Part shown: positions 1-64,000 of the stretch, piece after piece
Position numbering within the stretch: position 1 is the stretch's first letter
Layout: every line of letters begins with the position of its first letter
From: Celeribacter ethanolicus
Lineage (GTDB): Bacteria; Pseudomonadota; Alphaproteobacteria; Rhodobacterales; Rhodobacteraceae
DNA: 64,000 nucleotides
Assembly (NCBI RefSeq): GCF_001550095.1
Contig: NZ_LRUC01000051.1
Span: forward strand, 1-64,000
Direction of reading: 5' to 3'
Notes under the pieces: model-generated
Seen by the model: only the letters and a program-made list of their open reading frames with translations
Told to the model about the DNA's origin: nothing
Databases searched by the model: none
Position numbers and translations under genes: made by a program

Positions 1-1907
1 GCGAGGGTTGAGATGTCGCCGAGGGAGCCTGTGTCGTTCTCGGCGATTTTGCGCAGGATGCGGCGCATGATTTTGCCGGAGCGGGTCTTGGGCAGGCCCG
101 GCGCCCATTGGATGAAGTCCGGTTTGGCGATCGGGCCGATTTCCGTGCGGACCCATTTCTCCAGTTCCGCACGCAGCGCGTCGGAGGGTTCGACGTCGTT
201 CATCAGCGTCACATAGGCGTAGATGCCCTGGCCCTTGAGCTCGTGCGGCATGCCGACGACCGCCGCTTCGGCGACCTTGGCGTGGGCGACGAGGGCGCTT
301 TCGACCTCGGCGGTGCCCATGCGGTGGCCCGACACGTTGATCACGTCGTCGACGCGGCCGGTGATCCAGTAATAGCCATCGGCATCGCGGCGGCAGCCGT
401 CGCCGGAGAAGTAATAGCCTTTGTATTGCTGGAAATAGGTCTCTTGGAAGCGTTCGTGATCGCCCCAGACGGTGCGCATCTGGCCGGGCCAGGAGTCCTT
501 GAGGCAGAGGACGCCTTCGGCCTCCGTCTCGGTCATTTCCTCGCCGGTGGTGGCATCCAGAATGACCGGTTGCACGCCGAAGAAGGGCAGGGTGGCGGAG
601 CCCGGTTTGGTCGGGATCGCGCCCGGCAGCGGGGTCAGAAGATGCCCGCCGGTTTCGGTCTGCCACCAGGTGTCGACGATCGGGCAGTTCCCCTTGCCGA
701 CGACCTCGTTGTACCAGTTCCAGGCCTCCGGGTTGATCGGCTCACCGACGGAGCCCAGCACTTTGAGCGAGGAGAGGTCGTATTTCTCGACCCATTCGTT
801 GCCCTGGCCCATGAGGGAGCGCAGCGCTGTGGGGGCGGTGTAGAATTGGTTGACCTTGTGCTTTTCGCAAACGGCCCAGAACCGGCCGGCGTCGGGGTAG
901 GTCGGCACGCCTTCGAACATCACGGTGGTGGCGCCGTTGGCGAGCGGGCCGTAGACGATGTAGCTGTGGCCGGTGACCCAGCCGACATCGGCGGTGCACC
1001 AGAAGACGTCGCCGTCGTGGTAGTCGAAGACGTATTTATGGGTGAGTGCTGCATAGGCCAGATAGCCGCCTGAGCTGTGGACGACGCCTTTGGGTTTGCC
1101 GGTGGAGCCCGAGGTGTAGAGGATGAAGAGCGGGTCTTCGGCATTCATCGGGCGCGGCGGGCAATCGGGGCTGGCGTGTTCCATCAGGTATTTGACGTCG
1201 ACATCGCGGCCCTGCACCCAGGAGATCTGATCGCCGGTGTGCTTGACGACGAGGCAGCGGACCTTGTCGGAACAGTGCAGCAGGGCGGCGTCGGTGTTGG
1301 CCTTCAAAGGCGTGCGACGGCCGCCGCGGGGTGCTGTGTCGGAGGTGATGACGAGTTTTGCGCCGCAATCGTTGATGCGGTTGGCGAGCGCGTCCGGGGA
1401 AAATCCTGCGAAAACAATGGAGTGGATCGCGCCGATGCGGGCACAGGCGAGCATGGCATAGGCGGCCTCGGGGATCATCGGCAGGTAGATCACAACCCGA
1501 TCGCCGCGCATGACGCCTTGGCTCAGGAGCACGTTGGCCATGCGGTTCACCTTGTCGGAGAGCTCCTTGTAGGTGATGTGGCGGGCGGGTTCGTTGGGAT
1601 CGTCGGGCTCGAAAATGATCGCGGTCTGCAAGGATTTGCGCGCAAGATGGCGGTCGATGCAGTTGGCAGAGACGTTCAGAACGCCGTCGGCGTACCATTT
1701 GATGTCGACGCGACCGAAATCGAAACAGGTCTTCTTCACCTGGGTGTAGGGTTCCATCCAGTCGAGGATCTTGCCCTGCTCGGCCCAGAAGGACACCGGA
1801 TCCTCCACCGAGCGGCGGTACAGATCCTCGTAGTCCGTCGCGGAAATCAAGGCCTCTGAGGCAAACGCCTCGGAGGGAACGGTCATCTTGTTCGTGTCGT
1901 CAGACAT
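1..1907 (-). CDS. acs: Acetyl-CoA synthetase (AMP-forming), C-terminus cut by window edge
   Basis: Activates acetate to acetyl-CoA through an acetyl-AMP intermediate in the cytoplasm, feeding the TCA and ethylmalonyl-CoA genes of this window. I read 635 codons; the family is about 650 residues, so only a short C-terminal piece lies beyond base 1. The N-terminus reads [15 protein letters not shown]. The adenylate-forming signature [12 protein letters not shown] lies near residue 262, and [15 protein letters not shown] near residue 606 carries the conserved lysine that is acetylated in studied Acs proteins. ATG at 1907-1905 follows a purine-rich stretch. The gene faces the left edge and is preceded by an AT-rich promoter region. 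Confidence 0.96.
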
Positions 1908-2325
1908 GTGGCCTCCCAGAAATATCACATGTGGCCCGCTTGTCCCGCGGACCTCCTCCTCGCCTTTATCTTTATAATCTTTTTGTGAACTTGCCTTTAA
2001 GTTGCTGCATTGAATGGATTTTTTAGTAAAGTAATTGACGAATTTTACAACTTTTAGTTAATTTTATTTACAAATATCTCTGAGTTCGGACAAAATGCGT
2101 TACTTTACAGATTGTTAGGTTTTCAGCGCGGAAGAGGATTGGTGATCGGGGCGCGCGACGCCTGGGCGATTGACAAGCGGGGCCTTCAAGCCGGATGTGG
2201 CGGGAACGCGTGGCATTTCATCGCCGGGCACGGGAGTGTGCGACTCGCGCGCAGGCTTTCATGACAGGTCTGATCGTCCGGGCTGGATTGTCACGGTGGA
2301 AATGCAGTGTGAAAAATGCGCGGTG
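1908..2325. other. Intergenic region with AT-rich acs promoter
   Basis: No convincing gene. About 1965-2125 is strikingly AT-rich for this genome (runs of T and A around 2015-2090) and lies directly upstream of acs on the minus strand, so it probably holds the acs promoter and activator sites. I see no TGTGATCACA or TAGCGCTA palindrome here, unlike in front of sucC and sdhC. Short ORFs around 2170-2450 overlap the chemoreceptor terminator and look like chance frames. Confidence 0.6.
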
Positions 2326-2359
2326 CAAAAATACCGGCACCAGGCAGAGGCGCCGGTAT
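2326..2359 (-). terminator. Rho-independent terminator after chemoreceptor gene
   Basis: On the minus strand ATACCGGC (from 2359) pairs perfectly with GCCGGTAT (ending 2331), with a 13-nt loop, followed by a short T run (2330-2326). It begins 14 bp past the chemoreceptor stop codon. Confidence 0.75.
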
Positions 2360-2373
2360 GTCGATGTCAGGGG

Positions 2374-4332
2374 TCAGGACGCGAGTCTGACCGCTTCATC
2401 GTTCTGCCTAGTCTTGAGTTGTGAGCTGTCGCGTTCCAGAGCGGTTGCCTGAGCCTTCAGGGACTGGAGGGCGGCCGTGGTTTCTTCGAACATCGCCGCG
2501 TTGTGTTGGGTGACCTGATCCAGTTGCCCGACCGCCGTGGTGATTTCCGACAGGCCGACGGATTGTTCGGAGGCAGAGGTGGCGATCGTGCTCATCAAGG
2601 CGTCGAGATTGGACACGAGTGTCTCGATCTCGACCAGCGCATCGCCGGAGGCGTTGACCAGTTCCACGCCCTCGTCCACCTGACGCCCGGAGGTCTCGAT
2701 GAGTTTCGCGATTTCGTTGGCGGCTTCGGAACTGCGTTGGGCCAGGGCGCGCACCTCGGAGGCGACGACGGCGAAACCGCGTCCCGATTCGCCGGCCCGG
2801 GCCGCTTCCACTCCGGCGTTCAGTGCCAGAAGATTGGTCTGGAAGGCGATGTCGTCGATCACGCTGGTGATTTTCGAGATTTGAGTGGAGCTTTCCGCGA
2901 TGTCGCTCATGGCCTTCACTGTGCGCTGGACAACGTCACGCCCGGCCATGGAGCGTTGCTTGGTTTGTCCGACGGTTGTCGCTGCGTCGCGTGCGCTCTT
3001 TGCGGAACTGTCGACGGAAGCGGCCAATTCGGTGATCGCGGCTGCGGTTTCCTCGAGCGAGGCGGCCTGTGTCTCCGTCCGGCGGCTCAGATCAATCGCG
3101 GCGCTGTTCAGGTTGTCGGTCTCGTAGATGATCGTTGTCGTTCCTTCGACGATGGTGCCTGCCAGACGTGCGATCTTTTCGACGGCATCGTTGAAGTCAT
3201 TGCGCAGTTTCTCATAGGATTCGGGGAAACTTTCCTCGATGCGTACGGTGAGATCGCCGCGGGACATGGCGCCGAGGCCTTCAGCGAGGGAAGATACGAC
3301 CCGTTGTTGTTCCTGCAGGTTTTTCTCGCGTTCTCGTTCGGCGGCTTCGCGGGCCTTCTCTTTTTCCTGACGCGCGGCGTCCTGCTCTTCGCGACGTTTC
3401 GCTTCGGCGGCCTCCTCGCGCAGATGGGCCTGGCGTTCGCGCTCGGCATTTTCCTCACGCTCGCGTGCCAGTTCGGCGTCCTTGGCAGTCTGGGCTTTTT
3501 CCAGTTCTGCACGTTCCACCAGGGCCAGGGGGAACACTTCGAGGACACGGGCCATTTGCCCGATCTCGTTTTCCGCTTCGGTCATCGGTACGGGGGTTTC
3601 CGTGTCGCCTTCGGACATGTGGGACATGCGCAGCTTGATGGCGTCGAGCGGGCGGGTGACGCTGCGGACGAGCAGGGTCGAAATGGTCAGGAGGATCACG
3701 AGGGTTGCGATCAGAACGCCATAGCCGATCTTCGTCATCCAGGCGAGCTGGGCGTGGATGTCCGAAAGGTAGGAGCCGGTGCCGACGATCCAGCCCCAGG
3801 GTTCGAATGTTTTGACATAGCTGATTTTCTCTTCGTCGCCGCTGCCGTCCGGCTTGTCGAAGAAATAGGTGATGGTGCCGCCGCCCTGAGCCTTGGCGAC
3901 ATCGGACATGGCAACGAAGATCTGGGTGCCGCGGGTGTCGGTATAGTCCGATTGATCCTGGCCGATCCATTCGGTCTTGATCGGGTGGGCGATCATGCGG
4001 TTGTTGAAGTCGAGTGCGAAGAAGTAGCCGGTCTCGTCATAGCGCAGCCCCATGAGGACCTCGCGCCCCGTGTCCCTGGCCTCTTCCGGGGTCAGGGCGC
4101 CGGATTGCACATCCTGCTGGAGCGCGTCCAGGCTTGAGATCGCGGTGTCGACCACATCGCTCAGGTGTTGTTCCCGCATGCTGAAGGCGGAATCATAGGC
4201 GATGTTGAGGATGATTTGCGTGAGTGCGGCGATCATGATGACGGCAACGGCAACGATCGCGTAAATGCGTGTGGAGAGTTTGGACAGGTGGGCTCGAAGC
4301 ATCGTGGACCGCTTTCTGGAACTGGATGTCAT
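2374..4332 (-). CDS. Methyl-accepting chemotaxis protein with single Cache sensor
   Basis: Membrane chemoreceptor of 652 residues that would signal to CheA/CheW. Order: TM1 about residues 23-45, a periplasmic single-Cache (sCache_2) domain about 50-200 with the typical [11 protein letters not shown] segment, TM2 about 205-225, a HAMP domain, a long charged Glu/Arg/Lys coiled coil about 280-350, a second HAMP-like segment, and the MCP signalling domain. The hairpin tip reads [21 protein letters not shown] chose ATG 4332 because AGGA lies 9 nt upstream; ATG 4302 is an alternative and an upstream start at 4383 looks unlikely. There are no che genes beside it, so it is an orphan receptor. The ligand is unknown; sCache_2 domains often bind small carboxylates. 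Confidence 0.93.
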
Positions 4333-4506
4333 TTGGCTGCATCCTGACGGCGACCCGTTAATTTTTTGTGGATTCCGTCGCAAATTGTCAAAGTTCGCGT
4401 TGGAAAGTGGGGCGCTTGGGTTTTGCCGGGCGACAAAGAACGGGATTTTCCGGTGCGACGGTTGAGGAATGGCAGGGGGAGATTCCGCCCCACAGGCCTC
4501 CCGGGG

Positions 4507-5886
4507 TTAGCGCATCGCGGTCGCCAGCACGTCATAGACGCGGGGGGCGTCCATTTGGGTGACGTTGAAACGCATGAAACTTGCGGCGGTTTGTGAGGGG
4601 CTGAAGACGTTGCCGGGAGCCAGCATGACGGCAGCCTCCATGGCGCGTTGTGCAACCTGACCGGTGTCGGTGCCTTCCGGGAAGCGACACCATAGGTAAA
4701 ATCCCCCTTGAGGCAGGACCCATGGGGTGATGCCAAGTGGGGCGAGGCGTGTGATCGCGGTTTTGCGTGCCCGGGCCAGCCGTCGATGCAGTTCGGCGAT
4801 ATGTTTGCGGTAGCTCCCGCCAGTCAGCACCTGGGCGAGCAATTCGGTGGCGACCGGACTCGGTCCGCCAAAGCTCGTGGCGACCTGAAGATCGACGAGC
4901 GCCTCGATCCAGTCGGCGCGCCCGGCGATATAGCCGCAGCGCACGGACGCCGAGAGGGTTTTGGAAAAACCGCCGATTCTCAACACCCGGTTCAGCCCGT
5001 CGAGCACCGCGAGCCGGGGGGAGGGATCGGGTTCGAGATCGGCGAACGTATCGTCTTCCACGATTGTCAGATCGGTCTGTGCTGTCAGGGACAGCAGCCG
5101 ATGTGCGACCTGCGGCGAGAGGGTTGCGCCGGTCGGATTGTGTAGGGCTGAATTGGTGATGTAGAGCCGGGGCGCCCCGGACAGGGCGGATTGGAAGGCG
5201 GTGAGATCGGGCCCGTCATGGGTGTAGGGAATGCCGACAATCCGGACCTGATGTGTCCTGAGCAGAGCGTGAAAGTTGAAATAGCCCGGATCGTCGACCA
5301 GAACCGTGTCGCCGGGGCGCAACAACAGCCGACAGATCAGGTCCATGGCCTGGGATGCGGATGCGGTCAGCATGAGCTGGTCCGGCGCGGGGCTCAGATG
5401 ATCTTCGGCAAAGCGGCCCAGAAGACAGCGCCGCAAGGTCTCCGAGCCGCGCGCCGAGGCGTAGTTGGTCAGGAGGGCCGCATCGCTTTTCGCCAGCGCC
5501 CGCAGTCCCTTGCGCAGCGCGTCTTGCGGCATCCAGTCTTCCGGCAGCCAGCCGCAGCCCGGTTGCAATGTGCCGGGGCGGGCGTCGAGGGATTGCCGCG
5601 ACACCCAGAACGGATCGACATTGCGCGCTCGCGGCGGTCCCATCCCGGCGACTTTCATGGGTGGAAGATGCGTGTTCGTCACATAGAAGCCGGACCCGGG
5701 CCGCGATCGGATCACGCCCTCGGCGGTAAGCCGGTCATAGGCCTCGACAACCGTGGAGGGGGACACATTCATCTGTGCGGCAAAGCGGCGGACCGACGGC
5801 ATGCGATCGCCCGGCCCAAGGGCGCGGCTGGCGATCCGGTCGCGCAGGGCCTGCATCAGGCTTTCCGTTTTCGGTCCGGCCATCAT
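4507..5886 (-). CDS. MocR-type regulator (GntR winged helix fused to class I aminotransferase fold)
   Basis: Cytoplasmic transcription factor of 459 residues. The GntR winged helix occupies about residues 5-70 (MPSVRRFAAQMNVSPSTVVE) and a fold-type I PLP-aminotransferase domain about 100-450. The motif GGFSKTLSASVRCGY carries the lysine expected to bind PLP. MocR proteins usually sense a PLP-linked or amino compound and control a divergent gene, here an EamA exporter. I chose the ATG pair at 5886/5883 instead of a GTG at 5991, because the region above 5886 contains the shared palindromic promoter DNA. Shine-Dalgarno support is weak (GGACGAGG abuts the ATG), so a leaderless message is possible. 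The effector is unknown. Confidence 0.9.
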   Translation of the reverse strand: MMAGPKTESLMQALRDRIASRALGPGDRMPSVRRFAAQMNVSPSTVVEAYDRLTAEGVIRSRPGSGFYVTNTHLPPMKVAGMGPPRARNVDPFWVSRQSLDARPGTLQPGCGWLPEDWMPQDALRKGLRALAKSDAALLTNYASARGSETLRRCLLGRFAEDHLSPAPDQLMLTASASQAMDLICRLLLRPGDTVLVDDPGYFNFHALLRTHQVRIVGIPYTHDGPDLTAFQSALSGAPRLYITNSALHNPTGATLSPQVAHRLLSLTAQTDLTIVEDDTFADLEPDPSPRLAVLDGLNRVLRIGGFSKTLSASVRCGYIAGRADWIEALVDLQVATSFGGPSPVATELLAQVLTGGSYRKHIAELHRRLARARKTAITRLAPLGITPWVLPQGGFYLWCRFPEGTDTGQVAQRAMEAAVMLAPGNVFSPSQTAASFMRFNVTQMDAPRVYDVLATAMR

Positions 5887-5914
5887 CCTCGTCCATTTTG
5901 CAATTCCATCGCGA

Positions 5915-5960
5915 AATTGTATCGCACAATGATCCCATACAGTTTGTAGGAATTGTATGG
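5915..5960. promoter_or_regulatory. Candidate MocR operators between divergent genes
   Basis: Three overlapping elements are visible: ATTGT-ATCGC-ACAAT (5916-5930), the inverted pair CCATACA (5935-5941) / TGTATGG (5954-5960), and the repeated octamer AATTGTAT at 5915-5922 and 5951-5958. They lie 29-74 bp from the regulator start and about 90-135 bp from the exporter start, as expected for an autoregulated divergent MocR promoter. Assignment to this regulator is inference from position. Confidence 0.6.
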
Positions 5961-6049
5961 AATTGTCTCTGTCTACACGACCCGTGCGCACTTACCCAGA
6001 GATAAACGGCCCAGAGATAAAGGGCCAAGAGACAAAGAGGTGAGGCAGC

Positions 6050-6910
6050 ATGGATCGAAAACTGACGGGTTGGGGCAGCGGGGGGATCGGTGTGCTGATT
6101 TTCAGCGGCTCGCTGCCCGCGACACGGGTGGCTGTGGCGGAGTTCGAGCCCCTGTTCCTGACCTCCGCGCGGGCGGTGATTGCAGCGCTTCTGGGGGCGC
6201 TTTGCCTTGCGGTTCTGCGGCAAAGCCGTCCGGAACGAAGTGATCTCGTGGCGCTGACGGTGGTCGCGCTCGGTGTGGTCATCGGGTTTCCGCTCCTGAC
6301 CGCGCTGGCGCTGCAATCCATCACGGCGGCGCGTTCGATCGTCTTTATCGGACTTCTGCCGCTGTCGACCGCGCTCTTTGGTGTGCTCCGCTGCGGTGAG
6401 CGGCCCAAACCCGGCTTCTGGCTCTTTTCGCTTCTCGGTGCGGCAACGGTTTCGGGCTTTGCTCTGACGCAAAGTACAAGTGGCGCGTTGCGTGGAGATC
6501 TGTGGATGCTGGCGGCCATCGCGGTCTGCGGTCTGGGCTATGCCGAAGGCGCGACGCTGTCGCGGCGCCTGGGCGGGTGGCAGGTGATCTCCTGGGCGCT
6601 GTTAATCGCGTGTCCGGTGATGGTGGGCGTGATGGGGATCACCTGGCCTGCGGCGCTGACGACGATTTCTCCTGCGGCCTGGGGGAGCCTTGGCTATGTG
6701 GCGGTGTTCAGCATGATGCTGGGTTTCGTCTTCTGGTATCGCGGCCTTGCCTTGGGTGGCATCGCGCAGGTCGGGCAATTGCAGCTTTTGCAGCCCTTCT
6801 TCGGCTTCCTGCTGGCGGGCCTGCTCTTACACGAACCGATTGCATGGCAGATGATCGCCTGCGCGGTTCTCACCGTGCTCTGCGTGGCCGGTGCCAGACA
6901 ACTCGCCTGA
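6050..6910 (+). CDS. EamA/DMT-family transporter
   Basis: Inner-membrane permease of 286 residues, made almost entirely of about ten hydrophobic segments in two EamA repeats (about 5-135 and 150-280), as in drug/metabolite exporters of the RhaT/YdcZ type. The start ATG is preceded by AGAGGTGAGG, a strong Shine-Dalgarno. It diverges from the MocR regulator; regulator-exporter pairs of this kind are common, and the substrate is probably an amino acid or related compound. The C-terminal repeat ends in the usual GxxxLxEP-like segment (AGLLLHEPIAWQ). The substrate cannot be deduced. Confidence 0.9.
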   Translation: MDRKLTGWGSGGIGVLIFSGSLPATRVAVAEFEPLFLTSARAVIAALLGALCLAVLRQSRPERSDLVALTVVALGVVIGFPLLTALALQSITAARSIVFIGLLPLSTALFGVLRCGERPKPGFWLFSLLGAATVSGFALTQSTSGALRGDLWMLAAIAVCGLGYAEGATLSRRLGGWQVISWALLIACPVMVGVMGITWPAALTTISPAAWGSLGYVAVFSMMLGFVFWYRGLALGGIAQVGQLQLLQPFFGFLLAGLLLHEPIAWQMIACAVLTVLCVAGARQLA

Positions 6911-6934
6911 CGCGAACGGTCAAAGGAAATCGCC

Positions 6935-7069
6935 ATGTTTCAGATGCTTCTCTGGTTTTTGCGGATGATGTCCCGGGCGACAGGGCTGGATGCCGCCGCC
7001 GTCTTGCAGCGGCGTCAGGCGTGTCGTCAGGGCACGCGCGAGCAGGCGCCCGATGCGTTCGGGCGCTGA
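6935..7069 (+). CDS. Small ORF of 44 residues between exporter and cas3, function unknown
   Basis: Begins MFQMLLWFLRMMSRATG and ends EQAPDAFGR. AAAGGA lies 7 nt before the ATG and third codon positions are G/C-rich like the neighbours, so it looks translated. The first 12 residues are hydrophobic with a Trp, the rest is Arg/Gln-rich: a possible membrane-associated micro-protein. It lies 24 bp after the EamA gene (same strand, possibly same operon) and 141 bp before cas3. The 7070-7210 gap holds a CCCGGC/GCCGGG inverted repeat (7128-7133/7145-7150) and must contain the cas3 start signals. I do not recognise a family. Confidence 0.5.
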   Translation: MFQMLLWFLRMMSRATGLDAAAVLQRRQACRQGTREQAPDAFGR

Positions 7070-7210
7070 GACCTGTGCGAAAAAGATGGCCTGCGGCGCA
7101 GTTCCCCGCCAGAATGGATGTCATCCCCCCGGCGCAGGAGACGTGCCGGGTCACAGGGGGTGTCCGGCATCGTATTGAAGATGTGACCGCTAAAGGGAGC
7201 GTGAAACGGC

Positions 7211-9448
7211 ATGATTTATGCGCATTCATTACCGGATCGCTCGACCGATCTCTGGGAAACGCTTTTCGATCACTCCGCCGCGGTCGCACATGCGGCGCGG
7301 CGCAATGCGGCGGGTTTCGCGCCGCAAATGGCGGAGATTCTCGGCTGGGCACATGATCTCGGCAAGATGAAACCGCGGTTTCAGGCACGGTTGAACGATC
7401 CTGCAATCCATGAGCCGCATGCTGGCGTGGGCGCACGCTATCTGTATTTTCGCCAGCCCGGGCTCTTGTCCACCGTGATGGCGCAGGTCGTTCTTGGCCA
7501 TCACGCGGGACTGGCCGACGGGGGCGATGCGGGGCGTATTTTTCAGGCCCGGCTCGAAGAGGAGGCGGAAATAACCCCGCCTGACGACTGGAATATTCCG
7601 GGGATGACCGAATTCCCGATGCCGCTGAGGGGGCTCGGCAGGGGGGAGGTCAATTACCCGGTGACGTTTCTCGGACGGATGCTGTTTTCGGCGCTTGTCG
7701 ATGCGGACCGCAGCGAGACGCGGACGTTTTACCAGCGTGCCGAAGGGCGGGTCGTCTGCGAACCGGTCGCGGTTTCGCTCACGGAGTTGCGCGACCGACT
7801 TGATGCCCATATGGCGCAGATGTCGGGGGAGGGGGCGGTCAATGCGCTCCGGCAGGACATCCACCGCCATGTCCGCGACAGGGCCGGGTGCGATCCGGGG
7901 CTGTTCAGCCTGACTGTGCCGACAGGGGGTGGCAAGACGCTGGCCGCGCTTGGGTTCGCCCTGGATCATGCGATCCGGCACGGTCAGGCGCGCGTCATCT
8001 TCGTCATTCCCTACACCTCCATCGTGGAACAGACAGCGGCGGTGTTCCGCGAGGTTCTGGGCGATCCCGAAGGCGAGATCGTGCTTGAACACCATTCCGC
8101 CTTCGACTGGCCGGGGCAGGGCGACGACGAGGCGCGCGACCTCAAAACCGCCGCCGAGCGCTGGGATCGGCCGGTGATCGTGACCACTGCCGTGCAGTTT
8201 TTCGAAAGCCTTCATGCCGCACGGACCTCGCCCTGTCGCAAGCTGCACCGGATTGCCAATGCGGTGGTGATCCTCGACGAGGCCCAGACCCTGCCGCGGT
8301 ATCTTCTGCGTCCGAGTCTGGCGGCCATTCGGGAACTGGCCCGGGGGTATCGCAGCTCTCTGGTGCTGTGTACGGCGACCCAGCCTGCGGTTTTGCAGGA
8401 AGACAAATTCCCCCACCCGGAAGCCCTGTCGCGGGGGGGAGATTTGCCGCTGCGAGAACTCGCGCCCGACCCGGCGACGCTCGACGAGGCGCTGAAGCGC
8501 GTGCGGGTGGAACAGGCGGGGGGGCTCGACAACGCAGCATTGGCCGGGCGGCTGTCGAAGGGGGAGGGTGGGCTGGCGATCCTCAACAACCGGCGTCAGG
8601 CGCGGGCCGTCTTCGATCTGCTCCGGGCGTGTCCTCATGCCTTTCATCTTTCGACCAACATGACTGCGCGCCATCGCAGGGCGGTGCTTGAGACGGTGCG
8701 ACAAGAGTTGCGGGAGGGCGCTCCGGTGCGTCTGGTCAGCACGAGTCTGATCGAGGCGGGCGTCGATGTCAGTTTTCCGACTGTCTACCGGGCGCTTGCC
8801 GGGCTCGACAGTATCGTGCAGGCGGCCGGGCGCTGCAACCGCAATGCCGAACGCGAGGAGTTGGGGCGCGTGGTGGTGTTCGAGGCGGAAGCGGGCGAGG
8901 GGTTCAGCCCGCCGATGGAATTGCAGCAGATGGCGGAGGTGACCCGCCGTGTGCTGGAGCTCTTCCCGGACGATCCGCTGTCGCTTGAGGCGGTGCGGTC
9001 CTATTTCGCGGAGGTTTTCTGGGAGAAGAAGCAGAAGATGGATGCGGGCAAGGTGGATGGCCGGGAGTATCCCATCCTCTCTGGCATCGCGGAGGCCGGT
9101 GACAAGGAGGGCATGCCCTATGCCTCCGTCGCAAAGGCTTTTCGGATGATCCCGGAGGGCGCGCTTCCGGTGGTGATCCGGGGTGGTGACTGGGGGGTGC
9201 CGGAGGCGGAGTGGCAGACGATGCAGCATGTCGTCAGCGCGGGCGCCGTCGCGCGGGGGCTGCAAAGCTATCAGGTGCAGGTGCCGAGGCAGGTGCGGCA
9301 AAAGATGCTTGGTGCTGGGCTGCTAGCGGTGTTGCGGCCAGAGGAGTTCGGAGACCAGTTCCTGATCCTCGATCGGCCGGAGCTTTACGATCCCGAGACG
9401 GGGCTGAAATGGGACGACTGGGATGATCTCGGGTTTCTGAGTTTCTAA
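7211..9448 (+). CDS. cas3: Type I-C CRISPR nuclease-helicase Cas3 (HD plus SF2 helicase)
   Basis: Recruited by target-bound Cascade to nick, unwind and degrade invader DNA. The 745 residues contain an N-terminal HD nuclease (about 10-190) with FDHSAAVAHAAR, the metal-binding AHDLGK and LGHHAGL, then an SF2 helicase with Walker A VPTGGGKT (near 237), Walker B VVILDEAQTL (near 353), motif V STSLIEAGVDVSF and motif VI QAAGRCNRN. All catalytic motifs are intact. Shine-Dalgarno is modest (GGGAG about 11 nt upstream). It is the first gene of a seven-gene cas operon; cas5c follows after 63 bp. Confidence 0.97.
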   Translation: MIYAHSLPDRSTDLWETLFDHSAAVAHAARRNAAGFAPQMAEILGWAHDLGKMKPRFQARLNDPAIHEPHAGVGARYLYFRQPGLLSTVMAQVVLGHHAGLADGGDAGRIFQARLEEEAEITPPDDWNIPGMTEFPMPLRGLGRGEVNYPVTFLGRMLFSALVDADRSETRTFYQRAEGRVVCEPVAVSLTELRDRLDAHMAQMSGEGAVNALRQDIHRHVRDRAGCDPGLFSLTVPTGGGKTLAALGFALDHAIRHGQARVIFVIPYTSIVEQTAAVFREVLGDPEGEIVLEHHSAFDWPGQGDDEARDLKTAAERWDRPVIVTTAVQFFESLHAARTSPCRKLHRIANAVVILDEAQTLPRYLLRPSLAAIRELARGYRSSLVLCTATQPAVLQEDKFPHPEALSRGGDLPLRELAPDPATLDEALKRVRVEQAGGLDNAALAGRLSKGEGGLAILNNRRQARAVFDLLRACPHAFHLSTNMTARHRRAVLETVRQELREGAPVRLVSTSLIEAGVDVSFPTVYRALAGLDSIVQAAGRCNRNAEREELGRVVVFEAEAGEGFSPPMELQQMAEVTRRVLELFPDDPLSLEAVRSYFAEVFWEKKQKMDAGKVDGREYPILSGIAEAGDKEGMPYASVAKAFRMIPEGALPVVIRGGDWGVPEAEWQTMQHVVSAGAVARGLQSYQVQVPRQVRQKMLGAGLLAVLRPEEFGDQFLILDRPELYDPETGLKWDDWDDLGFLSF

Positions 9449-9511
9449 AGCGCGGTATGCTTGACAGAGGGACCGAACCGGTCCCAATCTGAGGCAAATT
9501 TGGATTTTGAA

Positions 9512-10180
9512 ATGTCTTACGGCCTCAAACTTTTGATCAAGGGCGATTACGCCTGTTTTACGCGACCGGAGATGAAGGTCGAGCGTGTGTCCTACGATGT
9601 GATGACTCCTTCTGCGGCGCGCGGCGTCATCGAAGCGATCCATTGGAAACCGGCGATTCGCTGGGTGATTGATCGCATTCACGTTCTGGCGCCGGTCCGG
9701 TTTGAAAACATCCGCCGAAATGAAATCGCGTCGAAAATTTCCGCCAGCACTGTGAAAACCGCGATGAAGGCGAGGACCGTGTCGGGGCTGCATCTCAATG
9801 TCGATGAGGACCGCCAGCAACGCGCCATGATGGCGCTCAGGCATGTGGTCTATGGCGTCGAGGCGCATCTCGAAATGACGCCACGCGCCGGAGCGGAGGA
9901 CAATCCCGCCAAACATATCGAAATGGCGCGACGGCGTGCGGAGAAAGGCCAGCATTTCCATCAGCCTTGCCTCGGTGTGCGCGAGTTTCCCGCCGATGTG
10001 ACACTGGTGGAGGAGTTTCCGGAGAGCGCGCTGCCGGAGGCGGAGCGCAATCGCGATCTGGGCTGGATGCTCTACGATATTGCCTATGACCGGGGGCGTG
10101 AGGCGATGTTCTTTCATGCTCGTCTGGAGGACGGGGTGATCGACCTGGAGAAGGCCCGGCAAGAGGGGCTTGCGCGATGA
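9512..10180 (+). CDS. cas5c: Type I-C Cascade subunit and crRNA endonuclease Cas5c
   Basis: In I-C systems, which lack Cas6, Cas5c cuts pre-crRNA in the repeat and stays on the 5' handle. The 222-residue protein starts MSYGLKLLIKGDYACFTRPE and contains the I-C hallmark FTRPEMKVERVSYDVMTPSA and the stretch EAIHWKPAIRWVIDRIHVL. A longer frame opens at a TTG at 9461, but the family homology begins at the ATG at 9512, with GGA 7 nt upstream. Its stop overlaps the cas8c start (ATGA), indicating coupled translation. Confidence 0.95.
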   Translation: MSYGLKLLIKGDYACFTRPEMKVERVSYDVMTPSAARGVIEAIHWKPAIRWVIDRIHVLAPVRFENIRRNEIASKISASTVKTAMKARTVSGLHLNVDEDRQQRAMMALRHVVYGVEAHLEMTPRAGAEDNPAKHIEMARRRAEKGQHFHQPCLGVREFPADVTLVEEFPESALPEAERNRDLGWMLYDIAYDRGREAMFFHARLEDGVIDLEKARQEGLAR

Positions 10181-11988
10181 CGATCCTCTCGGCTCTGGCG
10201 GCGCTTTATGAGCGCATGGAAGAGGCGGGGGAGGCCCCGGCCCCGGGCTATTCAACGGAAAAGATCGGTGCGGAACTGGTGATTGATGCCGAGGGGCAGT
10301 TGATCGCGTGGCATTCGCTTATGACGCAGGATGGTAAACGTATGGTGCCGGAAAACCTGTCGGTTCCGGCGGCGATCAAACGGTCCTCTGGGATTGCGCC
10401 GAATTTTCTGTGGGACAAGACGTCCTATGTGTTGGGCGTGACCGCGCTCAAGGACGAGAAGAAAAAGCCTCTTGCCGATGCCGAGGGGCGATTGCAGCCC
10501 TGTCAGGAGCGGCGTACGGCGGATGAACATGCCCATTTTGTTGCGCTGCATCGAGAACGGCTCGGTGGCGCCGAAGATCCGGGCTTGCTGGCCCTTCTGA
10601 TCTTTCTCGATCACTGGAATTGGGAGGATTTCTCTGGACGTGGCCTGCCAAGCGAGATGCTTGACCAGAATGTCGTGTTCAGTTTCGAGGCGCGTGGTCA
10701 ATACCTGCATCGTCGGGCTGCGGCCCGTGCGCTGATCGCATGCGCACCGGAGGCGAAGGGGCCGCTGTGCCTCGTGACCGGGGCGCAGGCGGCGCCTGCG
10801 CGGCTGCACCCAAGCATCAAGGGCGTGATGGGGTCACAAAGCTCAGGCGCTTCTCTGGTGTCGTTCAACGCTTCGGCCTTTGAGTCCTTCGGCCACAAAC
10901 AAGGCGACAACGCGCCGGTCTCGGAACATGCGGCTTTCGCCTATGGCACGGCTCTGAACGCGCTGCTCGCGCGCTCCGGCAAGGCGGGGCGGCGCACGCT
11001 GCGTATCGGCGAGACCACGGCGGTGTTCTGGGCGGAGACCGACCGGCGGGAGACCGACGAAGCCGCGGAAATGGCTTTTGCCGATTTCTTCGATCCGCCC
11101 GACACCGAGGCCATGAGCGAAGATGAAAAGACCGCGCATCGCAAGTTGCAGATCACCATGGAGGCTCTGGCCAGGGGAAGCGCGCCCGACGATCCGCGAT
11201 TTGCGCCCTCGACACGGGTCTATGTGCTGGGCCTTGCGCCCAATGCGGCGCGGTTGTCGGTGCGGTTCTGGCTGCCGGGGACGCTGGGCGATTTTGCCCG
11301 TCATGTGGAGCGGTTTCGCGAGGATCTGCGGATCGAACCCGCGCCATGGCGGCGCCCGCCCGCCGTCTGGGCGCTGCTGTATGAGACCGCATTGCAGCAT
11401 AAGGCGGAAAATATTCCGCCCCGGTTGGGCGGCGACCTCATGCGCGCCGTCTTGATGGGGACACCTTATCCGCGCACGCTGCTGTCTGCCGTGATCGGAC
11501 GCATCCGCGCCGACGGGGTGATCAATGGCGCCCGTGCCGCCATTTGCAAAGCCGTTCTGACCCGCAATCTCAAGGAGGAGTTTCCCGTGAGCCTCGATCC
11601 AGACAACCCGAGCCCGGCCTATCGGCTCGGGCGCCTCTTTGCCGTGCTCGAAAGCATCCAGCAGGCGGCGTTGCCAGGGCTGAACGCGACGATCCGTGAC
11701 CGGTATTTCGCCGCCGCCTCGGCAACGCCCGCACGGGTCTTTCCGCTTTTGACCAAGACGGCCACCCATCACCTCGCCAATCTGCGCAAATCCGACAAGG
11801 GCGGGCTTGCGTATTGGTTCGACGAGCAGATTGGCGAGATCTGGAGCGGGCTCGACCCGAACCTGCCGGGGAGTCTGACACTGGAGGATCAGGGGCGGTT
11901 CGTGGCCGGGTATTACCATCAGAAATTTTACAAAAAGCCGAAAGACGCCGAGTCCGACCTTTCGGTCGTCGAGGGGGAAACCACATGA
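10177..11988 (+). CDS. cas8c: Type I-C Cascade large subunit Cas8c (Csd1)
   Basis: Large subunit of I-C Cascade, responsible for PAM recognition and Cas3 recruitment. The 603 residues match the normal Csd1 length. The start [16 protein letters not shown], then the WHSLM segment and [16 protein letters not shown] near residue 70, are typical. The middle has the family's [22 protein letters not shown]-type segment (about 227-248), and the C-terminal half is helical, including a region that in I-C systems can also yield a separately translated Cas11 small subunit. It overlaps cas5c and cas7c by ATGA junctions at both ends. Confidence 0.95.
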
Positions 11989-12887
11989 CCGCATTGACCA
12001 ATCGTTACGATTTCGCGCTGTTCTTCACCGTCAAGGACGGCAACCCGAATGGCGATCCCGATGCGGGCAACCTGCCGCGGATGGATCCGGAGACCAACAA
12101 CGGGCTGGTCACCGATGTCGCGCTGAAGCGCAAGGTGCGCAATTACGTGGCCACGGCCAAGGGGGATGAGCCGGGCTATCGGATCTATTTTACCGAACGT
12201 GCAGTGCTCAATGCCGTGCATGAGGAGGCCTACAAAGCGCTCGATCTCAAGCCGGTGTCCAAGAAGCTGCCCAAGAAAGAGGAAGAGGCAGCGCAGGTCA
12301 CCGGCTGGATGTGTCGGAATTTCTTCGACATTCGAACCTTTGGCGCGGTGATGACCACAGAGGTCAACGCCGGTCAGGTGCGCGGACCGGTGCAGATGTC
12401 CTTCGCCCGCTCGCTCGAACCGATCATGCCGCTCGAAGTGTCGATCACACGCTCTTCTGTGACCAATGAAAAGGACGTCGACAAGGAGCGCACCATGGGC
12501 CGCAAGCATATCGTGCCCTTCGGTCTCTATGCCGTGCATGGCTTCATCAACGCCAAGCTGGCGGAAAAGACCGGGTTTTCGGAAGAGGATCTCGATCTGT
12601 TCTGGACGGCACTGCGCGACATGTTCGATTTCGACCGCTCGGCGGCGCGCGGCGAGATGGCGGCGCAGGATCTGGTCATCTTCAAACACGACAGCGCCTT
12701 GGGGAATGCGCAGGCACATCGCCTGTTCGAGCGGATCGAGGTCTTCCGAAAATCCGGTGAGGACGCTGTTCCTGTCGGCGATCCGCGCAGCCACAACTGG
12801 CCGCCGGCACGGGCTTTCTCGGATTACGAGATTCGGGTGAATGACACGGATCTGCCCTCTGGTGTGACGCTTTTGCGCCCATGGTGA
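11985..12887 (+). CDS. cas7c: Type I-C Cascade backbone Cas7c (Csd2)
   Basis: Forms the multi-copy filament that holds the crRNA spacer. The 300 residues start [39 protein letters not shown] (about 23-41) is the conserved Cas7 N-terminal motif, and the later EVSITRSSV and [16 protein letters not shown] segments are typical of Csd2. Its ATG overlaps the cas8c stop (ATGA). The frame is open further upstream, but family homology starts here. cas4 follows after 15 bp. Confidence 0.96.
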
Positions 12888-12902
12888 GATGGACCCTGTG
12901 AC

Positions 12903-13547
12903 ATGGAGACGGCGGAGCAGATGAGCCTGCCGATCTCGGCGCTGCAACACTGGCTTTATTGTCCGCGCCAATGTGCCCTGATCCATGTCGAACGGCTCTG
13001 GGCCGAGAACAGCCTCACGGCCGAGGGGCGTGTGCTGCACGTCCGGGCCGATGGCGGCACCACCGACCGGCACAAGGGCATTCGTACCCTGCGTGCGGTC
13101 GAACTCGGATCGGAGCGGCTGGGGCTTCATGGCGTGGCCGATGTGGTCGAGGTGCATGGCGATCGGTTTTATCCGGTCGAATACAAGCGCGGTCGCCCGA
13201 AACCGCACCGGGCCGACGAGGTGCAGCTCTGCGCCCAGGCCCTGTGTCTTGAGGAGATGACGGGGCAAGCGGTGCCCGAAGGTGCCCTGTTCTACGGCGA
13301 AACCCGGCGCCGTGTGGTCGTGGCGTTCGACCGGGACCTGCGCTCTTTGACATCGTCTGTCGCGGATGAGGCCCGCAGCGCGCTTGCGCAGGGGGAACTG
13401 CCGCCTGCGCATTATGCTCCGGGGCGTTGCAAGGCCTGTTCCCTGCTGGAGCTCTGTCGCCCGCAAAGCCTCGAACACCCGCCCGCGATCCGTGCCTGGC
13501 TCAGCCGGGCGCTGGACAGCGACACCGTTCCGGAAGGTCCCGAATGA
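12903..13547 (+). CDS. cas4: CRISPR adaptation exonuclease Cas4
   Basis: RecB-family Fe-S nuclease that trims prespacers and selects the PAM end. The 214 residues carry YCPRQC near residue 19, a RecB-type core with the EYKRG lysine motif near residue 95, and a C-terminal Cys cluster CKACSLLELC, so the usual one-plus-three cysteines for the cluster are present. ATG 12924 (MSLPISALQHW) is an alternative start. Its stop overlaps the cas1 start (ATGA), fitting a Cas4-Cas1 adaptation complex. Confidence 0.95.
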   Translation: METAEQMSLPISALQHWLYCPRQCALIHVERLWAENSLTAEGRVLHVRADGGTTDRHKGIRTLRAVELGSERLGLHGVADVVEVHGDRFYPVEYKRGRPKPHRADEVQLCAQALCLEEMTGQAVPEGALFYGETRRRVVVAFDRDLRSLTSSVADEARSALAQGELPPAHYAPGRCKACSLLELCRPQSLEHPPAIRAWLSRALDSDTVPEGPE

Positions 13548-14578
13548 AGAAACTTCTCAACACGCTCTATGTCACGTCTGAAGGGGCGAGCCTGCGCAAG
13601 GAAGGGCAGGCCGTGGTGATCGCCATCGACGGCCATGACCGGGGCCGCGCGCCCGCCCATCTGCTCGGGCAGATCGTCTGTTTCGCACAGGCGGTGATCA
13701 GCCCGCCCCTGATGGCGTTTTGCGCCGAGAGCGGCATTTCCATCGCCTTCCTCTCGACCACCGGACGCTTCCTTGCCCGGGTCGAAGGGCCGCAAACCGG
13801 CAATGTCCTGTTGCGTCGGGCCCAGCACAGGATGACGGACGATCCCGAACGCGCCCTGCCTGTCGCGCAGGCCATGGTCGCCGCCAAGATCGCCAATCAG
13901 CGTGGCCTGCTGCGCCGCGGTCTGCGCGATTACGGCAAGGCGATGGGGCCGGAGCCTTACGCCCTGCTCGACGGCTGTGAACGCCGCCTGTCGGATGCCG
14001 CCCGCCTCGCCCTTGACGCGCCGGATCTCGACAGCCTGCGCGGACAGGAGGGCGAGGCCGCCAACGCCTATTTCACCGCCTTTCCGCAGGTTCTCCGTAA
14101 CCCTGATTTCTCCTTTCAGGGTCGCAACCGCCGCCCTCCGCGCGACCCGGTCAATGCGGTGCTCTCCTTGCTCTACGCTCTGTTGGCACAAGATTGCCGT
14201 GCGGCCTGCGAGACCCATGGGCTCGACCCGCAGATGGGCTTCCTGCACCGTGATCGCCCCGGGCGCATGAGCCTTGCACTCGATCTCATGGAAGAGTTCC
14301 GCGCGCCTCTGGCCGATCGCACCTGCCTGACCCTGCTCAATCGTCGCCAGTTGTCCGTCCGTGATTTTCGACCTGAGGAAACCGGTGCGGTGCTGCTGAG
14401 TGACGAAGGGCGTGAAACGGTGCTCAAGGCCTGGCAGGACCGCAAGCGTGAAACCGTCCGCCACCCGTTCTTCGAGGAAACGGTTCCGCTCGGCCTTTTC
14501 CCGCAGATGCAGGCGCAGCTCCTTGCCCGCCACCTGCGTGGCGAACTGGACGGTTATCCCGCCTGGATCTGGAGGTGA
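13544..14578 (+). CDS. cas1: CRISPR integrase Cas1 (type I-C)
   Basis: Integrates new spacers at the leader end with Cas2. The 344 residues start [20 protein letters not shown] as in Cas1c. The C-terminal alpha-helical domain has the conserved [20 protein letters not shown] block with the catalytic His and Asp/Glu residues, and [12 protein letters not shown] precedes it. The open frame extends upstream, but the ATG overlapping the cas4 stop gives the family start. Only 1 nt separates its stop from the cas2 ATG. Confidence 0.96.
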
Positions 14579-14579
14579 C

Positions 14580-14870
14580 ATGCTGGTCCTGATCACTTAC
14601 GATGTCCGCACCGACACCCCGGCCGGCCGCAAACGTCTGAGACAGGTGGCCAGAGCCTGTGAGGATTACGGCCAGAGGGTTCAGTATTCGGTGTTCGAAT
14701 GCGACCTGCCCCCGGCGCTTTGGACCGCTTTGCGCGCCCGCCTGACCGCGTTGATCGAGCCGGAGCACGATAGCTTGCGGTTTTACATGCTCGGCGCCAA
14801 CTGGCGCTCAAAGGTGGAGCATGTCGGGGCGAAACCCGCGACCGATTTCGATGGCCCCCTGATCTTCTGA
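14580..14870 (+). CDS. cas2: CRISPR adaptation protein Cas2
   Basis: Dimeric ferredoxin-fold partner of Cas1. The 96 residues start [20 protein letters not shown], including the conserved beta-1 YDV with its Asp, and contain [12 protein letters not shown], a classic Cas2 motif. GGAGG lies 4 nt before the ATG, overlapping the cas1 end. It is the last cas gene; the leader and array follow on the same strand. Confidence 0.96.
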
Positions 14871-15044
14871 TGCGAACCCCAAGCGCCCCGCCAGGCATGG
14901 GAGGGTTCGCGCGCGGAAATATACTTATCTTTCAAATGGATGGCGAAACTCGACATCGCAGGATATGGGGCGCGTCGATTGTTTCCTCAGGTTCGCGGAG
15001 CAGTTGTTGTTTCGCGTGCGCATTCAAAGGGTTATGAAGAGACC
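14871..15044 (+). promoter_or_regulatory. CRISPR leader
   Basis: The 174 bp between the cas2 stop and the first repeat. It starts with a perfect 8-bp inverted repeat GCGAACCC (14872-14879) / GGGTTCGC (14903-14910). An AT-rich stretch at 14917-14937 with a -10-like TATACT (14920-14925) could drive pre-crRNA. Leader polarity is supported by the degenerate repeat at the opposite end. Promoter assignment is inference. Confidence 0.75.
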
Positions 15045-16810
15045 GTCGCGCCCCACCCGGGCGCGTGGATAGAAACAGTTACACACTTGTCTCCATGTCC
15101 GTTCGTAAACACCGTCGCGCCCCACCCGGGCGCGTGGATAGAAACGTCACATCACGCGGGACACTCTCACCCCGCGTCTGTCGCGCCCCACCCGGGCGCG
15201 TGGATAGAAACTGACATATGGAGGTATGTTGGATCCAATAGATTGGTCGCGCCCCACCCGGGCGCGTGGATAGAAACCATGCACTATTATTTCCGCGCCC
15301 CGTCCGGGGTTGGTCGCGCCCCACCCGGGCGCGTGGATAGAAACAATTGTATTGCTCACCTCAACGTCAAGATTGGTTGGTCGCGCCCCACCCGGGCGCG
15401 TGGATAGAAACCTGCCTGAGACATAAACACGTCGTCATAACGTGGGTCGCGCCCCACCCGGGCGCGTGGATAGAAACATCATAATCCAGACCCTCTGCAG
15501 GTAGTAGGCTTGTCGCGCCCCACCCGGGCGCGTGGATAGAAACCTACTCTATGCCTGTGAAACCCGTCTACCACCTCGTCGCGCCCCACCCGGGCGCGTG
15601 GATAGAAACTCCGCATCTGGCGCGTCGAATAACGCTTGACACACGTCGCGCCCCACCCGGGCGCGTGGATAGAAACTCCTTTGTGTTGACCAAACTATGG
15701 CATTGGTGCGGCGTCGCGCCCCACCCGGGCGCGTGGATAGAAACGGCACACGCATCCCGCACAGCCTCGGCCACCTGACGTCGCGCCCCACCCGGGCGCG
15801 TGGATAGAAACCTGTTGGAATGTGGCAAGCTCGAATTACGGTATCCGTCGCGCCCCACCCGGGCGCGTGGATAGAAACAGTAAGTCCATCTCAGGTGCTG
15901 CCACGGAGTTAGGTCGCGCCCCACCCGGGCGCGTGGATAGAAACTGTTGGTGTCATTTAATCAATTTCCCTCAGTTTTGTCGCGCCCCACCCGGGCGCGT
16001 GGATAGAAACTAGATACGCCTGCATTAGCCGCACCATTCTCGGCGGTCGCGCCCCACCCGGGCGCGTGGATAGAAACCCGCGCTCTTGTGCATAAAGCGC
16101 GCCTTGGTTGGCCGTCGCGCCCCACCCGGGCGCGTGGATAGAAACTCTGATCATCGCCGTAAGGTTGACAAATTCGCTGCGTCGCGCCCCACCCGGGCGC
16201 GTGGATAGAAACTGTGCCTCGTAGCAAACGCTTTCAACGTCATTGCGTCGCGCCCCACCCGGGCGCGTGGATAGAAACTTTCGTCGGCTTTTTGTAGTCA
16301 ACTGCATTGATGGCTGTCGCGCCCCACCCGGGCGCGTGGATAGAAACACCACGAGCGCCCCCATCAACAGCGCCGAAGACGTCGCGCCCCACCCGGGCGC
16401 GTGGATAGAAACAGCATTCAAGGGAGACAGCAAGGAAACCAAGAAGGGTCGCGCCCCACCCGGGCGCGTGGATAGAAACTCTCCGGATTGCAAGCATTTC
16501 AGCAAGGCCAAGGGTCGCGCCCCACCCGGGCGCGTGGATAGAAACCGGTTGCTGCAGCGCCATATCATGCGGAGGAAACGTCGCGCCCCACCCGGGCGCG
16601 TGGATAGAAACCGGGATCAGAAGCCAGCGAGCCTTGAGGAGCGAGAGTCGCGCCCCACCCGGGCGCGTGGATAGAAACCGCAAGGAAGCCGGAACGCCTT
16701 GGCCTGTCTTCGTCGCGCCCCACCCGGGCGCGTGGATAGAAACTGAAAGGTGATGCCATCGAAAGAGATTTGCACAACGTCGCGCCCCACCCGGGCGCGT
16801 GGATAGAAGC
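15045..16810 (+). CRISPR. Type I-C CRISPR array, 27 repeats and 26 spacers
   Basis: The 32-nt repeat begins GTCGCGCCCCACCC and ends GGATAGAAAC. CGCGCCC (repeat positions 3-9) pairs with GGGCGCG (15-21) over a CACCC loop, the usual I-C hairpin. Twenty-six copies look identical; the last (16779-16810) has A31 changed to G. First copies start at 15045, 15114, 15180, 15246 and 15313. Spacers are 33-37 nt, mostly 34-35, and all look unique. Short reading frames through the array on both strands are repeat translations, not genes. I saw no spacer matching the rest of the window, although I could not search exhaustively. Confidence 0.98.
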
Positions 16811-16909
16811 AGCATAAGATTTTTGAGGGAAAACGACACCGGTCTGCGCGTCAGATGCAAGTCCTCTGACGAGAAATGCAGAACTATCGGGTGCTTTTCA
16901 AAGGAAATT

Positions 16910-16985
<76 letters not shown>

Positions 16986-17137
16986 AAATCGACCGTTGTG
17001 ACGCCGGTCTTGCGTTTCGCGGGAGGGCGTTTCCCGTCCGCCCGCGCTTCCTATTTTGTCTCGCCTGGGGTTGCAAGCGAAAAAATGACGGGCCTGAAAA
17101 AATCCTGTGAAATTTTCAGCCCGCCACTTTGGACGGC

Positions 17138-17452
17138 TTATTCGTCGTCGTTGGCCGCGACATCGGTGATGTCGTCGAGCGACACGTTGTCGTCGTCGTC
17201 GTCATCGTCGAGCAGATCGTCGTCGAGATCCATGTCGGCGTCGTCGTCGAGCAGCAGATCGTCATCGGTGTCGAGATCTTCGTCGTTGCGCGGCTGCACT
17301 TTTTCGGCGATGGCGACGCGCGATTTGTTGTTCGCGTCGAAGGTCACGATTTCGCCGGTGTAGGGGGACACGATCGGGTCGCGGTTCAGGTCATAGAACC
17401 GTTTGCCGGTGGTGGGGCAAAGCCGTTTGGTACCCCATTCCTTTTTGGGCAT
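17138..17452 (-). CDS. FYDLN-acid family protein (TIGR02300)
   Basis: The 104-residue protein begins MPKKEWGTKRLCPTTGKRFY and carries the name-giving FYDLNRDPIVSPYTG segment, after which more than 50 residues are almost entirely Asp/Glu/Leu. The N-terminal half resembles a small zinc-ribbon-like domain with a single Cys here. Function is unknown; the family is confined to alphaproteobacteria. The acidic tail could mimic nucleic acid or bind basic partners (inference). It stands alone between tRNA-Ala and a divergent metallopeptidase gene, with a TGACA/TGTCA repeat (17514-17518/17523-17527) between them. Confidence 0.9.
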   Translation of the reverse strand: MPKKEWGTKRLCPTTGKRFYDLNRDPIVSPYTGEIVTFDANNKSRVAIAEKVQPRNDEDLDTDDDLLLDDDADMDLDDDLLDDDDDDDNVSLDDITDVAANDDE

Positions 17453-17615
17453 GATGAATCCCTTTCGTTAATCACTGATCCATTGCGGAGATTTTGCGGG
17501 CCATGCCATATCGTGACAGAGGTGTCAAAGGCTTTTCCCTCAAAAAACCGTAAAGACCATGGTCTGGGCGCTACAGGCAGGGTATGGCAGGAAAAACCGG
17601 GGCGAAAGGTCAAAA

Positions 17616-18311
17616 ATGCGCGAAATCCGATTGCAGGGCGACCCGCCCGTTTCCGTGACGCTGCGGCGCTCTGCCCGGGCTCGGCGGCTGTCTCTGCGGG
17701 TGTCGCGGCTCGACGGGCGGGTGACGCTTTCGATGCCGCAGCGCCTGCCGGAGGCGGAGGCGATCGCTTTCGTCGAGGAAAAGCAGGACTGGATTCGCAA
17801 GCATCTCGCAGGGCGCAGCCCGGACCGGATGCCGGTGTTCGGAGCGCATCTGCCGTTTCTGGGGCGTGAGTTGATGATCGTGCCGGGGCAGGGACGGCGG
17901 GCGCAGGTCATGGACGGCGCTTTGCAGGTGCCGGGCGGGCCCGAGAGCGTGGCGGCGAAAGTGCGGGCCTTTCTCAGGCTCGAGGCGCAGATGCGGCTGC
18001 GCGCGGCCTCTGATCGCTATGCGGAGGCGCTAGGCGTCGGGTACGGGCGGATCACGCTGCGCGATCCGCGGTCGCGCTGGGGGTCCTGTACGTCCCAGGG
18101 CAATCTAATGTATTCTTGGCGGCTGGTAATGGCGCCGCCTGAGGTGCTGGACTATGTCGCGGCTCATGAGATGGCGCATCGGCTGGAGATGAACCATTCG
18201 GAGCGGTTCTGGGCGCATGTGGCGCGCATCTGTCCGGGACACAAGGCGCATCGGGACTGGTTGCGCCGCGAGGGTGAGCAGTTGCATGGCTGGCGGTTCG
18301 AGACGGATTGA
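17616..18311 (+). CDS. YgjP/SprT-like zinc metallopeptidase (DUF45)
   Basis: A 231-residue protein with the family block SRWGSCTSQGNLMYSWRLVM followed by zinc-binding HEMAH (the AAHEMAHRLEMNHS segment, about residues 180-193), and WAHVARICPG near the end, all diagnostic of the YgjP-like metallopeptidase domain. Predicted cytoplasmic; substrate unknown. ATG 17616 has AAAGG 6 nt upstream and is preferred over ATG 17559, whose upstream sequence is poor. The GntR/FCD regulator gene follows after 31 bp. Confidence 0.88.
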   Translation: MREIRLQGDPPVSVTLRRSARARRLSLRVSRLDGRVTLSMPQRLPEAEAIAFVEEKQDWIRKHLAGRSPDRMPVFGAHLPFLGRELMIVPGQGRRAQVMDGALQVPGGPESVAAKVRAFLRLEAQMRLRAASDRYAEALGVGYGRITLRDPRSRWGSCTSQGNLMYSWRLVMAPPEVLDYVAAHEMAHRLEMNHSERFWAHVARICPGHKAHRDWLRREGEQLHGWRFETD

Positions 18312-18324
18312 CCTTGCCGCTTTT

Positions 18325-18334
18325 TGTGATCACA
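18325..18334. promoter_or_regulatory. TGTGATCACA palindrome at GntR/FCD regulator gene
   Basis: A perfect 10-bp palindrome in a TTTT-flanked context, 8 bp before the regulator ATG, at the end of the metallopeptidase gene. The same 10-mer precedes sucC and sdhC. Its placement over the translation start region suggests autorepression (inference). Confidence 0.7.
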
Positions 18335-18342
18335 TAGCAGCC

Positions 18343-18996
18343 ATGATCCATCCATCCCCCCGACCGACCGACCATTCCTCCGCCGCCCATGACCGGGTGT
18401 ACCGGGCCTTGCGCACGCGCATCATGCATGGCGAATTTCGCCCAGGCGAGGCGCTCACCCTGCGCGGCATCGGCAAGATGTTCGACGTCTCCATGACCCC
18501 CGCGCGCGAAGCGGTGCGGCGGCTGGTGGCGGATGGCGGGCTGAACCTCTCGGCCTCGGGGCGGGTGTCGACGCCGGAGCTGTCGAACGAGCGCATCGAG
18601 GAACTGGCGGCGATCCGGGCGCTGATCGAGCCGGAGCTGGCCTCGCGCGCTTTGCCGCGGGCGCATATCGCGCTGATCGACCGGCTTCAGGCGATCAACA
18701 GCACGATTGCCGAGGCGGTCGCGAAACACGATGACGTGGGTTATATCCGTACCAATCTCGAATTTCACCGCACGCTTTACCTGCGGGCGCAGGCCCCGGC
18801 GATGCTGGCGTTGACGGAGACCGTCTGGCTGCAATTGGGGCCGACGATGCGGGCGTTATATGCCCGTCTGAACCGCACGGAAGTGCCACACAATCACCGG
18901 CTGATCGTGGCGGCGCTCAGGGCAGGCGATGAGCCGGGACTTCGGCTTGCGGTGCGGTCTGACGTGACGCAGGGGCTGCGGATGCTGGCGGTTTGA
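18343..18996 (+). CDS. akgR: GntR/FCD transcriptional regulator, probable AkgR (TCA-cycle regulator)
   Basis: A 217-residue FadR-type factor with a winged helix at about 15-80 (GEALTLRGIGKMFDVSMTPA) and an all-helical FCD effector domain at about 85-215. The FCD metal/ligand positions appear in NLEFHRTLY and HNHRLIV. I chose ATG 18343 because homology to GntR starts just after it; the frame is open further up inside the metallopeptidase gene. Known: a GntR-family factor named AkgR directly activates TCA-cycle genes in Rhodobacter sphaeroides. Seen here: its own promoter, sucC and sdhC share TGTGATCACA. The symbol rests on this context and on fold, not on an alignment. Confidence 0.75.
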   Translation: MIHPSPRPTDHSSAAHDRVYRALRTRIMHGEFRPGEALTLRGIGKMFDVSMTPAREAVRRLVADGGLNLSASGRVSTPELSNERIEELAAIRALIEPELASRALPRAHIALIDRLQAINSTIAEAVAKHDDVGYIRTNLEFHRTLYLRAQAPAMLALTETVWLQLGPTMRALYARLNRTEVPHNHRLIVAALRAGDEPGLRLAVRSDVTQGLRMLAV

Positions 18997-19075
18997 GGCA
19001 AAGCGCGACCGGGCGCTTGACCTTTGCTGCGCTGCAGAGTGTTCTGGGGCGATAGAAACAGGCAAGGGGACTGCC

Positions 19076-19546
19076 ATGGCGCGCTATCTGGAAATGACCG
19101 AACTCATGACGCCGGACATGGCGAATTTCTCCGGCAAGGTGCACGGGGGCGCTCTTCTTAAGCTCTTGGATCTGGTCGCCTTTTCCTGTGCGTCGCGCTA
19201 TTCCGGGCAATATGCGGTGACGCTGTCGGTCGATCAGGTGATGTTCAAGGAGCCGATCCATGTGGGGGAGCTGGTGCATTTCCGGGCGACGGTGAATTAC
19301 GTGGGCCGCAGTTCGATGGAGATCGGCATCCGGGTCGAAGCGGAGAACATTCGAACGCATCGGGTGCGCCACACCAATTCCTGCTATTTCACCATGGTGG
19401 CGGTGGATGATGACGGCAAAACCGTGGCTGTGCCGCAATTCACGCTGGAGACCGAGGTGGATCAGCAACGCTGGCGGGCGGCGGAGCTGCGCAAAGAGTT
19501 GCGCCGCGAACATGCCAAGCGGTTGGAAGAGGCCGCAAAGGGCTAA
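19076..19546 (+). CDS. Acyl-CoA thioesterase, hotdog fold (YciA/BACH-type)
   Basis: Hydrolyses acyl-CoA to free acid and CoA in the cytoplasm. The 156 residues contain the hotdog core NFSGKVHGGALLKLLDLVA, including the conserved HGG, then VDQVMFKEPIHVGE and a C-terminal charged helix. AAGGGG precedes the ATG. The neighbourhood of acyl-CoA genes (ethylmalonyl-CoA pathway, TCA) is consistent with CoA recycling, but chain-length preference cannot be read. Confidence 0.9.
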   Translation: MARYLEMTELMTPDMANFSGKVHGGALLKLLDLVAFSCASRYSGQYAVTLSVDQVMFKEPIHVGELVHFRATVNYVGRSSMEIGIRVEAENIRTHRVRHTNSCYFTMVAVDDDGKTVAVPQFTLETEVDQQRWRAAELRKELRREHAKRLEEAAKG

Positions 19547-19551
19547 CGAAA

Positions 19552-19580
19552 AAGGCGCTCCGGAGAGCGCCTTTTCTTTT
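19552..19580. terminator. Bidirectional terminator between thioesterase and lpd
   Basis: AAGGCGCTC / GAGCGCCTT with a CGGA loop, flanked by T-rich sequence on the plus strand and an A run on the other side. It serves two convergent genes. Confidence 0.85.
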
Positions 19581-19594
19581 TGGTGTCAATGAGA

Positions 19595-20989
19595 TCAAGC
19601 GTGGATCGCGCCGTCGCCACAGGCCAGAGCTGCCTCGCGGACCGCTTCGGAGAATGTCGGGTGCGCGTGGCAGGTCAGGGCGATGTCCTGCGCCGAGGCG
19701 CCGAATTCCATCGCGACACAGATCTCGTGGATCAGATCGCCAGCGCCGGGGCCGATGATGTGGCAGCCGAGAACGCGGTCGGTGTCCTTGTCGACGATCA
19801 GTTTGACGAAACCTTCGCCCTGATGCACGGCTTTGGCGCGGGCGTTGCCCATGAAGGAGAATTTGCCGACCTTGATGGCGCGGCCTTCTTCCTTGAGCTG
19901 CTGTTCGGTTTTGCCGACGGAGGCGACTTCCGGCGTGGTGTAGATCACGCCCGGGATCACGTCGTAGTTGACGTGGCCATGTTTGCCCGCCAGAACCTCT
20001 GCAACGGCCATGCCTTCGTCTTCGGCTTTGTGGGCGAGCATCGGGCCGACAATGGCGTCGCCGATGGCGTAGATGCCCGGCACGTTGGTGGCCCAATGCG
20101 CGTCGGTCTTGATCTGACCGCGCGGGGTGAACTCGACGCCCAGCTCGGCAAGACCCAGACCGTCGGTGAAGGGTTTGCGGCCGGTGGCGACCAGAACGAC
20201 GTCGGCGTCGAGCGAGTGCTCGCTGTCGTCTTTCTTCAGCTTATAGTTCACTTTCGCCTTGGTTTTCGAGGCTTCAACACCCGACACGGCAGCACCGAGG
20301 ATGAAGGTAAAGCCTTGCTTACCAAGGATTTTCTGGAACTGGCGCTGAACCTCGCCGTCCATGCCGGGGGTGATGAAGTCCATGTATTCCACCACGGTCA
20401 CTTCCGCGCCGAGACGGGCGTAGACGGAGCCAAGCTCCAAACCGATCACACCCGCACCGATAACGACCATTTTCTTCGGGATCTTCGGCAGGGAGAGCGC
20501 GCCGGTGGAATCCACGACGATGCCCTTGTCATTGTCCACTTCGACCCCCGGAAGGGCGGTCGGCACGGAACCGGACGCGACGATGATGTTCTTGGCCTCG
20601 TGGACCTCGTCACCGACTTTCACCTTGCCCACAGCCGGGATCGACCCCCAGCCTTTGAGCCAGTCGATCTTGTTCTTTTTAAACAGGAATTCGATGCCGC
20701 CGGTGTTCTGGCCGATGACGTCGTCCTTGTATTTCTTCATCTGGTCCCAGTCGACGGACGGGGATTTACCCTTGAGGCCCATGTCGGCGAAATTGTGCTC
20801 CGCTTCGTGCAGCAGGTGCGAGGCGTGCAAGAGCGCTTTCGAGGGGATACAGCCGACGTTGAGGCAGGTGCCGCCCAGCGTCTCGCGGCCTTCGACCACG
20901 GCGGTCTTGAGGCCCAGTTGGGCGCAGCGGATGGCAGAGACGTAGCCGCCGGGGCCAGCGCCGATGATGATGACGTCATAAGATGCCAT
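19595..20989 (-). CDS. lpd: Dihydrolipoyl dehydrogenase (E3)
   Basis: Reoxidises dihydrolipoyl groups with NAD in 2-oxoacid dehydrogenase complexes. The 464 residues carry the FAD site [13 protein letters not shown] at the N-terminus, the redox disulfide in [17 protein letters not shown], the NAD-binding [19 protein letters not shown] near 180, and the C-terminal active-site [14 protein letters not shown] with its His-Glu pair. It is the last gene of the suc cluster, 207 bp after sucB, so it is probably the E3 for 2-oxoglutarate dehydrogenase. Confidence 0.97.
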
Positions 20990-21014
20990 GGTCTTCTCCT
21001 TGGTCTTTTTCGGT

Positions 21015-21058
21015 GTCTGACTTGTGTCGGACTTATGTCGGACTTCCGTCGGACCTTT
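21015..21058. repeat. Four-unit 11-bp tandem repeat between sucB and lpd
   Basis: Four successive units start GTCTGACTTGT, GTCGGACTTAT, GTCGGACTTCC and GTCGGACC, with period 11. It lies 26 bp upstream of lpd on the minus strand. The period of one helical turn could present the same DNA face repeatedly, or it may be simple slippage. Confidence 0.6.
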
Positions 21059-21066
21059 TTCGATCT

Positions 21067-21153
21067 ATGGGGCTCTGCCCCCTCTGGGCCAAACCCTTGC
21101 GGTTTTGTCCCATTCACCCCCGGGATATTTCCGGACAAAAGAAGGCCGGAACC
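21067..21153. repeat. Rhodobacterales-type extragenic element
   Basis: Contains the hairpin GGGGC-TCT-GCCCC (21069-21081) and the string CACCCCCGGGATATTT followed by GACAAAAGAAG. From memory, closely similar strings occur in many Rhodobacterales intergenic regions; only one copy is visible here. It may be a terminator/processing element between sucB and lpd. Confidence 0.45.
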
Positions 21154-21196
21154 TCAGAGGAAAACGCCCGGCGCAGAGGCCGGGCGCGAAGTGCGA

Positions 21197-22702
21197 TTAC
21201 AGATCCATCAGCAGACGGCGCGGATCTTCGAGCGCTTCTTTGACGCGCACGAGGAAGGTCACGGCGCCTTTGCCGTCGACGATGCGGTGGTCGTAGGACA
21301 GGGCGAGGTACATCATCGGACGGATGACGACCTGACCGTTGATGGCCATCGGACGGTCCTGAATCTTGTGCATGCCGAGGATACCGGACTGCGGGGGGTT
21401 CAGGATCGGGGAGGACATCAGGGAGCCGTAGACACCGCCGTTGGAGATGGTGAAGGTGCCGCCCTGCATTTCCGCCATGGAGAGCTTGCCGTCACGGGCG
21501 CGGCGGCCTTTCTCGGCGATGGCTTTCTCGATCTCGGCGAAGGACATGCTGTCGGCGTCACGGATGACCGGAACGACGAGGCCCTGCGGGGTGCCCGCAG
21601 CCACGCCCATGTGGACGTAGTTCTTGTAAACGATGTCGGTGCCGTCGATCTCGGCGTTCACCTCGGGGACTTCTTTCAGCGCGTGGACACAGGCCTTGGT
21701 GAAGAAGGACATGAAGCCGAGGCGCACGCCGTGTTTCTTCTCGAACTGGTCTTTGTACTGGTTGCGCAGCGCCATCACCTCGGTCATGTCCACCTCGTTG
21801 TAGGTGGTGAGCATGGCGGCGGTGTTCTGCGACTCCTTGAGGCGTTTCGCGATGGTCTGACGCAGTTTCGTCATTTTCACGCGCTCTTCGCGGGCGGCGT
21901 CATCGGCAGCAACCGGCGCACGCGGTGCGGCGACGGGGGCAGGCGTGCCAGCGGGGGCGGAGGTCATCGCCTTGAGCACGTCCTCTTTCATGATGCGCCC
22001 GTCTTTGCCGGTGCCGGAGACCGAAGCGGGGTTGATGCCTTTTTCCGCCATCAGCTTGTTGGCGGAGGGGGCGTTTTCGATGTCCTTGTCACCGGCGGGT
22101 GCAGCCGGAGCGGCAGCCGGGGCCGGAGCAGCGGCAACAGCGCCGGCACCTGCGGACATTTCGGCCAGTTTGCCACCGGCGGCGACGGTGGCGCCTTCGG
22201 CGGCGAGGATCGCGGTCAGAACACCCGCGGCAGGGGCGGGCACTTCGACGGAGACCTTGTCGGTTTCCAACTCGCAGAGCATTTCGTCGGCGGCAACGCT
22301 GTCACCCACGGCTTTGAACCAGGTGGCGACGGTGGCTTCGGTCACGGATTCGCCAAGGGTCGGCACCATGACATCGACAGTCGCGGCGGCACCGGCGGCG
22401 GCCGGTTTGTCTTCCATCATTTCGGAATGATGACGCGGGGCGACTTCCTCGGGGCCGGCGTTGCCTTCTTCGTTGAGCGTGGCGAGCAGCGCATCGACGC
22501 CGACGGTTTCGCCCTCGGCGGCAACGATTTCACCCAGCACGCCAGCGGCGGGAGAGGGGACCTCGACGGTCACCTTGTCGGTTTCCAGCTCGCAGAGCAT
22601 TTCATCGACGGCCACGGTGTCGCCCGGTTTCTTGAACCAGGTGGCGACGGTGGCCTCGGTGACGGACTCGCCCAGAGTGGGGACGCGGACTTCAACAGAC
22701 AT
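21197..22702 (-). CDS. sucB: Dihydrolipoyllysine succinyltransferase (2-oxoglutarate dehydrogenase E2) with two lipoyl domains
   Basis: Transfers the succinyl group to CoA in the 2-oxoglutarate dehydrogenase complex. The 501 residues contain two lipoyl domains (about 1-78 and 107-183), each with the lipoylation motif ELETDKV, a PAAGA-rich linker, an E3-binding domain (about 220-255), and the catalytic core ending with the [11 protein letters not shown] His/Asp motif. One lipoyl domain is usual for bacterial SucB, so two is notable. ATG 22702 has AAGGAT upstream inside the end of sucA; the sucA stop lies 4 nt before the start. Confidence 0.96.
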
Positions 22703-22706
22703 GTGG

Positions 22707-25667
22707 TTATCCTTCGATATTGAGCGCATCGTTCACGAGCGCCGTTTGTTGTGCTTTGTGCTGAGAGGCCAGACCCGTGGCGGGAGAGGCGGAGGCGGCA
22801 CGTCCGGCGTAGACCGGGCGCGTGTGCTTGGCGCCGATACGCGTCAGCACCCATTCGATGTTCGGCTCGACAAAGGTCCAGCCGCCCTGGTTTTTCGGCT
22901 CTTCCTGACACCAGACGATCTCGGCGTTTTTGAAGCGCTCAAGCTCCTTGACCATGGAGAGGGCCGGGAACGGGTAGAACTGTTCGAGACGCAGGATATA
23001 GGTGTCGTCCTTGCCGGCGGCGTCGCGGGCTTCGAGAAGGTCGTAGTAGACCTTGCCGGAGCAGATCACGACGCGCTTGATGTCCTTGTCCGCTTTCAGT
23101 TTGAGATCGGATTTCGCGGTGCCGAAATTGGCATCGGCGTCATCCCAGAGCACGCGGTGGAAGGAGGAGCCTTCGAGGAAGTCCTTGGCCGTGGAGGTCG
23201 CCAGCTTGTGACGCAGAAGCGATTTCGGCGTCATCAGGACGAGCGGTTTGCGGTAGGAGCGGTGCAACTGGCGACGCAGGATGTGGAAGTAGTTCGCAGG
23301 CGTCGTGCAGTTGGCAACGATCCAGTTGTCCTCGGCGGAGAGTTGCAGGAAGCGTTCGAGACGGGCGGAGGAGTGTTCCGGGCCCTGACCTTCGAACCCG
23401 TGCGGCAGAAGCATCACGAGACCGGACATGCGGAGCCATTTGCGTTCGCCAGAGGAGATGAACTGGTCGAACATGATCTGCGCGCCGTTGGCGAAATCGC
23501 CGAACTGGGCTTCCCAGAGCGTCAGCGCGTTCGGTTCAGCCAGAGAGTAGCCATATTCGAAGCCGAGCACGGCATATTCGGAGAGCATCGAGTCGATGAC
23601 CTCGTAATGCGCCTGACCTTCGCGAATGTGGTTGAGCGGGTAGTAGCGCTCTTCGGATTTCTGGTCGATCAGACCGGAGTGACGCTGGGAGAAGGTGCCG
23701 CGGGTCGAGTCCTGACCGGCGAGACGCACCGGGTAGCCTTCGGTCAGAAGCGAGCCGAAGGCCAGCGCTTCGCCGGTTGCCCAGTCGAAGCCTTCGCCGG
23801 TTTCGAACATCTGCGCCTTGGCTTCGAGCTGACGGGCCACGGTTTTGTGGATGTTGAAATCGGAGGGCGAGGTGGTCAGCGACCGACCGACCTGCGCCAT
23901 GGTCTCTTCGGAAATGGCGGTCTGGCCGCGTTGATACTCTTCGCCCTCTTTGTCGAGATGCGACCAGCGACCGTCGAGCCAGTCGGCCTTGTTCGGTTTG
24001 AAGGTTTTACCGGCTTCGAATTCTTCGTTCAGCAGCGCCTGGAAGGCGGCTTTCATGTCCTCGATCTCGCCCTCGGGGATGAGACCGTCGGCCACGAGGC
24101 GTTCGGTGTAGAGCTGAAGCGTGGTCTTGTGCCGCTTGATGTTGGTGTACATCTGCGGGTTGGTGAACATCGGCTCGTCGCCTTCGTTGTGACCGAAGCG
24201 GCGGTAGCAGAAGATGTCGATCACGACGTCCTTGTGGAATTTCTGACGGAACTCGGTCGCCACTTTGGCGGCGTGCACCACGGCTTCCGGGTCGTCGCCA
24301 TTGACGTGGAAGATCGGCGCTTCGACCATCAGGGCGATGTCCGTCGGATAGGGCGAGGACCGCGAGAAGTGCGGCGCGGTGGTGAAGCCGATCTGGTTGT
24401 TCACCACGATGTGGATCGTGCCGCCGGTGCGGTGACCGCGCAGACCGGAGAGACCGAAACACTCGGCCACGACACCCTGACCGGCGAAGGCCGCGTCACC
24501 GTGCAGCAGCACGGGGATGACGGTGCTGCGGGTCGGGTCGTTGTTCTGGTCGGTCTTGGCGCGGGCCTTGCCGAGCACCACCGGGTTCACCGCCTCAAGG
24601 TGCGAGGGGTTGGCGGTCAGCGACAGGTGGACCTTGTTGCCGTCGAATTCACGGTCGGAGGAGGCGCCGAGGTGATATTTCACGTCGCCGGAGCCGTCCA
24701 CATCCTCGGGTTTGAAGGACCCGCCTTGGAATTCGTTGAAGATCGCGCGGTAGGGTTTGGAGAGCACGTTGGCGAGCACGGACAGACGCCCGCGGTGCGG
24801 CATGCCGATGACGATCTCTTTCGCGCCGAGGTTGCCGCCGCGTTTGATGATCTGTTCCATGGCGGGGATCAGAGCTTCGCCACCATCGAGACCGAAGCGC
24901 TTGGTGCCCATGTATTTGACATGGAGGAATTTCTCAAAGCCCTCGGCCTCGACCAGTTTGTTCAGAATGGCGCGACGGCCGTTCTTGGTGAACTGGATTT
25001 CCTTGCCGAAACCTTCGATGCGCTCTTTCAGCCAGCCCGCTTCTTCCGGGTTGGAGATATGCATGTATTGCAGGGCGAAGGTGCCGCAATAGGTGCGTTT
25101 GAGCACGTCGAGGATCTGACGCATGGAGGCGTGGGTGAGGCCCAGCACGTTGTCGATGAAGATCGGGCGATCCATATCGGCTTCGGTAAAGCCATAGGAG
25201 CGCGGATCGAGTTCCGGGTGCGGGGCCTCGTCGCGCATTTTCAGCGGGTCGAGATCGGCGATGAGGTGACCGCGAATACGATAGGCGCGGATGATCATGA
25301 TCGCACGGACCGAGTCGAGCACGGCGCGTTTCACGGCGTCTTCGGAAACGGCAACGCCTTTTTCGGCGGCCTTTTCCTTGATCTTCTTCTCGGCGGCAAC
25401 GGGTTCGGCCCATTGGCCGTCGAGCGCGTGGGTCAGGTCGTCATTCGGAACCGGCGGCCAATCCATGCGGGCCCAGGAGGGACCGGCAGCTTCTGCTGTG
25501 ACATCGTTCGCGGCATCGCCCAGGGATTGGAAGAATTCCGCCCAGGAGGCGTCGACAGACGCGGGGTCCTGCACGTAATTCGCGTAAACCTGTTCGAGGT
25601 ATTCCGCGTTGTGCCCCTGCATGAAGCTGGAGGCGTGAAAGATGTCGTTCGGGGACTGGTCGTTCAT
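22707..25667 (-). CDS. sucA: 2-oxoglutarate dehydrogenase E1
   Basis: Thiamine-diphosphate enzyme that decarboxylates 2-oxoglutarate and loads E2. The 986 residues start [20 protein letters not shown] and contain the family N-terminal [13 protein letters not shown], the ThDP region [15 protein letters not shown] and [18 protein letters not shown], and the C-terminal EEPKNQGGW motif. I chose ATG 25667 because AAGG lies 8 nt upstream; the ATG at 25673 is too close to it. sucB follows after 4 nt, so E1 and E2 are co-translated. Confidence 0.97.
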
Positions 25668-25803
25668 CGTCATGACCTTGTTTGGGGTGCGTTTCCGTTT
25701 ATCGGCAGGCACGCGTCGCCTTATATGGGTGTGCCTGCGCCCCTCTCTCAAAGGGCGCAGGCGCTGTTGTCAAATCGCGTCACCGTGAGGTGCGCGGCAG
25801 CGG

Positions 25804-26691
25804 TCAGCCCTTGGCAATCGCTTCCTGAACAGCTTCGCCGAGGGTGGCGGGGCTGTCGGCAACGATGATGCCAGCGGATTTCATCGCTTCGATTTTCGAT
25901 TCCGCATCGCCTTTACCGCCGGCGACGATCGCGCCTGCGTGGCCCATGCGGCGGCCCGGAGGCGCGGTGCGCCCGGCGATGAACCCGGCGACCGGCTTCC
26001 AGCGGCCTTTTTTCTTTTGCTCGGCGAGGAATTCCGCGGCTTCTTCTTCGGCGGAACCGCCGATTTCACCGATCATGATGATCGAGGTGGTTTCCGGATC
26101 GTCGAGGAACATGTCGAGCACGTCGATGTGCTCGGTGCCTTTGATCGGGTCGCCGCCGATGCCCACGGCGGTGGACTGGCCGAGGCCCAGATCGGAGGTC
26201 TGTTTCACGGCCTCATAGGTCAGCGTACCGGAACGGGACACCACGCCGACGGAGCCGCGGCGGTGGATGTGACCCGGCATGATGCCGATTTTGCAGGCGT
26301 CCGGGGTGATGACACCCGGGCAGTTCGGGCCGATCAGGCGGGACTTGGAGTCCATCAGCGCGCGCTTCACCTTCATCATGTCGAGCACCGGAATGCCCTC
26401 GGTGATGCAGATGATCAGCTCCATCTCGGCGTCGATCGCTTCGAGGATCGAGTCGGCGGCGAAGGGCGGCGGCACGTAGATCACGGAAGCGTTGGCTTCG
26501 GTGACGTGCTTGGCTTCGTGCACGGAGTTGAAGACCGGCAGGTTCAGGTGGGTCGAGCCACCTTTGCCGGGCGTCACGCCGCCGACCATCTTGGTGCCGT
26601 AAGCGATGGCTTGTTCCGAGTGGAAAGTGCCCTGCGAGCCGGTGAAGCCCTGGCAGATGACCTTGGTGTTTTCGTCTACGAGAATTGCCAT
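25804..26691 (-). CDS. sucD: Succinyl-CoA ligase alpha subunit
   Basis: Makes succinate and ATP/GTP from succinyl-CoA with SucC. The 295 residues start [20 protein letters not shown] (CoA-binding Rossmann domain, with [10 protein letters not shown]) and carry the phospho-histidine segment [16 protein letters not shown] near residue 246. It normally follows sucC directly; here a gene for an exported protein lies between them (32 bp upstream of this start). sucA follows after about 136 bp. Confidence 0.97.
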
Positions 26692-26723
26692 GTGGCATCT
26701 CCTTACATTGATAGGTCCGGTTT

Positions 26724-27266
26724 TTAAGAGCCGGAGACCGTATGCTTGATGTGTACGGAGAAGGAACCGACGGGCCCCTTCGCGGAGTTAAAGTGATAGG
26801 CTTCGAGAAGCAGGGTTCGCCCGTTCGTCACAAATTCGGCACGTTTGCCGGCAATGTAGGCCTGTGTGCCGTCATCCCATTTGGCCGGGCCGGATTTCGT
26901 CGGTTTCTTGCCCTGTCCAGCCGTCTGGCTGAGCCATGCAAAATACTTCTCGAGATCGGCCGCCCCCAAATCTTTTGAGGAGACGTGACAGAAAAAATCG
27001 CCTGAACGTTTGTCCGCTGAAACTGTGTATTGAGGTTCGCCGACAAGGTTCTGGGTCAGACCTTTCCGCGAGTACGCGACAAAGGTCTGACTTGCCACTT
27101 TGCCCGCCTCATAGGCGTCGGCAACTGTACTCCCTGCGCCCAGTGAAAGGGCGGACTGGTTCAGGCATGCTTCGCCAAAGAGTTTGGCTGCACGCTCTGC
27201 CAGATCGCTCGCTGAGACGGGTGTGGCCGCCACTGCGAAAGAGAATATGGTTGCCGCGAGCTTCAC
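26724..27266 (-). CDS. Exported protein of unknown function inserted between sucC and sucD
   Basis: A 180-residue protein beginning [20 protein letters not shown], a clear Sec signal peptide with cleavage near residue 20. The mature part has two cysteines (EACLNQS and DFFCHVS) that could form a disulfide, and ends in [10 protein letters not shown] recognise no family. It sits 5 nt after the sucC stop and 32 bp before sucD, on the same strand, so it is presumably on the suc transcript. Codon use is slightly less GC-rich than its neighbours, which fits later acquisition (inference). Confidence 0.8.
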
Positions 27267-27271
27267 GAATG

Positions 27272-28465
27272 TCAGCCCTTCACTGCTTTCACGATTTTCT
27301 GGGCGCCGTCTTTGAGGTCGTCGGCGGCGATCACGTTCAGACCGGAGTTCTGAATGATCTCTTTGCCAAGCTCCACGTTGGTGCCTTCGAGACGGACCAC
27401 GAGCGGAACCTGAAGGCCCACTTCTTTCACGGCCGCGATCACGCCTTCGGCGATGATGTCACAGCGCATGATGCCGCCGAAGATGTTCACGAGGATGCCT
27501 TTGACGTTCGGATCCGAGGTGATGATCTTGAAGGCTTCGGTCACTTTCTCTTTGGTCGCACCGCCGCCCACGTCGAGGAAGTTCGCCGGTTCTGCGCCGT
27601 AGAGTTTGATGATGTCCATGGTGGCCATCGCGAGACCCGCGCCGTTCACCATGCAGCCGATCTCGCCGTCGAGCGCGATGTAGTTCAGGTCGAACTTGGA
27701 GGCTTCGAGCTCTTTGCTGTCTTCTTCGGTCTCGTCGCGGAGTTCCACGATGTCCGGGTGACGGTAGAGCGCGTTGCCGTCAAAGCCGAGCTTGGCGTCG
27801 AGCACTTTGAGGTTGCCGTCGGTCATCACGATCAGCGGGTTGATTTCCAGCATCTCCATGTCTTTCTCGATGAAAGCACGGTAGAGATCGCCCATCAGTT
27901 TGACGCATTGCTTCACCTGCGCGCCTTCGAGGCCGAGGGAGAAGGCGATGCGGCGGCCGTGGTACGGCTGGTAGCCGGTGGCCGGATCGACGGAGAAGGA
28001 GAGGATTTTCTCGGGGGTGTTGGCCGCCACTTCCTCGATGTCCATGCCGCCCTCGGTGGAGGATACGAAGGACACGCGGGAGGTCTGACGATCGACGAGC
28101 AGAGCGAGGTACAGTTCGCGGGAAATGTCGGAACCGTCTTCGAAATAGATGCGGTTGACCTGTTTGCCAGCCGGGCCGGTCTGGTGGGTCACAAGGGTCT
28201 TGCCCAGCATCTTCTTGGCTTCTTCCGCAGCCTCCTCGACGGATTTCGCCAGACGCACGCCGCCTTTTTCACCGGCTTCGGCTTCCTTGAATTTGCCTTT
28301 GCCGCGACCACCTGCGTGGATCTGGGCCTTGACGACCCACAGCGGACCGTCAAGCTCACCGGCGGCGGACTTGGCGTCCTCGGCGCGGGTGATGGCACGA
28401 CCGCCGGAAACCGGCGCGCCATATTCCTTGAGAAGGGCTTTCGCCTGATACTCGTGGATGTTCAT
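27272..28465 (-). CDS. sucC: Succinyl-CoA ligase beta subunit
   Basis: ATP-grasp subunit that activates succinate and contacts the SucD phospho-His. The 397 residues start [20 protein letters not shown] and contain the ATP-grasp segments [35 protein letters not shown] and the loop [18 protein letters not shown] 28465 has AGGA 8 nt upstream. A long upstream frame to 28717 crosses the promoter palindromes and is not coding. It is the first gene of the minus-strand suc operon, downstream of two TGTGATCACA sites. Confidence 0.97.
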
Positions 28466-28855
28466 TAGAGATATCCTCTCCCTGGTTCGATTGGTCCCGT
28501 GTATGCCATCGGAAACCGGGCATAAGAAATGGTTTTTTGCCCCCTCGGCGGTAAAACGCGCGTGTTTTCGTTTTTTGTGATCACAGCAAAGTTTTGTGTG
28601 ATCACAAATTTGGAGAATCGCTTTGGCCGAATCCGGAGAAGGCGTCAGACCCCTGTTCTCAGGGCACATCCGTGCTGCGGGGCAGCATGGGATGCGACGC
28701 GGTGTGGGCCGCGACAAAGGAACGGGACGGGATCGGGATATAGAGATATGTGTCCTGACTGTGACGGATTGTCAGTTTCTTGAATGTGATCTCGCCACCC
28801 GGCGGTCTCGGGGTATAGAACGAAGTCAACAGATTCGATAAAGAGGACCCTTCCC
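28466..28855. other. Divergent intergenic region between sucC and outer-membrane gene
   Basis: A 390-bp region with no convincing gene. It holds two TGTGATCACA palindromes (annotated separately) near sucC and, towards 28750-28855, the promoter and purine-rich leader of the outer-membrane protein (AGAGGACC before its ATG). Short frames crossing the palindromes look like chance. Confidence 0.7.
28576..28606. promoter_or_regulatory. Two TGTGATCACA operators upstream of sucC
   Basis: Perfect 10-bp palindromes at 28576-28585 and 28597-28606, centres 21 bp apart (two helical turns). They lie 111-141 bp upstream of the sucC ATG, a normal activator distance, and are the same motif as at the GntR/FCD regulator gene and sdhC. 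Confidence 0.75.
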
Positions 28856-29512
28856 ATGCAAGCTCTTGCAAAGGTGACGCTCGCTGGTGTCGTGCTGATG
28901 GCGTCGACCGCCCTGGCTACCGCCGGTGATTTCAGCCTGTCTTTCTATGGCGGCTATCAGACCGCGCCGCACAGCGGCGTGAAGGGCAACGATGGTGTGG
29001 ACGATTTCGATTTCACCACCGGTTGGGATGGCAAGAGCTTTGCGATGCCGCCGTATTACGGCGTTCGCGGCACTTGGTGGGTGCGGGATAATTTCGGCTG
29101 GATCGCCGATTTCAACCATACCAAGGTCTACGCCGACGAAGACGACATGGCGGACAACGGGTTCTCGACACTGGAATTCACCGACGGGCTGAACAACCTG
29201 ACGGTGGGGCCGATCTGGCGCTGGCCCGGGCTGTGGAACAACTTCACCCCCTATGCGAGCATCTCCGCCGGGATCATCATCCCGCATGTCGAAGTTGCCA
29301 CCGCGAATACCGATACGCTGGAATATCAGATCGCTGGTCCGACCGTCGCATTGGTTCTGGGGGCGAGCTATGAGCTGAACGACCGCTGGGATCTGTTCAC
29401 GGAATACAAGGGCACCTACAGCCAGCTCGACGTCGATCTCGATGGCGGCGGCAACCTTGAAAGCGACATCATCACCAATGCGCTGAACTTCGGTGTGACG
29501 TATAAGTTCTGA
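28856..29512 (+). CDS. Outer-membrane beta-barrel protein (8-stranded type, possibly lipid A oxidase-like)
   Basis: The 218 residues start with a Sec signal MQALAKVTLAGVVLMASTAL, cleaved near ATAG, followed by alternating aromatic strands and a C-terminal Phe (GVTYKF), the usual barrel-assembly signal. The size fits an 8-stranded barrel, such as OmpW/LpxQ-like proteins; in this order such genes are sometimes annotated as lipid A oxidase. That specific function is a guess. It has its own terminator downstream and stands alone, divergent from sucC. Confidence 0.82.
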   Translation: MQALAKVTLAGVVLMASTALATAGDFSLSFYGGYQTAPHSGVKGNDGVDDFDFTTGWDGKSFAMPPYYGVRGTWWVRDNFGWIADFNHTKVYADEDDMADNGFSTLEFTDGLNNLTVGPIWRWPGLWNNFTPYASISAGIIIPHVEVATANTDTLEYQIAGPTVALVLGASYELNDRWDLFTEYKGTYSQLDVDLDGGGNLESDIITNALNFGVTYKF

Positions 29513-29536
29513 TCCTTGCGGATCGCAGAGACATGA

Positions 29537-29561
29537 AAACCGGGCTTCGGCCCGGTTTTTT
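29537..29561 (+). terminator. Terminator after outer-membrane protein gene
   Basis: AAACCGGGC-TTCG-GCCCGGTTT followed by TTT. The stem of 9 bp with a TTCG tetraloop is a canonical rho-independent terminator, 25 bp after the stop. Confidence 0.9.
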
Positions 29562-29585
29562 GTTTGCCCTGCGTCCAGGCATAGA

Positions 29586-29613
29586 AAAACCCGCGCGGTT
29601 AAGCGCGGGTTTT
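29586..29613 (-). terminator. Terminator after mdh
   Basis: AAAACCCGCGC / GCGCGGGTTTT with a 6-nt loop; the A run gives a T tract on the minus strand. It lies 25 bp past the mdh stop and could also act on the plus strand. Confidence 0.85.
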
Positions 29614-29637
29614 CCGGATTTCAGGCTGTGGGCCGGA

Positions 29638-30723
<1,086 letters not shown>

Positions 30724-30760
30724 TCACGGCAAACCGGAACAGTTCTGAAAGGCGGGGCAC

Positions 30761-31516
30761 ATGGCGCTCGATCTGCATTTCTATCTCTTCGCGATTCCCG
30801 CGGTGCTTTTCGCCGGGATGTCGAAGGGCGGCTTCGGCTCGGCGGCGGCCTTTGCGGCGACGCCGTTTCTAGCACTGATTCTCAGTCCGGGGCAGGCGGT
30901 CGGGTTGATGTTGCCGCTTCTGATGGTGATGGATGTGACCGCAGTAAAGATGTTCTGGCGCAAATGGGATCTGCGGGTGGCGGGGGTGTTGATCCTCGGC
31001 GCCGTGCCCGGAATTCTGATCGGCGCACTGGTCTATGGCGCGGCCGATCCGCGCGTGTTCAAATTTCTGATAGGTGTGGTCGCCCTGGGCTTTGTCGGCT
31101 GGCAACTGGCGAAAACCGCCCGGCTGATCCGTCCGCCGAAACGTGAGCTGGGCGAGGGGGCGGGGCTGTTCTGGGGCGCGGTGACGGGGCTGACGAGTTT
31201 CATCAGCCATGCGGGCGGTCCCCCCGCCGCCGTTTACATGCTGTCGAAACGTATGGACAAGACGACCTATCAGGCGACCTCCGTGCTGACGTTCTGGGCG
31301 GTGAACCTGATGAAGGTGATCCCCTATGCTTTCGTGGGGATTTTCACCCGCGAGTCGCTTGTGGCGGATCTGACGCTGATCCCGGTGGCGGTGATCGGGG
31401 TTCTGGCGGGGGTGTGGATGCATCACAAGGTGCCCGAAAAGCTGTTCTTCGGGCTGGCCTATGTGTTTCTGGTGATCACCGGCAGCAAGCTGATTTGGGA
31501 GGCGCTGGCGACCTAG
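30761..31516 (+). CDS. TSUP-family permease (TauE/SafE)
   Basis: Inner-membrane transporter of 251 residues with about eight hydrophobic segments in two related halves (the FAGMSKGGFGS loop and GLTSFISHAGGPPAAVYM are the TSUP signatures). AAAGGCGGGG precedes the ATG. Substrates in this family are sulfite, sulfoacetate or other anions; nothing here identifies which. The 3' end overlaps the convergent small gene by 4 bp. Confidence 0.88.
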   Translation: MALDLHFYLFAIPAVLFAGMSKGGFGSAAAFAATPFLALILSPGQAVGLMLPLLMVMDVTAVKMFWRKWDLRVAGVLILGAVPGILIGALVYGAADPRVFKFLIGVVALGFVGWQLAKTARLIRPPKRELGEGAGLFWGAVTGLTSFISHAGGPPAAVYMLSKRMDKTTYQATSVLTFWAVNLMKVIPYAFVGIFTRESLVADLTLIPVAVIGVLAGVWMHHKVPEKLFFGLAYVFLVITGSKLIWEALAT

Positions 31517-31818
31517 ACGTCATCGCCTTTCGCGACCGGGGCGGTGGCAAGGGTTTCATAGGCCTGACCGGAGGCGATCAGGCAACTCAGGCCGTCGGGG
31601 CGGGTGAAGAGGATGGTCCAGGTGCCGGTGGCCTCGGAGGCGAAGACCTCCACCACGCCATTGTTGGGGGTCAGGCCGATGGATTGGCGGGTCTCGCCGT
31701 ATGTCTGTGCGAGGCGGTCGAGCACCTGATCGCGGGCGGCGCAATTGTCTTGGGCAAGGGCCGGGGCGGTACAGAGCAGGGCGGTGCTCGTCAGACTGGC
31801 CAGAAGTGCGGTATGCAT
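31513..31818 (-). CDS. Small exported protein, function unknown
   Basis: A 101-residue protein beginning MHTALLASLTSTALLCTAPA, a Sec signal cleaved near ALAQ. The mature part has two Cys (DNCAARDQ and GLSCLIAS) likely to form a disulfide, and EATGTWTILFTRPDG. I chose the ATG at 31818 because GGAG lies 6 nt upstream; the longer frame starts at a TTG. Convergent with the TSUP gene. No family recognised. Confidence 0.75.
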   Translation of the reverse strand: MHTALLASLTSTALLCTAPALAQDNCAARDQVLDRLAQTYGETRQSIGLTPNNGVVEVFASEATGTWTILFTRPDGLSCLIASGQAYETLATAPVAKGDDV

Positions 31819-32039
31819 CGTCTTCTCCAATTCTCTGTGATCTTGCGTTGTGTCAGGGCTCCCGTCGGCTCATGGATCAGCTTGCCGGAAAAGCGTTAAA
31901 AAAACGGTTAACCTTCCGTGCAAGGAGCGGAGTGCGCGGGGCGCAACGCCTGATTTCTGCGCTGCGGAAATTTTACCCTTGCGAATTGGTGCGCTTCTGT
32001 GGCCTCTTGCGCAATAATGTTGCGGAGGAAAAGAATCAA

Positions 32040-32894
32040 ATGACCCAAGTCGCCAATCGTCCCTATCGCTCGGCTCTCTACATTCCCGGCTCGAAAGAAC
32101 GCGCGCTGGAAAAGGCCAAGGGGCTGGCCTGTGACGCGATCCTGTTCGACCTTGAAGACGCGGTGGCGCCTGACGAGAAGGTGAACGCGCGGGCGCTTCT
32201 GAAAGAGACGCTGGCGCAAGGTGGTTACGGCAATCGCGCCAAAATCGTGCGGGTTAACGGGTTTGACACCCAATGGGGCCGTGACGATGTGGCGGCTTTT
32301 GTCGGTGCCGATATTGACGGGATTCTCCTGCCGAAAGTGGAAAGTGCGGCTATGGTCGAGGAACTGGCACAGGCCATCCCCGATGTGCCGCTCTGGGCGA
32401 TGATGGAAACGCCGCTGGGGATGCTGAACGCTGCGGAGATTGCCGCCCATCCGCGCATGGCGGGGTTTGTCATGGGGACGAACGATCTGGCGAAGGAGCT
32501 GAACACCCGGTTCCGGGCCGATCGTCTGCCGATGATGGGCGGGCTGCACATGTGCCTGATCGCGGCGCGGGCCTATGGGGTGATTTGCCTTGATGGCGTT
32601 TATAACGCTTTCAAAGATGAAGAGGGCCTCAAGTTCGAATGCGAACAGGGGCGCGACATGGGGTTCGACGGCAAAACGCTGATCCACCCGGCACAGCTTG
32701 AGATTGCGAATGCGGCCTTTGCACCAAGCGAGGCGGAGATTGATCTGGCTGAACGTCAGATCGCGGCCTTTGAGGAGGCCGAGGCAAAAGGCGAGGGCGT
32801 GGCGGTTGTCGATGGGAAAATCGTGGAGAATCTGCATATCGTGACGGCACGGGCGATGCTTGCGAAAGCGGTGGCGATCAAGGCCCTGACATAA
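32040..32894 (+). CDS. mcl2: (3S)-malyl-CoA thioesterase (Mcl2, citrate lyase beta-like)
   Basis: Hydrolyses (3S)-malyl-CoA to malate and CoA, completing glyoxylate plus acetyl-CoA assimilation in the ethylmalonyl-CoA pathway. The 284 residues start MTQVANRPYRSALYIPGSKE and have the HpcH/HpaI-citrate lyase fold, with DAILFDLEDAV, IVRVNGFDTQWGRDD and GMLNAAEIAAHPRM, and the tail DGKTLIHPAQLEIANAAF. The sequence matches Mcl2 better than the malyl-CoA lyase Mcl1. GGAGG lies about 11 nt upstream; the frame extends to 31701 without homology. First gene of mcl2-nnrU-DUF1737-mch. Confidence 0.92.
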   Translation: MTQVANRPYRSALYIPGSKERALEKAKGLACDAILFDLEDAVAPDEKVNARALLKETLAQGGYGNRAKIVRVNGFDTQWGRDDVAAFVGADIDGILLPKVESAAMVEELAQAIPDVPLWAMMETPLGMLNAAEIAAHPRMAGFVMGTNDLAKELNTRFRADRLPMMGGLHMCLIAARAYGVICLDGVYNAFKDEEGLKFECEQGRDMGFDGKTLIHPAQLEIANAAFAPSEAEIDLAERQIAAFEEAEAKGEGVAVVDGKIVENLHIVTARAMLAKAVAIKALT

Positions 32895-32914
32895 ACGATA
32901 TACGGAGTACACGC

Positions 32915-33463
32915 ATGACCCTTCTCATTCTCGGACTGCTGCTTTGGGTGGTGGCGCATCTGTTCAAACGACTGGCGCCTGAGCTGCGCGGGGCGATGGG
33001 GGAGAAGGGGAAGGGCCTTGTGGCGCTGGGCATTCTGGCGGGGCTGATCCTTATGATCCTGGGCTACCGGATGAGCGGGACGCATGATCTCTATGCCCTG
33101 CCGCCCTATCTGCGCCATGTGAACAACACGCTGATGGTGATTGCGGTGGGTCTCTTTGCGCTCGGGCATTCCAAAAGCCGCCTGCGGGCCAAGATGCGGC
33201 ATCCGATGCTGACCAGTGTCGTGGTCTGGGGCGTGGCGCATCTTTTGGTTAATTCGGATGCGGCCTCTTTGGTGCTTTTTGGCGGCATGACGCTTTGGGC
33301 ACTTGCCGAGATGGCGCTGATCAACCGCGCGGAGCCCACGCCTGAGCGGTATCAAGGTGGCAGCCTGGCGGGGGATATGCGTCTGGTGGTGATTTCTCTC
33401 GTGGTTTTCGGCGCGATTGCCGGGGTACATATCTGGCTCGGGTATAACCCGTTTCCGGGGTGA
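32915..33463 (+). CDS. nnrU: NnrU family membrane protein
   Basis: A 182-residue inner-membrane protein with about five or six hydrophobic segments, beginning MTLLILGLLLWVVAHLFKRL. The HLFKRLAPELR, PYLRHVNNTLM and MRHPMLTSVVVWGVAHLLVN blocks are typical of NnrU, first named beside nitrite/nitric-oxide reductase genes. It lies between mcl2 and DUF1737, with no denitrification genes in the window, so its role here is unclear. Confidence 0.9.
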   Translation: MTLLILGLLLWVVAHLFKRLAPELRGAMGEKGKGLVALGILAGLILMILGYRMSGTHDLYALPPYLRHVNNTLMVIAVGLFALGHSKSRLRAKMRHPMLTSVVVWGVAHLLVNSDAASLVLFGGMTLWALAEMALINRAEPTPERYQGGSLAGDMRLVVISLVVFGAIAGVHIWLGYNPFPG

Positions 33464-33485
33464 GCGCATCACGAGGAGCAAAGAG

Positions 33486-33689
33486 ATGAAAGCCTACAGG
33501 TTGCTGACCGAAGAAGACACATCGGCCTTTTGTCACAAGGTGACGGAGGCTCTGAACAAGGGCTGGGCGCTGTACGGCGATCCCAGCTACGCCTTTGACG
33601 CCGCGTCTGGAAAGATGCGTTGCGCGCAGGCGGTCACAAAGGAGACGGAAGGGGAGTATTCCCCGGACGTGAAGCTGGGACAGCTATAG
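33486..33689 (+). CDS. DUF1737 protein
   Basis: A 67-residue protein beginning MKAYRLLTEEDTSAFCHKVT, with the DUF1737 pattern of ALNKGWALYGDPSYAFD and CAQAVTKE. GAGGAG precedes the ATG. Function unknown; it sits 22 bp after nnrU and 16 bp before mch in an apparent operon. Confidence 0.88.
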   Translation: MKAYRLLTEEDTSAFCHKVTEALNKGWALYGDPSYAFDAASGKMRCAQAVTKETEGEYSPDVKLGQL

Positions 33690-33705
33690 TGGGAGGACCA
33701 TCGAG

Positions 33706-34737
33706 GTGAAAACCAATCCGGGACGTTTTTTCGAGGATTATGCAATCGGGCAGGTGATCGAGCATGCCGTGCCGCGCACCGTGTCGGGCGGCGAACGGGC
33801 GCTGTATCATGCGCTCTATCCGGCGCGGCATGCGCTTTATTCCTCTGACGAATTTGCCGAGAACTGCGGGCTTGAGAAAAGCCCCATGGACGATCTGATC
33901 GCCTTCCATGTGGTCTTTGGCAAAACCGTCCCGGATATTTCGCTCAACGCTGTGGCGAACCTTGGCTATGCCGAGGGGCGCTGGCTGAAACCGGTCTATC
34001 CAGGCGATACACTGCGCTCGGTCTCCGAGGTAATCGGGCTGAAACAGAATTCCAATGGCAAATCCGGCGTGGTCTATGTGCGGACCCGGGGGCTGAACCA
34101 GTGGGACGAGCCGGTGCTCGAATATGTGCGCTGGGTGATGGTCCGCAAACGCGATCTCGATGCGCCCGCTCCCGAGACGGTGATCCCGGAACTGACCAAG
34201 GTGGTGGCGCCCGAGAAACTGGTGATCCCGGAGGGGCTGGATTTCCTGAAATACAACTTCACGCTGGCGGGGGAGCCGCATCGCTTTGGCGACTATGAGA
34301 TTGGCGAAAAGATCGACCATGTGGACGGGGTGACGATCGAGGAAGCCGAACACATGATGGCGACCCGGCTGTGGCAGAACACGGCGAAAGTGCATTTCGA
34401 TGCGACCAATCGCGAGGATGGCAAGCGGCTGATCTATGGCGGCCATGTGATTTCGATGGCGCGGGCCTTGTCCTTCAACGGGCTTGCCAATGCGCAGATG
34501 ATCGTGGGGCTCAATGGCGGGGCGCATGCCAATCCCTGTTTCACGGGCGATACGGTGCGGGCCTACACCGAAGTGCTCGACAAGGCGGAGACCGATGCGC
34601 CCGGTGTGGGCGCGCTGCGGCTTCGGCTTGTGGCCTATAAACACGGGGCGCCGGAGTTCGCCTACAAGACGGAAGAGGGGAAATATCATCCTGATGTCCT
34701 GCTCGATCTGGATTACTGGGCGCTGGCGCCGGTTTGA
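33706..34737 (+). CDS. mch: Mesaconyl-CoA hydratase (MaoC fold)
   Basis: Hydrates mesaconyl-C1-CoA to beta-methylmalyl-CoA in the ethylmalonyl-CoA pathway. The 343 residues form two hotdog domains; the N-terminal half has the FFEDYAIGQVIEHAVPRTVS segment, and the C-terminal half has LTGA-like HMMATRLWQNTAKVHFDA and GGHVISMARALSFNGLANAQ. GTG start with GGGAGG 10 nt upstream. Last gene of the mcl2 operon, followed by a terminator. Confidence 0.93.
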   Translation: MKTNPGRFFEDYAIGQVIEHAVPRTVSGGERALYHALYPARHALYSSDEFAENCGLEKSPMDDLIAFHVVFGKTVPDISLNAVANLGYAEGRWLKPVYPGDTLRSVSEVIGLKQNSNGKSGVVYVRTRGLNQWDEPVLEYVRWVMVRKRDLDAPAPETVIPELTKVVAPEKLVIPEGLDFLKYNFTLAGEPHRFGDYEIGEKIDHVDGVTIEEAEHMMATRLWQNTAKVHFDATNREDGKRLIYGGHVISMARALSFNGLANAQMIVGLNGGAHANPCFTGDTVRAYTEVLDKAETDAPGVGALRLRLVAYKHGAPEFAYKTEEGKYHPDVLLDLDYWALAPV

Positions 34738-34753
34738 TCCATTCGGGCCTTTG

Positions 34754-34771
34754 AATTTGTGATCGCAAATT
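34754..34771. promoter_or_regulatory. Degenerate TGTGATCACA-like palindrome after mch
   Basis: AATTTGTGATCGCAAATT is an 18-bp palindrome with one mismatched pair, and its centre equals the TGTGATCACA motif with one base changed. It sits between the mch stop and its terminator, about 280 bp upstream of sdhC. Confidence 0.55.
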
Positions 34772-34772
34772 T

Positions 34773-34804
34773 GGGTCGCGCCGCAGAGGCGCGGCCCTTT
34801 TTTG
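34773..34804 (+). terminator. Terminator after mch
   Basis: GGGTCGCGCC / GGCGCGGCCC (one G-T pair, 5-nt loop) followed by TTTTTTT. It separates the mcl2-mch unit from sdhC. Confidence 0.9.
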
Positions 34805-34861
34805 TCGGTTTTCCAGGATGTTTTATGTTATAAAACTTATGAAAACCCTCAGAGAAGCCGA

Positions 34862-34954
34862 TAGCGCTACATTTGTGATCACACCTACAATCTTGTGATC
34901 ACAATGCGTGTTTTGAGTGACATTAATCCTCGAAAAGAGGTTTTGTTAGCGCTA
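34862..34954. promoter_or_regulatory. sdhC promoter: paired TGTGATCACA sites flanked by TAGCGCTA palindromes
   Basis: TAGCGCTA at 34862-34869, TGTGATCACA at 34874-34883, TTGTGATCACAA at 34893-34904 (core 10-mer at 34894-34903, centres 20 bp apart), and GTTAGCGCTACC at 34945-34956 (core TAGCGCTA at 34947-34954). The two outer palindromes are 85 bp apart, about eight helical turns, which would suit DNA looping by a LacI-type protein. The sites span from 170 to 90 bp upstream of sdhC. Regulator names (AkgR, CceR) are inference. Confidence 0.7.
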
Positions 34955-35039
34955 CCAATTGCCGAGTGGGTGGTGACTCGGGGGGAGAAAAGGGTATTAC
35001 GGACCCAGCTTACAGCATCACTCGTGAAAGGACGTCACC

Positions 35040-35429
35040 ATGGCTGATGTGAACCGCGGCAACCGGCCGCTTTCTCCCTTCATGCTCGGAAAATACTATC
35101 GCCCGCAGATGACTTCGATCTCGTCGATTCTCGTGCGGATCACCGGCAACGCCCTGATTGCGGCGGCCTTCCTCTCGGTCTGGTGGCTTCTGGCCGCTGC
35201 GACTGGCCCCGAATATTTCGACTTCGTCAACTGGCTCATCACCTCATGGATCGGCGACATCGTGATGTTCCTGTCCGTCTGGGCGCTCTGGTACCACTTC
35301 GGCGGCGGCTTGCGTCACCTGGTGTGGGACGCGGGCCGTTGCCTCGATGTGGCGACGTCCGAGAAACTTGGCTGGGCGATGCTGATCGGTGCCACGATCA
35401 TGACCATCATCACCGCGCTCGTGGTCTGA
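35040..35429 (+). CDS. sdhC: Succinate dehydrogenase cytochrome b556 subunit
   Basis: Membrane anchor that binds heme b and quinone for complex II. The 129 residues start MADVNRGNRPLSPFMLGKYY and carry three hydrophobic segments (about 30-50, 65-90, 105-128), with HFGGGLRHLVWD in between; the His in GLRH is the expected heme ligand. AGGA lies 7 nt before ATG 35040. First gene of sdhCDAB; sdhD follows after 12 bp. Confidence 0.95.
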   Translation: MADVNRGNRPLSPFMLGKYYRPQMTSISSILVRITGNALIAAAFLSVWWLLAAATGPEYFDFVNWLITSWIGDIVMFLSVWALWYHFGGGLRHLVWDAGRCLDVATSEKLGWAMLIGATIMTIITALVV

Positions 35430-35441
35430 GGAGACAAGACA

Positions 35442-35813
35442 ATGGCATTTCTGACTGACCGCAAACGCGCCGCCAATCTCGGCTCCGCCCACCACGGTGC
35501 AGAGCATCACTGGTTCATGATCGTCTCCTCGATCGGCCTGATGATCCTGATGCCGCTTTTCATCTTCACCTTCGGGTGCGCGCTGGGCGGCACTTACGAA
35601 GAGGTGATCGCCTATTACAGCCGCCCCTTCCCGGCGATCGTCGCGGGGCTGACCCTCGTCGTCTCCATGATGCACATGATGCGCGGCTGGCAAATGATGG
35701 TCGAAGACTACACGGCGGGCTTTACCCGCAAGTTCCTCGTGATCGGCATGAATTTCTTCTGCTACGCCCTGATCGCGACCGGTCTTTTCGCCCTCGTGAA
35801 ACTCGCCCTCTGA
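35442..35813 (+). CDS. sdhD: Succinate dehydrogenase membrane anchor
   Basis: Second membrane subunit of complex II, 123 residues with three hydrophobic segments. The SAHHGAEHHWFMIVSSIGL N-terminal block and SMMHMMRGWQMMVEDY (with the second heme/quinone-site His and Asp-Tyr) are typical for alphaproteobacterial SdhD. sdhA follows after 26 bp. Confidence 0.94.
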   Translation: MAFLTDRKRAANLGSAHHGAEHHWFMIVSSIGLMILMPLFIFTFGCALGGTYEEVIAYYSRPFPAIVAGLTLVVSMMHMMRGWQMMVEDYTAGFTRKFLVIGMNFFCYALIATGLFALVKLAL

Positions 35814-35839
35814 ACCGTACAGGTTAAGGAATAAAGACA

Positions 35840-37648
35840 ATGACAGCAGCATATGAATATGAAACCCACGAATATGACGTGGTTGTTGTTGGTGCGGGCG
35901 GTTCCGGGCTTCGGGCAACGCTGGGTATGGCCGAACAGGGCCTGCGCACGGCCTGTGTGACCAAGGTGTTCCCGACGCGCTCCCACACCGTGGCCGCGCA
36001 GGGCGGAATCGCCGCTTCGCTTTCCAACATGGGGCCGGACAACTGGCAGTGGCACATGTATGACACCGTGAAGGGCTCCGACTGGCTCGGCGACACCGAC
36101 GCGATGGAATACCTCGCCCGCAACGCGCCGAAAGCGGTGTACGAGCTTGAGCACTACGGTGTGCCCTTCTCGCGGACCGAAGAAGGCAAGATCTACCAGC
36201 GCCCGTTCGGCGGCCACACCACCGAATTCGGTGAAGGCCCGCCCGTGCAGCGCACCTGTGCCGCCGCAGACCGCACCGGTCACGCGATCCTGCACACGCT
36301 TTACGGCCAATCCGTGAAGAACAACGCCGAATTCTACATCGAATATTTCGCCATCGACCTGATCATGTCGGATGACGGTGTGTGCCAGGGCGTTCTGTGC
36401 TGGAAACTCGATGACGGCACCTTCCACCTGTTCTCCGCCAAGATGGTCGTTCTGGCGACCGGCGGTTATGGCCGCGCCTTCTTCTCCGCGACCTCGGCCC
36501 ACACCTGCACCGGCGACGGTGGCGGCATGGTGGCCCGTGCGGGTCTGGCGCTTCAGGATATGGAATTCGTTCAGTTCCACCCGACCGGCATCTACGGCTC
36601 CGGCTGTCTGATCACCGAGGGCGCGCGCGGCGAAGGCGGATACCTGACCAACTCCGAAGGCGAGCGTTTCATGGAACGCTATGCCCCGACCTACAAGGAC
36701 CTCGCACCGCGTGACTACGTGTCCCGGTCTATGACGATGGAAATCCGCGAAGGCCGCGGCGTTGGCGAGCACAAGGACCACATCTTCCTGAACCTCAGCC
36801 ACCTTCCGGCCGAGGCTTTGGCGGAACGTCTTCCGGGCATCTCCGAGTCGGCAAAAATCTTTGCCGGCGTGGACGTCACGAAAGAGCCGATCCCGGTTCT
36901 GCCGACCGTGCACTACAACATGGGCGGTATCCCGACGAACTATCACGGTGAGGTTCTCAACCCGACGGCGGACAACCCGACCGCCGTGGTGCCGGGCCTG
37001 ATGGCTGTGGGCGAAGCGGGCTGTGCCTCTGTGCACGGTGCGAACCGTCTCGGCTCCAACTCGCTCATCGACCTCGTGGTCTTTGGCCGCGCCGCCGCGA
37101 TCCGCGCCGGTGAGGTTGTGGACCCTCGTGCGCCGAACCCGGAGATGAACATGGCGTCCGTGGAGAAAGCCTTTGATCGCTTCGACAGCCTGCGCTACGC
37201 CAAGGGCGCGATCCCGACCGCAGATCTGCGGCTCGAGATGCAGCGCACGATGCAAGCCGACGCCGCCGTGTTCCGGACCGACAAGTCTCTCAAAGAGGGT
37301 GTCGAGAAGATGACGGTTGTGGCGGGCAAGATGGGCGATCTGGGCGTGACCGACCGGTCGCTGATCTGGAACTCGGACCTGATGGAAACGCTCGAACTGA
37401 CGAACCTGATGCCGAACGCTCTGGCGACCATTCATGGTGCCGAAGCCCGGAAAGAATCCCGTGGGGCGCATGCCCATGAGGATTACCCGAACCGCGATGA
37501 CGTGAACTGGCGTAAACACACCATTTCGCGCGTCGAAGGCACCAATGTCGAACTGAGCTATCGTCCGATCATCGAGGCCCCGCTGACCACCGAGGAAGAA
37601 GGTGGCATCAGCCTCAAGAAGATCGCGCCGAAAGCGCGGACGTTCTAA
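35840..37648 (+). CDS. sdhA: Succinate dehydrogenase flavoprotein subunit
   Basis: Oxidises succinate to fumarate through covalent FAD. The 602 residues have the FAD-binding [17 protein letters not shown], the covalent attachment His in [14 protein letters not shown] near residue 50, and the catalytic segments [20 protein letters not shown] and [25 protein letters not shown] precedes the ATG. sdhB follows after 12 bp. Confidence 0.97.
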
Positions 37649-37660
37649 GGAGATTTAGAG

Positions 37661-38440
37661 ATGGTTCAATTCAATCTGCCCAAGAACTCCAAGATCGTGA
37701 CGGGCAAGACCTGGCCGAAGCCTGAGGGCGCGACCAATGTCCGCAAATTCCAGATTTATCGCTGGAACCCGGACGATGAGAAAAATCCGTCGGTGGACAC
37801 CTATTTCCTCGACATGGATCGCTGCGGCCCGATGGTTCTCGACGCGCTGATCAAGATCAAGAACGAGATCGACCCGACGCTGACCTTCCGCCGCTCCTGC
37901 CGCGAAGGCATTTGCGGGTCCTGTGCGATGAACATCGACGGGATCAACACGCTTGCGTGCATCTACGGTCTCGACGAGATCAAGGGCGACGTGCGCATCT
38001 TCCCGCTGCCGCACATGCCGGTGGTGAAAGACCTGATCCCGGACCTGACGCATTTCTATGCGCAGCACGCCTCGATCATGCCGTGGCTTGAGACCAAGAC
38101 CAACCGCCCGGAAAAGGAATGGCGTCAGTCCATCGAGGACCGGAAGAAGCTCGACGGTCTTTATGAATGCGTGATGTGCGCTAGCTGCTCGACCTCCTGC
38201 CCGAGCTACTGGTGGAATGGCGACAAATATCTTGGACCGGCCGCGCTTCTACACGCCTACCGCTGGATCATCGACTCGCGCGATGAGGCCACCGGCGAGC
38301 GTCTCGACATGCTGGAAGACCCGTTCAAACTCTACCGCTGCCACACCATCATGAACTGTGCGAAAACCTGTCCGAAGGGGCTGAACCCGGCGGCAGCCAT
38401 CGCGCATATCAAGAAGATGATGCTCGAACGCGCTCACTGA
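37661..38440 (+). CDS. sdhB: Succinate dehydrogenase iron-sulfur subunit
   Basis: Passes electrons from FAD to quinone over three clusters. The 259 residues have the [2Fe-2S] motif CREGICGSC, the later [12 protein letters not shown] and the [17 protein letters not shown] motif, giving all expected cysteines. AAGGAG precedes the ATG. Its stop codon lies inside a perfect 12-bp inverted repeat, and a terminator follows. Confidence 0.97.
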
Positions 38441-38449
38441 GCGCGTTCG
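38425..38449. repeat. Perfect 12-bp inverted repeat over the sdhB stop codon
   Basis: CGAACGCGCTCA / TGAGCGCGTTCG with a single C in the centre; TGA of the right arm is the sdhB stop. A partial copy TGAGCGCGTCCGTC follows at 38476. It lacks a T run, so it is not a classic terminator; it may be a 3'-end stabilising hairpin. Confidence 0.65.
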
Positions 38450-38505
38450 TCAGAACGAAAGATGGGCGCGCGCATTGAGCGCGTCCGTCCGTCGGACAAG
38501 CCAGG

Positions 38506-38535
38506 AAAGCCCCGCTTTGGCGGGGTTTTTCTTTG
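38506..38535 (+). terminator. Terminator after sdhB
   Basis: AAAGCCCCGC-TTTG-GCGGGGTTTTT is a canonical stem with a T run, 66 bp after the sdhB stop. Confidence 0.88.
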
Positions 38536-38613
38536 CGCTTCTCCCCCTTGTCGCACATCGGGTGATCCGCCATCGTTTGCCGGACCGCTCCCGGACGTCT
38601 TAAGGAGATCCAC

Positions 38614-40023
38614 ATGCGCAAATCCATCGGTGCCCGTTTTCTGATCGTCGGCCTTCTGACGCTTCTGATGTTCATCCCACTGTTCTTCGTCTCCGACATC
38701 GTGCAGAGCCGGAAGAATTATTCGCAATACACCCTGAATGAGGTCGGGCGCGAATGGGGCGGGGAGCAGGTGATCGCCGGGCCGATGCTGATGATTCCGG
38801 TCGAGGAAACCGTCGAGCGCACGGAGCGCGAAGCGGTGGTCGATCCGGAAAGCGGCGAGATCGTGCTCGATGCCGATGGCAGTCCGCGCCAGCGGCAGGT
38901 GACGCGCAAGGTGACGGTGACGCGCGATCCGATCTATGTCTATCCGGGGCGCTTCGATGTCGCCATCGACACACAGACACAGATCCGGCATCGCGGGATT
39001 TTCTCCGTGCCGGTCTATCAGGCGGGGATCGAGATGGGGTTCGATTTCCCCTGGGACCAGATCGCCACGCAGGCGGTCAATGAAGAGGTGATCCTCTGGG
39101 ACCGGGCGGAGTTGATCCTGTCGCTGTCATCGAATGCCGCGCTGCGCGGGCAGGCGGTGCTGACGGTCGATGGGGAGGAGGTGGCGCTCGAACCTATCGC
39201 CTCCGCCGATGAGGCTGCGGGGATCATGGCGGCTTTGGGCGATCCGCGCGGCAAGAGCGATTACGCGCTGACACTGGGGGCCAATGGCGCGCAGTCGTTG
39301 CAGATCGCGCCGGTCGGGCGGCAGAGCGCGGTGACCATCGCGTCGGACTGGCCGCATCCGAGTTTCCGGGGTGCATTCCTGCCGGACGGCTCGGAAATTT
39401 CCGAAGCGGGCTTCTCGGCAACCTGGACCATCCCGCATCTCGCGCGCACCCTGCCGCAGATGACGCGGGAGGATTACACCCGCGCGCTGCGCTATGGCAT
39501 GGCCTTCGGGGTCGATTTCATCGAGCCGAACGATTTCTATCAAAAATCCTATCGGGCGGCGAATTACTCCATCCTGTTTATCGCGTTGACCTTTCTCACC
39601 GTATTGTTGGTGGAAAAAGGCACGGAGCGCCCGGCGCACCCGGTGCAATATATCCTGATCGGTCTGGCGCAGTCGATTTTCGTGCTGCTGATGGTGGCCT
39701 ATTCCGAACAGATCGGCTTTGGCCCGGCCTATGCGCTCTCTGCCGGGGCGACGGTGGTGCTTTTGACCTTCTTCGGGGCGGTGGGTCTGAAACTCGGGCG
39801 GCGCACGGCGGTTCTGGGCGTGATGTTGCTGGTGCTCTACGGTGTGCTCTACCTGATCCTGCGTTCGGCGGATTATGCACTGCTGGCAGGGGCGTCTCTG
39901 GCCTTTGTGGCGCTGGCGGCGACGATGTATTTCACCCGCAACGAGGATTGGTACGGGCCGGAGGGCACCGGGTTTCTGGGTCGGAAACGCAAGGCGCAGC
40001 CGACGGTGCCGCCGCAGCCGTAA
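38614..40023 (+). CDS. creD: CreD-like inner membrane protein
   Basis: A 469-residue inner-membrane protein of the CreD family (cell-envelope integrity, colicin tolerance in E. coli). An N-terminal TM segment (about 8-30) is followed by a large periplasmic part (about 35-310) with SRKNYSQYTLNEVGREWGG and a C-terminal bundle of about five TM segments. AAGGAG lies 6 nt before the ATG. Stands alone, with no CreBC two-component genes nearby. Confidence 0.88.
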   Translation: MRKSIGARFLIVGLLTLLMFIPLFFVSDIVQSRKNYSQYTLNEVGREWGGEQVIAGPMLMIPVEETVERTEREAVVDPESGEIVLDADGSPRQRQVTRKVTVTRDPIYVYPGRFDVAIDTQTQIRHRGIFSVPVYQAGIEMGFDFPWDQIATQAVNEEVILWDRAELILSLSSNAALRGQAVLTVDGEEVALEPIASADEAAGIMAALGDPRGKSDYALTLGANGAQSLQIAPVGRQSAVTIASDWPHPSFRGAFLPDGSEISEAGFSATWTIPHLARTLPQMTREDYTRALRYGMAFGVDFIEPNDFYQKSYRAANYSILFIALTFLTVLLVEKGTERPAHPVQYILIGLAQSIFVLLMVAYSEQIGFGPAYALSAGATVVLLTFFGAVGLKLGRRTAVLGVMLLVLYGVLYLILRSADYALLAGASLAFVALAATMYFTRNEDWYGPEGTGFLGRKRKAQPTVPPQP

Positions 40024-40084
40024 CCGGGGCTGCCGTCACGCAAGTGTGCGTTTTCATTGGACGGTTCGGGGGGTATGAGGGGGC

Positions 40085-40285
40085 ATGCTCTTCCTCGTCC
40101 CCCTCATCGTCATCGCGCTTTATGTCGGCATGTATCTCATGCGGTCGAACAAGACCGGGGCCTGCCGGTGGCGACAGGTCGGCAAGAACGAGACGGGCGT
40201 GCGCTGGCGTTGTCCGGTCTGTGGTGCAGAGGCCGAGACCGTTGCCGGGGAGCCGAAGTTCTGCGGCGGGCAAGGGCCACGCTAG
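40085..40285 (+). CDS. Small membrane protein with zinc-ribbon-like tail
   Basis: A 66-residue protein beginning MLFLVPLIVIALYVGMYLMR, one TM segment, then RWRCPVCGAEAETVAGEPKF and CGGQGPR. The CPVC pair and the later Cys resemble a half zinc ribbon. A G-rich run precedes the ATG. No family name known to me; it is between creD and a 56-codon gene. Confidence 0.62.
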   Translation: MLFLVPLIVIALYVGMYLMRSNKTGACRWRQVGKNETGVRWRCPVCGAEAETVAGEPKFCGGQGPR

Positions 40286-40310
40286 CCCCGAAAGGCATAT
40301 TTCCGGTGCT

Positions 40311-40375
40311 GCGTTGCAGCATGCGCATGACGACTATGCGTCATAAGGGGGCTGTCATGCCCGGCGTTGCAGCAT
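40311..40375. repeat. 12-bp direct repeats and small palindromes upstream of a small gene
   Basis: GCGTTGCAGCAT occurs at 40311-40322 and again at 40364-40375. The first copy is part of TGCTGC-GTT-GCAGCA (40307-40321). Between them is ATGACG/CGTCAT (40327-40332/40339-40344). The region lies directly upstream of the 56-codon gene and probably contains its promoter. Confidence 0.5.
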
Positions 40376-40425
40376 ACCTAGGGACACAAGGGAGGGCCCA
40401 ACGGACCCTTAACGGAGACTGACAC

Positions 40426-40596
40426 ATGACCCTGCACGACGCGAAACTGAAAGACGCCGCCGCGAAAGAGACCACGATGAAAGTCTCCGAATGGCTGGAA
40501 TACTATGCGCCGACCACCCCGGCCGTGAACACCGGCGAGCAGATCGCCCCGCGCAAGCTGGACGTGCTCGACCAGATGTACGCCTATTACGAGTGA
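40426..40596 (+). CDS. Small protein of 56 residues, function unknown
   Basis: Begins MTLHDAKLKDAAAKETTMKV and ends LDVLDQMYAYYE; acidic, soluble, with a Tyr-rich end. GGAG lies 9 nt before the ATG, third positions are G/C-rich and a strong terminator follows within 30 bp, so it looks like a true small gene with its own transcript. I do not recognise a family. Confidence 0.7.
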   Translation: MTLHDAKLKDAAAKETTMKVSEWLEYYAPTTPAVNTGEQIAPRKLDVLDQMYAYYE

Positions 40597-40621
40597 GCCG
40601 CGCGCCCCTCGCAAGATGAAG

Positions 40622-40650
40622 AAGCCCCGCCTGAGCGGGGCTTTTCTGTT
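40622..40650. terminator. Terminator between small gene and aldo/keto reductase
   Basis: AAGCCCCGC-CTGA-GCGGGGCTT followed by TTCTGTTT on the plus strand. Two convergent genes end on either side. Confidence 0.88.
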
Positions 40651-41640
40651 TCAGCAGTAGCGTTCGACACCGACCATTTGCTGATCGGAATAACGGTCGC
40701 CTGCTGCCCAGCCCGCTGGCAGGATTTGCTCGATCTCCCAGAGATCGTCCTCGGACAGACCGATCTCGCCCGCATGGGCCCAATCGGCAAGGTGCTCTTT
40801 GGTCCGCGTTCCGGGGATCGGGATCAGATGATCGCCCTGATGCAAAACCCATGCGAGCGCCAGCGCGGGCGTGGAGACGCCTTTCGTCTCGGCGTAGGCG
40901 CGGAAGGCACGGATATAGTCCATGTTTTCAAGCCAGTTCTGGCCCACGAAGCGCGGGTTCACCTTGCGGAAATCGCTGTCGTCAAAGGTGCTCGGGTCGA
41001 GATCGGCCACACCCAGCGCCCCGCGCGCGACCGGGGAGAAGGGGATGAAGGCGATGCCCAGATCTTCGCAGGTCTGGATCACGCCCAGTTCCGGCTGACG
41101 GGTCCAGAGCGAATATTCGTTCTGCACCGCCGTCACCGGCACGACACTATGCGCACGACGGATGGTGGAAGGGGCGACTTCGGAGAGACCCCAGGCGTCG
41201 ATCAGCCCCTCTTCGATCAGCTTGCCCATGGTCTCGGCGACCGTTTCCACCGGCAGCTCCTGTTGCCGACGGTGGATATAGTAAAGCTCGACCTTGTCGC
41301 GGTTCAGTTTCTTGAGTGAGCTTTCGAGCTCCGAGCGAATGTAATCTTCTTCGTTGTCGAAGGCGCGCGGCGGCCCGGGGATGATGCCGACTTTCGTGGC
41401 CAGCGTCACCTCCGCACCGCTTTCCTTGAGGTATTGGCCGACGATGCGTTCGGAGCGGCCCATGCCATAGAGATTCGCGGTGTCCCAGAAGTCGATCCCG
41501 GCGGCCTCGACAGCCGCCAGCGTTTCGAGCGATGTCTCGTCATCGGCCTCCCCGAAGAACCCGGCGAAACTCATGCAGCCGAAACCGATTGCGCTTACCA
41601 TAGGGCCATGTGCGCCAAGTTGGCGTTTGGGCATGCTCAT
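40651..41640 (-). CDS. Aldo/keto reductase
   Basis: NADPH-dependent reductase of 329 residues with an (alpha/beta)8 fold. Motifs: GFGCMSFAGFFGEADDE near residue 20, the DTANLYGMGRSE catalytic Asp/Tyr block near 55, and the C-terminal LIPIPGTRTKEHL cofactor segment. ATG 41640 has AGGA 7 nt upstream (ATG 41634 is an alternative). Resembles YakC/AKR13-type enzymes; substrate unknown. Confidence 0.9.
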   Translation of the reverse strand: MSMPKRQLGAHGPMVSAIGFGCMSFAGFFGEADDETSLETLAAVEAAGIDFWDTANLYGMGRSERIVGQYLKESGAEVTLATKVGIIPGPPRAFDNEEDYIRSELESSLKKLNRDKVELYYIHRRQQELPVETVAETMGKLIEEGLIDAWGLSEVAPSTIRRAHSVVPVTAVQNEYSLWTRQPELGVIQTCEDLGIAFIPFSPVARGALGVADLDPSTFDDSDFRKVNPRFVGQNWLENMDYIRAFRAYAETKGVSTPALALAWVLHQGDHLIPIPGTRTKEHLADWAHAGEIGLSEDDLWEIEQILPAGWAAGDRYSDQQMVGVERYC

Positions 41641-41668
41641 GCCATTTTCCTTTTCGTTTTTAAAAGAC

Positions 41669-42127
41669 TTAGCGGGTCCAGAGCGTGGAGGCCGATCCTG
41701 TCGTCCGATCAATGGTGTAGCGCGTTTCTCCGGTGGGGCAACAGCGCGGCTCGCCGTCTTTCAACGTGGTGAGAGTCACCTCGATCCGGTCGGGATAAAA
41801 GGCGGGGTCTCGGGGACCATGACCCCAGATTTGTGAAATCGGGCCAAGATAGGTGAACTGCGGTCCGGGTTGGTTCAGCGCATAGCGCCCCACGGCAATG
41901 CTGACGCTGCCCGCCGATCCCTCGATCCATTCATAGACAAAGCCAAGGGCTTCGGTGGCCTGTGCCGGATCGGGATGGTTCGGGAAAAAATACGAACCTT
42001 CCACGTGCGCGGGTTTATTTGCGAGCGTCTGAAACAGAACGGCATCGAGATTGGGCCAGTCCTGAGCCTGAAGCGAAAGCGGCAGGGTGGCGAGGGTGAG
42101 GGCGAAAGCTTTGGCAAGAAAGGACAT
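41669..42127 (-). CDS. Exported protein, function unknown
   Basis: A 152-residue protein beginning MSFLAKAFALTLATLPLSLQ, a Sec signal cleaved near AQDWP. The mature part has a Cys pair (EPRCCPTGETRYTI) near the end, and PNHPDPAQATEALGFVYEW. I preferred the ATG at 42127 to the longer frame because the signal peptide starts there. It lies 28 bp upstream of the aldo/keto reductase on the same strand. No family recognised. Confidence 0.72.
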   Translation of the reverse strand: MSFLAKAFALTLATLPLSLQAQDWPNLDAVLFQTLANKPAHVEGSYFFPNHPDPAQATEALGFVYEWIEGSAGSVSIAVGRYALNQPGPQFTYLGPISQIWGHGPRDPAFYPDRIEVTLTTLKDGEPRCCPTGETRYTIDRTTGSASTLWTR

Positions 42128-42192
42128 GGGGACGACCGGGGCACTCTTTTGGAAATCCGTTTTTCCAAGAGTGCCCCGGAGCGGCAGTGCAA

Positions 42193-42906
42193 TCAAGCCG
42201 CGAAGGCTGCCTCAAGCGCGATCTCGACCATATCGCCGAAGCTCTTTTCGCGCTGGTCCGATGGCAGGGCCTCATGGGTCAGGAGGTGATCGGAAACGGT
42301 CATGACGCCCAACGCGCGCACGCCGTGACGGGCGGCAACGGTATAGAGCTCGGCGGCTTCCATTTCGACGCCCAGAATGCCGTGGCGGATCATCACCTCG
42401 TCGAGATCGGGACGTTCGGCATAGAAAATGTCCGAGGAATAGATATTGCCGACATGGACGCCGGTGTCCTTCTGACGCGCGGCGGCAACGGCGGCCTCCA
42501 GAAGGCCGTAATCGGCACAGGGCGCGTAGTTGATTTCCTTGAAGAACCCGGCCGACGGCGTGGTGCCCATGGTGGTGGCGGTCATGGCGATCACCACGTC
42601 GCGCACCTTGATATGGTGCTGCATCGCGCCACAGGACCCGATGCGAATGAGCGTCTTGGCACCATATTCGGTGATCAGCTCATTGGCGTAGATCGAGATC
42701 GACGGCATGCCCATGCCGGAGCCGTGAATGGTCACCGGGTTGCCCTTGTAGGTGCCGGTGAAGCCCAGCATACCACGCACCTCGTTCACCAGTTTGATGT
42801 CGTCGAGATAGGTCTCGGCGGCCCATTTGGCGCGGTAGGGATCGCCCGGCATCAGGACGGTTTCGGCGATGTCGCCAATGGCTGCGGAAATATGGGGGGT
42901 CGGCAT
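42193..42906 (-). CDS. deoD: Purine nucleoside phosphorylase (DeoD type)
   Basis: Cleaves purine nucleosides with phosphate to base and ribose-1-phosphate. The 237 residues match the hexameric DeoD type (E. coli about 239): [44 protein letters not shown], and the catalytic Asp in [14 protein letters not shown] lies 5 nt before the ATG. A long upstream frame belongs to another gene's opposite reading. A nucleoside-type BMP ABC transporter is encoded further right in this window. Confidence 0.94.
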
Positions 42907-42997
42907 GCTGTCCTCGCGATAAATCTCTTTGAGGCCATAAAGCCAGCCCCGGCGAGGATTGTATAGATTGCAACCGCGGTTTTTGTTCCGTTCTGGT

Positions 42998-43687
42998 TCA
43001 GAAGCTATAGCCGAAATATGCCAGGTCCCGGGCATAGAAGTCTTCGAGCAGGGCGCGGGTCTTGTCGTCATGGGCGAGGCGATAATCCTGTCCCATGGGC
43101 GAGGCCTTTTGCACGTGGAGCGTGCCAAGCTCCGGAAAACCGATCTTCTGACCGATGCGGGTGATCGCCTCGGTGCGGTTCTCGAAGCGGAAAATCTCGG
43201 TGACCAGTGGGTTGCCCTCGGCATCGAGCACGAAATCGCAGGCGGTGCGGCGCAGACCGAAATAGCCCAGATAGGGGGTCGCGGGCGAGGCCTCGACATG
43301 GCGGGCGACGAATTCGGCATAGCTCCAACTGGCCGGAAGATCGCCGCATTTCTGCATGTAATTGTAAAAGGACAGGAGCCGCTCGAACGGATTGCGTACG
43401 ATGCTGAAGCTGTAGAGGCTGGCCCAGACCTTGGGGCCGGTGATTTCCTGCATTTCACGGGCGCTCAGATGTTCGGGCAGGACCTGCTCTGTCGCATGTT
43501 CCGCCTCGATCACGTTGCGCTTGCCGTGAATGGGGCCAAATCGCTTGCCAAGCTCGGCCCGGATCGAGGTCGAGGAGGTGCGGGGAATGTCGATGAACCA
43601 GAAGCCGGTTGCGTCGATTGCCCTGGTGATTTTCCTGTTGCGATAATGGGTCTCGATCCGGCGGAGCGATTTTTGCAGATGTCCCAT
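42998..43687 (-). CDS. Sulfotransferase family protein
   Basis: A 229-residue cytoplasmic protein with the PAPS-binding 5'-phosphosulfate loop [11 protein letters not shown] (about 34-44) and the 3'-phosphate motif [14 protein letters not shown] (about 94-107), as in the sulfotransferase_2/3 families. The acceptor is unknown (carbohydrate or other hydroxyl). It stands alone between deoD and ecm. Confidence 0.82.
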
Positions 43688-43797
43688 CCCGGCTCTCTCT
43701 TCAACTTCTGGGTGAAGAGGCCTCTAACGGTGGAGACGACCGGGGTAAAGGAGACAATCCGGTGGTGGGCTGGTTTCCTCTCATGCAGAAGAACGAA

Positions 43798-43827
43798 GCC
43801 CGGCCACGCCGCAAGACGTGACCGGGC
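43798..43827 (-). terminator. Hairpin after ecm
   Basis: GCCCGGCCACG and CGTGACCGGGC pair with one mismatch. On the minus strand it is followed by TTCGTTCTTCTG, a weak T-rich tract, 28 bp past the ecm stop. Probable terminator. Confidence 0.6.
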
Positions 43828-43854
43828 CGTGTGACATGGGGAGGTCTGGCGCGT

Positions 43855-45849
43855 TTACTCGGGGGCCTGTGCAGCCGGATCGACCAGGGCGACAATGTCG
43901 AACATGATGCGGTTCAACTCGAAATCCTTGGGCGTATAGACACGGGCGATGCCGATGGCGCGCAGGTGCTCGGCGTCCTCTTCGGGGATGATGCCGCCCG
44001 CGACCACGGGGATGTGAGCCAACCCCGCCTCCTTCATCTGCCGCATCAGCTCCTCGAGAAGCGGGATATGCGAGCCCGACAGGATCGACAGCCCCACCAC
44101 ATGGGCATCGTCCGCCTTGGCGGCGGCGACAATCTCGGCGGGGGTCAGGCGGATGCCTTCATAAGCGATGTCCATGCCGCAATCGCGGGCGCGGGCGGCA
44201 ATCTGTTCGGCACCGTTCGAGTGACCGTCGAGACCGGGCTTGCCGACGAGGAACTTGAGCTTGCGCCCAAGGGAGGCCGACACGCGGGCGACCTCTTCGC
44301 GGATCTCGTCCAGACCCTCGGTACGGTTCGACGGGTTGGCGGAGACGCCGGTCGGGCCGCGATACTGGCCGAAGGCCGCGCGCACCACGTCGCCCCATTC
44401 GCCGGTCGTGGCCCCCGCTTTGGCCGCCTTGATCGAAGCGGGCATGACGTTGACACCGCTGGCCGCTGCCTCGCGCAGCTCCTTGAGAGCGGTTTGCACC
44501 GCCGCTTCGTCGCGGGTTTCGCGCCAAGCGGTGAGGCGGGCGATCTGGTCGGCTTCCGCCTCCGGATCGGCCTTCATGATGCCCCCGTCGCCGGCAGTCA
44601 GGGGCGAAGGCTCGCCCGTGGTCCATTTGTTCACACCGACGACGACGGTCTCGCCCGCCTCGATCCGCGCGATGCGTTCGGCATTGGCCTCCACAAGGCG
44701 CGATTTCATGTACTCAATCGCCTCGATCGCGCCGCCCATACCGTCGAGCGTTTCCAACTCGGCACGCGCACCGTCTTTCAGCTCGGCCACCTTGCGCTCC
44801 ACGGCGGGGTTGTTGTCGAACAGGTCTTCATATTCCAAGAGGTCCGTTTCATAGGCGAAAATCTGTTGCATCCTGAGCGACCATTGCTGATCGAAGGGAC
44901 GCGGCAGGCCAAGCGCCTCGTTCCAGGCAGGCAACTGCACCGCGCGGGCGCGGGCGTTTTTCGACAGGGTCACGGCGAGCATTTCGATCAGGATGCGATA
45001 GACGTTGTTTTCCGGTTGCTGCTCGGTGAGGCCCAGCGAGTTGACTTGAACGCCATAGCGGAAACGACGGAATTTCGGGTCCTCGACGCCGTAGCGCTCA
45101 CGGGTGATCTCATCCCAAAGCTCGACAAAGGCGCGCATTTTGCACATCTCGGTCACAAACCGGATGCCCGCGTTCACAAAGAACGAAATCCGGCCGACCA
45201 TCTCCGGGAAGGAGGCGGCGGGGACTTTCTCTTTCAGATCGTCCAACACGGCGATGGCTGTGGCGAGGGCGAAGGCCAGTTCCTGCTCCGGCGTCGCGCC
45301 CGCCTCTTGCAGGTGGTAGGAACAGACGTTCATCGGGTTCCATTTCGGCAGATGCTCGCGCGTATAGGCGGCGACATCGGTGATCATCCGCAGCGACGGG
45401 CGGGGCGGGCAGACATAGGTGCCGCGCGACAGGTATTCTTTAATGATGTCGTTCTGAACCGTGCCCTGAAGCTTGGAAATATCCGCGCCTTGCTCCTCGG
45501 CGACCGCGATATAGAGCGCGAGTAACCAAGGTGCCGTGGCATTGATCGTCATCGAGGTGTTCATCTGTTCGAGCGGGATGTCATTGAACAGCATCCGCAT
45601 GTCGCCCAGATGCGCGACCGGCACGCCGACCTTGCCCACTTCGCCCTTGGCCAGCTCGTGATCGCTGTCATAGCCGGTCTGGGTCGGCAGGTCGAAGGCG
45701 ACCGACAGGCCGGTCTGCCCCTTGGACAGGTTGGTGCGATAGAGCGCGTTGGAGGCTTTGGCGGTCGAGTGCCCCGCATAGGTGCGGAAGAGCCAAGGAC
45801 GATCTTTGGCTGGACGCTCCTTTTTCACCTCATGTGCCGTCTCGGTCAT
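43855..45849 (-). CDS. ecm: Ethylmalonyl-CoA mutase
   Basis: Coenzyme-B12 enzyme that converts (2R)-ethylmalonyl-CoA to methylsuccinyl-CoA in the ethylmalonyl-CoA pathway. The 664 residues contain the mutase barrel starting RPWLFRTYAGHSTAKASNAL, and ICPPRP-like YVCPPRPSLRMITDVAAY, and the C-terminal B12-binding domain with GKPGLDGHSNGAEQIA (the DxHxxG cobalt ligand motif). Overall sequence matches Ecm, which is distinct from methylmalonyl-CoA mutase. Diverges from ccr with 392 bp between. Confidence 0.94.
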   Translation of the reverse strand: MTETAHEVKKERPAKDRPWLFRTYAGHSTAKASNALYRTNLSKGQTGLSVAFDLPTQTGYDSDHELAKGEVGKVGVPVAHLGDMRMLFNDIPLEQMNTSMTINATAPWLLALYIAVAEEQGADISKLQGTVQNDIIKEYLSRGTYVCPPRPSLRMITDVAAYTREHLPKWNPMNVCSYHLQEAGATPEQELAFALATAIAVLDDLKEKVPAASFPEMVGRISFFVNAGIRFVTEMCKMRAFVELWDEITRERYGVEDPKFRRFRYGVQVNSLGLTEQQPENNVYRILIEMLAVTLSKNARARAVQLPAWNEALGLPRPFDQQWSLRMQQIFAYETDLLEYEDLFDNNPAVERKVAELKDGARAELETLDGMGGAIEAIEYMKSRLVEANAERIARIEAGETVVVGVNKWTTGEPSPLTAGDGGIMKADPEAEADQIARLTAWRETRDEAAVQTALKELREAAASGVNVMPASIKAAKAGATTGEWGDVVRAAFGQYRGPTGVSANPSNRTEGLDEIREEVARVSASLGRKLKFLVGKPGLDGHSNGAEQIAARARDCGMDIAYEGIRLTPAEIVAAAKADDAHVVGLSILSGSHIPLLEELMRQMKEAGLAHIPVVAGGIIPEEDAEHLRAIGIARVYTPKDFELNRIMFDIVALVDPAAQAPE

Positions 45850-46241
45850 CGCAAGCCTCCCCTTCGCGTGTCAGATCTGTTGCGTGCAACAATATTTCTC
45901 AGAATGTCTTATGCGTGGAATAATGTGCTAATGTCAATTCGCCGCAACGCGGCGGAGCAGGAAAATTTCATGGTTCCCCATGTGACGTAAGGATATTTCT
46001 TTCTGAATTTTCAGATGAGAGCTTTGATTTATTTGAATTTATCATGTTTTTCTGCGTTTGCTCGGTTATATAATTTCAAAAATGATAGCTACAGCATTGC
46101 ATAATTGCTTTCATGAGCGTATCACCATGTCAGACGCTGCGATTCTGCATCGCGGCACAGGAGGGTGTTTCAAGGCAAGCTCAACCGGGGTCAGGAACGC
46201 GACCCAGAGCCAGGCTTGAGAAGAAATTTGGAGGACACGAC
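45850..46241. promoter_or_regulatory. Divergent ecm-ccr promoter region with TTGC palindromes
   Basis: No gene visible. It is AT-rich at 45890-46110. GTTGCGTGCAAC (45879-45890), a perfect palindrome with GT in the centre, lies 30 bp upstream of ecm, and TTGCATAATTGC (46097-46108) lies 134 bp upstream of ccr. TTGC/GCAA motifs also precede mcl2 (TTGCGCAA, 32007-32014). This suggests a shared regulator of ethylmalonyl-CoA genes, possibly of the ScfR/PccR group (inference). Confidence 0.5.
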
Positions 46242-47522
46242 ATGGCGCTCGACACCAACCAGCCGGCCTATGAGGCCGAAGAGAAAGAGCTCTACGAGAT
46301 CGGGGAAATCCCGCCGATGGGCTATGTGCCGCCGAAGATGTACGCTTGGGCGATCCGGCGCGAACGTCACGGCGAGCCGGAAACCTCCTTCAAGAACGAG
46401 GTGGTGGACACGCCGAAACTCGACAGCCACGAGGTACTTGTCCTCGTGATGGCGGCGGGCGTGAACTACAATGGCATCTGGGCCGGTCTCGGTGTGCCGA
46501 TTTCCCCTTTCGACGGTCACGGGGCGGAGTATCATATCGCGGGGTCCGATGCCTCGGGCATCGTCTGGGCCGTTGGGGATCGCGTCAAAAACTGGAAAGT
46601 GGGCGACGAGGTCGTGATCCATTGCAACCAAGACGATGGCGACGATGAAGAATGCAACGGCGGCGATCCGATGTACTCCCCGTCCCAGCGTATCTGGGGG
46701 TACGAGACGCCGGACGGCTCTTTCGCGCAGTTCACCCGGGTGCAGGCGCAGCAACTTCTGCCGCGTCCGAAGCATCTGAGCTGGGAAGAGAGCGCGTGCT
46801 ACACACTGACGCTCGCGACCGCCTACCGGATGCTGTTCGGCCACGCGCCGCACGATCTGAAACCGGGTCAGACGGTTCTGGTCTGGGGCGCTTCGGGCGG
46901 GCTTGGGTCGTTTGCGATCCAGCTTGCCAAGGCGGCAGGCGCGCATGCGATCGGGGTGATCTCCGGCGAGGACAAGCGCGATTTCGTGATGGGGCTGGGC
47001 GCCAAGGGCGTCATCAACCGCAAGGAGTTCGATTGCTGGGGACAACTGCCGACCGTGAACACGCCGGAATATGCCGCGTGGTTCAAGGAAGCGCGCAAGT
47101 TCGGCAAGGCGATCTGGGACATCACCGGCAAGGGCAACAATGTCGACATGGTGTTCGAACACCCCGGTGAAGCGACCTTCCCGGTGTCCTCCTTCGTTTG
47201 CAAGAAGGGCGGCATGGTGGTGATCTGTGCGGGGACCTCCGGGTTCAACTGTACTTTCGACGTGCGCTACATCTGGATGCACCAGAAGCGTTTGCAGGGC
47301 TCGCACTTCGCCCACCTGAAACAGGCGGCTGCGGCCAACCGTTTGGTGATCGACGGCAGGATCGACCCTTGCATGTCGGAGGTCTTCACCTATGACGAGA
47401 TCCCTGCGGCACATATGAAGATGCTGAAGAACCAGCACAAGCCGGGCAATATGGCGGTGTTGGTGCAGGCGCCGAAAACCGGGTTGCACACGCTGCAGGA
47501 TGTGCTCGACGCCGGCAAATAA
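46242..47522 (+). CDS. ccr: Crotonyl-CoA carboxylase/reductase
   Basis: Reductively carboxylates crotonyl-CoA with NADPH and CO2 to ethylmalonyl-CoA, the key step of the ethylmalonyl-CoA pathway. The 426 residues begin MALDTNQPAYEAEEKELYEI; the MDR-type nucleotide site is VWGASGGLGSFAIQLAKAAG, with the family blocks GAEYHIAGSDASGIVW and HCNQDDGDDEECNGGDPMYS. GGAGG lies 7 nt before ATG 46242; upstream in-frame sequence to 46113 is non-coding. Followed by a strong terminator. Confidence 0.96.
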   Translation: MALDTNQPAYEAEEKELYEIGEIPPMGYVPPKMYAWAIRRERHGEPETSFKNEVVDTPKLDSHEVLVLVMAAGVNYNGIWAGLGVPISPFDGHGAEYHIAGSDASGIVWAVGDRVKNWKVGDEVVIHCNQDDGDDEECNGGDPMYSPSQRIWGYETPDGSFAQFTRVQAQQLLPRPKHLSWEESACYTLTLATAYRMLFGHAPHDLKPGQTVLVWGASGGLGSFAIQLAKAAGAHAIGVISGEDKRDFVMGLGAKGVINRKEFDCWGQLPTVNTPEYAAWFKEARKFGKAIWDITGKGNNVDMVFEHPGEATFPVSSFVCKKGGMVVICAGTSGFNCTFDVRYIWMHQKRLQGSHFAHLKQAAAANRLVIDGRIDPCMSEVFTYDEIPAAHMKMLKNQHKPGNMAVLVQAPKTGLHTLQDVLDAGK

Positions 47523-47832
47523 GGCCATCCCGGGAGCATCTGACGCCATGAAATGTCCCGCCCTTTCGTCGAGAGGGCGGGATTTTTTTGACTGTTGGAT
47601 TTTCGCAACTATGGGTTGATCTCGGCCTTGACCGGGAATCGGGCATTGCGATTCTTGAAATTGTTGGCATCTCCCTTCTCAAGCCCGTGAGAATTAACGG
47701 AATATTTGAATTCATTCAGTTAGCTAATTCTGCCTCGCCATTTATGGGGAGGGTGAAACCGCGAATACCAAAATGCAAATTCGATGCCTAAAGTTGAAAA
47801 TGCATCCACGCGAACGCCGAAAGAGGGTTTAC
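47523..47832. other. Intergenic region between ccr and quorum-sensing genes
   Basis: Holds the ccr terminator and the upstream region of the luxR small ORF, which is AT-rich from 47690 to 47810. AGAATTA (47691-47697) and TAATTCT (47726-47732) form a loose inverted pair. Frames such as 47588-47791 look spurious. Confidence 0.6.
47556..47589 (+). terminator. Terminator after ccr
   Basis: TCCCGCCCT (47556-47564) pairs with AGGGCGGGA (47574-47582), followed by TTTTTTT. It lies 33 bp past the stop. Confidence 0.9.
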
Positions 47833-48042
47833 ATGCGCAACGATTGGATTCTTGATGTACTCACAGATCTGCGGACATTCGCGGAGCAGAACGGGCTGAA
47901 ATCGAGCGCCGAACAGATTGCGGATACCTGTCTTGTCGTGGCCGCGGAACTGTCGAACAAGGATCAGGCCGCGTTGTCGGAACAGGCGGGGGTGCATGGC
48001 GACGGAGTTGCAAGACTTTCTGGAGGTTATTCAGCAAGTTGA
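47833..48042 (+). CDS. Small ORF upstream of and overlapping luxR
   Basis: A 69-residue frame beginning MRNDWILDVLTDLRTFAEQN, with GAGGG 5 nt before the ATG. It overlaps the luxR start (47996) by 47 bp in another frame, so it may couple or tune LuxR translation. Helical, with a Leu/Trp N-terminus. From memory, similar short ORFs precede luxR genes in other Rhodobacterales, but I cannot confirm a family. Confidence 0.65.
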   Translation: MRNDWILDVLTDLRTFAEQNGLKSSAEQIADTCLVVAAELSNKDQAALSEQAGVHGDGVARLSGGYSAS

Positions 48043-48709
48043 CACGTTTGAAGGGTTTCAGGAGGCAACCGTCGGGCTGCGTGATCTCCTGAACATCACC
48101 CATGTTGTTTACCATTGGGTAAACAGCGTGGGCGAACGGTTCGGCGCCGGCACCTATTCCTCGGACTGGGTCGATCGTTATCTCGAAAAGGACTACCTGC
48201 GGATGGACCCGGTGCTGTTCGGCTGTTTCCAGCGTTTCACCCCCGTGAACTGGAAACAACTGGACTGGTCCTCGAAGGCGGCCAAAGCGTTTTTTCGCGA
48301 CGCGTTGGATCACGGGGTCGGAAATCAGGGCTACACCATCCCGTTGCGGGGGCCGAACGGTCAGTTCGCCCTGTTGAACCTCAATCACAATGCCACTGAC
48401 GACCAATGGGAACGGTTCATCTCGCGCTATGAGCGTGACCTGATGATCGTGGCACATGAGTTCAACAAGAAGGCGCTGTCCTTCGATGCTCCGGGAGAGG
48501 TGCAGAGCGGCCCGGCCCTGTCGCCCAGGGAAACCGCGGCCATCACGCTGATCGCCAGGGGGCTCAGCCGGGGGCAGGCGGCGGCGGAGATGGGTATTTC
48601 CGAGCACACGCTCAGGGTCTATATCGAATCGGCCCGGCACAAGCTGGGGGCGATGAACACGACCCATGCGGTGGCGCGGGCGCTCTCCTTGGGGTTGATC
48701 ATCGTCTGA
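47996..48709 (+). CDS. LuxR-family quorum-sensing regulator
   Basis: AHL-responsive transcription factor of 237 residues. The N-terminal autoinducer-binding domain has the conserved Trp/Tyr/Asp/Pro residues (SDWVDRYLEKDYLRMDP, then PVNW and GNQGYTIPLRGPNG). The C-terminal HTH at about 170-230 has LSPRETAAITLIARGLSRGQ and EHTLRVYIESARHKLGA. The start (47996) lies inside the small ORF. luxI follows after about 160 bp. Confidence 0.93.
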   Translation: MATELQDFLEVIQQVDTFEGFQEATVGLRDLLNITHVVYHWVNSVGERFGAGTYSSDWVDRYLEKDYLRMDPVLFGCFQRFTPVNWKQLDWSSKAAKAFFRDALDHGVGNQGYTIPLRGPNGQFALLNLNHNATDDQWERFISRYERDLMIVAHEFNKKALSFDAPGEVQSGPALSPRETAAITLIARGLSRGQAAAEMGISEHTLRVYIESARHKLGAMNTTHAVARALSLGLIIV

Positions 48710-48821
48710 GTGCCGATTGACGTAGGGTTGTGCGGATTTTCTGCCTAAAAAATGCTCCGAAAGCGGTTCTGCGGCGCTGCAAAGGGGCTGCGCACGCTGT
48801 GGCTAGGATATGGTTAACTCT

Positions 48822-48837
48822 TGGACGCTAGCGTCCA
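48822..48837. promoter_or_regulatory. Candidate lux box upstream of luxI
   Basis: TGGACGCTAGCGTCCA is a perfect 16-bp palindrome whose edge is 32 bp upstream of the luxI ATG, in the luxR-luxI intergenic region. lux boxes are palindromes of this size (NNCTG...CAGNN); the LuxR link is inference. Confidence 0.6.
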
Positions 48838-48869
48838 GTCAAGTTGACGGAGACAGGAGAGATATCCCA

Positions 48870-49508
48870 ATGCTGCGCTATATTTACGGACAAGACCTTT
48901 GCCATTTCCCGCTGCTGCGCGACACCATGTTCCGGGACCGCGCCGACCAGTTCAAACGCCGTCTCGGATGGGACGTGCATGTCAATGCGGCGGGCGAGGA
49001 ACGTGACGAATACGACGAAATCAACCCGCTCTATGTGATCTGGCAGAAAGCCGACGGCACCCATGGTGGCTCGATGCGCTTTCTGCCGACGACGGGGGAC
49101 ACGATGGTGAACGATCACTTCCTGTTCCTGACCGACGGGGTTCGGATCGAAAGCCCGTTCATCTGGGAATGCACGCGGTTCTGCCTCGCTCCCGGTGCGG
49201 ATCGCCAGGTGACCGCCGCGCTGACGCTCGGCGCGGGGGAGATCATGGAGGAATTCCATCTCAAGCATTTCGTCGGCGTGTTCGACCCGCGCATGGAGCG
49301 CATCTATTCCCTGATGGGGCTCAAACCCGATGTGCTCGGCCGCTCGGGCGAGGGCCGCGAGGCGGTCGGTGTCGGGCTTTGGGAGATGCACGAGGATGTG
49401 TTTGTCCCGACGTTGGAAAAGGCCGGGATCGACCGTGAGACCTCGAAACGCTGGTTTCATGACGCCTTCGATCATCCCTTTGTCGAGGATCGGCGCGCGA
49501 TCGCCTGA
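48870..49508 (+). CDS. Acyl-homoserine-lactone synthase (LuxI type)
   Basis: Makes AHL signals from S-adenosylmethionine and acyl-ACP/CoA. The 212 residues start MLRYIYGQDLCHFPLLRDTM. Conserved Arg/Phe/Trp (FRDRADQFKRRLGWDVHV), Asp (DEYDEINPLYVIW), Arg (GGSMRFLPTT) and Glu/Arg (IWECTRFCL) positions of LuxI are present. AGGAG precedes the ATG. Paired with luxR; the acyl chain cannot be predicted. Confidence 0.94.
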   Translation: MLRYIYGQDLCHFPLLRDTMFRDRADQFKRRLGWDVHVNAAGEERDEYDEINPLYVIWQKADGTHGGSMRFLPTTGDTMVNDHFLFLTDGVRIESPFIWECTRFCLAPGADRQVTAALTLGAGEIMEEFHLKHFVGVFDPRMERIYSLMGLKPDVLGRSGEGREAVGVGLWEMHEDVFVPTLEKAGIDRETSKRWFHDAFDHPFVEDRRAIA

Positions 49509-49538
49509 TCCCTCTGGCGGACCCTGCGGGGGACCTTT

Positions 49539-51107
49539 ATGGTTCCCCGCATGACGCTGACCTTCTCCACCGATCAGGCCGAAGCCTTTGATGCCATCAC
49601 CTCGATGCTCGCACGTGTGGGGATCGACCTTGAAGATGGGATCATCACGCCGCAAGCCGCGGTGACGAACCAGCTCTGTGCCGTGATCGGCAAGGCCGGG
49701 TCGGGCAAGACGCTTTTGCTCTCAGAGCTTTACAAGGCACTGGACGCGGCAGGCGTGGAGATCGTCTCTGGCGATTGGGAAGGCAAAAAGCGCAAGGAAC
49801 GGCGCACGCTGGCCATCCTCGCGCCGACCAACAAGGCGGCCTCCGTGCTGCGCTCGCGCGGCGTGCCCGCGACGACGATCCACCGCATTCTCTACACTCC
49901 GGTCTATGACCCGGAATATGAGGCCATCGCGGAATGGCTGGCGGGCAATGGCAACCGACCCGATCTCGAGGGGCTCAACATCGAGGGGTTGACCGACGCG
50001 GCGCTCGACCGGGCCTATGCATTTTATCAGAACAACAAATCCATCCCCGGCGCGCTGGCGGCGGCGGGGCTTCGGGGGTCGGATTTCATCACCGGTTGGA
50101 AACGTCGCGAAGATCCGCTCGACATCGGTTTCATCGACGAGAGCTCGATGCTGGACAAACGCCAGTTCGAGGATTTGCAGGAAATTTTTCCAACGCTGGT
50201 GCTGTTCGGCGACCCGGCGCAGCTCGCGCCGGTGAACCAGTCGGGCGAGATGGTGTTCGAGAGCCTGCCTGAAGAGAAACAACATATCCTGCATCGCATT
50301 CACCGGCAGGAGGCGGACAGCCCGATCCTCGATCTGGCGCATGCGCTGGCAGACCCGCAACTGAGTTTCGAGCAATTCGAACGGATGATCGAGGACGCCG
50401 CCCGGCGCGACGACCGGGTGGTCTATGCGCAAAGGGTCGAAAGCGATCTCATGGCGCGTTCGCCCGTTCTGGTGTGGCGCAATGCGACGCGCATCCGGCT
50501 TATTCAGGCGTTTCGCCGTGTGTTCGACGCGCCCGAAGACGCGCTTTTGCCTGGCGAACCGCTGATCTGCGACGGGATCGAACTGCCGATGAAGCACCGC
50601 AAAAAACGGCTCGATCTCGAAGCACGCGGGCTGATCAAGGGCGCGCAGGTGGTCTATCTCGGGCCGGGGCGCAAGCCGGGGTTCTCGCGGCTGCATGTGA
50701 TGGGGGCGGAGGACCCGAACATCTCGGCGGCCTCCATCGTGAAAATCGAATTCCCGGACGAGGAAGAGCCGTTCATCCCCTATGCGGCTCGTATGGGGGC
50801 GGCGTTTTTGCATGGGGCGGCGGTGACGATCCACAAGGCGCAGGGCAGCCAGTGGGAGAATGTCCAGGTCTTCGCACCCGATCTTTATGCTGCTGCGCGG
50901 GCCGGACGGACGGAGGCGGGGATTCCCTTGTGGAAACGGCTGGCCTATGTGGCGATCACCCGGGCGGAAACGCGGCTTTTCTGGGTGACGCGGTCGATGC
51001 TGGCAAAGCCCTCGGGGCCGCTGTCCATCGCCGATCTGACCGCGAAAACGGCCGCGCCTCTGAAGCTTGAGCCGCAGACGGACATGGGATTCGACAAGGA
51101 CGTTTGA
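49539..51107 (+). CDS. ATP-dependent RecD-like helicase (AAA/UvrD_C_2)
   Basis: A 522-residue SF1 helicase with Walker A AVIGKAGSGKTLLLSELYKA (near 50), Walker B DIGFIDESSMLDKRQF, GDPAQLAPVNQSGEM, and the C-terminal AVTIHKAQGSQWENVQVF and VAITRAETRLFW motifs (UvrD_C_2). It resembles stand-alone RecD-type helicases (RecD2/TraA-like). ATG 49539 has GGGGGA 5 nt upstream; ATG 49551 has none. No partner genes nearby; located 30 bp after luxI. Confidence 0.9.
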   Translation: MVPRMTLTFSTDQAEAFDAITSMLARVGIDLEDGIITPQAAVTNQLCAVIGKAGSGKTLLLSELYKALDAAGVEIVSGDWEGKKRKERRTLAILAPTNKAASVLRSRGVPATTIHRILYTPVYDPEYEAIAEWLAGNGNRPDLEGLNIEGLTDAALDRAYAFYQNNKSIPGALAAAGLRGSDFITGWKRREDPLDIGFIDESSMLDKRQFEDLQEIFPTLVLFGDPAQLAPVNQSGEMVFESLPEEKQHILHRIHRQEADSPILDLAHALADPQLSFEQFERMIEDAARRDDRVVYAQRVESDLMARSPVLVWRNATRIRLIQAFRRVFDAPEDALLPGEPLICDGIELPMKHRKKRLDLEARGLIKGAQVVYLGPGRKPGFSRLHVMGAEDPNISAASIVKIEFPDEEEPFIPYAARMGAAFLHGAAVTIHKAQGSQWENVQVFAPDLYAAARAGRTEAGIPLWKRLAYVAITRAETRLFWVTRSMLAKPSGPLSIADLTAKTAAPLKLEPQTDMGFDKDV

Positions 51108-51159
51108 AGCGCCGGGCTTTTCACCTGAGACATCCCGGAGAAAGGCCGACCGCTTTGCT

Positions 51160-51903
51160 TCAACGCCGGATCAGGCGGAACACCTCGGAAGCGGCCCAGC
51201 CGGAGAGCGCGGCGATCGCCAGCGCCATGAGGCCGTAGATCAGCGCCTGAGAATAGGCGAGGTTGTAGAGCCAGCGCTCGATCCCGACCTTCTGGACATT
51301 GATCGAGGTGCCGTAGCTGTCGATCACTTCACCGTCGCGGACAAGGAAAATCCGCGTGGCATAGGCGCCTTCGACGATGTTGGCGGGCAGCGCGATGGAA
51401 GTGTCGAACAGCGTGTCGGCGCTCAACACGACCTCGCCCTCGCGGGTGCGGTAGAGATCGTCCTTTTGCCGCAATTCGATCAAGGCTTCGCGCGCCGGGT
51501 TGCCACGCAGGGCGGGCAGGATGCGTTTGTCGGCGGTGATCTTCCAAAGGCTGTCGGTCAGGGGCGGCAGAATGTCGGCAATCGGACGGGTCGAGGCGAC
51601 GGTGTAGAAGGTCGGCGTATGGCCGATGACTTGGGCCTCGACATTGATCCAGATGCCGAACCGGCGATCCTTGCGGCGGATGGTTTCCACCTGTTCCGGT
51701 CCGGCGACGGTGATGATCACGTCGAGCGGACTGTCCGTCGGGACGGGCTTGTCACGCTTCACCGCGCCGAACACGAGAATTTCGGAGCCGTCGAAATTGG
51801 CGTTTACAGAGACGCGGGTCTGCGACAGGGCGGCGACCACCTGTTCGGCCTGCGCGCCAAAGGGCAGGAGGCAAAGGAGGAGAAGGGCGAAAATCCGAGA
51901 CAT
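51160..51903 (-). CDS. TIGR02186 family membrane-anchored protein
   Basis: A 247-residue exported protein with a Sec signal (MSRIFALLLLCLLPFGAQAE), a beta-rich periplasmic domain and a C-terminal TM segment (ALIYGLMALAIAALSGWAAS, about 222-242). It matches the conserved-hypothetical family TIGR02186. ATG 51903 overlaps the stop of the TSUP gene (TGATG), so translation is coupled. The family is typically found with TSUP permeases, suggesting an accessory role in sulfur-anion export (inference). Confidence 0.85.
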   Translation of the reverse strand: MSRIFALLLLCLLPFGAQAEQVVAALSQTRVSVNANFDGSEILVFGAVKRDKPVPTDSPLDVIITVAGPEQVETIRRKDRRFGIWINVEAQVIGHTPTFYTVASTRPIADILPPLTDSLWKITADKRILPALRGNPAREALIELRQKDDLYRTREGEVVLSADTLFDTSIALPANIVEGAYATRIFLVRDGEVIDSYGTSINVQKVGIERWLYNLAYSQALIYGLMALAIAALSGWAASEVFRLIRR

Positions 51904-52811
51904 CACGACCCCAGCGAATAGAGATCTTTGGGCGGGATCAACAGGTCGATCCCGAGCTTGAGGCAAACGGCGAGCACCAGAAGGGCAAGCGCGATGCGGA
52001 GCTGTTCGGCTTTGAGTTTCAGCCCGATCTGGGTGCCGATCTGCGCCCCGATGACACCGCCGACCAGCAGGAGGAAGGCCAGAAGCACATCGACCGTATG
52101 GTTGGTGTAGGCGTGCAGCAGCGTGGTGAACCCGGCGGTGAAGATGATCTGAAACAGCGAGGTGCCGATCACCACCTTGGTGGGCATGCCGAGGATGTAG
52201 ATCATCGCAGGCACCATGATGAAGCCGCCGCCCACGCCCATCACCGCGCCGAGCATGCCGACCATGACGCCGACGGCGATGGGCGGAATGGCGGAGATAT
52301 AGAGCCCGGAGGCGCGAAACTTCATCTTGAAGGGCAGGGTGTGGACCCAGAGGTGCTTTTTGCGCGCGGGACGTCCGCCGGGGCGGCCTCTGGCGCGTCT
52401 GATCGCCCGGATCGACTCAATCAGCATGAGAAAGCCGATGATGCCGAGAAAGACGACGTAACAGAGCGTCACCAGCAGATCGACCTGCCCAAGCGCTTTC
52501 AGCATGTTGAAAATCTGGATGCCGATGGCGGAGCCGACAAGACCGCCGATCAGCAGAACCACGCCCATCTTGATGTCGACGGTCTTGCGCTTGAAATGCG
52601 CGAGCACGCCGGAGACGGAGGAGGCGACGATCTGGTTGGCGGAGGTGGCGACAGCCACGGCGGGCGGAATACCGACGAAGAACAACAAGGGCGTGATGAG
52701 AAAGCCGCCACCGACGCCGAACATGCCGGAGAGAACGCCGACGATACCGCCCAGCCCGAGTAGGGTGAAGGCGTTGACCGAGACTTCTGCGATGGGGAGG
52801 AAAATCTGCAT
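51903..52811 (-). CDS. TSUP-family sulfite exporter (TauE/SafE)
   Basis: A 302-residue inner-membrane permease with about eight or nine hydrophobic segments. Signatures: GVLSGMFGVGGGFLITPLLF near residue 24 and MLGAVMGVGGGFIMVPAMIY near residue 181, the paired TSUP motifs. Co-transcribed with the TIGR02186 gene through a TGATG overlap. Substrate may be sulfite or another anion; unproven. Confidence 0.9.
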   Translation of the reverse strand: MQIFLPIAEVSVNAFTLLGLGGIVGVLSGMFGVGGGFLITPLLFFVGIPPAVAVATSANQIVASSVSGVLAHFKRKTVDIKMGVVLLIGGLVGSAIGIQIFNMLKALGQVDLLVTLCYVVFLGIIGFLMLIESIRAIRRARGRPGGRPARKKHLWVHTLPFKMKFRASGLYISAIPPIAVGVMVGMLGAVMGVGGGFIMVPAMIYILGMPTKVVIGTSLFQIIFTAGFTTLLHAYTNHTVDVLLAFLLLVGGVIGAQIGTQIGLKLKAEQLRIALALLVLAVCLKLGIDLLIPPKDLYSLGS

Positions 52812-52895
52812 GTGCGGGTCTTTCGCGTCGGCTTTCTTTCAGCAATGCAATGATTTGCCTGTGCCGTCAAATGCTGAGCCGGGGCGGCGCTGTAA

Positions 52896-52919
52896 AAAAC
52901 GGGCCCGAAGGCCCGTTTT
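52896..52919 (-). terminator. Terminator after nucleoside ABC transporter operon
   Basis: AAAACGGGCC-CGAA-GGCCCGTTTT, with the A run read as a T tract on the minus strand. It lies 22 bp past the last permease stop. Confidence 0.88.
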
Positions 52920-52940
52920 CAGAAGGGCTGAAACGGGGTT

Positions 52941-53903
52941 TCAGCGTTCCTTCACATAGGATTGACCGCTGGCGCGCGGCGGGATCGCCTTGCCGACGAA
53001 ACCGGCGAGGATGATCACGGTCAGGATGTAGGGCAGGGCCTGCATGAACTGCACCGGGATGACGATGTCGCCCAATGCGATGGATTGATAGCGGTTGCCG
53101 ATGGCCTCCAGAAGGCCGAACAGCAGCGTCGCCCAGAGCGCATACCACGGACGCCATTTCGCAAAGATCAGGGCCGCGAGTGCGATATAACCACGCCCCG
53201 CCGACATATCCTTGACGAAACCTGCCGCCAGAGAGGCGAGATAGGTGCCCGCCAGACCGCAGAGCACACCGGCGATCACCAGAGCCGCGTAGCGCAGGCG
53301 CACGACGGAAATCCCGGCGGTATCCACGGCGCTGGGGTTTTCGCCCACGGCGCGCAGGCGCAGACCGAAACGGGAGCGATACAGCACCCACCAGGACAGC
53401 GGCACCGCCAGAAGCGCCAGATAGGTGAGCGCGGTGTGGCCAGAAATCAGCTCGTCATAGGCCGGACCGATCACCGGGATTTTCGCCATGGCGTCGGAGA
53501 AGGGCAGGTTCCACGGGGCAAAACGTCCGTCACCGCTCAGGGACGGGGTGCGCCCGCCGAGTTGGAACCAGCTTTGGCCGACGACGACGGTGAGACCGGC
53601 GGCGAGAAAGTTGAGCGCCACGCCGGAAATCAGTTGATCGCCCTTGAAGGTGATCGAGGCCAGCCCGTGGATCATCGAGAAGGCGAGAGAGCCTGCAACC
53701 CCTGCCAGAAGCCCGATCCAGATCGAGCCGGTCACGGCGGCGGCTGCGCCGGAGAGGAAGGCGGCGATGAGCAGCTTGCCCTCAAGCCCGATGTCCACCA
53801 CGCCCGCGCGTTCGGAAAACAGACCGGCGAGGCAGGTCAGAAGCAGGGGCGTCGCGAGACGCACGGAGCTGTCGAGGATCTGGATGATCGTGAGATAGTC
53901 CAT
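52941..53903 (-). CDS. BMP-type nucleoside ABC transporter permease (second)
   Basis: A 320-residue inner-membrane permease starting MDYLTIIQILDSSVRLATPL. It has about eight to ten hydrophobic segments and the BPD_transp_2 block LFSERAGVVDIGLEGKLLIA, typical of NupC/YufQ-type permeases. Start 53903 lies 1 nt past the stop of the first permease. Last gene of the bmp-ATPase-permease-permease operon. Confidence 0.92.
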   Translation of the reverse strand: MDYLTIIQILDSSVRLATPLLLTCLAGLFSERAGVVDIGLEGKLLIAAFLSGAAAAVTGSIWIGLLAGVAGSLAFSMIHGLASITFKGDQLISGVALNFLAAGLTVVVGQSWFQLGGRTPSLSGDGRFAPWNLPFSDAMAKIPVIGPAYDELISGHTALTYLALLAVPLSWWVLYRSRFGLRLRAVGENPSAVDTAGISVVRLRYAALVIAGVLCGLAGTYLASLAAGFVKDMSAGRGYIALAALIFAKWRPWYALWATLLFGLLEAIGNRYQSIALGDIVIPVQFMQALPYILTVIILAGFVGKAIPPRASGQSYVKER

Positions 53904-53904
53904 C

Positions 53905-54998
53905 TTACGCCTCCTTCTTTTTGCTGAACGCGAGGAACAGCTTTTCAAGCGGCACCCGCACCATGTTGTCGAGCGCGCCGGTGAACATGATCACCAGCGC
54001 CTGGATCACCACGACCAGCTCGCGCGGGATCGATTCCCAGAACGCCAGTTCCGCACCGCCCTGATAGAGGAAGCCGAACAGGATCGAAGCGAGGAAAATG
54101 CCGATCGGATGGTTGCGTCCCATGAGCGCCACCGCGATGCCGATGAAGCCCGCGCCCTCGACCGCGTTGTCGATCAGGCGCTCGGCCTCGCCCATGACGT
54201 TGTTGATCGCCATGAGACCGGCGAGCGCGCCGGAGATCAGCATGGCGATGATCACGATCCGCGCTGGATTGATCCCCGCATATTTCGCCGCCGATTCCGA
54301 CTGGCCATAGGCGCGGATCTCATAGCCGAGACGGGTGCGCCAGATCAGCACATAGAAGGCGACGGAGGCCAGAATGGCCACGAGGAAGGACATGTTCGCC
54401 GGCGCGTTCTTGTTGAAACTTATGCCGAAGGGGGCCAGCATTTCATGGAAGGTCGGCAGGTGTGCCCCTGCCGGGAAACGCGCGCTCTCCGTGAGCATGG
54501 AGCCCGGCACTTTGAGGATGTTCAGGATGACATAGCCCACCAGAGCGGCGCCGATGTAGTTGAACATGATCGTGGTGATGACGATATGGCTGCCGCGCTT
54601 GGCCTGAAGCCAGGCCGGGATAAAGGCCCAGGCCGCGCCAAACAGCGCCCCGCCGATCATCGCCGCCGGAAGCGCGAGCGCCCAGTGCGGCCACGGCACC
54701 GAAAGGCAGACCAGCGTGACGCCAAGTCCGCCCAAAGTCGCCTGCCCCTCGCCGCCGATGTTGAACAGCCGGGCGTGATAGGCGACCGCCACGGAGAGGC
54801 CGGTGAAGATGAAGTTCGTGGCGTAGTAGAGCGTGTAGCCGACCCCTTGGGTCGAGCCGAACGCGCCCTGCACCATGGTTTTGATCGCCATGATCGGATC
54901 TTTGCCGATGGCCCAGATCACCACGCCGGAAAAGAAGAAGGCGATCAGGATGGAGATCAGCGGAATGAGGATGGCATCCGCCCATTTCGGCATTTTGC

Positions 54999-55002
<4 letters not shown>
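53905..55002 (-). CDS. BMP-type nucleoside ABC transporter permease (first)
   Basis: A 365-residue inner-membrane permease with about ten hydrophobic segments, starting MSKMPKWADAILIPLISILI. The NIGGEGQATLGGLGVTLV loop and VITTIMFNYIGAALVGYV block are typical of BPD_transp_2 permeases of purine/nucleoside importers. It overlaps the ATPase by ATGA. Confidence 0.93.
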
Positions 55003-56615
<1,613 letters not shown>

Positions 56616-56622
56616 GTGAGAC

Positions 56623-57627
56623 TTACTCACCCGGTTTGTCGAAGGCCGGGCAGGTTTCGTCGGACATGTAGTCATGCACCACGACCTCGCCGGAGATGAT
56701 CTTCGCGGTGGCGTCGTCCATCGCGGCTTTCATTTCCGGGGTGATCAGGGCTTCGTTGTATTCGTCGATGGCGGCACCGACGCCGTCATTCGCGAGCCCC
56801 ATAACGAAGAGACCGGTTTCCAGGTCTTCGCCCTGCATGAAGGCGTCATAGACCGCGTTGTCGACGCGCTTGACCATCGAGGTCAGGACGTGACCCGGCT
56901 GCAGGAAGTTCTGGTTGCTGTCGACGCCGATGGCGAGCATGCCCTCGTCCGCTGCGGTTTGCAGCACGCCGAGACCGGTGCCGCCCGCCGCCGCGAAGAC
57001 CACTTCGGAGCCAGCCGCTTTTTGCGCGCGGGTCAGCTCGCCGCCCTTCACCGGGTCGTTCCAGGCTTCGGGCTTGGTGCCAGTCATGTTGACGATGACC
57101 TTGCCGTCGGGTTTCACGGATTTGAAGCCCTGAGCATAGCCGCAGGCGAATTTGGAGATCAGCGGGATGTCCATGCCGCCGACGAAGGAGACGGTGTCGC
57201 CTTTCGCGGCATAGGCGGCGGCGATGCCGACGATATAGGAACCTTCCTCTTCCTTGAACACGATGGAGCGCACGTTCGGTGCGTCGGCCACGCCGTCGAT
57301 GATGACGAATTTCGTGTCCGGGAAGTCGGGAGCCACGGTTTCGAGCGCGGTGGAGAAGGAGAAACCGGCCATCACGATCGGGTTGAAACCGTTTTCGGCG
57401 AAGCGACGCAGCGCCTGTTCGCGCTGGGCGTCGGATTGCAGTTCGACGTCACGATAGGAACCGCCGGTTTCGGCTTTCCAGCGCTCGGCCCCGTTGTAGG
57501 AGCTTTCATTGAAGGATTTGTCGAACTTGCCACCGAGGTCGAAGATGATCGCCGGGTCGGCCAGAGCGGTGCCGGAGGTCAGCGCCAGAGCGGCGGCTGC
57601 GCCGAGAAAGCTTTTCATCAGGGTCAT
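56623..57627 (-). CDS. BMP-family substrate-binding protein of nucleoside ABC transporter
   Basis: A 334-residue periplasmic binding protein with a Sec signal MTLMKSFLGAAAALALTSGT and a mature BMP fold (DPAIIFDLGGKFDKSFNESS near the start, then GGMDIPLISKFACGYAQGFK). BMP proteins such as PnrA bind purine nucleosides, so this is a likely nucleoside importer; no lipobox Cys is visible. GGGAG lies 6 nt before the ATG. First gene of its operon. Confidence 0.92.
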   Translation of the reverse strand: MTLMKSFLGAAAALALTSGTALADPAIIFDLGGKFDKSFNESSYNGAERWKAETGGSYRDVELQSDAQREQALRRFAENGFNPIVMAGFSFSTALETVAPDFPDTKFVIIDGVADAPNVRSIVFKEEEGSYIVGIAAAYAAKGDTVSFVGGMDIPLISKFACGYAQGFKSVKPDGKVIVNMTGTKPEAWNDPVKGGELTRAQKAAGSEVVFAAAGGTGLGVLQTAADEGMLAIGVDSNQNFLQPGHVLTSMVKRVDNAVYDAFMQGEDLETGLFVMGLANDGVGAAIDEYNEALITPEMKAAMDDATAKIISGEVVVHDYMSDETCPAFDKPGE

Positions 57628-57791
57628 GGTAATCTCCCGTTCAGGTACTTGTATTGGGGGCATCCCATGCCGCCTCCGGGACCTTTCCCGCAGCGGTCAC
57701 GTCATGACCCGTGTAAGCGCGCAACACGCGCACCTTGACCCGGATTAGGGCGTGTCCCTGTCCGGGGGTCAATACACATTTTACCATATTT

Positions 57792-57803
57792 GACCAATCG
57801 GTC
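57792..57803. promoter_or_regulatory. Candidate TetR-type operator upstream of BMP operon
   Basis: GACCAATCGGTC is a palindrome with one mismatched pair, 165 bp upstream of the BMP start, next to AT-rich sequence that could be the promoter. Such sites are common for TetR-family repressors; no regulator gene lies beside it. Confidence 0.45.
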
Positions 57804-57837
57804 GCAGTTCCTCCGGGGATTGCGGGTCTGCGCACAG

Positions 57838-57861
57838 TATGACGTAGGGTATGACGTAGGG
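57838..57861. repeat. Tandem 12-bp repeat beside rimI
   Basis: TATGACGTAGGG occurs twice in a row (57838-57849 and 57850-57861), abutting the rimI stop. The 12-mer TGACGTAGGGTT formed by the second copy (57852-57863) also occurs at 48718-48729 after luxR, and TGACGTAAGG is at 45982 between ecm and ccr. Confidence 0.6.
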
Positions 57862-58305
57862 TTACGTCTGTTTTATGCGCTTTGTGAACACCAGAGCGTC
57901 GATTTTCGGCCCTTCGGGGGGGGCGTAATAGCCCTTGCGCCGCCCGGATTCGCAATAACCTTCCGAGAGATAGAGCGAAATCGCGACGGTGTTATCGGTG
58001 GCGACCTCGAGAAAGGCGTCCTCTGCGCCGCGCGCGCGGGCTTCGGCCTCGTAGTCCTGCAAGGCAAGCCGTCCGAGGCTGCGACCTCGGGCCTCGGGGG
58101 CGACGGCGAGGGTGAGAAGCTCGGCCTCTCCCGCCACGGCGCGCCCGAGGGCGAAGGAGGGGCCCTCGCCGGTCACCAGAAACACGGTGGGAGACGTAAG
58201 AAGGTCCGCGAATTCCTTCGCGGACCAAGGGCGTGGTGTGGTGAAACAGGCCGCATGCAGGGCGGCCAGATCCTCTGGCGTCAGATCGGACACGCGGGTG
58301 GCCAC
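57862..58305 (-). CDS. rimI: GNAT acetyltransferase, RimI-like
   Basis: A 147-residue protein with a GNAT fold, resembling ribosomal protein S18 alanine N-acetyltransferase. LLTLAVAPEARGRSLGRLAL is the acetyl-CoA motif A (about 67-86), and LEVATDNTVAISLYLSEGYC motif B follows. The stop lies 10 bp after the Nfu gene's end on the same strand. RimI specificity is inferred. Confidence 0.82.
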   Translation of the reverse strand: MATRVSDLTPEDLAALHAACFTTPRPWSAKEFADLLTSPTVFLVTGEGPSFALGRAVAGEAELLTLAVAPEARGRSLGRLALQDYEAEARARGAEDAFLEVATDNTVAISLYLSEGYCESGRRKGYYAPPEGPKIDALVFTKRIKQT

Positions 58306-58315
58306 GTGGTCGATC

Positions 58316-58879
58316 TCAGGCCGCGACCGGGCGCACTTCGAGCACTTCGGGGATGTAATGGCGCAGCAGGTTTTCGATGCCCATTTTCAGCGTGAGCGTC
58401 GAGGAGGGGCAGCCCGCGCAGGCGCCCTGCATATGCAGGTAGACGATGCCGCGATCGAAACCGTGGAAGGTGATGTCGCCGCCGTCCTGCGCCACAGCCG
58501 GACGCACGCGGGTGTCCAGAAGTTCCTTGATCTGCTGGACGATCTCGCTGTCCGGGCCGTCGTGATCGGCATGACCGGCAGGGGCGGTGTTCTCGCCCTC
58601 CATCACCGGGTCTCCGGATTGGAAATGCTCCATGATCGCGCCGAGGATCGCCGGTTTCACATGGTCCCAGTCGGTGGCTTCGTCTTTCGTGACGGTGACG
58701 AAATCGGAGCCGAAGAACACGCCGGTGACATTGCCGACCTTGAAGATGCGCGTGGCCAGGGGCGAGGCGGTTGCGGCCTCGGGCGTGGTAAAATCCGCCG
58801 TGCCGGTTTCCAGAACGGTCTGGCCGGGCAGAAATTTCAGCGTGGCGGGGTTCGGCGTGGATTCGGTCTGGATGAACAT
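58316..58879 (-). CDS. Nfu-type iron-sulfur scaffold protein
   Basis: A 187-residue protein starting MFIQTESTPNPATLKFLPGQ, the Nfu N-domain, with a C-terminal NifU-like domain (about 105-180) with MQGACAGCPSSTLTLKMGI; the CxxC in GACAGCPSS binds a bridging cluster. It acts in Fe-S carrier/repair. AAGGA lies 9 nt before ATG 58879. An Iron-Rhodo-like palindrome lies 59 bp upstream, fitting Fe-S-responsive control. Confidence 0.93.
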   Translation of the reverse strand: MFIQTESTPNPATLKFLPGQTVLETGTADFTTPEAATASPLATRIFKVGNVTGVFFGSDFVTVTKDEATDWDHVKPAILGAIMEHFQSGDPVMEGENTAPAGHADHDGPDSEIVQQIKELLDTRVRPAVAQDGGDITFHGFDRGIVYLHMQGACAGCPSSTLTLKMGIENLLRHYIPEVLEVRPVAA

Positions 58880-58937
58880 GGCGCGTATTCCTTAGTGATC
58901 AGGTCGGATATGCGCTTTTCAGCGCCGAAAGTCAATA

Positions 58938-58954
58938 TTTAGAACGGTTCTAAA
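58938..58954. promoter_or_regulatory. Iron-Rhodo-like palindrome upstream of Nfu gene
   Basis: TTTAGAAC-G-GTTCTAAA is a perfect 8-bp inverted repeat with a 1-nt centre. It lies 59 bp upstream of the Nfu ATG. From memory, it resembles the Iron-Rhodo box bound by IscR in Rhodobacterales. Confidence 0.65.
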
Positions 58955-58961
58955 CCGGATG

Positions 58962-59426
58962 TCAAATGATCCGCTGTTCGAGATCTCGGGGGCTGATCCC
59001 GGCGACATGCCAGAACGCGACCGCCTCCGGCCCGATCTGCGCCAGCACGCGTTCGAGATCGCGATGGTTGCAATGGCGCCAGAGCGCATAGGCCGTGGCC
59101 TCGATCACGTTCAGGGGCGTGATATTATGCTCCTTGCGTACCGATTGCACCTCGCGGATCATCTCCGCCCGGCTGCCGAAGGGCAGGGGGACGGCATCGA
59201 CCCGCCAGTTGTAAACCAGCATGGCACGCAGCGTCGAGGGGATGACATCGCCAAAGGCGATCACCTGGGGCGGGGTCAGGCGGCGGCGAAAACATTGCAA
59301 CACGCCATCGACGGCGGTGTAGGTCATGTTGTCGCTCTCCATGACATGACCCATGCGGTCCTTCGCGTCTTTCAGGAAGGATTTGAACTCCTTTTCCGAA
59401 TGGCGATAGGTCCAGGGCATGGGCAT
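58962..59426 (-). CDS. DUF2267 protein
   Basis: A 154-residue helical protein with the DUF2267 block YTAVDGVLQCFRRRLTPPQV and LRAMLVYNWRVDAVPLPFG, function unknown. Its ATG 59426 overlaps the universal stress gene stop (TGATG), so the two are co-translated, which suggests a joint role in stress. Confidence 0.8.
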   Translation of the reverse strand: MPMPWTYRHSEKEFKSFLKDAKDRMGHVMESDNMTYTAVDGVLQCFRRRLTPPQVIAFGDVIPSTLRAMLVYNWRVDAVPLPFGSRAEMIREVQSVRKEHNITPLNVIEATAYALWRHCNHRDLERVLAQIGPEAVAFWHVAGISPRDLEQRII

Positions 59427-59881
59427 CAGGTGACGGCCTCCAGCCGTTCCTTCGACATTTCGCCGGGCACAAGCGTCATCGGGATCGGCAGGAAGCCCGC
59501 CTGTTTCGACATGGCGCTGACCAGCGGGCCGGGGCCGGATTTTTCCGTGCCCGCGCCGAGAACCAGCACCCCGATGGAAGGGTCTTCCTTGATCTGGGCC
59601 AGAATTTCGTGCACCGCCTCGCCTTCACGGATCACCAGTTCGGGGTCGATGCCCTGACGGTCGCGCATCCATTTGGCGAAGACCTCGTAATGGGCGACGA
59701 TGCGCTCGCGGGTCTCCTCGCGCATCAGATCGGCAACCCCGATCCAGTGGTTGAACTCTTCGGGCGGGATGATCGACAGGATGGTGACGCCGGCGCCGGT
59801 CTTCGCGGCGCGCATGGCGGCAAAGCGCATGGCGTTGAGACATTCACGGCTGTCATCGAGGATGACGAGAAATTTGCGCAT
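59426..59881 (-). CDS. Universal stress protein (UspA family)
   Basis: A 151-residue UspA-fold protein beginning MRKFLVILDDSRECLNAMRF, with the ATP-binding tail VLVLGAGTEKSGPGPLVSAM near 115-135. ATG 59881 opens the USP homology; the longer frame upstream to 59986 is not needed. Followed by overlapping DUF2267. Probably nucleotide-binding stress protein. Confidence 0.88.
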   Translation of the reverse strand: MRKFLVILDDSRECLNAMRFAAMRAAKTGAGVTILSIIPPEEFNHWIGVADLMREETRERIVAHYEVFAKWMRDRQGIDPELVIREGEAVHEILAQIKEDPSIGVLVLGAGTEKSGPGPLVSAMSKQAGFLPIPMTLVPGEMSKERLEAVT

Positions 59882-60276
59882 TCTGGCCTCGGTCCTGAGT
59901 TCTTCTGTCCCGACACATGCGGGGCGGTTTGCGGCGATGATGACCGAGCGGGACGCCGGACGCAAGCACGGGAACGGGGGCGGCAAAGCAAACCCCCGGC
60001 ACTGGGCCGGGGGTCATATGGGCTCTGATCCGTCGGGGAAAACGATCAGCTCGCAAACACCGGGCGCGTAAGGGCGAGCGCTTTGGGCGGGGACGGGCCT
60101 GATTCCGATGCTGCACTTACGAACCTTACGGGGGGATTGAATCCCTAATGTGACATTGTCGCCGCGATTTCGGTGTCGAAGCTGGACTAACTGCTTCGTG
60201 ATTTGTGGTGAGCCGGTGCGATAGGGTTCATACAGGGCAATTCGACAACAAACGATACCGGACAGAGGATGATGCC
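59882..60276. other. Intergenic region between usp and L,D-transpeptidase genes
   Basis: No convincing gene in 395 bp. It contains a CCCCCGGC / GCCGGGGG hairpin (59993-60000 / 60006-60013) with an ACTGG loop and no strong T tract, and a divergent promoter region for both flanking genes. Short frames on both strands look like chance. Confidence 0.6.
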
Positions 60277-60861
60277 ATGACCGTGATGAAACGTCGCAGT
60301 TTTCTTGCCGCCGCGCTGACCGCGCCCTTTCTCGCCCGTGCAGGCTTTGCCGAGGAGATCGGCCTGACCCTGCCGGAGGAGATGAAGACCCCGCAAAACG
60401 CCCGGAACAATATTTCGAGCTTTCGCACCATCGACTGGCGCGACCATTTCGAGACCCTCGGGCAGGGGGCGATCGTTGCCGACACGGTGAGTCGCGCGCT
60501 GCATTTCTGGGATGCGGAAGGGGGTTACAAGCTTTACCCGACCTCCGTTCCGATTTCGGACGAACTGACCCGGCGCGGCTATACCTCGGTGATCAAGAAG
60601 GTGAAGAACCCGACCTGGACGCCGACCCCCTCGATGCGCGAACGCGACCCGAGCCTGCCTGTGACGGTGCCTGCCGGGCCTGCGAACCCGCTTGGGGTAC
60701 GGGCGCTCTACCTGTCCTGGCAGTATTACCGCATTCACGGCACCCATGACACGCGAAAGATCGGGCGGCGGTCGTCGGACGGGTGCATCGGGCTTTACAA
60801 TGAGCAGATCGTCGATCTCTACGACCGGGTGGCCGTGGGGACGCAGGTCAAGCTGGTCTGA
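60277..60861 (+). CDS. L,D-transpeptidase (YkuD family)
   Basis: Periplasmic peptidoglycan cross-linking enzyme of 194 residues. The signal MTVMKRRSFLAAALTAPFLA has twin Arg and could be Tat-type. The catalytic block YRIHGTHDTRKIGRRSSDGC carries the His and Cys (SxGC) at about 153-171. The ATG lies 8 nt after AGAGG. Shares features with ErfK/YbiS-type enzymes. A terminator follows. Confidence 0.9.
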   Translation: MTVMKRRSFLAAALTAPFLARAGFAEEIGLTLPEEMKTPQNARNNISSFRTIDWRDHFETLGQGAIVADTVSRALHFWDAEGGYKLYPTSVPISDELTRRGYTSVIKKVKNPTWTPTPSMRERDPSLPVTVPAGPANPLGVRALYLSWQYYRIHGTHDTRKIGRRSSDGCIGLYNEQIVDLYDRVAVGTQVKLV

Positions 60862-60885
60862 GTATTTTCCGCACAAAGGAAACGG

Positions 60886-60919
60886 AAAGGGCGCCGCAAT
60901 CGGGCGCCCTTTGTTTTTG
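60886..60919 (+). terminator. Terminator after L,D-transpeptidase
   Basis: AAAGGGCGCC (60886-60895) pairs with GGCGCCCTTT (60903-60912), 7-nt loop, followed by GTTTTTG. It lies 24 bp past the stop. Confidence 0.88.
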
Positions 60920-60986
60920 GGAAGGGCCGCTTTATAGCACACGGACCCCATGTCGCCCCAAAGGGGCGACGGGTATCTCGTAAGCG

Positions 60987-62003
60987 TCAGCGCACGAAGC
61001 CCATGATCTCGAAGGTTTTGTCGAGGATCGGATCGGCGATCTCTTTCGCCTTTTCCGCGCCCTTGGCGAGGATGCGGTCGATCTCGGCGGGGTCGTTCAT
61101 CAGGCGGGCCATCTCGGTCGAGATCGGCGCGAGTTTCTCGACGGCCAGTTCGGCGAGTGCCGGTTTGAACGCGCCCCAGCCCTGACCGCCATAGACCGCG
61201 AGAACCTCTTCGCCGGTCATATTGGCGAGACCCGCGTAGATGTTGACGAGATTGCGCGCCTCGGGGCGGTCCGCCAGACCTTCCATCTCCTCGGGCAGTG
61301 GCTCGGGATCGGTTTTGGCCTTTTTGAACTTCTTGGCGATGGTGTCCGCGTCATCGGTCATGTTGACGCGTTCCATGTCGCTTTCGCCGGATTTGGACAT
61401 TTTCTTGGTGCCGTCGCGCAGGTTCATCACCCGCATCGCCGGGCCTTCGATCACCGGTTTGCATTCCGGGAAGAAATCGACCTTGTAGTCGTGGTTGAAT
61501 TTATTGGCGATGTCGCGTGTCAGCTCGACGTGCTGTTTCTGGTCCTCGCCCACAGGCACATGGGTCGCGTGGTAAACCAGAATGTCGGCGGCCATCAAAG
61601 AGGGGTAGGCGTAGAGACCCAAGGAGACGTTTTCGGCATTCTTGCCCGCCTTGTCCTTGAACTGCGTCATGCGGTTCATCCAGCCGACGCGCGCGACACA
61701 GTTGAACAACCATGCGAGTTCGGCATGGGCCGGGACGCGGCACTGGTTGGTCAGGATCGAGCTGTCGGGATCAATGCCCGCAGCAAGGTACCCGGCGGCG
61801 ACTTCGCGGGTGGCGTGACGCAGATCCTCGGGGTCTTGCCAGACGGTGATCGCGTGCATATCCATCACGCAATAGATGGTTTCGAACTCACCGCCCTGCA
61901 TATCCACGAAGCGTTTGATCGCGCCGAGATAGTTGCCGAGGGTGAGCCCGCCCGAAGGCTTGATCCCCGAGAAGACGCGGGGGGTGAAGGCAGGCTTGTC
62001 CAT
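60987..62003 (-). CDS. trpS: Tryptophan-tRNA ligase
   Basis: Class I synthetase of 338 residues. [18 protein letters not shown] near residue 15 is the HIGH-region signature and [10 protein letters not shown] near 220 the KMSKS loop. ATG 62003 has GGAG 6 nt upstream. Encoded divergently from the rhomboid-like gene. Confidence 0.96.
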
Positions 62004-62081
62004 CTGGAACTCCGTCACTGGATTAATAGGTGATCGTGGCTTACCTATGTGGGACGAGAGCGTCAAGGAAAGGCCCGTTCA

Positions 62082-62780
62082 ATGTCCGATGATCCCGAGT
62101 ATTCCCGCCCGGAAGTGCCGTTTAACGCGCTGCCGCCGATGGTGATCGCCATTGCGCTGGTGCTGGGCGGGATCGAGCTGGCGTTTCAGGCCGGGGCGTT
62201 CGGGCTGATCGGCGGGCCGGATGCGATCGGCTGGCGGATTGCCGCCATCGAGGATTACGGCTTCTTCGATGCGATCTTCGAGGCGATGCGGGCGCAGGGC
62301 ACATGGCCGTTCGAGCATGTCATGCGGTTTTTCACCTATGCCTTCGTGCATTATTCCATGCTGCATGCGCTGATGGTCATCGTGTTCATTCTGGCGCTGG
62401 GCAAGATGGTCGGCGAGACCTTTGGCAATTTTGCCGTGCTCCTGATCTTCGTGGTGTCGACGCTTGCGGGATCGTTGGCCTATGGGCTGGTCCTCACCAC
62501 GAATGTGCAACTCGTGGGCGCCTATCCGGCGGCTTACGGCTTTATCGGTGCCTATACTTTCATCCTGTGGCTGGGGCTGGGCCGAATGCAGCAGAACCAG
62601 ATGCGGGCCTTCACGCTGATCGGTTTGCTGATGGCGCTGCAACTGGTCTATGGGCTGCTGGGCTGGGGCTCCGGCGATTGGGTGGCCCGTCTCGCCGGGT
62701 TTGTCATGGGGTTCGTAACGGCGGCGCTGATGGTGCCGGGGGCGTTTGGGCGGATCATGACGCGGCTGCGCCAGCGCTGA
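62082..62780 (+). CDS. Rhomboid-like membrane protein lacking catalytic residues
   Basis: A 232-residue protein with about six TM segments and rhomboid architecture (about residues 20-225). Where active rhomboids have GASG, this one reads LVGAYPAAYGFIGAYTF, so Ser is replaced; the region that usually holds the catalytic His reads ARLAGFVMGF, with Arg instead. It is therefore likely a pseudoprotease. ATG 62082 is preceded by AAGGAAAGG. It lies between trpS and murJ. Confidence 0.75.
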   Translation: MSDDPEYSRPEVPFNALPPMVIAIALVLGGIELAFQAGAFGLIGGPDAIGWRIAAIEDYGFFDAIFEAMRAQGTWPFEHVMRFFTYAFVHYSMLHALMVIVFILALGKMVGETFGNFAVLLIFVVSTLAGSLAYGLVLTTNVQLVGAYPAAYGFIGAYTFILWLGLGRMQQNQMRAFTLIGLLMALQLVYGLLGWGSGDWVARLAGFVMGFVTAALMVPGAFGRIMTRLRQR

Positions 62781-62783
62781 ACG

Positions 62784-64000
62784 TCAGCCGCCGCGTTTGA
62801 CGGAGCCTTTCAACTCGGCAAACCGCGTCGCGCCAATGACATGAGCAATGCCGAAATAGCCGACGATCCCGATCGCGACGAGCAAAAGCGTGCCTAAGCC
62901 GCGCGACAGCTCGAACACGGGTGAAAGCCCGATCTCACTGCCCCAAAGCAGGGCCCCCATCAGCAGGGATGCGATCAGGATACGCGGCGCGCGGCGGATC
63001 AGCCGGGCGTCGGCATGGACTTCATCGCCCATACTCTTCTTGCCGAACCACAAGAGCGCGACCATGCCCCAGGCGGCCAGCGTCGTGGCAACGGCGGCGG
63101 CGAGGTAGCCGATGACGAAGGACAGGCCGATGGCCACCACCGCGTTGATCACCATGGCGTAAAGCGCGAAACGGAACGGCGTCTTCGTGTCCTCGCGGGC
63201 GAAATACAACGGTTGCAGCACCTTTTGCATGACGAAGGCCGGGAGACCGAGGCCGTAGATCATCACCGCGAGCGCGGTCTTATGGGCATCCTCTGGGGTG
63301 AAGGCGCCGCGCTGGAACAGGAAAGAAATCAGCGGTTCCGGGATGACGATCAGCGCGACGGCGGCGGGCACCGTGAGCAGGAGCGCAAATTCGAAAGCCC
63401 GGTTATAGGCATGGCGCGCGCCTGCGTGATCCCCGGCCTGAAGGCGGCGGGAGAGATCGGGCAGGAGCACGATGCCGATGGCGATGGCCACGACGCCGAG
63501 AGGCAATTGATAGAGCCGGTCGGCGAGGTTGAGATACTGAAGCGCACCGTCCTGCGAGAAGGACGCGACCTGACGCCCGATCAGGAGGTTGATCTGAACG
63601 ACGCCGCCCGCAAGTGCTGCGGGGCCCGCGAGGATCAGAAGCCGTTTCAGTTCCGGCGTCATGCGCGGCAGGCGCGGGCGCAGATTGAAGCCGATCTTGG
63701 CAGCCGCAGACCAGACCACGGCAAGCTGAGCGGCCCCCGCGACCGGTACGGCCCAGATCAGCGCGCGATCCACCGGCAGGCCGAATTTTGCGGCACCGAC
63801 CATGGCGACCGAGAGCACGACATTGAGCAATACCGGGGCTGCTGCTGCGGCGGCGAAGCGCCCGGTGGCGTTCAGCATGCCGGAAAACAGCGCGCCCATG
63901 GAGATGAACAGCACATAGGGGAAGGCGATGCGACCGAAATCGACCGCCATGTCGAACCGCCCGTCGCCGATGAACCCGGCGGCCATGGCCGTCACCAGAG
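62784..64000 (-). CDS. murJ: Lipid II flippase MurJ, N-terminus cut by window edge
   Basis: Peptidoglycan precursor flippase in the inner membrane. I read the C-terminal part of the protein, about 405 codons (family about 510), with repeated TM segments and IAFPYVLFISMGALFSGMLN and the VVQINLLIGRQVASFSQDGA block typical of MurJ/MviN. The frame continues past 64000. Its 3' end is 3 bp from the rhomboid-like gene, convergent. Confidence 0.92.
   Translation of the reverse strand, partial: LVTAMAAGFIGDGRFDMAVDFGRIAFPYVLFISMGALFSGMLNATGRFAAAAAAPVLLNVVLSVAMVGAAKFGLPVDRALIWAVPVAGAAQLAVVWSAAAKIGFNLRPRLPRMTPELKRLLILAGPAALAGGVVQINLLIGRQVASFSQDGALQYLNLADRLYQLPLGVVAIAIGIVLLPDLSRRLQAGDHAGARHAYNRAFEFALLLTVPAAVALIVIPEPLISFLFQRGAFTPEDAHKTALAVMIYGLGLPAFVMQKVLQPLYFAREDTKTPFRFALYAMVINAVVAIGLSFVIGYLAAAVATTLAAWGMVALLWFGKKSMGDEVHADARLIRRAPRILIASLLMGALLWGSEIGLSPVFELSRGLGTLLLVAIGIVGYFGIAHVIGATRFAELKGSVKRGG

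Follow-up and report, generated by a model that had tools for sequence, protein, structure and literature searches.

The GntR/FCD regulator gene of the Celeribacter ethanolicus window (a stretch of 64,000 nucleotides, positions 1 to 64,000 of contig NZ_LRUC01000051.1) very probably encodes an orthologue of AkgR of Rhodobacter (Cereibacter) sphaeroides, and the palindromes before the regulator gene, sucC, and sdhC are very probably its operators (Table 1). The observation in the first-pass annotation, that the regulator shares one operator with sucC and sdhC, was confirmed. The system is largely known, as it is very probably the AkgR system in another host; the additions to it are a sharper operator rule and a lineage-specific site before the regulator's own gene.

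Table 1. Positions of the regulator gene, its proposed targets, and the putative operator elements in the window
Feature	Position	Strand	Basis
ygjP-like metallopeptidase gene, just upstream of the regulator gene	17559..18311	+	Pfam YgjP-like
Regulator own-gene operator TGTGATCACA, single copy	18325..18334	.	Window motif scan and conservation in relatives
akgR orthologue (probable), GntR/FCD regulator, 217 aa	18343..18996	+	Pfam GntR and FCD
sucC, first gene of sucC-sucD-sucA-sucB-lpd, proposed target operon	27272..28465	-	Pfam ATP-grasp_2, Ligase_CoA
sucC pair, operator nearer to sucC	28576..28585	.	Exact TGTGATCACA
sucC pair, operator farther from sucC, 21 bp from the other	28597..28606	.	Exact TGTGATCACA
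Candidate third operator (auxiliary) TGTGATCGCA, located 116 bp before the sdhC pair	34758..34767	.	One mismatch
CceR-like box TAGCGCTA, upstream of the sdhC pair	34862..34869	.	Inferred
sdhC pair, operator farther from sdhC	34874..34883	.	Exact TGTGATCACA
sdhC pair, operator nearer to sdhC, 20 bp from the other	34894..34903	.	Exact TGTGATCACA
CceR-like box within GTTAGCGCTACC, between the pair and sdhC	34947..34954	.	Inferred
sdhC, first gene of sdhCDAB, proposed target operon	35040..35429	+	Pfam Sdh_cyt, translation

A scan of the window re-found all five exact copies of TGTGATCACA where the first-pass annotation had placed them, and no further exact copy was present, in agreement with its claim that there was no other perfect intergenic copy. 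The own-gene copy does end 8 bp before the regulator gene (last base at 18334, ATG at 18343). When one mismatch was allowed, six matches were found in the window for 1.44 expected, and none of 100 shuffles reached six. The genome-wide scan that the annotation had suggested covered 4,205,101 bases and returned eight exact copies, five of which precede the regulator gene, sucC, and sdhC and three of which lie elsewhere; the same pattern read backwards had no copy in the whole genome. With the three copies elsewhere in 4.2 Mb taken as background, the probability that the three 200-bp regions contain at least one copy was approximately 4e-4, and five copies were seen.

The comparison with AkgR was made through one of 394 genomes of the family (G051), which encodes the reference reaction-centre L chain at 100% identity. 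The reference is presumably the R. sphaeroides sequence; as a query, it matched PDB chain 1aig_L, which we also take to be that of R. sphaeroides, over its full length. The genome is called R. sphaeroides-like here, a label that depends on the species assigned to this L-chain sequence. The window regulator and the copy in this genome are 77% identical over 215 residues, and a single regulator match at E <= 1e-40 was found in each of the two genomes. The R. sphaeroides-like gene lies beside ygjP, approximately 0.75 kb past sdhB, and was assigned the tag RSP_0981 by gene order. RSP_0981 is assumed to be AkgR, as it reportedly is in the mBio study of AkgR from 2015. In the R. sphaeroides-like genome, the sucC pair comprises one site with a mismatch and one exact site, 21 bp apart, and both sites of the sdhC pair are exact, also with a spacing of 21 bp.

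In PMC4344238, the GntR regulator RSP_0981 is predicted to regulate RSP_0967-6 (sucCD), RSP_0974-6 (sdh), and RSP_0965-62 (2-oxoglutarate dehydrogenase). PMC6365646 names GTGATCAC among the AkgR binding sites and terms AkgR a transcriptional activator. The GTGATCAC motif is present in the window sites. Because of the 77% identity, the same pairs at sucC and sdhC, the published RSP_0981 regulon, and the published GTGATCAC motif, the regulator is very probably the AkgR of a further host, which supports the suggestion of a local AkgR made in the first-pass annotation. The sites at the sucC and sdhC promoters likewise agree with the published predicted regulon and thus with sucCD-AB and sdhCDAB as targets. 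Regulation of sucCD, sucAB-lpd, and sdh by the window regulator is therefore proposed from these sites. The genes sucD, sucA, sucB, lpd, sdhA, and sdhB of the proposed operons were identified by NCBIfam, and an mdh-like gene lies beyond the sucC promoter.

The two systems have in common the suc-sdh and ygjP linkage, the motif, and the two promoters with paired sites, and they differ in several details. The Celeribacter gene stands beside lpd rather than sdhB and has an operator of its own, which the R. sphaeroides-like copy does not. The two sites of its sdhC pair are 20 bp apart, compared with 21 bp in the R. sphaeroides-like genome, and this pair has a candidate auxiliary site and CceR-like boxes nearby. 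Among other related regulators, PS417_07240 of Pseudomonas simiae is proposed to use GTGATCAC as well; it is only 32% identical to AkgR and is located at a deoxyribonate oxidation cluster, according to PMC6365646. The predicted fold of the window regulator (mean pLDDT of 84.6) was closest to E. coli McbR (4p9f, TM of 0.80), which is the closest solved structure by both sequence and fold. McbR and Atu1419 (VanR) share the GntR/FCD fold at identities of only 24% and about 21%, respectively, and have other targets. The canonical metal ligands of FCD domains are Asp/Asn-His-His-His. In the window regulator, N138, H142, H185, and D207, picked as ligands by eye, were invariant in 38 aligned orthologues and have Asp rather than His as the fourth member; they perhaps form a metal or acid site.

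Tandem pairs were searched in 149 genomes of the family, each from a different genus, as two exact sites with gaps of 5 to 30 bp. Exact pairs were present in 94 of the 149 genomes, and the control matched in none of the 149. Of the 75 exact pairs listed, 63 had a spacing of 21 bp, seven of 20 bp, and five of another length. The operators of the enzyme genes are thus tandem pairs two helical turns apart, a spacing of 20-21 bp being shared by 70 of these 75 pairs. Thirty loci with exact pairs were examined, and the pairs were located before sucC (24 loci), sdhC (five loci), and sucA (one locus). No suc or sdh gene was detected at the exact pairs with other spacings in L209 (15 and 27 bp), L210 (31 bp), and L211 (24 bp); the exact pair of G061 had a spacing of 22 bp. 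A limited literature search, which did not extend to the primary AkgR paper, met no report of the tandem spacing of the sites.

The pair sites started 105 to 183 bp before sucC (41 regions) and 132 to 221 bp before sdhC (16 regions); these regions were mostly chosen for holding a pair, and 41/41 and 16/16 are not independent counts. The DNA downstream of the pairs was also inspected for a conserved promoter element in 40 sucC and 15 sdhC regions (the duplicates L107 and L109 were dropped, and other rows share genomes). The only signal came from A/T-rich blocks that follow the sucC pairs, and these were not strong enough to locate a promoter. Among 385 sampled genomes of the class, a degenerate 21-bp pair was found in four of five genomes of the own family versus one of 380 others. 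The exception (G553, another family; L340 991-1021) has its pair between a TonB-receptor gene and a GntR/FCD gene whose product is 26% identical to the regulator, and related regulators can therefore share the motif.

The presence of the pairs was compared with that of the regulator in the same 149 genomes. A match at E <= 1e-40 was found in 134 genomes, and 133 were considered to have an orthologue: G054, whose only match was a 37% identical paralogue, was counted as lacking it, and G033 and G122 (48-49%) were counted as having it. An exact pair was present in 93 of the 133 genomes with an orthologue versus one of the 16 without (Fisher p = 9e-7, for genomes that are not independent). For genomes without exact pairs, a degenerate pair was defined by up to two mismatches in each site and a spacing of 20-21 bp. 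In the first 14, in handle order, of the 40 regulator-bearing genomes without an exact pair, a degenerate pair preceded sucC at 13 of 13 loci and sdhC at 11 of 14, the remaining three sdhC regions having no degenerate pair with the regulator present. In the 16 genomes without the regulator, a pair was found before sucC at three of 15 loci and before sdhC at two of 14. In this test, G021 was omitted for sucC (its sole match being a 50% paralogue), G037 had no sucC match, and G019 and G021 had no sdhC match.

Three genomes (G019, G096, and G114) keep pairs without a detected orthologue. Their assemblies are fragmented (210, 50, and 320 contigs, respectively); G096 has a completeness of 77%, and G114 is rated 100%, so that an assembly gap is unproved as the cause in G114. 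In G109, the regulator is split over two frames beside ygjP (L323 1504-2099), and one decayed site is left at sucC and none at sdhC. The frame split is either a true break or a sequence error.

The conservation of the own-gene site was evaluated in 80 relatives, which were the best 80 of 555 confirmed stretches and hence close relatives; among them, the closest named relatives of the regulator were those in Celeribacter sp. PS-C1 (92%) and Celeribacter halophilus (88%). The site was found at up to one mismatch in 69 of the 80 (63 exact and six with one mismatch), while a control window further upstream had none in 80 at up to two mismatches; 11 of the 80 had no site within two mismatches before the regulator. 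The site started 9 to 33 bp, and once 61 bp, before the start codon in these 80 relatives, as judged from starts extrapolated from the window's protein. It was also present before the 48% identical regulator in L208. The first-pass annotation had proposed that the regulator is autoregulated. As a prediction for the Celeribacter gene, autoregulation is well supported by the site kept in these close relatives; the R. sphaeroides-like copy lacks the site, the best 10-mer in 200 bp having four mismatches. Despite cluster rearrangement between genomes, ygjP was also seen to adjoin the regulator gene in L206, L208, L323, L221, and L230.

Other proteins were considered as users of the sites. TGTGA and TCACA are CRP half-sites, and the annotation had itself raised a CRP-type site used by another regulator. 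A CRP site is TGTGA-N6-TCACA, with 6 bp between the half-sites. This spacing is absent in the five copies, in all of which the half-sites abut, and the pairs are mostly missing in genomes without the GntR regulator. Because the half-sites abut and the pairs track the regulator, a CRP/FNR-type site serving a global regulator was rejected as extremely improbable; in addition, according to PMC4344238, no CRP analogue is predicted for R. sphaeroides. Binding by a GntR/FCD paralogue of the same genome (e.g., C41:120275, 34% identical), alone or in addition to the regulator, would fit its recognition helix, which appears similar by eye, and the occurrence of GTGATCAC with distant relatives (PMC6365646; G553). 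It would also fit G019 and G114, which keep pairs and in which only 33-35% paralogues were found. Against this, only such paralogues were found in other genomes, such as G054 and G101, which have no pair at sucC or sdhC, and the motif precedes the window regulator's own gene in 69 of 80 close relatives. On these two grounds, a paralogue as the binder was rejected and is considered very unlikely.

The remaining alternative concerns the direction of control, with AkgR itself as the binding protein. Some related solved structures are termed repressors (Atu1419), and the own-gene site is positioned as for a repressor, so that the protein might repress at all three regions. This is improbable, as PMC6365646 calls AkgR a transcriptional activator and the sites at the enzyme genes, in regions mostly selected because they hold pairs, begin about 105-220 bp ahead of the start codon.

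We infer that AkgR would act with different signs on the enzyme genes and on itself. Each palindrome YGTGATCACR would be bound by a dimer. Two dimers would lie on the same helix face at sucCDAB-lpd and sdhCDAB, on sites that are 20-21 bp apart and begin about 105-220 bp ahead of the start codon, and would activate transcription from there. The regulator gene has a single site, located after the preceding gene and ahead of the start codon, and one dimer bound there would limit transcription of the regulator. Activation of the enzyme genes combined with self-repression is suggested because the pair positions leave room for a promoter, the own-gene site is near the start, and the published role is that of an activator. 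Activation from the pairs is likely, and self-repression is the somewhat favored prediction for the own gene. The ligand may be a TCA-cycle acid such as 2-oxoglutarate, for which the only hint is the published name.

Further elements were found near the sdhC pair. The candidate auxiliary operator TGTGATCGCA stands after a MaoC-like gene. Of four other genomes of the genus that were examined, three (L256, L259, and L261) have the same TGTGATCGCA variant at 115-116 bp from their sdhC pair, again on its upstream side, and the fourth (L257) does not. The TAGCGCTA boxes flanking the pair presumably resemble CceR sites, and boxes like GTTAGCGC were found in L257, L259, and L261. PMC4344238 gives GTT-N6-8-AAC as the motif of RSP_1663 and predicts this regulator at sdh, and GTTAGCGCTACC of the window differs from this pattern at one base. 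A wider scheme can be put forward only tentatively and is rather doubtful: operator number and position would switch the sign of control, with far-upstream two-turn pairs activating and a lone start-codon site mediating self-repression; in part of Celeribacter, the third operator, 115-116 bp (approximately 11 turns) upstream of the sdhC pair, would add a DNA loop interlocking with the CceR boxes; and R. sphaeroides would have lost the self-repression arm.

The three exact copies outside the cluster in the own genome were located within an open frame of 106 aa that weakly matches a Hint domain (C38:7574), approximately 200-215 bp upstream of a ptsP-like gene with GAF and PEP-utiliser domains (C43:28054, 28054-28063), and approximately 1.1 kb from a transposase-domain frame in a stretch to which no gene was assignable (C44:106096). 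To look for further regulon members, 29 exact-site loci outside the suc-sdh cluster were compared with one another: these three and 26 from seven other genomes of the genus, with one locus each from G395-G399. Among the 29 loci, those of the own genome had a single match, that of L002 to L251 of G394; it was due to the ptsP-like gene, which is a possible extra AkgR target. An exact TGTGATCACA precedes the gene in that other genome as well (L251 1001-1010); the own-genome counterpart is at L002 1501-1510, and the intergenic DNA has partly diverged with the site kept. The own genome was not involved in the other matches. That of L217 and L235 was due to a site inside a shared frame of two genomes, and that of L240 and L242 to a near-identical frame occurring twice in one genome; weak matches linked L217/L235 with L238 and L218 with L250. 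Nine further loci were L219-L221, L223, and L227-L231. Four of them precede sdhC and two precede the regulator gene, and at the other three (L227, L228, and L231), no gene of the cluster was seen and no ptsP.

No new kind of system is revealed by these results. They extend the predicted control of TCA-cycle genes by AkgR beyond R. sphaeroides to its marine relatives, among which the regulator and its operators go missing together in most cases, and the operator rule (YGTGATCACR pairs 20-21 bp apart) can be used to predict the regulon across the family.
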